From the NCBI GenBank assembly GCA_029242765.1, contig JAQWTJ010000056.1, positions 1 through 32,826 on the forward strand: 32,826 bases of DNA, in the 5' to 3' direction. The stretch's first letter is position 1, and every line of letters starts with the position of its first letter. Positions 1-32,826 of this stretch are shown one piece after another. Under the pieces are notes generated by a model. The model was not told the DNA's origin. It searched no databases and saw nothing but the letters and a program-made list of their open reading frames with translations. The DNA comes from Flavobacteriales bacterium. Lineage in GTDB: Bacteria > Bacteroidota > Bacteroidia > Flavobacteriales_D > Sanyastnellaceae. The translations under genes were made by a program, and so were the position numbers.

Positions 1-2577
1 CTTGGTGTATTGCACGCCGTTTCATTGATGTTGCATTGTGGTCAAATCGAAGCGCAATTCGTCGATGCTTCGCTTGAGTACCCCATGCTGAGCAGCACCC
101 AGGCCGAGTTTCTGGGCGGCGGAATGAGCTTTACCGATTTCAATTCCGATGGCTTGGACGACTTAACTTTTTCAGACTATCAAGGTGAGTTGAAGTTCTA
201 TCAGCAGGGTGAGGATGGTTTGGAACTTGTCGATTTGGGAATCGAATTTGAAGGTGAGCCTAAAGGGGTGTTGTGGTTTGATTATGATAATGATGGCGAC
301 CAGGACCTAATGTTGGCGGTGAACAACGCTCCGAACAAACTCTGGTGCAATGACGATGGAACCTTTAATGACTGCAGCTTGTTTGCGGGCATTGAGGCGG
401 CGACGGATTGGATGACATTTGGTTTGAGTGCGGGGGATTATGACCTGGACGGCTTTTTGGACGTGTATATGTGCAATTACCACGAAGGTGCGGGAAGCAT
501 GCAGCCAAACATCTTGTACCATAACAACGGGGACGGGACATTCACCGATGTCACTGCGATTGCAGGTGTGGGCAACGGTTTGGCCCACACATTTCAAAGC
601 GTCTGGTTCGAATATGATTTTGACGGCTACCCCGACTTGTTTGTGATCAACGACCGGGATGTGTATGCCAATGCCCTTTACCACAATCAAGGAGACGGCA
701 CATTTATCAATATCGCCCCAGCCGTTGGTGCCGACCAATCAATTTCGGCGATGAGTGCCACCATAGGCGACGCAGACAATGACGGTGATTTCGACATATT
801 CTGCAGCGACGTAATTGACAGTCCAAACCTGCTTCTTGAGAAAAACGAAGCGGGCTATGCTGACTTGTCAGTATGGAGTGGAGTGGCTGGTGAGCAGTAC
901 AGTTGGGGCGGAGCGTGGATCGACTACGACGGTGATATGTGGCTAGACTTGCTGGTGGCCACCTACCGTTTCCCGTTGACTATTGCGTACGACAACTACA
1001 TGTATCATCATGTGGGCGAGTCCTTGTCTTTTAGCAATGTGTCGGAAGACTGGCCCAACGGGGAGCGTGAGCTTTACTGCTTGGGCCGTGGTGATATCAA
1101 CCAAGACTTGGCTCCAGATATAGTCGCACACGGCAACAGCTCGACTGCACAAGTCTTGGTGAACACTGCATCGCCGGCAGGTGGGGCAGGCCGTCTCACC
1201 ATCCGCTTGCATGGAACAATCTCAAATCCAGATGCCATAGGTGCTATTATCCGTGTGTACACCGGAGATGTAGTGCAAATGCGTCAAGTCCGATGCGGTG
1301 AAGACTATCTAACACAGCACGCACAAACTCAGTTCTTTGGCCTTGGAGACAATGCCTACGCCGACTCAGTGACTGTGGATTGGCCGTCTGGAATTCAAGA
1401 CGTGTGGACAGGTGTTGTTGCGAATGAAGCCTATTTTTTTGTGGAGCGATCGACGCACGCTCAAATCTTGGTTCAAGGTTCGTCGTGCTTTGGCGAAGAG
1501 GCGGAGGCGCAGTTCGACATGGAGCCTGATGAGGTGTATTGGAACGGTGAGCTCTCGCCTCAAGGAGGTCTGGAATTGGATACTTCTGGCGTTTATGCCT
1601 TGGAAGCGCATTGGCTGAACGGTTTGTTTGTGGTGCATGACACCTTGATTTGGGAACACGAATTGCCGTTGGAGTTGACCGTGGGGTGGTCTCCACCGGC
1701 GTGCTATGGCGAGCCGGGCGTGCTGGTGTGGCAAGCAAGTGGGCTGCACTCCGTGCTATGGGGTAATCAGATCTTGCCACCTCAAGGAGAGTCGGACACG
1801 ACATTGGCCGGTTCGCTTCTCTTGGGATTGGTTTCCGATATCAGCGGCTGCAGTGCCACGTTTGAATTTGACCTCAGTAGCCCTTCTGCAGTCGAGCTTT
1901 CTATGGATTGCCATCCAGCGTTGTGTGCAAATGACACGGCGTGGTGTGTGGCCTCAGGCGGTGGCGGCACGCCGGAATATGTGTTGGACTGGGGTGCTGC
2001 AGATCCCACCCATTTGCTTAGCGGTGTCTGGCCTGTTCAGCTGACTGACGCGCACGGCTGTGAAGCTTTTGATACGCTCAATGTGTTGATCCCTGAGCCG
2101 CTCGTATTGACGCTTCAGGCCATCCACGAAGACGAACAGGACGGCGAAGTCTCAGTTGACATACAGGGCGGCACATCGCCTTTTGAAATTTTGTGGAATA
2201 ACGGAGAAACGGGCCAGGTGATTGACTCGTTAACCGCTGGCATTTACAGTTGTGTTGTTGAAGATGCTGGGGGCTGCCTAGCGGTGGCCGCCATTCAGAT
2301 TGTCAATGTAGGACTGGTTGATTTTGATGTCAATCATAACGACTGCTCTTCATGGGGTGTGCACCGGAGTGCAGGCCGTATTTCGATGTTTGCTCCCTTG
2401 AATTGTTCGGCTGCGAGCATTCAAGTTTTTGCCCTGGACGGGCGGTTGATGAGCTCGGCTGCATGCCTTGGCAATGATTGTTCAATCGCCGTGCAGGACG
2501 GGGCGCCTGTTATTGTGGCCTTGTTCGATGCGGAAGGCCGATGCCAGTACCGTTCTTGGTTGCCTCCAACGCCTTAA
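1..2577 (+). CDS. Secreted FG-GAP/VCBS and ASPIC/UnbV protein with SprB-like repeats, 5' partial
   Basis: The reading frame is open to the window edge, so the true start probably lies upstream; the first 20 or so codons look like the end of a signal peptide (…GQIEAQ then FVDAS). About seven Asp-rich calcium-loop motifs of FG-GAP/VCBS type follow (for example DFNSDGLDD near residue 47, DYDNDGDQD near 95, DADNDGDFD near 258), then an ASPIC/UnbV domain around residues 405-470 (GAIIRVY…, TVDWPSGIQD). Two SprB-like repeats lie near 655-697 and 720-767 (GGTSPFEILWNNGETG, LTAGIYSCVVEDAGGC). The last 65 residues resemble a T9SS type A sorting domain (IQVFALDGRLM, then a hydrophobic strand) but lack the usual PNP motif and are rich in Cys. 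It is likely a surface or secreted protein with a beta-propeller; its ligand is unknown. It shares architecture with the protein at 11781-14642. Confidence 0.85.
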   Translation, partial: LGVLHAVSLMLHCGQIEAQFVDASLEYPMLSSTQAEFLGGGMSFTDFNSDGLDDLTFSDYQGELKFYQQGEDGLELVDLGIEFEGEPKGVLWFDYDNDGDQDLMLAVNNAPNKLWCNDDGTFNDCSLFAGIEAATDWMTFGLSAGDYDLDGFLDVYMCNYHEGAGSMQPNILYHNNGDGTFTDVTAIAGVGNGLAHTFQSVWFEYDFDGYPDLFVINDRDVYANALYHNQGDGTFINIAPAVGADQSISAMSATIGDADNDGDFDIFCSDVIDSPNLLLEKNEAGYADLSVWSGVAGEQYSWGGAWIDYDGDMWLDLLVATYRFPLTIAYDNYMYHHVGESLSFSNVSEDWPNGERELYCLGRGDINQDLAPDIVAHGNSSTAQVLVNTASPAGGAGRLTIRLHGTISNPDAIGAIIRVYTGDVVQMRQVRCGEDYLTQHAQTQFFGLGDNAYADSVTVDWPSGIQDVWTGVVANEAYFFVERSTHAQILVQGSSCFGEEAEAQFDMEPDEVYWNGELSPQGGLELDTSGVYALEAHWLNGLFVVHDTLIWEHELPLELTVGWSPPACYGEPGVLVWQASGLHSVLWGNQILPPQGESDTTLAGSLLLGLVSDISGCSATFEFDLSSPSAVELSMDCHPALCANDTAWCVASGGGGTPEYVLDWGAADPTHLLSGVWPVQLTDAHGCEAFDTLNVLIPEPLVLTLQAIHEDEQDGEVSVDIQGGTSPFEILWNNGETGQVIDSLTAGIYSCVVEDAGGCLAVAAIQIVNVGLVDFDVNHNDCSSWGVHRSAGRISMFAPLNCSAASIQVFALDGRLMSSAACLGNDCSIAVQDGAPVIVALFDAEGRCQYRSWLPPTP

Positions 2578-2648
2578 TCCGTAAAGGATATTCAGAATGT
2601 CACGGGGTTTTGAAATCGCCTTTAGCGACAGTCGTCTGAAGTACGGGT

Positions 2649-3311
2649 TCAGGCTTCGACGCCGAGCGTAGTAAGCTCGGCAATCATTGCTTCTGGGTTA
2701 TCGGCCTTGAATACGGCTGATCCGGCCACAAGAACATTTGCGCCGGCGGCTACAAGTGCGGAGGCATTGCTTGCATCCACACCGCCGTCAATTTCGATGT
2801 CAACTTGAGCGCCGCGCGCGTCAATCAAAGCACGCAATTCTGCCGTTTTTTTCAAGGTGTTCTTGATGAAGCTCTGGCCACCAAAGCCCGGGTTGACACC
2901 CATCAAGCAGACCAGATCTATGTCTTCAATGATGCTTTCAAGCGAATTCACAGGGGTGTGAGGGTTCAGCGCGACTCCAGCCTTCATTCCGGCCTCACGA
3001 ATCGCCCCAACGGTGCGGTGCAGATGATTACAAGCCTCGATGTGAACGGTCAAGTTTGCGGCGTTCAGGTCGGCAAAGGCTTGGATGTAGCGGTCGGGGT
3101 CTACAATCATCAAATGCACATCCAATGGCTTGTTTGCATGGCGGGCGATGGCCTTTAGCACAGGCATTCCGAAGCTGATGTTTGGGACAAATACACCGTC
3201 CATGATGTCGATGTGATGCCAACCCGCACGGCTGCGTTCGATCATTTCAATGTCGCGTTGAAGATTGGCGAAGTCTGCCGCTAGAATAGAAGGTGCGATG
3301 ATGTGTGGCAT
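2649..3311 (-). CDS. rpe: Ribulose-phosphate 3-epimerase
   Basis: Interconverts ribulose 5-phosphate and xylulose 5-phosphate in the cytosolic pentose phosphate pathway. At 220 aa it has the usual family length and a TIM-barrel pattern. The expected metal and catalytic residues are visible: Ser8 in APSILAADF, His33 and Asp35 in HIDIMDG, His66 in LDVHLMI and Asp175 in EIDGGVD. The phosphate-binding region is also present (NPGFGGQSF near 140-148, VAGSAVF near the C-terminus). The start is fixed by family alignment (MPHIIAPSIL). It is transcribed away from coaE, and only 28 bases separate the two chosen start codons. A perfect TAnnTTTG element ends 4 bases before the ATG. Confidence 0.97.
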   Translation of the reverse strand: MPHIIAPSILAADFANLQRDIEMIERSRAGWHHIDIMDGVFVPNISFGMPVLKAIARHANKPLDVHLMIVDPDRYIQAFADLNAANLTVHIEACNHLHRTVGAIREAGMKAGVALNPHTPVNSLESIIEDIDLVCLMGVNPGFGGQSFIKNTLKKTAELRALIDARGAQVDIEIDGGVDASNASALVAAGANVLVAGSAVFKADNPEAMIAELTTLGVEA

Positions 3312-3315
3312 GAGG

Positions 3316-3323
3316 CAAAATTA
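3316..3323 (-). promoter_or_regulatory. Bacteroidota -7 promoter element (TAATTTTG) for rpe
   Basis: Read on the reverse strand, TAATTTTG matches the Bacteroidota -7 consensus TAnnTTTG at every fixed position and is followed by 4 bases and then the rpe ATG. A TTG lies 22 bases upstream on the same strand, within the range described for the -33 element. If transcription starts a few bases after the box, the rpe mRNA would have almost no 5' leader. Confidence 0.55.
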
Positions 3324-3327
3324 TTTC

Positions 3328-3335
3328 GACTTTTG
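3328..3335 (+). promoter_or_regulatory. -7-like element (GACTTTTG) for coaE
   Basis: GACTTTTG matches TAnnTTTG at five of six fixed positions and is followed by tagc and then an in-frame GTG (3340). The same 4-base spacing is seen at rpe, mtaB and gcvT, which supports GTG 3340 as the coaE start. No clear -33 element is seen. Confidence 0.4.
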
Positions 3336-3339
3336 TAGC

Positions 3340-3984
3340 GTGGAACAAAACGATGGAAATTCTGTGTTTGAGGCCGGGGCTGTGCGACGGGCGCCACAAG
3401 TGATAGGGCTGACCGGCGGAATTGGAGCCGGGAAGACGACCGTGTGTCGGATTTTTGAGTCCTTGGGCGTGCCGGTGTGGTCGGCCGACGATGCGGCGAA
3501 GCGCTGTTATGTGGAAGATGTCGAGTTGAGGGGCTCTGTTGTGGCTCGCTTCGGACCGGCTGTATTCGTGGCGGGCGAGTTGGATCGTGAAGCTTTAGCG
3601 AAGCTGGTGTTTGAGGATGCGGCCGCGCTGGAAGATCTCAATGCGCTGGTGCATCCGGCGGTGGCGCGCAGTTTTTCAAGTTGGAGAGCCGGTCGGGATG
3701 CACCGTATGTCATCCGCGAGGCGGCCATCCTCTTCGAGTCCGGTAGCAACGCGGATTGCGCAGCGGTCGTGGTGGTCACGGCCCCCGAGGCGGTGCGCCT
3801 TGCACGCGCAACGTCAAGAGACGGTCTCACCCAGGAGGCCGTTCGGACGCGCATGGCCCACCAATGGCCAGAGTCGCAACTCATTGAGCGTGCAGACCAT
3901 TTGGTAGACAGCGGCGGTCGCTTGCCGCTGGTGCCTCAGGTGGTGCAGATTCACGAAGAATTATTGGCCCTCGTCAGCAAATAA
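3340..3984 (+). CDS. coaE: Dephospho-CoA kinase
   Basis: Phosphorylates the 3'-hydroxyl of dephospho-CoA with ATP, the last step of coenzyme A synthesis. The P-loop GGIGAGKT lies at residues 26-33 when GTG 3340 is used, followed by the substrate-binding stretch SADDAAK and the lid region (ARATSRDGLT). The frame is open further upstream (ATGs to 3265), but those starts would run into rpe and add residues with no family counterpart. GTG 3340 gives 214 aa, close to the usual 200, and sits 4 bases after a -7-like box; GTG 3364 and GTG 3382 remain possible. The 3' end overlaps the oppositely oriented peptidase gene by 24 bases. Confidence 0.93.
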   Translation: MEQNDGNSVFEAGAVRRAPQVIGLTGGIGAGKTTVCRIFESLGVPVWSADDAAKRCYVEDVELRGSVVARFGPAVFVAGELDREALAKLVFEDAAALEDLNALVHPAVARSFSSWRAGRDAPYVIREAAILFESGSNADCAAVVVVTAPEAVRLARATSRDGLTQEAVRTRMAHQWPESQLIERADHLVDSGGRLPLVPQVVQIHEELLALVSK

Positions 3985-4986
3985 GAGGACACTTTTTCGG
4001 CCTGCTTCATTGGCAGCAGCGCGAAACATTCCCGGCGTATTCATCTCGAAGACGATTGTTCCGTCATTCCCAACGCATATCACGCCGCCAGTTCCTCCCA
4101 ATGCCCCCATCTCTTCGTGGATGGCGTGCCGCGCCGCCGCCTCCAAACTTAGGCTGCCGTGGAGCATGGCGCCGTGGATGTCGTGGGCCACAGCTGTTCG
4201 GATGAAGTACTCGCCCCAGCCCGTGGCTGAGACTGCACACGTGCGGTTGTCAGCCCAGGTTCCGGCCCCCACCACTGGGCTGTCTCCGATGCGGCCGTGT
4301 TGCTTAAAGGTCATGCCTCCTGTGGATGTGCCAGCGCACAATCGGCCCTGGAGGTCGAGTGCGACGCAGCCGACCGTTCCCATTTTTTTGTCCTCCCATT
4401 TTGCCAGTGCCTTCTGATAGCGTTTATGGGCTTTCGCCGTGTCGAACCATTCGGGAGGGGCGGATTCAAGTCCTTGCTCGCGCGCGAATAGGCCAGCGCC
4501 GTGGCCACTGAAAAACACATGTTCGCTGCGGTCCATCACGGCGCGTGCAGCTGATATGGGGTGGCGTATGCCTTGGATCCCAGTGACCGCGCCGCAGTTT
4601 CGTGTATCGCCGTCCATGATGCTGGCGTCAAGCTCGTGACCGCCATCGGCCGTGTAGACGGCACCGCGACCTGCATTAAACAGGCTGTCATCCTCCAAGA
4701 TGCGAATGACTTGTTCGACGGCGTCGACCGCCGCCCCGCCCGATTCTAAAACCTCGATGCCTATTTCTAAGGCCGTAGAGAGCGACGCGCGGTATTGCGC
4801 CTCCTGGGCGGCACTCAAATCCTCGCTATCGAAGTGGCCCGCACCACCGTGCAAGGCAAGCGACCAACGCGGCTGCGATTCGCCCCCTGCTATATTTTCA
4901 TCCGTAGCACTTGACCCACTCCCACAGCCCGGTGCAATTAATAATAGTATGGCTATAAAAAGCACCATGCAATTCGTTTTCGACAT
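3961..4986 (-). CDS. Isoaspartyl peptidase/asparaginase, Ntn-hydrolase, predicted lipoprotein
   Basis: Plant-type asparaginase/isoaspartyl dipeptidase family, which cleaves beta-aspartyl peptide bonds in damaged proteins and hydrolyses L-asparagine. The precursor self-cleaves before a threonine nucleophile; the matching G-T bond is in MGTVGCVALD near residue 204, and LCAGTSTGG and GRIGDSPVVGAG follow as expected. The N-terminal half shows LALHGGAGH and FNAGRGAVYT. The start is set at ATG 4986 because it opens a signal peptide (MSKTNC…) ending in LIAPGC, a lipobox with Cys21; an upstream ATG at 5025 would bury this signal. The enzyme would therefore be a membrane-anchored periplasmic or surface lipoprotein. 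The gene is divergent from nfeD with 37 bases between the starts. Confidence 0.92.
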   Translation of the reverse strand: MSKTNCMVLFIAILLLIAPGCGSGSSATDENIAGGESQPRWSLALHGGAGHFDSEDLSAAQEAQYRASLSTALEIGIEVLESGGAAVDAVEQVIRILEDDSLFNAGRGAVYTADGGHELDASIMDGDTRNCGAVTGIQGIRHPISAARAVMDRSEHVFFSGHGAGLFAREQGLESAPPEWFDTAKAHKRYQKALAKWEDKKMGTVGCVALDLQGRLCAGTSTGGMTFKQHGRIGDSPVVGAGTWADNRTCAVSATGWGEYFIRTAVAHDIHGAMLHGSLSLEAAARHAIHEEMGALGGTGGVICVGNDGTIVFEMNTPGMFRAAANEAGRKSVLLFADEGQ

Positions 4987-5023
4987 GGCGTGAAAGTAGC
5001 GTGTGAAAGCGTACATTGAAGCC

Positions 5024-5467
5024 ATGTTAGATCCTTGGCATTATTGGACTTTGGCGATGCTATTTTTGCTCATCGCTGAGGCATTTGTTCCAGGCATGGT
5101 GCTGGGGTCGTTGGGCTTTGGGGCCCTGTTTGGAGCGTTGGCTTGCGTTTTCACGGATGCTTGGGAAGTTCAAGTCTTTGCTGCTGCGGCGGGGGGCTTG
5201 CTTGCTTTTTTTGCACTCCGCCCATTGGCCATGCGCACATGGTTTGCTGGCAGCCCGACGGCGGTGGGTGTGGACGCCTTGATCGGGCGCCGCGCCGTCG
5301 TCACCCAAGACTACGATGGCCCTTCCAAGCGTTTGCGTGTGAAAGTCGACGGCGACGATTGGTTGGCAGAATGTGCGGAGGTCAAGAGCGACTGCGACTT
5401 GAAAATTGGCGCATCCGTGACCATTGAAGCGGTTCAAAGCAACGTGCTAATCGTAAAACCTAAATAA
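5024..5467 (+). CDS. NfeD-like membrane protein
   Basis: A 147-aa protein with about three hydrophobic segments in the first 75 residues (WTLAMLFLLIAEAFVPGMVL, GFGALFGALACVF, AAAAGGLLAFFALRPL) and a C-terminal OB-fold-like domain (DALIGRRAVVTQDYDG…VKVDGDDWLAEC). This is the short NfeD form that pairs with SPFH/stomatin proteins in membrane microdomains. An SPFH gene follows after 9 bases, as is usual for the pair. ATG 5024 is preferred to GTG 5003 because it gives the usual short N-terminus before the first membrane segment. A weak TAnnTTTG-like octamer (TACATTGA) ends 4 bases upstream. Confidence 0.88.
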   Translation: MLDPWHYWTLAMLFLLIAEAFVPGMVLGSLGFGALFGALACVFTDAWEVQVFAAAAGGLLAFFALRPLAMRTWFAGSPTAVGVDALIGRRAVVTQDYDGPSKRLRVKVDGDDWLAECAEVKSDCDLKIGASVTIEAVQSNVLIVKPK

Positions 5468-5476
5468 TTCCACCCT

Positions 5477-6466
5477 ATGGAAGGCCTTTCTATTATCTCT
5501 ATCGTCGTTCTGATTCTGGTCGGCGTCATTCTCATTCGTGGTCTGCGTATTGTTCGTCAAAACGAGGCCATGGTCATCGAGCGGCTTGGAAAGTACAGAG
5601 CGACATTGAATCCGGGCATCAACATTATTATTCCATTTGTGGATCGTCCACGCGAGAGCATTTGGCGGTACATGCGGGAGTCGGCTGATGGCCGTCGTAT
5701 GGTTGCTTACCGCATGCTCGACCGCATCGACCTGCGAGAAACGGTTTTCGATTTCCCCGCTCAAAGCGTTATCACCAAGGACAATGTGGTCACGGAAATC
5801 AACGCCATGATTTACTTTCAGGTGGTCGATTCGGTGAAGAGTGTTTATGAAATCAACAATCTTCCCAATGCCATTGAAAAACTGACGCAAACCACGCTTC
5901 GGAACGTCATTGGTGAGCTGGATCTGGATGAATGCTTGAGTTCACGCGATACAATCAACACGCGACTTCGGGCCATCTTGGATGATGCAACGAACAAGTG
6001 GGGTGTGAAGGTGAATCGTGTCGAGCTGCAGGACATCAATCCGCCCAATGACATCAAGGAGGCGATGGAGAAGCAGATGCGGGCTGAGCGGAGCCGTCGT
6101 GCTCAAATCATTGAAGCTGAGGGAACAAAACAAGCCTTGGTTTTAGAAGCTGAGGGTGAAAAGGGAGCGAATATCAATATAGCGGAGGGGGAGCGTCAAG
6201 CTCGGATTCTGCGCGCAGAGGGTGTTGCCCAGGCCCGCTTGAAAGTGTCCAATGCCGAGGCCGAAGCCATTACAATGATTGCCAAATCAGTGGAAGGCAC
6301 CAAGAGCGATCCCACACAGTACTTGATTGCTATGAAATACGTGGAGACGTTGGGCAAAGTGATGGAGACATCCAATGACAAATCACGTGTGGTGTTCATG
6401 CCCTTCGAGGCGAGCGGTATCATGAGTTCGGTTGGGAGCATTAAAGAAATTCTCAAGGACGCGTGA
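5477..6466 (+). CDS. SPFH-domain (stomatin/paraslipin-type, QmcA-like) protein
   Basis: A 329-aa protein with one N-terminal membrane segment (residues about 5-22, IISIVVLILVGVILIRG), the SPFH/band 7 domain (about 23-200, with RQNEAMVIERLGKY, NPGINIIIPFVD, VITKDNVVTEINAMIYFQV) and an Ala/Glu-rich coiled coil (about 200-275, IIEAEGTKQALVLEAEGEKG). Family members form large membrane-bound oligomers that scaffold lipid microdomains and often associate with NfeD and proteases. It lies 9 bases after nfeD and its stop overlaps the GTG of the aldehyde dehydrogenase gene by 4 bases, so the three are probably co-transcribed. The exact partner is not evident. Confidence 0.93.
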   Translation: MEGLSIISIVVLILVGVILIRGLRIVRQNEAMVIERLGKYRATLNPGINIIIPFVDRPRESIWRYMRESADGRRMVAYRMLDRIDLRETVFDFPAQSVITKDNVVTEINAMIYFQVVDSVKSVYEINNLPNAIEKLTQTTLRNVIGELDLDECLSSRDTINTRLRAILDDATNKWGVKVNRVELQDINPPNDIKEAMEKQMRAERSRRAQIIEAEGTKQALVLEAEGEKGANINIAEGERQARILRAEGVAQARLKVSNAEAEAITMIAKSVEGTKSDPTQYLIAMKYVETLGKVMETSNDKSRVVFMPFEASGIMSSVGSIKEILKDA

Positions 6467-7857
6467 AGGCGTTGGATTCGCTGACCTTGCTCGAGGCTGC
6501 ACGGCGAGCAGACCCGACTCCGAGTGTGAGGTCAAGGAAGGTGCTGCTACGGGCCATGCTCAAGGGGCTACGCGACCATGAGCAGCGTCTGATCGACGCA
6601 CTGGCTGCCGATCTGGACAAACCCGAGTTGGAGAGCCGGACGATGGAGTTGTACCCCGTTAGAAAGGAGCTGCAGACGGCCTTGCGGAACATTTCAGATT
6701 GGGCGAGCCCAAAGCGTGTGTCGACTCCGCTGGCTTTGTTTGGGACCCGTGCAGAAGTGGTCCCAAGCCCCAAAGGCGTAGTGTTGGTGTTGGCCCCTTG
6801 GAACTTTCCAATGTTGCTTACAATCAACCCGGTGTTGGCGGCTATTGCTGCTGGAAACCGTGTGGTGGTCAAGCCATCAGAGCACACGCCGGCTACGGCA
6901 AAGGCCATGACCAATTGGCTTGAGGAGTGCTTGCCTTCAACGTGGGTGCAAGTTGTAAACGGCGGGGCTGAATTGGCCCAAGAACTGACAGCACTCCCTT
7001 TCAATCACATTTATTTCACGGGCGGACCGTCCATTGGCAAGCATATCATTCGCGCTGCCGCAGAGCATTTGACGCCGCTCACTTTGGAGCTTGGTGGCAA
7101 GAGCCCTGCAGTGGTCGACACCTCGGCTCGAATCAAGGACGCGGCTATGCGCGTGGCATGGGGCAAGTGGATCAATGCAGGGCAGGTGTGCATCTCGCCC
7201 GACTATATATTGGTGCACAAGCATGTGGAGCGTCCCTTGATTGAAGCCTTGCAATCCCAAGTGCGCCGCTCATTTGCAGGCTATGCCCTCCAGTCAAAAG
7301 ACTACGCTTGTATTGTGAATCGAGGGCATTTCGACCGGCTCAAAGGCTTGCTTGATGACGCGCTTGAAAAGGGTGCAAAACTGGAGTTCGGTGGCGGTGT
7401 GGATGAGCAGCAATGCCGTATGGAGCCCACCGTGCTGAGCAATGTGACGTCGGAAATGCGAATCTTAAAAGAGGAGGTGTTCGGTCCAATTCTGCCTGTT
7501 GTATGCTGGGAAGAACTTCAGGAATTGCCCGCTGTTATTTCACAGAATGACCACCCTTTGGCACTCTACATTTTTTCTCGCAAACGCAAACATGTCAAGT
7601 ACATCTTGGATCACACCCGTTCGGGTACGGTGGCAGTGAACGAGACCATTTTTCAGAACGGCGATACGGGCCTGCCCTTCGGCGGCGTTCAAGGCAGCGG
7701 CTGGGGCCGAGCCAATGGAAAAGCGGCTTTTGACGAGTTCTGCAATGCGCGCAGCGTGTTGCATCAAACGACGCGCTTCAATGGAATTTACTTGTTGACG
7801 CCACCATACACGGGCTTGCGTCTCAAGGCAGCCCGATTCATGTCTCGATATCTTTAA
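6463..7857 (+). CDS. Aldehyde dehydrogenase (ALDH3-like)
   Basis: An NAD(P)-dependent aldehyde dehydrogenase of 464 aa. Its length and N-terminus resemble the class 3 branch used for long-chain and aromatic aldehydes. Visible motifs are APWNFP (near residue 111), VVVKPSEHTPAT, FTGGPSIGK, the catalytic glutamate in LELGGKSP (near 211), the catalytic cysteine in GQVCISPDY (near 243), and EVFGPILPV. The start is a GTG overlapping the upstream stop (GTGA), a common translational-coupling arrangement. The C-terminus carries a hydrophobic stretch and a basic end (RLKAARFMSRYL) that could associate with the membrane, which would suit its position next to nfeD/SPFH. The substrate cannot be told from sequence. 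Confidence 0.93.
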   Translation: MKALDSLTLLEAARRADPTPSVRSRKVLLRAMLKGLRDHEQRLIDALAADLDKPELESRTMELYPVRKELQTALRNISDWASPKRVSTPLALFGTRAEVVPSPKGVVLVLAPWNFPMLLTINPVLAAIAAGNRVVVKPSEHTPATAKAMTNWLEECLPSTWVQVVNGGAELAQELTALPFNHIYFTGGPSIGKHIIRAAAEHLTPLTLELGGKSPAVVDTSARIKDAAMRVAWGKWINAGQVCISPDYILVHKHVERPLIEALQSQVRRSFAGYALQSKDYACIVNRGHFDRLKGLLDDALEKGAKLEFGGGVDEQQCRMEPTVLSNVTSEMRILKEEVFGPILPVVCWEELQELPAVISQNDHPLALYIFSRKRKHVKYILDHTRSGTVAVNETIFQNGDTGLPFGGVQGSGWGRANGKAAFDEFCNARSVLHQTTRFNGIYLLTPPYTGLRLKAARFMSRYL

Positions 7858-7863
7858 GGCATC

Positions 7864-7871
7864 TATCTTCG
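7864..7871 (+). promoter_or_regulatory. -7-like element (TATCTTCG) before the ATE/Bpt-like gene
   Basis: TATCTTCG matches TAnnTTTG at five of six fixed positions and ends 4 bases before GTG 7876, the same spacing as at rpe, coaE, mtaB and gcvT. It lies in the 18-base gap after the aldehyde dehydrogenase stop, so the gene may have its own promoter as well as read-through. No convincing -33 element is seen. Confidence 0.35.
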
Positions 7872-7875
7872 TTCC

Positions 7876-8940
7876 GTGCTTGTACAGACTCATTTTCCTA
7901 AGAAGTTGGCGCCTCATCGCTACGACAGCTACCTGGCTTCTGGGTGGTTCCGCGGGAGCGTGATGCTGTACAAAGTGGACTTGCTTTGTGTGGACAGTGG
8001 AGTGTTTGGCGTGGTGAACATCCGTCTGAACCTCGACCAGCACGAGTTGAAGAAGAGCCAACGCAAACGCATGGCCCGTGCCGATCGCAAGTTCACCACA
8101 ACCGTGAAGCCGTGTGTATTGGATGCCATTGGTGATGCTCAGGAGGCGCTTTACGACCAGCAAAAACACCGTTTTCAAGGCTTTGTTCACGGCACCTTGC
8201 GTGAGTATTTGGCCTCGGGCTTTCCCCACACCGTGTTCGACACGTATGAGCTGTGCGTGTACGACGGGGAGCGTCTGGCAGCCGTGAGTTATTTTGATTT
8301 TGGAGACCGCTCCATGGCCAGCTTGATTGGTTTGCAAGACCCCGCGTACCAAACGCATGGCTTGGGCATTTACACCATGCTTTGTGAAATTGAGTTTGGA
8401 AAGCAGCGGGGCATGCGATGGTACTACCCGGGGTATGTGTTCGATGAGCCTTCTCCGTTTGACTACAAGCTGGACCTGGGCCAAATGGAGTACTACACCC
8501 CAACCAAGCGCTGGGGGTCGCATAAGAAGTTTGATCCGACCCTGACCCGGGCGCATCGGCTCCGCTTGGAAATGAATGCGCTCAGTTCGGCCTTGAAGGC
8601 CGAGGACTTGCCGCATGATATTTTGCTCTACCCCTTCTTCTCATTGGGCTTCATGGCGCATTGGAGTTTGGAATTTGTAACGCTGCCCATGTTTGTTGAA
8701 CTGGTCAACCGCAAGGGCAAGCGGCAGATTGTGGGTTTTGAGCCGCTGCGCCAAGTCTTCATCGTGATGGACGTGCAGGAGGCGAGTCCAGAGTCCATTA
8801 TGATTGACATGGACTACCGGACACAGACTGGAGATAGCAGTGCCAGTTGCACAGAAATTCTGCGCTGCAAAATGCCATTGATTCAATCGACTTCTGTAGA
8901 AGGTGTGATTGATTTCTTGAACATGTTTAAGGCGCAATGA
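7876..8940 (+). CDS. ATE/Bpt-like aminoacyl-tRNA--protein transferase (N-degron family)
   Basis: A 354-aa protein with the two-part layout of arginyl/leucyl-tRNA-protein transferases, which add an amino acid from tRNA to the N-terminus of proteins and mark them for degradation. The N-terminal part has FPKKLAPHRYDSYLASGWFR, matching the P-x3-A-x3-Y…GWRRSG pattern of ATE, then LDQHELKKSQRKRMARADRKF, matching the N-R-x-Q-K-R-x-L-K-R-N region. The C-terminal GNAT-like part has HGLGIYTMLCEIEFGKQRGM and YYPGYVFDEPSPFDYK, matching L-G-x-Y…Y-x-G-Y…Y-K. The Cys pairs near the N-terminus of ATE1 and Bpt are absent; only one Cys remains near residue 38 (LLCVDSG). The donor amino acid and targets are unknown. 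The stop overlaps the xth start by 4 bases. Confidence 0.78.
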   Translation: MLVQTHFPKKLAPHRYDSYLASGWFRGSVMLYKVDLLCVDSGVFGVVNIRLNLDQHELKKSQRKRMARADRKFTTTVKPCVLDAIGDAQEALYDQQKHRFQGFVHGTLREYLASGFPHTVFDTYELCVYDGERLAAVSYFDFGDRSMASLIGLQDPAYQTHGLGIYTMLCEIEFGKQRGMRWYYPGYVFDEPSPFDYKLDLGQMEYYTPTKRWGSHKKFDPTLTRAHRLRLEMNALSSALKAEDLPHDILLYPFFSLGFMAHWSLEFVTLPMFVELVNRKGKRQIVGFEPLRQVFIVMDVQEASPESIMIDMDYRTQTGDSSASCTEILRCKMPLIQSTSVEGVIDFLNMFKAQ

Positions 8941-9701
8941 AACTGGGAACGTGGAACGTGAACGGCGTGCGAGCCGTGTCGAAGAAGGGCTTTGTAAATT
9001 GGCTGAGCGACAGTGGAATTGATGTGCTCGGCCTGCAAGAGACCAAAGCACAGGACGATCAAGTGCGCGAGGCTTTGGCTGATTTGAAAGGCTATCACAT
9101 CATCACGCACTCGGCTGAAAAGAAGGGCTATAGCAGCACGGCGGTGCTTTCGCGGATGGAGCCCCTTTCGGTGATGAAAGGATTGGGTGAGTTTGGAATT
9201 GACAATCAAGGCCGGGCGCTGACCGTGGAGTTTGAGAACTTTTACTTTCTCACCGTGTATACGCCCAATTCAGCAGGTGGTCTGATTCGTCTCCCGCAGC
9301 GTGTGGTTTGGGATGCGGCCTTCAAGAAGTATGTGACGCATCTTGAAACGTTGAAGCCTGTAGTGGTTTGCGGTGATTTGAATGTGGCACATCAAGCCAT
9401 TGATTTGGCCAATCCAAAGTCTAATTTTGACAGGACGCCCGGCTACACTCAATTGGAAATCGATGGCATGTCGGCCCTTCTGAACGGGGGGTTTTTCGAT
9501 GTGTGGCGTGATCAGAATCCACAGACAATTGGCTATTCTTGGTGGAGCTACCGGGCCGGCGCCCGCGCGCGAAACATCGGCTGGCGCCTGGATTACTTCT
9601 TGGCTTCAAATAAACTGCGTAAGCAGTGCGGCCGCGTGGACATTTTGTCTGATGTCATGGGCTCGGACCATTGCCCGGTGGTGATGGAGTTGAACGCCTG
9701 A
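8937..9701 (+). CDS. xth: Exodeoxyribonuclease III / AP endonuclease
   Basis: Cuts DNA 5' of abasic sites and removes nucleotides from 3' ends during base excision repair. At 254 aa it has the usual length and all the family signatures: WNVNGVRA, LQETKAQDDQV (metal-binding Glu), VVCGDLNVAH (catalytic Asp and Asn), YSWWSYRAGARARNIGWRLDYFLAS and SDHCPVVME (catalytic Asp-His). The ATG lies in an ATGA overlap with the upstream transferase gene, so the two are probably translated together. The stop codon lies in the first copy of a 17-base tandem duplication (9689-9721). The convergent cytochrome gene ends 18 bases downstream. Confidence 0.97.
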   Translation: MKLGTWNVNGVRAVSKKGFVNWLSDSGIDVLGLQETKAQDDQVREALADLKGYHIITHSAEKKGYSSTAVLSRMEPLSVMKGLGEFGIDNQGRALTVEFENFYFLTVYTPNSAGGLIRLPQRVVWDAAFKKYVTHLETLKPVVVCGDLNVAHQAIDLANPKSNFDRTPGYTQLEIDGMSALLNGGFFDVWRDQNPQTIGYSWWSYRAGARARNIGWRLDYFLASNKLRKQCGRVDILSDVMGSDHCPVVMELNA

Positions 9702-9721
9702 GTTCGTTGAACGCCTGAGTT
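9689..9721. repeat. 17-base tandem duplication across the xth stop codon
   Basis: The 16 bases GTTGAACGCCTGAGTT occur at 9689-9704 and again, identical, at 9706-9721, separated by one C (period 17). The first copy encodes the last residues and stop of xth; the second is non-coding and runs into the stop codon of the convergent cytochrome gene. It looks like a recent slippage or duplication event. Confidence 0.9.
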
Positions 9722-11759
9722 ATTCGCGAATCAAGCGGCGCACCACCTCGCCTTTTTCTGTCTCCAACCTCAAAATATAGGTGCCGCTGCTGGGCAGCCC
9801 CAACCGCAGCTTAAACTGGTTCAACACGCCAGCGTCTATCCTGCGGCCCATTGCATCGTGCAAAGTGAAGCCCAGCAAGCGCGTGTCAGATTCGACATGC
9901 ATGCCTCCGTTGGAGGTCGGGTTGGGGAACACCTTTACTTCAGCTGCAGTGAATTGCGACTCCGGACTGATGCCGACATGGATGAAGCTCTCTTGCACTT
10001 CAGTGACGAGCTCCGGAACCGGCGGATGCTCAGCGTAGAGCGCCTCGAAGGCTGCAATGGTACTGTCCCCTTGGCTTTCGCCCAATTCAAACATGGGGGC
10101 CACCCATTTGGGAGGAATGCTCTGATACCAAAGCTTGGCGTACGCTGTCAACTGAAGTTCGCCCGCTTCGAAAGAGTTCAAGGCCTCACTGAAATCGTAG
10201 GTCACACGGTCCATGCCTGTGCCCTCCCCTTCTTCTGGATCGAAGTTGAAGTCATCGTCCAGCAGGGCCGCACCCACGACAGCTGTGGTGTCATAGGCGG
10301 GGTGAGCTGATGAGAAGCCCGCCGGCACCAAGCGGTTGTCCTTGAGCGGGGCGTAGGCCTGTTCCAGCACCGTGGTTTGCGTCCCTGTCACATCGCCCAT
10401 GACCATTTCGTAAATCTGGGCCATGGACTCGTTGTCGATCAGGTCGTAGTGTGGTGACAGTACGACCTCTTCTTGACCGGAAATTTCGTAGCTATCAGGA
10501 CTCCAAGCGCCGGAGTGAAACAGGGTGTCGGTCTCGCCGTCAGCACCATTTTCATGCACCACGACCAGCTCGATCCACGACCTTCGAGAGGGGTAGCCCG
10601 ATGGGAATTTGTGGCCGGCTTTGTTCCGGAGCACCACATCGATTGCCGCCCCATCCAAGCTCTCCAGCGTAAGTTCGACACTGCTTTGGGTCAGCAAATC
10701 ACGGGTGTAGGCGAGCGTGGTGTCGAATTCTTCTGCCGTGGCCGAAAGGCCAAGAAGCTCTACGTTTTCGCGCAAAATTTGCAGCATATGCGTGTTGGCG
10801 CCGACGAAGGTGTGCAGGCTGAATGGCGCGCGGGGTTGAAGCCAGGCGTAACCGGCTGCTAGTACAACGGAGTCTTGAATTTGCGGCATATGGCAACCTT
10901 GGCATTCTACGGCGTTAGGCCCCTCGGAAAAGCTGCTGTTGAGCCATTCGTGGAAGGTGGCTTGCTCTATGAATTGCTCCCCCGTGAAATTGCCTTCGAG
11001 ATCGACGCTCGACGAGAGAAAGGTGTGGCATCCGGCGCAGGCCTCGCTTGTGGAAATGTGATTGCCATAAATAGGCATCACGCCCACAAAGTTGAACATG
11101 GGCTCCCATTGAACCGGATACTCGCCCTTGCTTCCACCGAAAGGGCCGTAAGCAGTGTCTTCACTGAAGTACAGCTCACCGCTGAACGCTGTACCGATCC
11201 CCTCGGGGGCTTGTTGATGGCAAATGGAGCAGCTCACCCCGTCCAGAGCCAAGGTGTCGATTAGCAAATTGGCCATGGTATACAACGTGTCCCCACCCGC
11301 ATCTGCAGCCAATTTGTGGGCTTCATAGTTTCCCATCGGCGCGTGGCAACTTGTACACTTGTCTTCAAGCAGCCCTTGATGCTCCGGGTTGATTAGCACC
11401 TCATGGCGAATCTTGGCCTTCCACAGCGGGTCTTTTGCTGAGTTGGCCATAATGGAAGAGCGCCAATGATCTGTGAGATTTACATCCCAGCCGTTGGGCA
11501 TGGGCTCTGCCGGAAACACTTGCCCTGCCAACGAGGCCAAATCGTTGGGGTCTTCCCCGTGGCAACCGGCGCAACGTCCTGAGCCGAAGAACAATGAATT
11601 GGATGTGTCGGGCAGGCCGCCCAAACCATCAACGTAAAGGGCGAAGTCTTCTCCGCCGTGGTACAATTGTCCTCGGGAAGAAAAACTGCCCCAAGTCCCA
11701 ACCGCGGCCACGCCTACGGCGATCAGTACGAGCAGGCTGGCGGTGCGAACGCGGTTCAC
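9720..11759 (-). CDS. Pentaheme c-type cytochrome with T9SS type A sorting domain
   Basis: A 679-aa exported protein. A hydrophobic N-terminal segment (ASLLVLIAVGVAAVGTWG) serves as a signal peptide or anchor. Five CxxCH heme-binding motifs follow: CAGCH at residue 63, CTSCH at 135, CSICH at 177, CAGCH at 241 and CQGCH at 286. Extra His residues (for example GNHISTS, ATFHEW, LHTFVGANTH) could be distal ligands. After the heme part comes NKAGHKFPSGYPSRRSW near 390, a motif seen in multiheme cytochrome families, then a beta-rich region. The last 75 or so residues (VFPNPTSNGG…GTYILRLETEKG…RLIRE) form a T9SS type A domain, so the protein should reach the cell surface or medium. The start is a GTG 21 bases after the upstream FG-GAP gene. 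Its redox partner is unknown. Confidence 0.9.
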   Translation of the reverse strand: MNRVRTASLLVLIAVGVAAVGTWGSFSSRGQLYHGGEDFALYVDGLGGLPDTSNSLFFGSGRCAGCHGEDPNDLASLAGQVFPAEPMPNGWDVNLTDHWRSSIMANSAKDPLWKAKIRHEVLINPEHQGLLEDKCTSCHAPMGNYEAHKLAADAGGDTLYTMANLLIDTLALDGVSCSICHQQAPEGIGTAFSGELYFSEDTAYGPFGGSKGEYPVQWEPMFNFVGVMPIYGNHISTSEACAGCHTFLSSSVDLEGNFTGEQFIEQATFHEWLNSSFSEGPNAVECQGCHMPQIQDSVVLAAGYAWLQPRAPFSLHTFVGANTHMLQILRENVELLGLSATAEEFDTTLAYTRDLLTQSSVELTLESLDGAAIDVVLRNKAGHKFPSGYPSRRSWIELVVVHENGADGETDTLFHSGAWSPDSYEISGQEEVVLSPHYDLIDNESMAQIYEMVMGDVTGTQTTVLEQAYAPLKDNRLVPAGFSSAHPAYDTTAVVGAALLDDDFNFDPEEGEGTGMDRVTYDFSEALNSFEAGELQLTAYAKLWYQSIPPKWVAPMFELGESQGDSTIAAFEALYAEHPPVPELVTEVQESFIHVGISPESQFTAAEVKVFPNPTSNGGMHVESDTRLLGFTLHDAMGRRIDAGVLNQFKLRLGLPSSGTYILRLETEKGEVVRRLIRE

Positions 11760-11780
11760 GTTGAAAGAGCGTCGGTCCGC

Positions 11781-14642
11781 TTAGCGAATCACCACGTGGG
11801 CTGTGGCCACGCGATGGCCCTGCACAAGTCTCAATACGTAAGCGCCAGGCGCCAAACCGCTTAAATCCAGGCGGGTCATCTCTGCCGCTGATGCGTAGTT
11901 CTTAGACCACACCGAACGGCCGTCATTTGAGAGGACTTCCGCTTGAAGCTTTCCGGCTGTGGCAGGCAAGCGCAATGTGAATTCACCCTGTGAGGGGTTC
12001 GGGTACACTTCAAGTCCTGCAATGCCCTCGAGGTGATCGACACTGACAATCACGCTCACAACCACTTCCACGGCATCGCTTAAACATTCGACCGCCTGTG
12101 TTTCGACCGTGATATCGTAAAAGAAGTAGTAGTAGGATAGCGTGGTTTGTGGGTTGCCTACGGAGGTGCCAGTCACGCTTGCGAGCGTGCCGATTTCGTA
12201 GGGGTAATTCAGCTCGCTTTCCAGCCCGTCGCGCCAAAGATTTGGCGTGGTGGTCACACGAAGACCGTAGTCTGTACCAGCTTCGACCTCTAGGTTCAAC
12301 TCAACAATGGACTCGCCGTCGGGGATCATCACGGTGACTTCGTCCAACACGGCACCGCCAGGAGCCTGCACTATAACGGTGCGCTCCCCTGCACCATCAG
12401 CAATAACCTTAGCTGAGCGGATTACGATGTCTTGGTAAGCGTCAAACGTCAGGTAGTAGTAAGTGCTCTCCTGGAATTGACCTTCAGTGGAAGGGTCGCT
12501 CGCTCCGCCCACGGCCGTCTCCAACCCGTGGTTCAATATAGAAGCGGCCCAATAGCTCTGATCCTCGTTTAATACTGGTGTCGTGAAGGGGTTGCCTTCA
12601 TAGAGCAAATCGCTTGTAGCCGCATCGGAAAACCACTGCAGGTTCTCCATTCCACCGTCCAAAGTGGCTGTCTCTCCTGCGTTGACGCTCACGCCTTCAA
12701 CCGTTGGGGCTGCTGGAGTTTCGAAAACTTCAACCTCCACGCTTGCAGAGGTGAGCGGCTCGGTGCAGTCACCATCAATGCTTACGAAGTACGTCCCTGC
12801 TTCGGTTACTAAGATGCTCTGGTTCAGGTCATCGTTCGACCAGTTGTAGGAAGGGGCGCTGCTGGAAATGAGTGTCACGCTCTGGCCTTCGCACAGCTTC
12901 AAATTACCGTCGACGGTGATGGTGGGCAGCTCAGGGGTGTAAACAATTACAGAGATCGGAGCACTCTGCCCCAAGCAGCCTTCAGCGGTTTCCATAATGA
13001 CGTAGTAGTTGCCCGTTGAGCTCACTTCGGTGCTCGATCCGGTTGAACCGTTGCTCCAGCTGTAGCTGGTCAAGCCTTCCGGTGCGGTTAGCGTGAGCGA
13101 TTCGCCCGGGCATAGCGTTGTGGCTCCAGAGGCCGCTATGGCGGGAGCATCGAATTGGCATGGCCCTTCAATCAAGTTGTGGTAGACATTGATGGCTGGG
13201 TTGGTCAGCTCAGTGGTCAGGCCACTGGGCCAAATGACCAATGCACTGTCTATAGCAGTCGCAGCTCCAAGGCCGAAATGTGGGTGAGATGAACAGGTGA
13301 TTCCGTAGCTCTCTCCTGCTCGCACCTCGCGGACTTGGTCGCCCCAAGGGCCGTAGACATGAACGATGGCTCCCACTGCAGAAGCGTTGGAAACTGTTCC
13401 GAGTAGATCGAAAGCGACCCAGTTGTTCTCGTTGCCGTCATTTATATAGAGCTTGTCAGGGTTTTCACTATCTGAAGAGACGTAGACGCTCCCGTGCCCA
13501 GCATAGACATCGATTTGCCCATTTCTATCGTAGTCACCAATGCTGAAGGTGTTCATCCGATCGGGGTAGCTAAAAGGCCAATCCAATTCGGTGAATGTTC
13601 CGTCACCGTGGCCGTGGAAGTAGTGGTTTGAACCGTCACCGCCCGAGGTGAGGATGTCCAAGAAGCTGTCGTTATCAAAGTCCTCCATTTTGCCCTGCAG
13701 GAAGAAACCGCTGACATCTATGCCGCTGCTGTCTGTGATATTGGTAAAAACGCCATCGCCATCATTCTCAAGAATCATCAGTGAAGTGCTGTGATTGGTT
13801 ACGAAGCAATCCATATCGCCGTCGTTGTCAACGTCACCGAAGTCAGCTGTCCAGCTTTGCTCGTAGAAGACCAATCCTCGCTCAGCGGCTTCTTCAGTCC
13901 AGCCGCCCTGACCGTCGTTAATCCACAATTGGTTGACGCGGCGGGGGTCGTTTTCATCGCTGACGAATTGACGGCATTTTGCCAAGTAGAAGTCCGTATC
14001 ACCGTCGCCGTCGACATCAGACCAAACCGTTCCATAGTTGCCGGAGTGGTCGGTGTCTGGATAGTCTTCGTGGTCATAAGACGTGAGGGGCATCAAGGCG
14101 GGGTCGTACAGTAGTGCACCTGCGCCATCGTTTCCAAAAAGAAGCGACAAGCCGTCGTCGTGGCAAGCAAAGATGTCAAGCCAGCCGTCCATGTTGATGT
14201 CCGCCATGTTGGTGGCTTGCATGAAAAAGGTTTCGCTGTCTAATTCGATGAATTCTGCACCAGTTTCTGGGTCCATGTTCGTGATTAGGACGAGGTGGGC
14301 GCCGTCGTAGTTGCCGCCAGAAAAGATGTCCTTTTTCCCGTCGTTATCGACGTCACCGATGCATGCGCCCCATTGGTTGGAGTTGCTCAACGGTCCGTAA
14401 TGGACTTCTTCAAGGCCGCCGTCCATTTGGTACAAGACGTAAACGTCCTCTGCGCTGTCGAATACAACGATGTCATCGCGTCCGTCACCGTCCATGTCGG
14501 TGAAACCAACGGTGCCTCCTGAATGAAGTTCGCTGGGCAAAAGCCCTTCTGAAAGCGTGAAGCTTTGCGCTTGGAGAGTGAACGAGAAGACTGTGAAAAA
14601 TGCAGCTGTGAGAGCCGCAAAAGGGAGTTGTTTTTTAATCAT
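11781..14642 (-). CDS. Secreted FG-GAP/VCBS and ASPIC/UnbV protein with T9SS sorting domain
   Basis: A 953-aa protein. ATG 14642 opens a clean signal peptide (MIKKQLPFAALTAAFF…LQAQ, cleaved near 25-26); the upstream in-frame start at 14675 would spoil it. Seven calcium-loop motifs of FG-GAP/VCBS type (DMDGDGRDD, DVDNDGKKD, DINMDGWLD, DVDGDGDTD, DVDNDGDMD, DFDNDSFLD, DYDRNGQID) suggest a beta-propeller over residues 40-400. ASPIC/UnbV follows near 405-475 (GAIVHVYGPWGDQVREVRAG). Two Ig/PKD-like repeats (CPGESLTLTAPEG… and CEGQSVTLISSSAP…) lie near 505-640, and a jelly-roll-like region near 715-850. The C-terminus (LEVYPNPSQGEFTLRL…GAYVLRLVQG) is a T9SS type A domain. It probably forms one transcript with the cytochrome gene downstream. 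Confidence 0.9.
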   Translation of the reverse strand: MIKKQLPFAALTAAFFTVFSFTLQAQSFTLSEGLLPSELHSGGTVGFTDMDGDGRDDIVVFDSAEDVYVLYQMDGGLEEVHYGPLSNSNQWGACIGDVDNDGKKDIFSGGNYDGAHLVLITNMDPETGAEFIELDSETFFMQATNMADINMDGWLDIFACHDDGLSLLFGNDGAGALLYDPALMPLTSYDHEDYPDTDHSGNYGTVWSDVDGDGDTDFYLAKCRQFVSDENDPRRVNQLWINDGQGGWTEEAAERGLVFYEQSWTADFGDVDNDGDMDCFVTNHSTSLMILENDGDGVFTNITDSSGIDVSGFFLQGKMEDFDNDSFLDILTSGGDGSNHYFHGHGDGTFTELDWPFSYPDRMNTFSIGDYDRNGQIDVYAGHGSVYVSSDSENPDKLYINDGNENNWVAFDLLGTVSNASAVGAIVHVYGPWGDQVREVRAGESYGITCSSHPHFGLGAATAIDSALVIWPSGLTTELTNPAINVYHNLIEGPCQFDAPAIAASGATTLCPGESLTLTAPEGLTSYSWSNGSTGSSTEVSSTGNYYVIMETAEGCLGQSAPISVIVYTPELPTITVDGNLKLCEGQSVTLISSSAPSYNWSNDDLNQSILVTEAGTYFVSIDGDCTEPLTSASVEVEVFETPAAPTVEGVSVNAGETATLDGGMENLQWFSDAATSDLLYEGNPFTTPVLNEDQSYWAASILNHGLETAVGGASDPSTEGQFQESTYYYLTFDAYQDIVIRSAKVIADGAGERTVIVQAPGGAVLDEVTVMIPDGESIVELNLEVEAGTDYGLRVTTTPNLWRDGLESELNYPYEIGTLASVTGTSVGNPQTTLSYYYFFYDITVETQAVECLSDAVEVVVSVIVSVDHLEGIAGLEVYPNPSQGEFTLRLPATAGKLQAEVLSNDGRSVWSKNYASAAEMTRLDLSGLAPGAYVLRLVQGHRVATAHVVIR

Positions 14643-14740
14643 CACTTGCAGGTGGATTGCTAAACTACGACTCACTTTTAATAATTACCCCGTTGATTTC
14701 AATTCCTTGTTTCAGCAATACAGGTTGTGGGGCTGCGGTG

Positions 14741-14748
14741 TAGGTTTG
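14741..14748 (+). promoter_or_regulatory. Bacteroidota -7 promoter element (TAGGTTTG) for mtaB
   Basis: TAGGTTTG matches TAnnTTTG at all fixed positions and ends 4 bases before the mtaB ATG. The nearest upstream TTG (14725) is closer than the usual 19-23 bases, so the -33 part is weak. The 110-base region between mtaB and the divergent FG-GAP gene (14643-14752) must hold both promoters; on the reverse strand only an imperfect TAGTTTAG, 17 bases before that start, is seen. Confidence 0.5.
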
Positions 14749-14752
14749 TGCC

Positions 14753-16102
14753 ATGTCAAATGTGGGCCGCGTTGCATACGAAACCTTAGGCTGTAAGCTG
14801 AACTTCAGTGAGACCTCGATGTTGGCTTCGACGCTGACAGAAGCTGGTTTTGCGCGGGTCACGGTTTCTGAAGGAGCTGATGTGGTGGTGGTCAATACAT
14901 GCAGTGTGACCGACCATGCTGATTCAAAATGCCGCAACATTGTGCGCCGCGCCCTGGCTGCCAATCCCGAGGCATACGTCGCGGTGATTGGATGTTATGC
15001 CCAATTAAAACCCAAAGAGATTGCCGCCATTGAGGGGGTGGACTTGGTGTTGGGGGCGGCAGAAAAGTTTGACTTGCCAGGCTTGCTTGCTGAGCGCTTG
15101 GGAGCAACGGCTGATGGTTCGGATGTGGACTTGGGCTCGGGGGACGGTGGAGCAGAAATTCGGAGAAGTGAAATCAAGGCCGTAACGGAATTCTTCCCCG
15201 CTGTATCGCTAGGGGACCGGACGCGGAGCTTCCTCAAAGTGCAGGACGGCTGCAACTATTTCTGTGCGTTTTGCACGATCCCTTTAGCGCGCGGGCGGTC
15301 GCGCAGCGGGTCAATCAACCAGACGGTAGCACAGGCGGAGGTGGCGGCGAAATCCGGGGCAAGGGAAATCGTGCTGACGGGCGTGAACATTGGAGATTTT
15401 GGGGCTGGAGGTGACGAAGACCTTCTTGGCTTGGTTCGCGCATTGGACCATGCTGAGGTGTTGGCGAGCGTGAAGCGGATGCGTATTTCGTCCATTGAGC
15501 CCAATTTGTTGGCTGAGGACCTCATTGAGGCGGTGGCCTTGTCAAAAAAGTTTCAGCCGCATTTTCACGTGCCGCTGCAAAGCGGATCGGATGCCGTGCT
15601 GAGCGCGATGCGAAGGCGCTACCGCACGGATTTGTACCGGCAGCGCATCGAAGCGATTCGCAGTGCGATGCCCACGGCGGGAATCGGAGTGGATGTGATT
15701 GTGGGGTTTCCAGGAGAGACGGAGGCTCAGTTCATGGAGACGGTCGACTTTTTGACGGATTTGCCCGTGAGTTATCTGCACGTGTTCACTTACAGCGAGC
15801 GCGCAAAGACGACGGCGCTGCGGATTGACCAGGTGGTGCCTGTGCCTGAACGGCGAAGAAGAAATGCCGTGCTTCGCCAATTGTCCCTGAAGAAACAAAG
15901 AGCACACGCTGAGTATTTTGTCGGGCTGGAGCGGTCCGTCCTTTTTGAGGCTGCTGTCCGAGACGGCCTCCGCGAGGGCTACACTCCGGAGTACGTTAGG
16001 GTGGGAATGGATGCCGAGTTGTGTGAGGCAGGTGAAGTATTGAACGTCAAGCTGGGGCCGCTGAAATGCGGCTTGCTTTCCGCCGAACGAATTCGCTCTT
16101 AA
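14753..16102 (+). CDS. mtaB: tRNA t6A37 methylthiotransferase
   Basis: A radical-SAM enzyme that converts t6A to ms2t6A at position 37 of ANN-decoding tRNAs. The 449-aa protein has the full family layout. The N-terminal UPF0004 domain carries three cluster cysteines (Cys14 in TLGCKLN, Cys50 in VNTCSVT, Cys81 in IGCYAQ). The radical-SAM triad CNYFCAFC is at residues 167-174, followed by TGVNIGDFG, RISSIEPN and HVPLQSGSD, with a short TRAM-like C-terminus. The LGCKLN and QDGCNYFCAFC patterns fit MtaB better than MiaB or RimO. The ATG is preceded at 4 bases by a perfect TAnnTTTG box. The lgt gene follows after 48 bases. Confidence 0.95.
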   Translation: MSNVGRVAYETLGCKLNFSETSMLASTLTEAGFARVTVSEGADVVVVNTCSVTDHADSKCRNIVRRALAANPEAYVAVIGCYAQLKPKEIAAIEGVDLVLGAAEKFDLPGLLAERLGATADGSDVDLGSGDGGAEIRRSEIKAVTEFFPAVSLGDRTRSFLKVQDGCNYFCAFCTIPLARGRSRSGSINQTVAQAEVAAKSGAREIVLTGVNIGDFGAGGDEDLLGLVRALDHAEVLASVKRMRISSIEPNLLAEDLIEAVALSKKFQPHFHVPLQSGSDAVLSAMRRRYRTDLYRQRIEAIRSAMPTAGIGVDVIVGFPGETEAQFMETVDFLTDLPVSYLHVFTYSERAKTTALRIDQVVPVPERRRRNAVLRQLSLKKQRAHAEYFVGLERSVLFEAAVRDGLREGYTPEYVRVGMDAELCEAGEVLNVKLGPLKCGLLSAERIRS

Positions 16103-16150
16103 CGGCGATGATTTCGCCCGTTGAACCCGTAATTTGAGCTCGAAAGCAAC

Positions 16151-17371
16151 ATGTATCCAAACCTATATTTTCTATTCCAAGACCTCTTCGGGCTGGAGTT
16201 CCCCTTTTTGAAACTCGTCAACAGCTTTGGGCTGATGGTGGCCCTGGCTTTTGTGGCCTCGAGTGTGACACTTTCGCGCGAGCTCAAGCGAAAGGGCCAA
16301 GAAGGCTTGCTCAGCTCAACGTTCAAGGAGGTCGAAGTGGGCCATCCGGCGTCACCGCTGGAATTGTTCAGCAGCGGGCTGTTTGGATTTTTGGTCGGCT
16401 ACAAGGTCTTGTGGCTGATGTTAAACGCAGGCACCTTGTTTGATGGCTTGCAGCCGCCGCAGGCTCATTTGTTTTCAGCGCAGGGCTACTGGGGTTTGGG
16501 GCTGCTTTTGGCTGCAGTGATGGCTTATTTGCGCTACCGAGAGGCCGAAGCGCAGAAGCTGGACAAGCCACGGAAAGAGAAGATTGAGATTCTTCCGCAT
16601 CAGCGGACGGCGACCCTCACAATGGTTGCTGCGGTGGGCGGAGTGGCCGGAGCCAAGCTCTTTCACCTCTTGGAGTACCCTGAGGAGTTGGTGCAGTTTT
16701 TCACGGACCCCTCTCTGCAGAGCTTCTTGGGCGGATTGACCATTTATGGGGGCTTGATTGTGGGCGGCTTGTCCGTAGCGTGGTACAGCCGCAAACACGG
16801 ATTGGGGTTCAACGCCTTGTCAGATGCTGTAGCGCCGGGTCTGATGCTCGGCTACGGCGTCGGCCGGATAGGATGTCAAGTCAGCGGCGACGGCGATTGG
16901 GGCATACCCAATACCAGCCCCATGCCCGAGGCCCTCTCTTGGCTTCCAGAGTGGATGTGGTCCTATAATTTCCCGAACAATGTCAATGGGGTGTACGGTC
17001 CGCAGCCCGCAGGCTATACAGGCAAGTTGATTGCAGAGGCCGACCCCTGGCCCATCTTTGAGGGTTTCGGAACCTACCTCTCACCGGGGGTCTACCCCAC
17101 CGCTTTTTACGAAACGCTCATGGCCTTTGCCATTTTTGGCGTCTTGTGGTCAATTCGCAAGCGCCTCAAAGTGCCGGGCATGCTCTTTGCACTCTACCTT
17201 TTTCTCAACGGAATGGAGCGGTTTTGGATTGAGAAAATTCGTGTAAATGTCAAAATGGACTTTTTGGGCCTGCAAATCACGCAAGCTGAATTGATTGCCT
17301 CCTTGATGATGCTCGCTGGAGCTGCTCTGTTTTGGATTCACAAGAAACGAGCACAGGGCCCTGCTCATTAA
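16151..17371 (+). CDS. lgt: Prolipoprotein diacylglyceryl transferase family protein (Bacteroidota variant)
   Basis: A polytopic inner-membrane protein of 406 aa that would transfer diacylglycerol from phosphatidylglycerol to the lipobox cysteine of prelipoproteins. Family features visible are repeated hydrophobic helices, GGLTIYGGLIVGGLSVAWYS (near residues 196-215), GYGVGRIGCQVSGDGDWG (near 235-252) and YPTAFYE (near 317). It is longer than the usual 260-300 aa because of a polar loop at about 130-150 (EAQKLDKPRKEKIEILPHQR) and an insert after the GRIG motif. The position of the E. coli HGG histidine holds Tyr (IYGG) and the usual Asn after GRIG is Cys; both changes recur in related Bacteroidota proteins as I recall them. 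It is called lgt by family; a second, canonical copy elsewhere cannot be excluded. Confidence 0.85.
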   Translation: MYPNLYFLFQDLFGLEFPFLKLVNSFGLMVALAFVASSVTLSRELKRKGQEGLLSSTFKEVEVGHPASPLELFSSGLFGFLVGYKVLWLMLNAGTLFDGLQPPQAHLFSAQGYWGLGLLLAAVMAYLRYREAEAQKLDKPRKEKIEILPHQRTATLTMVAAVGGVAGAKLFHLLEYPEELVQFFTDPSLQSFLGGLTIYGGLIVGGLSVAWYSRKHGLGFNALSDAVAPGLMLGYGVGRIGCQVSGDGDWGIPNTSPMPEALSWLPEWMWSYNFPNNVNGVYGPQPAGYTGKLIAEADPWPIFEGFGTYLSPGVYPTAFYETLMAFAIFGVLWSIRKRLKVPGMLFALYLFLNGMERFWIEKIRVNVKMDFLGLQITQAELIASLMMLAGAALFWIHKKRAQGPAH

Positions 17372-17401
17372 ACTTCTGATGTAAAGCGGCGTTCTTTGAG
17401 C

Positions 17402-17950
17402 GTGACTTCTGCGCAAATGAAAATCGACCCCGCCCATTCTGTACAGACACGGCAAGCGTTTTCAATTTGGGTTGAAGAGAAGTACGCCGTGGTGTATCAC
17501 ACGGTTGTGCGCATGGTGCTTTGCAAGGAGGATGCTCAGGACATTGTACAGATTGTCTTTATCAAGGCTTGGCAAGGGATTGAGAAGTTTGAGGGGCATG
17601 AAAAACAGCTTCATGCTTGGCTCATGCGCATTGCTCACAATGCGGCCATTGACGCCTTGCGCAAAAGAAAGGTGCGCCGAACCGTGTCTCTCGACACCCA
17701 AATGGAGCAGCGCGTGGAGTCTTTGGAATCGGATCCCTTCTTTGACGGGGATGCCGCACTTGCCCATTTGCACGCCGCGTTGGAAACCTTGCCCGACAAA
17801 CAGCGACTGGTTTTCAATTATCGATACTTTGACAACCTGCCCTACGCTGAAATAGCGGAGATCACCGGCACATCAATTGGAGCATTGAAGGCTTCTTACC
17901 ACTTTGCAAAATCAAAGGTTGAAGCGTACGTGTTAAACCACAGTGCTTGA
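17402..17950 (+). CDS. ECF-type RNA polymerase sigma factor
   Basis: A sigma-70 family protein of about 182 aa with region 2 (residues about 20-90: YHTVVRMVLCKEDAQDIVQI, VFIKAWQGIEKF, LHAWLMRIAHNAAIDALRKR) and region 4.2 (about 125-175: LETLPDKQRLVFNYRYFDNL, YAEIAEITGTSIGALKASYH). The absence of regions 1 and 3 marks it as an ECF factor. Starts at TTG 17396, GTG 17402 or ATG 17417 are possible; GTG 17402 lies 3 bases after GTTCTTTG, a partial match to the -7 box. It heads a three-gene unit with a small membrane protein and a Spy/CpxP-like periplasmic protein, an arrangement common in Bacteroidota and thought to sense the envelope. The inducing signal is unknown. Confidence 0.92.
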   Translation: MTSAQMKIDPAHSVQTRQAFSIWVEEKYAVVYHTVVRMVLCKEDAQDIVQIVFIKAWQGIEKFEGHEKQLHAWLMRIAHNAAIDALRKRKVRRTVSLDTQMEQRVESLESDPFFDGDAALAHLHAALETLPDKQRLVFNYRYFDNLPYAEIAEITGTSIGALKASYHFAKSKVEAYVLNHSA

Positions 17951-17980
17951 ATTTCGTTTTCTAACTAGCCCCACAATGCT

Positions 17981-18397
17981 ATGAGTAATCACTCCAATTC
18001 ACCCGAACCCACCGGCCCAACGGATGGTTTTCAGCTCAGTGCTGAAGATTTGAAGACCGGCGTAAAGGGGGTTCTGGCTGCGGTAGATGGTCTGGATGCC
18101 CCACAAGCGAAGACTTTGCGCTTCACCCGGCGTATTTCCTCGCGCAGATCGCGCGTCTTGGTGCCGCTTCTGGCAGCAAGCTTGGTGGGGGCATTTGCCA
18201 TCTACGGATCACTGCGCTTGATGCAGGAGCAGCAATGCCAAACTTTTGCTTGCCTCTTAGAGGACGAAATCCATGAAGTGTCAATCGATGACGTGCTTGA
18301 TCTAGAACAGTATCAAGACCTCTGGGAGGACGCCTTGATGGAGGCCGCTATGGAACTTGACAGTTTTGATGATTTGATGATTGAATTCGAGCAATAA
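17981..18397 (+). CDS. Small single-pass membrane protein, putative anti-sigma partner
   Basis: Not recognised as a named family. It has 138 aa: a polar N-terminal part (1-57) ending in a basic patch (RFTRRISSRRSRV), one membrane segment (about 59-77, LVPLLAASLVGAFAIYGSL) and a strongly acidic C-terminal tail (about 90-138, EDEIHEVSIDDVLDLEQYQD, ending in DDLMIEFEQ). By the positive-inside rule the N-terminus is cytoplasmic and the acidic tail periplasmic. The position between an ECF sigma gene (30 bases upstream) and a Spy-like gene (12 bases downstream) suggests that it binds the sigma factor inside and the Spy-like protein outside. No zinc anti-sigma motif (HxxxCxxC) is present, so the role is inferred from position only. 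Confidence 0.85.
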   Translation: MSNHSNSPEPTGPTDGFQLSAEDLKTGVKGVLAAVDGLDAPQAKTLRFTRRISSRRSRVLVPLLAASLVGAFAIYGSLRLMQEQQCQTFACLLEDEIHEVSIDDVLDLEQYQDLWEDALMEAAMELDSFDDLMIEFEQ

Positions 18398-18409
18398 ATA
18401 CCTAACAAC

Positions 18410-18946
18410 ATGTCTATAAACACAACACCCTACCGCACTCTGCTACTTTTTATGGGCCTGCTCTTCGGATCGCTTTCATTGGCGGCCCAACCCGGTCGAG
18501 GTGCGCCTGACGGTGATAATCGAGAAGGTCGAGCAGAGCGCATGGAGAAATTCCATATCGCTTATTTGACGCAAGAATTGGACTTCACAACGGAAGAAGC
18601 TCAGAAATTCTGGCCCCTGTTCAATGCAAATGAGGCTAGCAAGAAGGCGCTTGAATCCCGGCGCAAAAAGATCCTGGAGGGGTTTGCGGACGATAAGAGG
18701 GGGACTTCTTCAGAAGTCCAGACGAGCCTGGAACGTGTGCGAGAAATTGAAGTGCAATTGGTCAATCTGCGGTACGCTTTCGCCTTGGAATTGGTCGAGG
18801 CCTTTGATGCCGAAATGGCCATTGGTTTTATGGAAGCCCAAAAGGGTTTTCGCAGGGCCATGCTAGATGCAGTGCGTCAGCAGGGCAAGCCGCCTGGGAA
18901 GTCTGGAAATACAGGCCGGCCTGCTGGGCGAAACCGCCAGCGCTGA
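18410..18946 (+). CDS. Spy/CpxP-like periplasmic protein of the ECF unit
   Basis: A 178-aa protein with a signal peptide (YRTLLLFMGLLFGSLSLAAQ, cleaved near residue 27) and a helical, charged mature part. It has YLTQELDFTTEEAQKFWPLF, a Spy/CpxP-like 'L-x-L-T-x-E-x-A' pattern, followed by long helices rich in Glu, Arg and Lys (residues about 70-155) and a basic Gly/Pro/Arg tail. Family members are periplasmic chaperones or stress sensors. It ends the sigma-factor unit (12 bases after the previous gene), where it probably acts as the envelope sensor. The DEAD-box gene converges on it with only 15 bases between the stops. Confidence 0.85.
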   Translation: MSINTTPYRTLLLFMGLLFGSLSLAAQPGRGAPDGDNREGRAERMEKFHIAYLTQELDFTTEEAQKFWPLFNANEASKKALESRRKKILEGFADDKRGTSSEVQTSLERVREIEVQLVNLRYAFALELVEAFDAEMAIGFMEAQKGFRRAMLDAVRQQGKPPGKSGNTGRPAGRNRQR

Positions 18947-18961
18947 CGGCTAGAGTTGACC

Positions 18962-20335
18962 TTATTGCGCGCTACCGCCCCGGCGGTTGCGATCGCCTCC
19001 ACCTCCACCGCCGCGGCTTCGGTTTCCACCGGAGCCGCTGCCGTTTCTGCGTCCACCACCCCCGCTGTTTCTACGTCCACCGCCGCCACCGTGACGTCCA
19101 CCGCCTCCGTGCCGGCCCCGTCCGCTTCCTCGGTAGTTCGGGTCGTAGGTCGGCCCTTCTCCCAATTCAGAGGGCATGGGCAGTTTGCGTACCTCAGAGC
19201 CGATTAGTTGTTCGATCTTCGAGAAGGTACGGAACTCGTCGGGCTTGATCAAAGTGATGGCCATGCCTGATTTTGAAGCGCGAGCTGTCCGGCCGATCCG
19301 GTGCACGTAATCTTCTTCGTTTGGCGGCACATCGTAATTGATTACCAACTCAATGTCGTCAATGTCGATGCCTCGGCTCACCACATCGGTGGCCACCAAG
19401 ACCGTGATCTTTCGATTGCGGAAATTGCGGAGCGTCTCCTCACGGTCTTTTTGCTCGAGGTCCGAGCTAATCGTGCCCACGTTCACACCGGCTTTTTTTA
19501 GCGAGCGAGCAATGATGTTCACTGAGCGCTTTCGGCTTGAGAACACCAAAACGCTTTTTAAGTCACGGTCTTTCAGCAAATGCACGAGAAGCTGTGGTTT
19601 CGTGTCCTCATGCACAGGGTATGCCACCTGGATCACGCCTTCTGCCGGCTTGCTCAGTGCGATCTGAATCGTCTTGGGATTATTGAGCATCTTGCTCGCC
19701 AAGTCGTGGATACGCTGCGGCATCGTGGCTGAGAAAAGCAAGGTTTGACGCTCGGGACTGCAGTGCTCGGCTATCCGGTTGATGTCGCCTAAAAATCCCA
19801 TGTCCAGCATACGGTCCGCCTCGTCAAGGATTAAAACGTCAAGCTTGGAAAAGTCCACATAGCCCAGGTTCAAGTGGGAAATCAATCGGCCGGGCGTCAC
19901 TATGACGATGTCCACTCCGGTGGTCAAGGCCTTCTTTTCACGATCAAAATCCTGCCCCGACCCTCCGCCGTAAATGGCGACAGACGAAATGCCTGCGTAG
20001 TAACCGAAGCCCTCGATGGCTTGGTCAATCTGCATGGCCAGCTCACGCGTTGGCGTGATGATTAGTGCTTTGACGTGGTCGCCTCCGTTGCGCACAATGT
20101 TGTGCATGGTGGGCAGCACGAAGGCTGCGGTTTTTCCCGTCCCAGTCTGGGCGACGCCGATGAGGTCGCGCCCCTCAACAATGTGAGGAATGGCAGCTGC
20201 TTGAATGGGGGTGGCGTCCTTGAACCCCATAGAAGACAAGCCATCCAAGATGGTCTCGTCCAACGGCAACTCTTCAAAGGGACAGCCTTGCGGCTTTTCG
20301 GAGGTTTCCGCCTCCGGGCTCTTGCTTTCTTCCAT
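18962..20335 (-). CDS. DEAD-box ATP-dependent RNA helicase with Gly/Arg-rich tail (RhlE-like)
   Basis: A cytosolic RNA helicase of 457 aa. Visible motifs are the Q motif region (GFKDATPIQAA, 37-47), motif I AQTGTGKT (62-69), PTRELAMQ, motif II DEADRMLDMG, motif III FSATMP, and motif VI HRIGRTARA (near 345). The last 55 or so residues are almost only Gly, Arg, Ser, Asn and His (RGG-type), which in other helicases helps bind RNA. The RhlE/DeaD group remodels rRNA and mRNA, often during ribosome assembly or in the cold. A GAACTTTG octamer (five of six matches to TAnnTTTG) lies 11 bases before the ATG at 20347-20354 on the reverse strand. The exact substrate is not evident. Confidence 0.95.
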   Translation of the reverse strand: MEESKSPEAETSEKPQGCPFEELPLDETILDGLSSMGFKDATPIQAAAIPHIVEGRDLIGVAQTGTGKTAAFVLPTMHNIVRNGGDHVKALIITPTRELAMQIDQAIEGFGYYAGISSVAIYGGGSGQDFDREKKALTTGVDIVIVTPGRLISHLNLGYVDFSKLDVLILDEADRMLDMGFLGDINRIAEHCSPERQTLLFSATMPQRIHDLASKMLNNPKTIQIALSKPAEGVIQVAYPVHEDTKPQLLVHLLKDRDLKSVLVFSSRKRSVNIIARSLKKAGVNVGTISSDLEQKDREETLRNFRNRKITVLVATDVVSRGIDIDDIELVINYDVPPNEEDYVHRIGRTARASKSGMAITLIKPDEFRTFSKIEQLIGSEVRKLPMPSELGEGPTYDPNYRGSGRGRHGGGGRHGGGGGRRNSGGGGRRNGSGSGGNRSRGGGGGGDRNRRGGSAQ

Positions 20336-20346
20336 AGTATATTCTG

Positions 20347-20354
20347 CAAAGTTC
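20347..20354 (-). promoter_or_regulatory. -7-like element (GAACTTTG) for the DEAD-box gene
   Basis: On the reverse strand GAACTTTG matches TAnnTTTG except for the first base and lies 11 bases before the helicase ATG. A TTG is 24 bases further upstream, slightly more than the usual spacing. The divergent region 20336-20449 (114 bases) must also hold the promoter of the PKD protein, for which no clear element is seen. Confidence 0.35.
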
Positions 20355-20449
20355 GCCCATAACTGCTCACCTGCCGCGCAACCTCTCCCGAAGATTTCGG
20401 TTTCTATTTACACGTGATTGCTTAATCATTCACGACCTTGCTTATCCCA

Positions 20450-23128
20450 ATGCGTTTAGCAAACTTCATCCCGGCCGTGCTGTGTCTCCTGTTGTGGGCT
20501 CTTTCTGTGGGGGAGTCTCAGGCCACGCATATTGTAGGCGGTGAGATTTCGTACACCGACTTGGGCAGTGGTTTGTACCAAATTCGTTTGACGGTCTACC
20601 GGGATTGCGGCCCAGCGAACGTGAACGGCACGGGCTTTGACGACTACGCAAAAGTTGGAATTTTCGATGACAACGGCCTGTACGAGCTGATGGAAGTTCC
20701 ACTTTCAAGTACCAATGTTTCGATGGTCCCCGTGGTGATGACCAATCCTTGCGGTACGCCTCCGCCCGATGTTTGCGTGGAGCAGGCCGTTTACATTGCC
20801 AACGCTTTCTTGCCGGCTATCCCGCAGGGGTACACCCTGTCCTACCAGCGCTGTTGCCGCAACCCCTCTATTGTAAACATCGTGGCGCCCGAAGACGCCG
20901 GTGCCACATTCACCACACAAATTCCAGGCACCGATATCACCAATGACGCCAACTCGAGCCCGGTTTTTAATAGTCTGCCGCCGGTGGCCTTGTGCGCGGA
21001 CTTTGAATTTATGTTCGACCACGGCGCCACGGACGCCGACGGCGACGAGCTCGTTTATACCATGTGCACACCCTTGCACGGCGCCTCACCCGATAATCCT
21101 GCGCCGAATCCTGTCGCACCGCCCTATACGACGGTGAATTGGGCTGCAGGATTCAGCGCAACCAATCCCATCACGGCCGACCCCGACTTCGCTATCGACC
21201 CCGTCACGGGCATGATGACCGGCACGCCCACAGCTGCGGGCCAATACATCATCGGCGTGTGCGTCGAGGAATGGCGCGATGGTGTGCTGCTCAGTACGAG
21301 CAACCGCGATTTCCAGTTCAACGTCACGATCTGCGACCCGAACATCATCAGCGCTGTGGCCAACCAAGCAGCTGATCAGCTCTGCATCGGGGAATCCATG
21401 ACCTTCACAAATTTTTCGATAAATGGCACCTTTTTTCTCTGGGACTTCGGCGTGCCAGGCACCGATGCGGACACCTCGAATTTGGAGTCGCCTACATTCA
21501 CCTTCCCCGCCCCGGGCAGCTACACAGTCACGCTTATAGCCAATCCGGGTTGGCCCTGTGCTGACATCTCTTCTGAGGTGTACGAGGTGTTCTCTCCTCC
21601 CGTCCCCGAGGTGCAAATTGACAACTACGACTGTGCGGCTGCAGGTGAGGAATTCTACACCTTCTCCACCGTTGCGCCCTACCCTGAAGCGGATCTTGTT
21701 TGGGATTTTGGCTCCCAAGCGAACCCTCAGTTCTCAAACCTCGACGCTCCCTCGGGCATCCTCTTTACAGATGGCATCGTTCAGGCTTCAGTGTCGGTAA
21801 CGGAAAATGGTTGCGGGGGTGAAGGGGCCTTTGACTTTGTGGATCCGGGCCCGCCGACGGCGCTTATTTTGCCTCAAGACGAATTTTGTGCCGGCTTTAC
21901 TTTTGACTTTGTTCAGGAAGCGGACAATGCCACAGGGTACCTGTGGGACTTTGGGCTGCCGGGTGATCAGGACTTTAGTTATGACGCCTTTCCGACGTTC
22001 ACCTTCCCTGACACGGGCCATTTTGAGGTGACGCTAATTGCCGAGGGCACGTACCATTGCCCGGATACGGCGACGCAAGTTTTCGAAGTGTATTGGTTGC
22101 TGAATCCGTGGTTCAATCCACCGGACCCCGATTGCTTTTTGACGCACAATTTTAACCTGTCGGTTGAAGGCGTGGTGGACCCGCAGGCCACGTACAGTTG
22201 GGATTTTGGCGGTGCTGCTTCAGGCAATTCCAACGGTGGATCGGTCAGCAATCTTGTCTATGATGAACCGGGCGTGTACACCGTTGAGCTCACGGTGAGC
22301 GGCAACGGCTGCGAAGTGAATTACGATGAGCAAGTGGAGGTCATCCTCGATCCCATAGTCAGTTTTGAGGCGGGCCCGCCGAGCGGTTGCCCGCCCCATC
22401 CTGTGTCCTATCAAAACCAGTCGGCCACCACTACGGTCGCGAACTACACGTGGCACTTTGGAGACGGCACCACCAGCACTTTTCCCACGCCCACGCATGT
22501 CTACCTCGCTCCGGGGCAGTACACGGTGACTTTGGAGATGAGCACGGGCGGCTATTGTGCGCAGGAATTGGCCATGACCCAAACGAACATCATCACGGTG
22601 CATCCGTCGCCCCAAGCCGGCTTTGATGTGGAACCAAACGCCGTCGATATTTTGGAGCCTCAGGTGGAGGTGGTCGATGAAAGTGAGGGCGCAAATCAGG
22701 TGTATTACAGCTTCGGAGACGGCGGCTCGAGCACGGATCCCAATTTGCTGTACGAATATTCGGCGGGAGGATTGTTCTGGATTACGCAAACGGTCGTCAA
22801 CGCCTACGGTTGTACGGATGTAGCCCAAGGGCAAGTGGCGGTGAACGGCTCGCTCTTTTACGCGCCCAACACCTTCACCCCGAACAACGACGGCATCAAC
22901 GACGTGTGGTTGCCGCTGGTGACGGGTTCTACGAGCTATCGTCTCGAAATATTTGATCGCTGGGGCGTAAAAATCTTTGAGACCTTCAACGCGGAGGCCC
23001 CTTGGCTGGGCAATGTTTTGAACGGCGAACATTTCGCTCCGGACGGCATGTATTCGTACCGGGTTTGGATGGAAGACCAGATCAAGATGCCGTCGGAGTA
23101 CGCCGGTACGATTCTGCTGTTCCGTTGA
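20450..23128 (+). CDS. PKD-repeat surface protein with T9SS type B (gliding-motility-type) C-terminal domain
   Basis: An 892-aa secreted protein. A signal peptide (MRLANFIPAVLCLLLWALSV…SQA) is followed by ATHIVGGEISYTDLGSG, an N-terminal module common in large Bacteroidota surface proteins. Several PKD-like domains follow, recognised by YLWDFG or TWHFGDGT with PGSYTVTL, PGVYTVEL or PGQYTVTL (around residues 320-760). The final 90 residues (FYAPNTFTPNNDGINDVW, IFDRWGVKIFET, PDGMYSYRVW, EYAGTILLFR) form the type B sorting domain found in SprB-like adhesins. It is therefore probably an adhesin or surface-layer component exported by T9SS. ATG 20450 is chosen over TTG 20438 because it begins the signal peptide cleanly. 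The many Cys residues suggest disulfide bonds. Confidence 0.92.
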   Translation: MRLANFIPAVLCLLLWALSVGESQATHIVGGEISYTDLGSGLYQIRLTVYRDCGPANVNGTGFDDYAKVGIFDDNGLYELMEVPLSSTNVSMVPVVMTNPCGTPPPDVCVEQAVYIANAFLPAIPQGYTLSYQRCCRNPSIVNIVAPEDAGATFTTQIPGTDITNDANSSPVFNSLPPVALCADFEFMFDHGATDADGDELVYTMCTPLHGASPDNPAPNPVAPPYTTVNWAAGFSATNPITADPDFAIDPVTGMMTGTPTAAGQYIIGVCVEEWRDGVLLSTSNRDFQFNVTICDPNIISAVANQAADQLCIGESMTFTNFSINGTFFLWDFGVPGTDADTSNLESPTFTFPAPGSYTVTLIANPGWPCADISSEVYEVFSPPVPEVQIDNYDCAAAGEEFYTFSTVAPYPEADLVWDFGSQANPQFSNLDAPSGILFTDGIVQASVSVTENGCGGEGAFDFVDPGPPTALILPQDEFCAGFTFDFVQEADNATGYLWDFGLPGDQDFSYDAFPTFTFPDTGHFEVTLIAEGTYHCPDTATQVFEVYWLLNPWFNPPDPDCFLTHNFNLSVEGVVDPQATYSWDFGGAASGNSNGGSVSNLVYDEPGVYTVELTVSGNGCEVNYDEQVEVILDPIVSFEAGPPSGCPPHPVSYQNQSATTTVANYTWHFGDGTTSTFPTPTHVYLAPGQYTVTLEMSTGGYCAQELAMTQTNIITVHPSPQAGFDVEPNAVDILEPQVEVVDESEGANQVYYSFGDGGSSTDPNLLYEYSAGGLFWITQTVVNAYGCTDVAQGQVAVNGSLFYAPNTFTPNNDGINDVWLPLVTGSTSYRLEIFDRWGVKIFETFNAEAPWLGNVLNGEHFAPDGMYSYRVWMEDQIKMPSEYAGTILLFR

Positions 23129-23144
23129 GTTCACTATCTTGAGC

Positions 23145-23162
23145 CTCGGCTGATTGGCCGAG
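23145..23162 (+). terminator. Short GC hairpin after the PKD protein gene
   Basis: CTCGGC (23145-23150), a 6-base loop and GCCGAG (23157-23162) form a perfect 6-bp stem 17 bases after the stop codon and 23 bases before the DUF3276 start. No T-run follows, so it is at best a weak terminator and could instead be a structure in the DUF3276 leader. Confidence 0.3.
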
Positions 23163-23185
23163 AAACAGAGGATTAAGTAGCAGAA

Positions 23186-23527
23186 ATGATGGAAGGGGAA
23201 GAAAATATCAAGGGCGGCCGCAAGGAAAAGCGTCAGGACAGTGTGCACACCAATGCCGTACGTGCCGGCAAGCGAACATATTTTTTTGACGTGCGATCCA
23301 CGCGAGGCAAGGACTTGTACTTGACAATCACGGAGAGCAAGCGGCATATGCACGGTTCGGGGGATGTCACGTACGAGAAGCATAAGATTTTCCTCTACAA
23401 GGAGGACTTTGAGAAGTTTCGTGAGGGTTTCGTCGATGCGCTTGAGCACATTGCTGAACTGCAAGAGTCTGATGAGTTTTTGAGCCAAGATGAAGGCCAA
23501 CACCGCCAGGTGGAGGAGGCCGAGTGA
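23186..23527 (+). CDS. PUR-alpha-like DNA/RNA-binding protein (DUF3276)
   Basis: A 113-aa protein of the bacterial PUR-domain family, whose studied member BpuR of Borrelia binds DNA and RNA. The core is visible: TYFFDVRSTRGKDLYLTITE (about residues 32-51), SKRHM, then KHKIFLYKEDFEKFREGF (about 71-88). The N-terminus is basic and the C-terminus acidic (EFLSQDEGQHRQVEEAE). The domain is widespread in Bacteroidota as a small stand-alone protein and may regulate transcription or translation. It lies between a PKD surface protein and a UPF0173 gene and probably has its own promoter. Two adjacent ATGs (23186, 23189) could each serve as start. Confidence 0.9.
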   Translation: MMEGEENIKGGRKEKRQDSVHTNAVRAGKRTYFFDVRSTRGKDLYLTITESKRHMHGSGDVTYEKHKIFLYKEDFEKFREGFVDALEHIAELQESDEFLSQDEGQHRQVEEAE

Positions 23528-23627
23528 ACCGCTACGTGTCCGAGTGACGCGCTTTTGAACGGCCAATTGTGAGCCGAACGTGGGCTTGGTGTGGATAAGT
23601 CCGCCCCGCCTCGCAAGCCGGGCCGCC

Positions 23628-23635
23628 TACCTTTG
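23628..23635 (+). promoter_or_regulatory. Bacteroidota -7 promoter element (TACCTTTG) for the UPF0173 gene
   Basis: TACCTTTG matches TAnnTTTG at all fixed positions and ends 7 bases before ATG 23643. The 115-base gap 23528-23642 otherwise holds no gene or clear terminator. An in-frame GTG (23637) lies one base after the box and would be upstream of any likely transcript start, so ATG 23643 is preferred. Confidence 0.5.
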
Positions 23636-23642
23636 AGTGGGC

Positions 23643-24332
23643 ATGGAAATCACGTACTACGGGCACAGTTGCTTCGGCATCGCATACGGCAAGACTGCAT
23701 TGCTGATTGATCCGTTTATTCGGCCGAACTCGCTCGCTTCGCACATTGATGTCGATGCGCTTGAGCCCACCCACATCTTGCTTACCCATGGCCACGCTGA
23801 TCACGTGGCGGATGCTGAAGACATTTCACGACGTACGGGCGCTGCAATTCTGGCCGCGTTTGAAGTGTGCAATTGGTATGAGGCGCGTGGAATTGAGCAG
23901 CTCATGCCGTGCAATCACGGCGGCGTGTTTCAATTGGATGGCGGCGAAGTAAGCGTGCGTTCGGTGGCCGCTGTGCATTCTTCTGCGATGCCTGACGGTG
24001 CATACGGAGGTCAGCCGATGGGCTTTATCATCGAGGCCGGAGGTCGACGGGTGTATTGTGCAGGCGACACGGCATTGACTATGGAAATGGAACTGATCGG
24101 CCGGCATTGGACTCCTGATGTGGCGCTCCTGCCAATTGGTGATTGCTTCACGATGGGCGTCACAGATGCGATTTTTGCGGCCGGCATGGTGAAATGCAAG
24201 CATGTGATTGGTTCCCATTATGACACCTTTCCTCCCATTAAAATTGACCGCGATGCGGCTGCTGCTCAATTTCAGGCGGCGGGCTGCGTTCTCGACTTGC
24301 TCGAGATTGGCGCAACGACAACATTAAACTGA
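23643..24332 (+). CDS. UPF0173-type metal-dependent hydrolase (metallo-beta-lactamase fold)
   Basis: A 229-aa protein with the MBL-fold metal motif HGHADHVAD (near residue 48), an N-terminal MEITYYGHSCF typical of UPF0173/UlaG-like hydrolases, CAGDTAL with a metal-binding Asp, and GSHYDTFPPI near the C-terminus. The family is soluble and its substrate is not established, though related UlaG is a lactonase. ATG 23643 gives the family N-terminus; the frame allows GTG two codons earlier. The parA gene follows after only 6 bases, so partition-gene transcripts may begin at the promoter of this gene. Confidence 0.92.
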   Translation: MEITYYGHSCFGIAYGKTALLIDPFIRPNSLASHIDVDALEPTHILLTHGHADHVADAEDISRRTGAAILAAFEVCNWYEARGIEQLMPCNHGGVFQLDGGEVSVRSVAAVHSSAMPDGAYGGQPMGFIIEAGGRRVYCAGDTALTMEMELIGRHWTPDVALLPIGDCFTMGVTDAIFAAGMVKCKHVIGSHYDTFPPIKIDRDAAAAQFQAAGCVLDLLEIGATTTLN

Positions 24333-24338
24333 ATTAAT

Positions 24339-25163
24339 ATGGCAAAGATTATTGCAGTAGCAAACCAAAAAGGCGGCGTAGGAAAGACGACTACGGCCAT
24401 CAACCTCGGCGCGAGTTTGGGCGCATTGGAATTTAAAACTCTACTCGTGGATGCAGATCCCCAGGCGAACTCCACCTCGGGTGTGGGCGTGGATCCTAGA
24501 ACGGTTGAATCGGGCACGTACCAATGCCTGCTCGGCACGGGCGACGCGGCATCGGCTATCGTGGAGACGACCAACCCCAACCTGTGGCTCCTGCCCTCTC
24601 ATATCGATTTGGTGGGCGCTGAAATTGAGCTGGTTGATGTCGAGGAGAGGGAGTTTCGACTGCGCGCTGCGCTCGAGCCGCTGCTCGAAGAGTACGACTT
24701 CATTCTGATTGATTGCTCGCCTTCTTTGGGGTTGATTACACTGAATGCGATGGCCGCTGCCAATACCGTAGTTATTCCCGTCCAATGCGAGTATTTCGCA
24801 TTGGAGGGTTTGGGCAAGCTGCTCAACACCGTCAAGATTGTTCAGACGAAACTGAACCCCGAATTGATGATTGAAGGCATCTTGCTCACGATGTACGACA
24901 CCCGATTGCGTCTGTCGAATCAAGTGGTGGATGAGGTGCGCATGCATTTCGGTGAAATGGTGTTCGATACGCTGATTCATCGCAACACGCGTTTGGGAGA
25001 GGCGCCAAGCCACGGCGAGACGATTGTGATGCACGATGCTTCGTGCAAGGGTGCGATTAATTACTTGAATCTTGCGCGTGAAATTCTTCAGAAGAACGAC
25101 CTGACGAAGATGCGCAACGCTGATAAATACATGGGGTTGGACGCCATTCCTGAGGACGTTTGA
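24339..25163 (+). CDS. parA: Chromosome-partitioning ATPase ParA/Soj
   Basis: A 274-aa Walker-type ATPase that forms nucleoid-bound dimers and moves ParB-parS complexes during chromosome segregation. The deviant Walker A motif [15 protein letters not shown] begins near residue 11, with Walker A' ([12 protein letters not shown]) and Walker B ([19 protein letters not shown]) following. The C-terminal region ([21 protein letters not shown]) is typical of chromosomal Soj proteins. It is paired with parB 34 bases downstream. The parA-parB-DUF5683-dapB-lepB order is, to my knowledge, recurrent in Bacteroidota and marks this as the chromosomal rather than a plasmid system. Confidence 0.97.
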
Positions 25164-25197
25164 TTGTCAGGGGCTTGGATTTTCGACGACGTAGGTT

Positions 25198-26202
25198 ATG
25201 ACGAAAAAATCGAACAAGAAACCAGCGCTCGGCCGCGGCCTTGGGGCTTTGCTTGACGACGTCGGGGTGATTCGGGACTTAGCTGGGCCGAAATCCCAGA
25301 CGAACACAGAGGCAGGTGTTGCGCAGCGGCCCAGCGCTGCAATCGACCGAGTCTCTCGTGCACCGAAGGTGGGCGAAGTGGCGCACTTGGGGATCGGTGA
25401 TATCGTTGCAAACCCAGACCAACCGCGCAGAAATTTCGATTCGGAGGCCTTGGATGAATTGGCTGAATCCATTGAGACGCTGGGGATCATTCAACCCCTT
25501 ACGGTGCGCAGGGTGAGCGTGAATCGTTATCAGCTGATTTCAGGTGAACGCCGATTTCGTGCAGCTCAAATTGCGGGCCTTGAACGGGTGCCAGCTTACA
25601 TCCGTGAGGCGGACGACCAGACGATGCTTGAGATGGCGCTCGTTGAAAATATCCAGCGCGAAGATTTGAATGCGGTTGAAGTGGCCATCACCTACCGGCG
25701 TTTGATGCAGGAGTGCGGTCTGACCCACGAGCAAATGGCGGTGCGTTTAGGAAAAGGTCGAGCGAGTATCAGCAATCACGTTCGGCTGTTGAATTTGCCG
25801 GCCAATATGCAGAACGCCATCATTGAGGGGGGGTTGAGCTTCGGTCACGCGCGCATTTTGTCGGGCTTGGCAGGAGATGAAGATCGAACTGAACTGTTTT
25901 TGCTTATTGGGAAGCAGGGCATGAGTGTGCGGGCATCTGAGCAGTGGGTGCGAGATCACCGGGACGCGACCGCAGTCCAGATGGAGGACGATGCCCCCTT
26001 GCTCATCCCCGATGAAAAGGAATCTCACTTGCCGGGTCTTTCGGAAGCGAGCCGTAAAGTCCTTTTGGAATTTAGACAGCGCTTCAGCCCAAAGGTGGTG
26101 ATTCGTAAGAAGAAGGGGGATTCGGGCTTGATTGAGATCCCGTTTGGTTCTCAGCAGGAGTTGGAATCTTTTTTCGAGGCATTGAACAAGCGCCAATATT
26201 GA
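25198..26202 (+). CDS. parB: Chromosome-partitioning protein ParB/Spo0J
   Basis: A 334-aa CTP-dependent clamp that loads at parS sites and spreads along DNA. The N-terminal CTP-binding domain shows NPDQPRRNFD, LAESIETLGIIQPLTVRR and the box II motif GERRFRAAQ. The helix-turn-helix domain includes MAVRLGKGRASISNHVRLLNLP, and a dimerisation region with basic residues (RQRFSPKVVIRKKKGDSGLIEIPF) closes the protein. The N-terminal end carries a basic, Gly-Leu-rich peptide (KPALGRGLGALLDD), the conserved ParA-contacting segment of ParB proteins. No full parS site was found by eye in this window. Confidence 0.97.
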   Translation: MTKKSNKKPALGRGLGALLDDVGVIRDLAGPKSQTNTEAGVAQRPSAAIDRVSRAPKVGEVAHLGIGDIVANPDQPRRNFDSEALDELAESIETLGIIQPLTVRRVSVNRYQLISGERRFRAAQIAGLERVPAYIREADDQTMLEMALVENIQREDLNAVEVAITYRRLMQECGLTHEQMAVRLGKGRASISNHVRLLNLPANMQNAIIEGGLSFGHARILSGLAGDEDRTELFLLIGKQGMSVRASEQWVRDHRDATAVQMEDDAPLLIPDEKESHLPGLSEASRKVLLEFRQRFSPKVVIRKKKGDSGLIEIPFGSQQELESFFEALNKRQY

Positions 26203-26211
26203 GCCGTGAGT

Positions 26212-26748
26212 ATGCGCGGACTGGCCACGACCTTGATTTTGCTCGCCAGCTTGTCCTTGTGGTCGTTAGGCGTGAAAGCCCAGCCGGTCGAGACATCTCC
26301 CGCTCTTGAGCAGGTGCAACGGGCCACCAACCGTAGCGCCATGATCCCGGGCTGGGGGCAAGCGACAAACGGGAAGTGGTGGAAGGTGCCGCTTGTCTAT
26401 GGCGGATTTGCTGCGTGTGCTTGGTCGATTGATATGAACGGCACATCGTATAGGACGTATCGCGACGGGTATTGGGCGATGGTGGACGACGACCCCGCCA
26501 CCGTGTTTGAAACGGAATGGTCAGTCGAAGATGTCAAAGCCGTTCGCGACGGTTACCGCTCCAATTTAGAACTGAGCTGCTTGATGGTTGTGGTGACTTG
26601 GGGGTTGCAGGTGATGGATGCACACATTGACGCGCATTTGGCTCAATTCGATGTGTCCGAAGATTTGAGCTTGAATTTGGATGTGTTGCCCATGCGGGTC
26701 GGAGTGCAGCATGCGGCCGGCCCTTGTTTGCGTGTGCAGTGGAAATGA
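26212..26748 (+). CDS. DUF5683 envelope protein
   Basis: A 178-aa protein with a signal peptide (LATTLILLASLSLWSLGVKA) followed by the DUF5683 pattern NRSAMIPGWGQATNGKWWKVPLVYGG-type (here near residues 36-65) and another hydrophobic segment near 120-135 (LSCLMVVVTWGLQVMDAHID). The domain is found almost only in Bacteroidota, commonly between parB and dapB, and has no known function; the PGWGQ…N…WK…YGG motif resembles small membrane proteins of the TM2/P13 type. GTG 26206 is an alternative start. The stop overlaps the dapB start by 4 bases (ATGA). Confidence 0.85.
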   Translation: MRGLATTLILLASLSLWSLGVKAQPVETSPALEQVQRATNRSAMIPGWGQATNGKWWKVPLVYGGFAACAWSIDMNGTSYRTYRDGYWAMVDDDPATVFETEWSVEDVKAVRDGYRSNLELSCLMVVVTWGLQVMDAHIDAHLAQFDVSEDLSLNLDVLPMRVGVQHAAGPCLRVQWK

Positions 26749-27455
26749 TGCGTGAGGTGAACAGTGGATTGAACATATTGATTTGCGGCTACGGCCGCAT
26801 GGGGCGCGCTGTGGAGACTGTAGCCGTGGAGCGCGGCCACACCATCGTGGGGCACATCGGCCGTGGTGAATCCGTGGGTGAGGAATGCTGGAGGGCCGCT
26901 GACATGGCCATTGAGTTCACGCACCCGCAGTCGGCGGCGGATCAAATTGCGGCGTGCGCAGAACGCGGCTTGCCTGTGGTTAGCGGAACCACCGGCTGGA
27001 ATGATGCACTGGCGCTCCAGCAGGAAGCCTCGGCTGAGGCCGGCCATAAATTTTTGTGGGCGCCGAACTTCTCAATCGGAGTGTACGCAATGATGAAAGC
27101 TGTCGCTGCCGCATCGGCAGTGCTGGTCCGAGACCCCGACTACAAGGCTCGCCTGCAAGAGGTGCATCATAAGGAAAAGAAGGACTCGCCTAGCGGGACC
27201 GCCTTGGCCATTGCCGCAAAAGTGCAGCAACAGGCCCCCGGATTGGATGTCCCCATCACCGCGTTGAGAAAGGAAGGAGTTTTTGGCAATCACGACTTGG
27301 AGTTTGTCGGAGCTTGTGACACCTTGCGCATCGCCCACAACTCCACAAGCCGCACCGGTTTTGCCACAGGTGCGGTGCTTGCCGCGGAGTGGTTGGCAGC
27401 CTATCAAGGCCCTGTCAATCGCGCATTTTCAATGGACGACTTTTTTACATCATGA
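26745..27455 (+). CDS. dapB: 4-hydroxy-tetrahydrodipicolinate reductase
   Basis: Reduces the DapA product with NAD(P)H in lysine and meso-diaminopimelate synthesis, so it feeds peptidoglycan. The 236-aa protein has the Rossmann motif ICGYGRMGRAVE near residue 12, the middle GTTGWN and NFSIGVYAMM segments, and the catalytic motif VHHKEKKDSPSGTAL with the conserved His-His and Lys. It is shorter than the proteobacterial enzyme (about 270 aa), as in other Bacteroidota. The frame is open upstream, but ATG 26745 is chosen because it forms the ATGA overlap with DUF5683 and matches the family N-terminus. The stop overlaps lepB by 4 bases. Confidence 0.96.
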   Translation: MMREVNSGLNILICGYGRMGRAVETVAVERGHTIVGHIGRGESVGEECWRAADMAIEFTHPQSAADQIAACAERGLPVVSGTTGWNDALALQQEASAEAGHKFLWAPNFSIGVYAMMKAVAAASAVLVRDPDYKARLQEVHHKEKKDSPSGTALAIAAKVQQQAPGLDVPITALRKEGVFGNHDLEFVGACDTLRIAHNSTSRTGFATGAVLAAEWLAAYQGPVNRAFSMDDFFTS

Positions 27456-29038
27456 ATCTAGCCTTGCTCCTTTTGATCGCCTTGCCGGTCATCCATATGC
27501 TGACCTTCCCTGCATTGCTGGCCCGTGCAGGCCGCACGCCATGGAAGGGCTATGTGCCGATGCTCAATTATCTCGAGGCGCTGAAGATGATCGGCCGCCC
27601 GTGGTGGTGGATTTTCTTGCTGCTCTTTCCGGGGGTGAATTACATCGTTTTGATGATCGTTCACATTGAATTGGGATTGGCATTTGGAAAGCGGAGTTCG
27701 AAAGACCAGTGGATCATGGGACTGATTCCCTGGTGGGGATTGATCCGCCTTGCGCGTGATGCACAGGCCCTGCATGTGGGCAAGCGGGATTGGTCTAAAC
27801 TGAAGAAATCGAGTGGACAGGAGTGGAAAGAGGCCATTGTCTGGGCCATCGTAGTGGCGACCATTGTGCGGATTTCGATTTTCGAGGCCTTCACCATTCC
27901 AACGCCTTCGATGGAAGACAGCATGCTGGTGGGGGACTACTTGGTCGTCAGCAAATTGAGTTACGGTCCCCGCGTTCCAGAAACGCCACTCACGCTCCCC
28001 TTCATGCACAATGCCATCCCCAAGACGCCGCTGTGGAACAGCTATGTTGAATGGGTCAAGCTGCCGTTTATGCGTATGCCGGGATTTCGTGATGTGGAGC
28101 GCTACGACGCGGTGGTGTTCAACTTTCCCAACGGAGACACCATCTTGGTTGATGACTTCCTGTCCGGACACGACTACCACGCCCTGTTAAGAGGCGAGGC
28201 CATTCGATTGGCGGGCGGCAACGTGCACACTTTCGAGTCGGACGCTCCAAATTTTCTGACCCAGGCGCGTACAAAATTAGCCTTGACTCCCGGACTCAAA
28301 GCGCGGCCAGTGGATAAAAAGGAGAACTGTGTCAAGCGCTGCATCGGGCTACCAGGCGAGGTGCTGTCGATTGTTGATCGTGATGTATTGATTGATGGGC
28401 AGCGGATTGAGCCGCCGCATGGCGTCCAATTCAACTACGCCGTTAAGTTCAAGCGACAGAACGACCGCAAGTTGATTATGTCGCGGTTCAATTTGACAGA
28501 AGTGGACTTCCATGGCCGGATGCCCGACGGCCGCGTGTTGGTTTCATTGCGAGAGGACGAAGCCCGGGCCTTGCTCGAGCAGGATGTTGTGGAGTCGGTG
28601 GAGATGTTGTCACAGTCGAACCGCCGAGGGCGCTTGGATATGTATCCCAATTCAAACAAGTTTGATTTCCAATCGTGGGACCCGGACAACTTTGGTCCCA
28701 TATTGATCCCGGCCCAAGGATTGACAGTGGAGCTCAACGGGCGAAATTTGGAGCTGTATTCGCGCGTAATCACGGCCTATGAGGGGTGCGAGCTTTCGGG
28801 AAGTGAAGGGTTGATGTTCGTTGACGGACAGCCGGTTGACAGCTACACCTTCAAGCAAAACTACTACTGGATGATGGGCGACAATCGTCACGGGTCGGCC
28901 GACTCGAGGTTTTGGGGATTTGTCCCGGAAGACCACGTTTCAGGTCGGGCCACTTTCACTTGGTTCAGCAAGCAAAACAAGCAGCAACACGGAGAGGCGA
29001 AAATCCGTTGGAACCGCATGTTTAAACGGGTGCGGTGA
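27452..29038 (+). CDS. lepB: Signal peptidase I, long Bacteroidota form
   Basis: Removes signal peptides from exported proteins at the inner membrane. At 528 aa it is far longer than the E. coli enzyme (324 aa). The first 145 residues hold several hydrophobic helices (MNLALLLLIALPVIHM, WWWIFLLLFPGVNYIVLMIV), a module like those of DUF5684-type proteins, before the classic anchor (AIVWAIVVATIVRISIF). The catalytic Ser153 lies in PTPSMEDSML and Lys295 in CVKRCIGLPGE; they are 142 residues apart against about 55 in E. coli, so a large insert separates them. The final box GDNRHGSADSRFWGFVP is near 476. ATG 27452 overlaps the dapB stop (ATGA). Confidence 0.95.
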   Translation: MNLALLLLIALPVIHMLTFPALLARAGRTPWKGYVPMLNYLEALKMIGRPWWWIFLLLFPGVNYIVLMIVHIELGLAFGKRSSKDQWIMGLIPWWGLIRLARDAQALHVGKRDWSKLKKSSGQEWKEAIVWAIVVATIVRISIFEAFTIPTPSMEDSMLVGDYLVVSKLSYGPRVPETPLTLPFMHNAIPKTPLWNSYVEWVKLPFMRMPGFRDVERYDAVVFNFPNGDTILVDDFLSGHDYHALLRGEAIRLAGGNVHTFESDAPNFLTQARTKLALTPGLKARPVDKKENCVKRCIGLPGEVLSIVDRDVLIDGQRIEPPHGVQFNYAVKFKRQNDRKLIMSRFNLTEVDFHGRMPDGRVLVSLREDEARALLEQDVVESVEMLSQSNRRGRLDMYPNSNKFDFQSWDPDNFGPILIPAQGLTVELNGRNLELYSRVITAYEGCELSGSEGLMFVDGQPVDSYTFKQNYYWMMGDNRHGSADSRFWGFVPEDHVSGRATFTWFSKQNKQQHGEAKIRWNRMFKRVR

Positions 29039-29601
29039 CCTTGCCGCTGTGCCCATTCCCTTCTGCCATCTGGTGGCGGTCGATGCTTGAGCCGAGCGCT
29101 CAAGTGGCCTTGAATGCTCCATATGTCAAGCAATCGATGCGAAATCGCATCGACGTGGTCCATGCGCAAGGCTTGCATCGAATTACCGTCCCGGTTCATC
29201 GCCCCAGCGGAGTGAAGTGCAGTCAATTCGAGCTTCGCCTGGTCGATGACGGTTGGTCACGTCGTTTTCTGCAGTCTTTGCGCACGTGCTATGGAGCGGC
29301 TCCCTATTTCGATCATTTCTTCGATGAGGTTTCCGGTCTATTTGGTGACTCTGATACGCTTGGTGATTTAAATTTAAAATCGACCCGATGGTGCGCCTCC
29401 GAGCTTGGTCTATCGTTCGAGTTGAACACGGCTTCCAAGCAGGTTGACCCATTTGATCTCGCTGAACGCTGGCTTGAGCCGGCCTACTTGCGTGTTTTCT
29501 CTGACCGGTCCGATTTTGTGCAAGGGGCGTCGGTTTTGGACGCGCTCTTTCATTTGGGGCCGGAAGCTGCGCGCCACATTGAGTCGATTGAAAGGCGTTG
29601 A
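29035..29601 (+). CDS. WbqC-like family protein
   Basis: A 188-aa soluble protein of the WbqC-like family. Recognisable features are FPSAIWWRSMLEPS near the N-terminus, VKQSMRNRIDVVHAQGLHRI with a basic start, VPVHRPSG, and SRRFLQSLRTCYGAAPYFDH near residues 78-97, then a C-terminal YLRVFSDRSDFVQGASVLDA. WbqC is encoded in some O-antigen clusters but its activity is not established, and here the gene lies in a housekeeping unit after lepB, as in other Bacteroidota. The GTG start overlaps the lepB stop (GTGA). It is the last gene of the parA-to-wbqC run. Confidence 0.85.
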   Translation: MTLPLCPFPSAIWWRSMLEPSAQVALNAPYVKQSMRNRIDVVHAQGLHRITVPVHRPSGVKCSQFELRLVDDGWSRRFLQSLRTCYGAAPYFDHFFDEVSGLFGDSDTLGDLNLKSTRWCASELGLSFELNTASKQVDPFDLAERWLEPAYLRVFSDRSDFVQGASVLDALFHLGPEAARHIESIERR

Positions 29602-29624
29602 TGCTTGACCAGAAGAGCTACAGT

Positions 29625-29924
29625 TCAGGCTGACTCTCTTTTCTCGACGTCCAAAATGATGTCCACCACCACGATGCGATTCAGTTCAATCAGGTAGTAA
29701 ATCCGATGATTGTGCGTGAGTACGCTCCAGAATTCGCCCTCGATTGCATCAAATTTTGCCTTGCGTGCTTCGCTGGGCTTAGGGCGTTCGCCAAGTTTGC
29801 CGATGCGCGCAAGTATTTCGTCTTTGGCTTTTTCTGCGCCGATCAATGATTGACCTTGCAGCGCGACAATAATCCGTTCGAACGCCTTGACCGCACGGTC
29901 TGAAATGATGACCTCTTTTTTCAC
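29625..29924 (-). CDS. Solitary RelE/ParE-superfamily toxin-like protein
   Basis: A 99-aa protein with the small alpha-beta fold of the RelE/ParE superfamily: an N-terminal strand (KKEVIISDRAVKAFERII), two helices (SLIGAEKAKDEILARIGKLG), a linker with conserved Pro and Arg/Lys (ERPKPSEARKAK), and the final strands (FWSVLTHNHRIYYLIELNRI, VVVDIILDVEK). RelE toxins cut mRNA on the ribosome and ParE toxins act on gyrase; no residue here decides between them. The start is a GTG. No antitoxin gene can fit on either side: 23 bases separate it from wbqC and 37 from gcvT. It might be a harmless remnant, act with an antitoxin elsewhere, or have another function. Confidence 0.72.
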   Translation of the reverse strand: MKKEVIISDRAVKAFERIIVALQGQSLIGAEKAKDEILARIGKLGERPKPSEARKAKFDAIEGEFWSVLTHNHRIYYLIELNRIVVVDIILDVEKRESA

Positions 29925-29949
29925 GGGTGCAATATGCTTCTAACACGCC

Positions 29950-29957
29950 TATTTTTA
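29950..29957 (+). promoter_or_regulatory. -7-like element (TATTTTTA) for gcvT
   Basis: TATTTTTA matches TAnnTTTG except at the last base and ends 4 bases before the gcvT ATG. The gap between gcvT and the divergent toxin gene is 37 bases, so a promoter here would be partly inside the toxin gene. No clear -33 TTTG is seen at 19-23 bases. Confidence 0.35.
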
Positions 29958-29961
29958 CCCC

Positions 29962-31074
29962 ATGCAAGACACCTTGTTGAACACCTCCTTAACTGAGCAC
30001 TTCGAGTCCATCGGAGCTCGCCTCGTTCCTTTTGCGGGCTACATGATGCCTGTTCAATTTTCGGGCCTCAAGGCGGAACACGCTGCTGTGCGCACGGCAG
30101 CCGGTCTATTTGACGTCTCGCATATGGGCGAGTTGCACTTTCAGGGCGCCGCTGCCTTTGATTTCTTGCAATATCTACTGGCCGGTGATGTGGCCAAAGC
30201 CCGCCCCGGCCGTTGCCTGTATACCGTGTTGCTCAACGATGAGGGCGGCATCATTGAAGACTTGCTTGTGTATGGCTTAGCCCAAGACCGTTTTATGCTG
30301 GTGGTCAATGCGTCCAACCGTATGGAAGTTGTGGCCGTAATCGGTGAGCGTTTGGCGAGCTGGGCGCTTGATAATGGTAGAGCGGACGAAGTGACTCTGG
30401 TCGATCGCAGCGATACAACGGGCTTGATTGCTTTGCAGGGCCCGGCTTCCGATGCCATTGTTGAGCAGGTGATTCCTGGGGCTGAGTCGCTGGAGTTTTA
30501 TGACAATAGGGAGTTTGATCACCCCGTGTTTGGGGCCTTAATAGTGAGCGCGACGGGGTACACCGGTGAGCGGGGATTTGAGATTTACTGTAGCGTAGAG
30601 CAGACCGTTTCGATTTGGAACACCTTGATGGAGGCCGGCGCACCGTCCGGTCTGATTGCGGCAGGGCTTGGGGCGCGAGACACCTTGCGCTTGGAAAAAG
30701 GCTACTGCTTGCACGGGCAGGATATTGGCCCGAGCCGCACACCGGTCGAGGCCGGCTTGAATTGGACGGTCGGCTGGAAGACTGAATTTGCGGGGAAAGC
30801 TGCACTTGTCAGGCAGAAAGAGTCAGGAGTGCAAGTGAAGCGCGTTGGCATCAAATTGTTGGACCGAGGCATCCCACGCGCAGGTCACGAGGTGGTGGAC
30901 TCTGCTGGTGAAGTGGTCGGTGAGGTGACCAGCGGCACGCAAAGCCCGACGCTAAATGCGCCGATAGGCATGGCCTATGTGAATGTAGTCCTTGCACAAG
31001 TGGGCACCCAGTTTGCCGTCCGCATCCGGAACAAGGATGTGGCCGCCGAAGTGGTGAAAGTTCCTTTTTGTTAA
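29962..31074 (+). CDS. gcvT: Glycine cleavage system T protein (aminomethyltransferase)
   Basis: Transfers the aminomethyl carbon of glycine from lipoylated H protein to tetrahydrofolate and releases ammonia. The 370-aa protein has the family start (TSLTEHFESIGARLVPFAGY, MMPVQF), GLFDVSHMGEL, the catalytic Asp region LLNDEGGIIEDLLVY, LIALQGPAS, ATGYTGERGFEIYC and the C-terminal barrel (GEVTSGTQSPTLNAPIGMAY). All catalytic parts appear intact. The remaining gcv genes are not in the window, as is common in Bacteroidota. It is followed after 10 bases by comB, and the two may share a transcript. Confidence 0.97.
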   Translation: MQDTLLNTSLTEHFESIGARLVPFAGYMMPVQFSGLKAEHAAVRTAAGLFDVSHMGELHFQGAAAFDFLQYLLAGDVAKARPGRCLYTVLLNDEGGIIEDLLVYGLAQDRFMLVVNASNRMEVVAVIGERLASWALDNGRADEVTLVDRSDTTGLIALQGPASDAIVEQVIPGAESLEFYDNREFDHPVFGALIVSATGYTGERGFEIYCSVEQTVSIWNTLMEAGAPSGLIAAGLGARDTLRLEKGYCLHGQDIGPSRTPVEAGLNWTVGWKTEFAGKAALVRQKESGVQVKRVGIKLLDRGIPRAGHEVVDSAGEVVGEVTSGTQSPTLNAPIGMAYVNVVLAQVGTQFAVRIRNKDVAAEVVKVPFC

Positions 31075-31084
31075 AGTATGAGTC

Positions 31085-31849
31085 ATGTCTGATGAAATGA
31101 ATACCAAGCGCAGGCGCGTTGAAGTTTGCTACACACCGGGGCAGTTCGAGTTGTATAAAGGCGACTTCGACATTTGCGTGGTTATCGATGTGCTCAGAGC
31201 GACTTCAGCTATTTGCACGGGACTTGCTGCGGGTGTCAAGTCCATTGTGCCCGTTGAAACCGTTGAAGAGGCGCGCTCATTGATGAGCCAAGGGCTGGTG
31301 GGGGCCGCTGAGCGAAATGGTGAAATTGTTGAGGGCTTTCCCATGGGCAACTCGCCGCGTGCGTATTGGAACCCCGAACTCGTGGGGAAATCAGTGGTGC
31401 TTTCCACGACCAATGGAACGCGCGCCATCGCATTGGCATCGAAAAGCTCGCAGGTGGTGATTGGAAGCTTGAATAATTTGGATGCCTTGTGTGAATGGCT
31501 GAGTAATCAACCCGGCCACGTGCTTTTGCTCGCCTCGGGATGGAAGGACAAGTTCAATCTTGAGGACACCATTTGTGCGGGAGCCATCGCCGAGTATTTG
31601 ATTGACAAGCAGCAGTTTTATTGCGACGAGGACGCCACCATCGCAGCTAAGTTTCTTTATCGTTCGGCCCGGGAGAACATCTTTTCATTTCTAAAGGCCT
31701 CTTCGCACCGGCGGCGCCTGCGCAAGTTGAACCTCAATGAGGACATCAAGTACTGCCTCACGCCCAACACGGTTGAGTCGGTGCCCGTGTTGCAAAACGG
31801 TGCCTTGGTCGACGTGATGAAAACGGCTGAAAAAAAAATGGATGTCTAG
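31085..31849 (+). CDS. comB: 2-phosphosulfolactate phosphatase family protein
   Basis: In methanogens ComB is an acid phosphatase that makes sulfolactate for coenzyme M. The 254-aa protein shows the family pattern: VVIDVLRATSAICTGLAAGV near residue 32, LVGAAERNGEIVEGFPMGNS, VVLSTTNGTRAI near 103, then LLLASGWKDKFNLEDTICAG near 147. Bacteroidota do not make coenzyme M by any known route, so a sulfolactate or other phosphatase role is likely but unproven. It follows gcvT by 10 bases, and its end (a run of nine A, then ATGGATGTCTAG) overlaps the next gene by 8 bases. Confidence 0.9.
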   Translation: MSDEMNTKRRRVEVCYTPGQFELYKGDFDICVVIDVLRATSAICTGLAAGVKSIVPVETVEEARSLMSQGLVGAAERNGEIVEGFPMGNSPRAYWNPELVGKSVVLSTTNGTRAIALASKSSQVVIGSLNNLDALCEWLSNQPGHVLLLASGWKDKFNLEDTICAGAIAEYLIDKQQFYCDEDATIAAKFLYRSARENIFSFLKASSHRRRLRKLNLNEDIKYCLTPNTVESVPVLQNGALVDVMKTAEKKMDV

Positions 31850-32726
31850 CAGATCCAGCGTGAAGGCGCTGGCGTTGGGGTTGCCAATTGCGGCCTTGCT
31901 TTGGGGGGCTTGGGGATTTTCAGTGCACCGCAACATCAACCGGTCGGCCGTGTATGCTTTGCCTTCACCATTCAAGGAATACGTGTTGCCGCATGTAGAT
32001 TGGCTCAGTGAGCACGCCGTAGATGCGGACAAGCGGAAATATGCGGTGGTGGACGAGGCGCCTAAACACTACATCGATTTGGACGCCTTGCCCCTGCCCT
32101 GGGACAGCGTGCCGCATCGCTATGATCGGGCTGTGGAGTTGTTTTCGCGTGATACGGTATGGGAGTACGGGGTGTTGCCATGGCAGATTCGCTGGACGTA
32201 CAACGGGCTGGTTGAGGCCTTGAAAGAAGGCGATTTGGAGCGCACCTTGAAAAGTATGGCGGACTTGGGCCATTATGTGGGCGACGCGCATGTGCCGCTT
32301 CACACCACCGTTAATTACAACGGGCAGCTCACAGACCAGAAGGGGATCCATGGCCTTTGGGAAACGCGTTTGCCCGAGCTGTTCATGGACGGTTACGACT
32401 TGGTCGTTGAGCCCGCGGCGTATGTCCAGGACGTGAACGCCTTCACCTGGGAGGCCATCTATGCAAGCCACAATGGCGTGTCCATTGTACTGAATGAAGA
32501 AAGGGCAACTTCTGAGTTGATGGGCCCCAACACCTATGTCCAGGAAGAACGCGGTCGATCCATCCAAAAACTCCGCTCACGCCCTTTTTGCGAGCGCTAT
32601 CACGCAAGGCTTGACGGCATGGTTGAAGAGCGTTGGCGCACGTCTATTTCGGCTGTTTCTCGCTTGTGGTTTTCGGCGTGGGTCGATGCGGGCCAACCGG
32701 AAATCCAACCGGACGCGGTAGATTGA
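31842..32726 (+). CDS. Zinc-dependent S1/P1 nuclease / phospholipase C-like protein
   Basis: A 294-aa exported protein of the trinuclear-zinc superfamily that includes S1/P1 nucleases and zinc phospholipase C. A hydrophobic segment (LALGLPIAALLWGA, residues 10-23) is followed directly by WGFSVH: Trp24 and His29 have the same spacing as Trp1 and His6 of P1 nuclease, where the mature N-terminal Trp binds zinc, so cleavage after Ala23 is likely. HYIDLD (His76) and HYVGDAHVPLH (His144, Asp148, His154) supply further ligands, and HGLWE (His170, Glu174) completes the set with Glu as in phospholipase C. The substrate (nucleic acid or phospholipid) is undecided. The ATG lies 8 bases inside comB. Confidence 0.87.
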   Translation: MSSRSSVKALALGLPIAALLWGAWGFSVHRNINRSAVYALPSPFKEYVLPHVDWLSEHAVDADKRKYAVVDEAPKHYIDLDALPLPWDSVPHRYDRAVELFSRDTVWEYGVLPWQIRWTYNGLVEALKEGDLERTLKSMADLGHYVGDAHVPLHTTVNYNGQLTDQKGIHGLWETRLPELFMDGYDLVVEPAAYVQDVNAFTWEAIYASHNGVSIVLNEERATSELMGPNTYVQEERGRSIQKLRSRPFCERYHARLDGMVEERWRTSISAVSRLWFSAWVDAGQPEIQPDAVD

Positions 32727-32729
32727 GTC

Positions 32730-32826
32730 GTGCGACTGTGCATTGTCAACCCATACCATTCAGGGAGTCACGCCCATTGGGCTGAGGGGCTGCAGCGTCA
32801 TTTGGGCAGTATGCCCGGTGTCGAGC
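32730..32826 (+). CDS. Probable tRNA-queuosine glycosyltransferase (DUF3524/QTMAN-like), 3' partial
   Basis: Only the first 32 codons are in the window, from a GTG 3 bases after the upstream stop. The start reads MRLCIVNPYHSGSHAHWAEG, followed by LQRHLGSMPGVE. This closely resembles the N-terminus of the DUF3524/QTMAN family (I-x-E-P-Y/F-x-G-G-S-H-x-x-W…), whose animal member GTDC1 adds mannose to queuosine in tRNA-Asp. The G-S-H and W positions and the basic W-A-E-G-L helix match. Bacterial members are known by sequence but their activity is not settled. The call rests on a short N-terminal stretch only. Confidence 0.65.
   Translation, partial: MRLCIVNPYHSGSHAHWAEGLQRHLGSMPGVE

Follow-up and report, generated by a model that had tools for sequence, protein, structure and literature searches.

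Leaderless mRNAs are known in other bacteria and are thought to be rare in Bacteroidota, whose members lack Shine-Dalgarno sequences and whose ribosomes choose start codons in a way that is still under study. Leaderless genes of Actinobacteria and Deinococcus-Thermus carry a TANNNT box about 12 bp before the start codon, and the same survey, in which only Pribnow-like boxes were detectable, reported leaderless genes in only 1 of 37 Bacteroidetes/Chlorobi genomes, at 2.4% (PMC3160421). Transcripts with leaders of up to 10 nt amount to 13% in Flavobacterium johnsoniae (PMC6847099), leaderless transcripts to 5.5% in F. psychrophilum (PMC9723704), and transcripts with a leader under 10 nt to 3.7% in Bacteroides thetaiotaomicron. 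Because of their supposed rarity, leaderless mRNAs of Bacteroidota have been left out of consideration (PMC6847099, PMC9723704). The -7 element of promoters of sigma-ABfr, the primary sigma factor of Bacteroidota, stops 4-5 nt short of the transcription start in F. johnsoniae (PMC6847099), and the -7 box spans -12 to -5 in F. psychrophilum (PMC9723704).

The window, that is, the whole 32,826-nt stretch of DNA analysed here, is contig C74 of a 110-contig, 2.22-Mb Flavobacteriales genome with a GC content of 55.6%. The assembly contains no 16S rRNA; judged by mtaB, its nearest named relatives are MAGs of uncultured bacteria, among them Crocinitomicaceae bacterium TMED114. A first-pass annotation of the window had placed a TAnnTTTG box exactly 4 bases before the start codons of rpe, coaE, mtaB, an ATE-like gene and gcvT, and a perfect box 7 bases before a UPF0173 gene. 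On re-reading, all six boxes were found where they had been reported, the first five with 5/6 or 6/6 matches (Table 1). Matches were scored over the 6 fixed bases of the motif, and the spacing k is the number of nucleotides between the end of the box and the start codon. The box of nfeD (TACATTGA, 5012..5019 (+), ATG 5024), which had been listed as a weak further case, is in place as well, but with a match of only 4/6 it was not counted and nfeD was dropped as a member. The upstream neighbour of mtaB is divergent. An ECF-type sigma factor gene (Sigma70_r2, Sigma70_r4_2) also lies in the window, at 17417-17950 (+).

Table 1. Candidate -7 boxes and the genes that follow them in the window
Feature	Position	Strand	Box match	Spacer and start codon	Pfam
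rpe -7 box TAATTTTG	3316..3323	-	6/6	cctc, then ATG 3311; k=4	
rpe, ribulose-phosphate 3-epimerase, predicted leaderless	2649..3311	-			PF00834
coaE -7 box GACTTTTG, divergent to rpe box	3328..3335	+	5/6	tagc, then GTG 3340; k=4	
coaE, dephospho-CoA kinase, probable GTG start, predicted leaderless	3340..3984	+			PF01121
ATE-like -7 box variant TATCTTCG	7864..7871	+	5/6	ttcc, then GTG 7876; k=4	
ATE_C-domain (arginyl-tRNA-protein transferase-like) gene, GTG start	7876..8940	+			PF04377
mtaB -7 box TAGGTTTG	14741..14748	+	6/6	tgcc, then ATG 14753; k=4	
mtaB-type radical-SAM methylthiotransferase, predicted leaderless	14753..16102	+			UPF0004, Radical_SAM
UPF0173 -7 box TACCTTTG	23628..23635	+	6/6	7 nt before ATG 23643; predicted leader ~2-3 nt	
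UPF0173-like metal-dependent hydrolase (beta-lactamase fold)	23643..24332	+			Pfam match
gcvT -7 box variant TATTTTTA	29950..29957	+	5/6	cccc, then ATG 29962; k=4	
gcvT, aminomethyltransferase, predicted leaderless	29962..31074	+			PF01571, PF08669

The position of the window boxes, not their number, is unusual: the whole window holds 10 perfect boxes against 10.3 expected. This lack of an overall excess is what chance and base composition would give, the boxes being short AT-rich words near ATG that were picked out while 28 genes were scanned. We give that explanation virtually no weight, because it is already refuted by the genome-wide spacing histogram, which the first-pass annotation had named as a check. 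The histogram was computed over 2.09 Mb (94% of the genome, taken in stretches) with 1380 gene starts, which came from a simple codon-score caller that is blind to upstream signals and disagrees with the box for some genes. Perfect boxes showed a sharp peak at exactly 4 bases, with 20 genes at k=4 against 0.6 expected (Poisson P ~1e-23). For any one spacing the baseline is 0.60 perfect boxes in 1380 starts, or about 1 in 2300, in agreement with the earlier estimate of one in several thousand. Counts by spacing were 1 in all at k=0-3, 20 at k=4, 11 at k=5, 4 at k=6, 7 at k=7 and 3 at k=8-9; beyond these they rose again over a wide range, 10-30 nt. When the motif was permuted, TAnnTTTG gave 20 matches at k=4 and each of the 29 other permutations at most 1, and the signal recurs in 37/37 genomes of the family.

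The peak was also seen by other counts. The whole genome has 37 copies of TANNTTTG-N4-ATG, compared with 12 of its reversed form and 10 of the version with a spacing of 3. When all ATGs were counted without reference to called starts, the same k=4 peak appeared; the contigs used for this were partly chosen for k=4 matches, a bias that is largely removed in the 94% set. With one mismatch allowed (at least 5/6), 65 boxes lie at k=4 against 6.9 expected (1380 starts), and the tolerated mismatches are specific, TTCG being the most enriched variant (15 vs 0.5), followed by CAnnTTTG, TTTC and TTTA. The ATE-like and gcvT boxes belong to the kinds enriched at this spacing. Over k=4-8, the excess of relaxed boxes corresponds to about 115 genes, or 8% of starts. 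Genome-wide, the word TAnnTTGT also gives a small peak, at k=5 (5 vs 0.11); it is similar to the F. psychrophilum SM5 motif TAnnTTGY (PMC9723704) and may represent an alternative sigma site.

Transcription in Flavobacterium begins 4-5 nt past the end of the box, and with a spacing of 4 it is therefore predicted to begin at the A of ATG. A C occupies box+4 in 78% of k=4 boxes, 59% of k=5 boxes, 60% of k=7 boxes and 52% of leadered boxes. Its being common in leadered boxes too indicates that the C belongs to the promoter and not to the start codon, and we infer that it is the base before the transcription start, the next base at k=4 being the A of ATG. A box fixed relative to the start codon, like a ribosome-binding element, could instead be a translation signal within a longer leader, with no promoter role and with mRNAs that begin further upstream. 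We consider this unlikely: identical boxes at k=12-39 are in excess as well and share the C at box+4; the motif has been described as the -7 element of sigma-ABfr (PMC6847099); and few box-led genes are operon-internal, although genes in that position would need a translation signal too. Among the 22 genes with a perfect k=4 box, just one lies less than 30 nt behind a co-directional gene, compared with 421 of 1305 among all genes (P=0.002), and for relaxed boxes at k=4-8 the operon-internal genes were 19/119 vs 356/1305 (P=0.003). Shine-Dalgarno 5-mers at spacers 4-12 were not above baseline over all genes of the genome. Upstream of the k=4 boxes in the genome, neither TTG nor TTTG was enriched as a -33 element, which counts against a sigma-ABfr promoter, although the F. 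johnsoniae element is weak as well (PMC6847099) and hence does not strictly define such promoters.

Another explanation is that these are ordinary leadered genes with misplaced start codons, the true starts lying further downstream. The caller did put the start further in for some genes, but errors of this sort would give no cluster at precisely 4 nt, and alignments of the mtaB, rpe and ATE-like homologues begin at residue 1 or close by; we therefore judge this very improbable. The interpretation that remains by far the most probable is that sigma-ABfr promoters with a -7 box ending 4-5 nt before the start codon make leaderless mRNAs, and that this is a housekeeping architecture in the family. 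Leaderless mRNAs had been proposed in the first-pass annotation, and the k=4 peak, the C at box+4, the small number of operon-internal genes and the conservation described below all point the same way. Under the mechanism that we propose, sigma-ABfr would recognise the -7 box placed 4-5 nt before the start codon and RNA polymerase would start on the A of ATG, after the C at -1, giving an mRNA that begins 5'-AUG. Spacings of 6-8 would yield leaders of 1-4 nt, those of 1-3 nt being indistinguishable from zero by sequence. Ribosomes would then initiate directly on the AUG at the 5' end, with no ribosome-binding region, and in the family of the window genome leaderless mRNAs would be an established arrangement for a sizeable minority of the housekeeping genes. 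The box-led genes of the genome are housekeeping genes, namely those for LytB (ispH-type), Nfu, CarA, CinA, RlmN, PurK, MnmA, ClpS, a class II tRNA synthetase (D/K/N group), a biotin carrier protein and others.

Leaderless genes in mycobacteria have GTG as well as ATG starts, and the first-pass annotation had used the box to set GTG starts in the window. As a rule this was not supported, because TANNTTTG-N4-GTG was not enriched (6 vs 17) in the window genome, nor was it enriched in the family. Among called GTG genes, 3/111 have a box of at least 5/6 at k=4 against about 0.6 expected. The two individual cases fared better. The GTG start of the ATE-like gene is supported by homologues in many relatives that align from residue 1 or 2, and that of coaE by relatives in which an ATG lies at k=4 close to this position; GTG 3340 is the probable start.

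TAnnTTTG-N4-ATG exceeded the k=3 count in every one of the 37 sampled genomes of the family, with a k=4/k=3 ratio of 6.2 within the genus and 2.8 in the rest of the family; in other Flavobacteriales families the ratio was 0.8 to 2.0, the signal being weak or absent in several. These ratios are a guide only, because base composition differs between genomes. Across a 296-genome sample of the phylum the pattern was patchy, some families being enriched and others at or below the control, and named isolates such as Flammeovirga, Marinoscillum and Segetibacter had little or no k=4 excess.

At single loci, the mtaB box (5/6 or 6/6) was present at k=4-7 in 21 of 30 loci from relatives in the family. 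The nearest perfect box lay at k=4-8 in 38 of 79 named Bacteroidota loci and in 24 of 47 among the more distant ones, which include Chitinophaga, Segetibacter and Salibacter. In Chitinophaga, Flavipsychrobacter, Pinibacter and others (L120-L199), the mtaB TAnnTTTG is followed by a pyrimidine-rich 7-8 nt ending in CCTT or CCCTT and then by ATG, a predicted ultra-short leader that this one gene has retained across the phylum. Four MAG records titled Chryseobacterium gleum (L134, L137, L141 and L147) have an mtaB that groups among unnamed Flavobacteriales, and their titles look wrong.

A k=4 box precedes rpe in several relatives, and in L254, L255, L258 and L262 the divergent rpe/coaE pair has k=4 boxes at both genes, back to back, as in the window. 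The relatives carry (G/C)ACCTTTG-N4-ATG at coaE, facing the equivalent at rpe. The two starts are about 30-80 nt apart (3311-3340 in the window; likewise in these four loci), and the -7 boxes point apart and are near-palindromic (CAAAGGT...ACCTTTG in relatives). With starts so close and boxes near-palindromic, the two predicted promoters must overlap, and mutual exclusion between them is possible.

Of the excess boxes within 60 nt of a start in the window genome, 43% (bootstrap 33-54%) lie at 3-8 nt, a leaderless or near-leaderless spacing. The corresponding fraction in pooled loci of more distant Bacteroidota is about 14%, from few genes; estimates for other families rest on pattern counts and pooled loci. 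A wider reading has, in our estimate, an even chance of being correct: that leaderless mRNAs would be one of two main promoter architectures in the whole uncultured family, several-fold more than in any Bacteroidota studied so far; leaderless pairs (rpe/coaE) would be conserved back to back, and mtaB would have stayed leaderless or nearly so in much of the phylum. A lineage in which leaderless mRNAs are common, and in which a sequence rule names the genes, offers a direct test of leaderless initiation on non-Shine-Dalgarno ribosomes, and the box-spacing rule helps to fix start codons in annotation.

Leaderless genes on the known Bacteroidota promoter are of a known kind, while their frequency and conservation are undescribed in the literature that we searched. 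The -7 box is the same as in the sigma-ABfr promoter (TTTG / TAnnTTTG), and the known box-to-start distance of 4-5 nt fits the k=4 peak and the C at box+4; the window genome differs in often setting the box directly on the start codon and in tolerating TTCG, with no -33 TTTG seen. The leaderless genes of Actinobacteria and Deinococcus-Thermus likewise combine a short, constant spacing between promoter box and start codon with the lack of a Shine-Dalgarno sequence, but they depend on another sigma factor and another box, and the excess in the window genome is at ATG, GTG not being enriched. F. johnsoniae, F. psychrophilum and B. thetaiotaomicron share with the window genome the phylum, the box and the presence of a leaderless minority. 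In these three species the leaderless or short-leader share is 13% (leaders up to 10 nt), 5.5% (leaderless) and 3.7% (under 10 nt) of transcripts, whereas the value for the window genome is about 43% of recognisable boxes by sequence alone, a comparison that is approximate because the published figures measure transcripts and ours measures boxes.

Follow-up and report, generated by a model that had tools for sequence, protein, structure and literature searches.

A QTMAN-family (PF12038) glycosyltransferase gene at a contig end of a Flavobacteriales genome and its possible action on queuosine

The stretch of DNA analysed here (the window; 32,826 nucleotides) is an entire contig, C74, of the source genome, a 2.22 Mb assembly in 110 contigs that is 97% complete, and the contig end falls inside a gene. 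A reading of the sequence alone had likened this edge gene to QTMAN, the enzyme that mannosylates queuosine (Q) in animals, and had suggested that this bacterium may decorate Q with a sugar. The locus raises the question whether the edge gene is a genuine member of this family and, if so, whether its product would glycosylate Q in a bacterium. According to the accessible portion of one source, mannose is added to Q by QTMAN and galactose by QTGAL, as found in tRNAs of many animals (PMC12518689), and a 2024 review, in the part of it that is available, assigns galQ and manQ to vertebrate tRNAs (PMC12710937). The sequence-only reading had called sugar decoration of Q poorly described in bacteria, and this description agrees with the open-access literature, in which we found (titles and starts of abstracts) no report of bacterial mannosyl-Q or of a bacterial role of DUF3524/GTDC1/QTMAN, with reports elsewhere being possible. 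E. coli glycoRNA has been detected by lectin in a study whose accessible part mentions neither manQ nor QTMAN (PMC12873605).

From its GTG codon, the edge frame reads V/MRLCIVNPYHSGSHAHWAEGLQRHLGSMPGVE up to the window end. Because the in-frame TGA of the upstream gene lies at 32724-32726, the GTG at 32730 is the earliest possible start. The 32 residues encoded in the window matched, on their own, positions 2-24 of the Pfam QTMAN_N profile (PF12038, which we take to be the former DUF3524) with E 0.0011 and 19.3 bits. This match, below the cut-off of 25 bits, is real but not decisive on the window alone; the matter was settled by the continuation of the gene on a second contig. Specifically, a PF12038 search of the source genome gave a single match, located right where contig C62 begins and spanning profile positions 28-168, and this part of the protein reached E 2.2e-42 and 145.2 bits. 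The end of C74 and the start of C62 share five identical bases, and the reading frame continues through the overlap. Because a 5-base overlap is weak evidence by itself, we checked synteny in seven other genomes of this genus, which together provide eight loci. In all eight loci, the QTMAN gene is one unbroken frame that is matched by both pieces and adjoins a gene that is presumably dnaA; an S1/P1-nuclease-like gene lies on the other side in seven of them, and the full order gcvT-comB-S1/P1-QTMAN-dnaA is found on a single contig in five. This arrangement rules out a contig chimera as well as an early closure of the frame. We conclude that the joined QTMAN-family gene is genuine and complete (Table 1). 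The resemblance to QTMAN noted at the window edge is thus confirmed; the signature on which it had been based, P-Y-x-G-G-S-H, pointed to the right family, although its wording was slightly off, since the sequence reads P-Y-H-S-G-S-H.

Table 1 Features of the window and of other loci referred to in the text
Feature	Location	Strand	Evidence or remark
Large FG-GAP/ASPIC-UnbV protein	window 1-2577
Large FG-GAP/ASPIC-UnbV protein	window 11781-14675		ends in a Por secretion-system sorting tail
mtaB	window 14753-16102		TIGR01579, 388 bits (cut-off 357)
ParA- and ParB-like genes	window 24339-26202
ParE-type toxin gene	window 29625-29924	-	PF05016, 30.8 bits; between window genes
comB, 2-phosphosulfolactate phosphatase	window 31085..31849	+	PF04029, E 7e-70; synteny
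S1/P1-nuclease-like gene	window 31842..32726	+	weak Pfam match to PF02265, E 0.0031, below its cut-off; synteny
QTMAN-family (PF12038) glycosyltransferase gene, 5' end	window 32730..32826	+	GTG start, 32 codons + 1 base
QTMAN-family gene, remainder	contig C62 (locus L002), bases 2-1078		joined protein of 389 aa
Loci of Tgt-minus Salinibacter genomes	L048-L051, L220, L221, L223
TGT-domain protein, DndB-family gene, and similar-looking second gene of G421	L233, 591-4093, contig C90		weak tgt match

Among the neighbouring genes, comB is a member of the conserved gene order that supports the contig join and lies outside the function of QTMAN. The stop codon of the S1/P1-like gene ends 3 bases before the GTG of the QTMAN gene; based on this spacing and on the homologue upstream in seven of the eight genus loci, the two genes may be co-transcribed. 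Similarly, C74 carries ParA- and ParB-like genes and its end adjoins the contig with dnaA, so that the QTMAN gene may be part of the origin region. The mtaB gene, to which the sequence-only reading had drawn attention as a second tRNA modification gene in the window, is indeed present and scores above its family cut-off; we take it not to be a queuosine gene.

To place the protein among glycosyltransferases, we combined profile matches, an alignment, and a structural model. The domains anticipated beyond the window are present, QTMAN_N far above its cut-off and Glycos_transf_1 weakly (E 9e-6, 25.8 bits, just under the cut-off of 26.4). The joined protein was aligned with 50 bacterial relatives picked from 80 loci that had been kept by a scan using two peptide patterns; it retains all 41 invariant residues and 38 of the 50 near-invariant ones, part of the invariance among the relatives stemming from the two patterns used to find them. 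All 50 relatives matched QTMAN_N and 47 matched Glycos_transf_1 (E 0.001 or better). GT4 enzymes carry a (D/E)-x7-E motif, typically E-x7-E, and the joined protein contains a D-x7-E motif (D-F-F-G-L-S-V-V-E). A sequence search of the PDB found no QTMAN structure, and in place of the source protein we used the predicted structure (pLDDT 93.0, pTM 0.91) of a relative from the same genus, L140, which shares 47% identity with residues 2-346 of the C62-encoded part of the source protein. The model matched GT-B glycosyltransferases over its whole length, including sucrose-phosphate synthase (Z 30.1, rmsd 2.7, 329 residues), MshA (Z 28.5), BshA, and the GDP-mannose enzymes PimB' (Z 23.9) and PimA (Z 23.6). 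These GT4-like enzymes have the (D/E)-x7-E motif in common with the source protein; they differ from it in that identity to the model is 10-22% across the best 50 rows and in that they act on small-molecule, lipid, or polysaccharide acceptors, and we know of no QTMAN_N domain in any of them. Read from L140, the model supports a full-length glycosyltransferase with a predicted GT-B fold.

The best NCBIfam match of the protein is to an exopolysaccharide glycosyltransferase, which is what would be seen if it were an ordinary GT4 enzyme of polysaccharide or lipid synthesis with a chance resemblance to QTMAN at its N-terminus. We consider this highly improbable, because the NCBIfam match reaches 32.8 bits against a cut-off of 550 whereas QTMAN_N reaches 145 against 25, and because no polysaccharide locus is apparent around the gene, the neighbours of which are comB, the S1/P1-like gene, and two frames that we take to encode a thioesterase and DnaA.

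The gene is also not confined to this genome. In an even draw of 392 genomes of the phylum, each at least 90% complete, PF12038 was present in 106; it was also present in 51 of the 114 genomes of the family and in 13 of the 17 of the genus (the four genus misses being 64-83% complete), and in none of 14 control genomes, E. coli among them. In a scan with one genome per species, at least 585 of at least 590 candidate stretches were confirmed as family members. The 80 loci kept from the scan include Flavobacteriales, Saprospiraceae, Balneolaceae, Desulfuromonadales, Opitutales, KSB1, Marinimicrobia, Anaerolineae, and Halobacteriovorax, and among named carriers are Salinibacter ruber DSM 13855, Geomonas silvestris Red330, and Lewinella cohaerens DSM 23179. 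Relatives were found neither in phages or plasmids at 1e-5 nor, by the two patterns, in viral contigs, and among the best 25 clusters by size the conserved neighbours of the gene looked lineage-specific. It looks like an ordinary chromosomal gene, and we conclude that the edge gene is a genuine bacterial member of a known, widespread family. In six loci spanning at least two phyla (L171, L191, L193, L194, L200, and L213), a gene that from its reading frame is presumably that of a tyrosyl-tRNA synthetase lies within ~1.1 kb of the QTMAN gene, with a presumptive smpB-like gene in between in five of the six.

What would such an enzyme do in a bacterium? As we read it, the protein is a retaining GT4-type glycosyltransferase of the QTMAN family with a predicted GT-B fold, and it presumably works in the cytoplasm. 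If it is organised like other GT-B enzymes, the acceptor would bind to the N-terminal half (QTMAN_N) and the sugar nucleotide to the C-terminal half. The likeliest reaction is transfer of a sugar, mannose by analogy with the animal enzyme, to the cyclopentenediol of Q at tRNA position 34; one or several of the tRNAs that carry Q would be the substrate, tRNA-Asp being the most probable. That the bacterial QTMAN-family enzyme glycosylates Q is, by this analogy, the best interpretation and in our judgement a fairly probable one. The link to animal QTMAN rests on the PF12038 model of Pfam and on its name: both proteins have the same N-terminal Pfam family, matched here at profile positions 2-24 and 28-168, and a GT4 C-terminal domain, whereas the protein described here is bacterial, its substrate and sugar are putative, and the comparison runs through the Pfam profile instead of the animal sequence. 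A further point of comparison is GluQ-RS (YadB), an aminoacyl-tRNA-synthetase paralogue that adds glutamate, acts on tRNA-Asp at position 34, and belongs to a protein family different from QTMAN. It modifies Q in bacterial tRNA, according to the available part of the review (PMC12710937).

The proposed sugar is a separate matter. Two subfamilies were apparent among 168 distinct family proteins (split support 0.92); 48 of the 168 carry N-Q-R-W or L-L-H-A-P motifs, and 45 of these 48 fall on one side of the split. Moreover, two PF12038 matches that differ clearly in score occur in each of 15 genomes of family f24, suggesting that the two subfamilies may coexist in these genomes. The chemistry of the two subfamilies may differ, and the solved folds nearest to the L140 model use varied donors, including UDP-glucose, UDP-GlcNAc, and GDP-mannose as given in the entry titles; both points are consistent with Q being glycosylated with a sugar other than mannose (e.g. 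glucose or galactose) or at the other hydroxyl. Set against this, alpha-mannosylation is the only function attached to the family in the Pfam description and in the accessible portion of PMC12518689, and we regard a different sugar or position as possible but doubtful. Mannose remains the sugar of the reading that we prefer.

Action on Q presupposes that Q is present, and the sequence-only reading had named tgt, queA, and queG as the genes to look for. Two of the three are present in the source genome, queA on contig C92 (372 bits; a second QueA-like gene is on C3) and queG on contig C33 (331 bits), while tgt had no match in the source assembly at E 0.001. The same tgt search produced matches in all 14 control genomes (in ten of them above the family cut-off), in 97 of the 114 genomes of the family, and in 15 of the 17 of the genus. 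Of the 50 family genomes that are near-complete, 49 had a match, and the source genome was the sole miss. In three genus genomes and in one other genome of the same family (G045), tgt lies between DUF554-like and lptF/G-like frames, followed by ispE and era, all four neighbours being named from their reading frames. A joined query of the four tgt-neighbour proteins of one genus genome had no true counterpart in the source genome; only four matches were obtained, with 25-32% identity, three of them to the era part of the query and one to the lptF/G part, as would be expected of paralogues. Both ispE and era are held to be essential. Because the whole tgt block, including these two genes, is missing too, we attribute the lack of tgt to a gap in the assembly; a biological absence from the source organism was rejected on the same ground. 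The source organism, with queA, queG, and a tgt placed in the gap, very probably makes queuosine. Of the elements of the proposal, we infer all four of the following: Q-bearing tRNA as acceptor, mannose as sugar, the choice of tRNA, and tgt in the gap. Neither outcome that would have spoken against the sequence-only reading was observed: the frame stays open to the end of the joined protein with a glycosyltransferase fold in the relative, and queuosine genes are present.

We also considered that the bacterial acceptor could be something other than Q, i.e. a different nucleoside, a small metabolite, or a precursor of the cell wall, with the animal enzyme having acquired Q later. Across 80 named loci, a search reaching ~6 kb from the QTMAN gene, or as far as shorter contigs allowed, found none of tgt, queA, and queG; it had no positive control, and the second queA reference frame, one of five references, was not truly queA. 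As far as it goes, this result favours a non-Q acceptor, while the queA and queG genes of the host genome argue against one. In the phylum sample, tgt was present in 100 of the 106 genomes with PF12038 and in 285 of the 286 without, and because tgt is near-universal the co-occurrence is uninformative. The seven Tgt-minus genomes of this sample include six with PF12038; four are of one genus, and two others, G000 and G353, may be assembly gaps.

The genus Salinibacter provides a natural test. No tRNA-type tgt was found in eight of its ten genomes (G147, G195, G199, G335, G420, G421, G423, and G424), which are 93-99% complete, two of them only 93-94%; G147 is S. ruber DSM 13855, with a second contig identical to the plasmid of this strain over the 6,000 bases compared. 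The four of these eight that were tested have no queG and keep queA, which is under strong purifying selection (dN/dS 0.014-0.161 in three Tgt-minus pairs). PF12038 was kept in seven of the eight, G195 with its broken frame included. With frames taken stop to stop, so that some bases before the start were counted, the dN/dS of the QTMAN gene was 0.053-0.130 where both genomes of a pair have tgt (five pairs), 0.112-0.197 in mixed pairs (five), and 0.088-0.282 in Tgt-minus pairs (ten), and flanking frames shifted in broadly the same manner. In the one pairing of similar depth (G147/G423 versus G323/G422), pN/pS rose by a factor of 1.7 for QTMAN and of 1.7-1.8 for four flanking frames, which were chosen by hand and are unconfirmed as genes. 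Each of the seven Tgt-minus Salinibacter copies had 2-5 altered invariant residues; the count was 24 for the divergent g195 pair and 0-4 for the others, among which we grouped, as probable gaps, six genomes of the order that had no tgt match (G397, G405, G409, G412, G417, and G440). Contrary to expectation, the QTMAN gene does not clearly decay after loss of tgt in Salinibacter.

Retention of the gene in genomes without tgt (and, in the four tested, without queG), together with its dN/dS in the Tgt-minus pairs, is in line with a non-Q acceptor. Other features of the same genomes point the other way: one Tgt-minus genome (G195) has a broken frame and another has no match at all; the Tgt-minus copies are altered at signature positions (H16R in five, D210N in one, and D210A in two), with total counts that overlap those of other genomes; and the strong selection on queA suggests that Salinibacter may still produce a Q-like base through some route that escaped our search. 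The Salinibacter data count against a strict dependence on Q, unless Q is made there by such a route. Weighing both sides, we judge a non-Q acceptor to be unlikely and continue to favour Q glycosylation; the suggestion that this bacterium may glycosylate Q draws support from the family assignment, queA, and queG, and lacks in Salinibacter the Q dependence that it predicted. In G421, the protein with the weak tgt match has a TGT domain, and next to its gene lie a DndB-family gene and another of similar appearance; from its gene content this locus looks like what we take to be a Dpd-type 7-deazaguanine DNA-modification system.

Sugar-modified Q is treated as an animal feature in the accessible portions of the literature (PMC12518689, PMC12710937), although the enzyme family is widespread in bacteria. 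We tentatively speculate that many bacterial phyla decorate Q with sugars by means of QTMAN-family enzymes, that lineages with both subfamilies would make two sugar-Q nucleosides, and that the Salinibacter enzyme would act on a target other than Tgt-made Q. If true, animals would not be alone in glycosylating Q. The named carrier strains make bacterial Q glycosylation directly testable, and the Salinibacter genomes with and without tgt provide a natural control.
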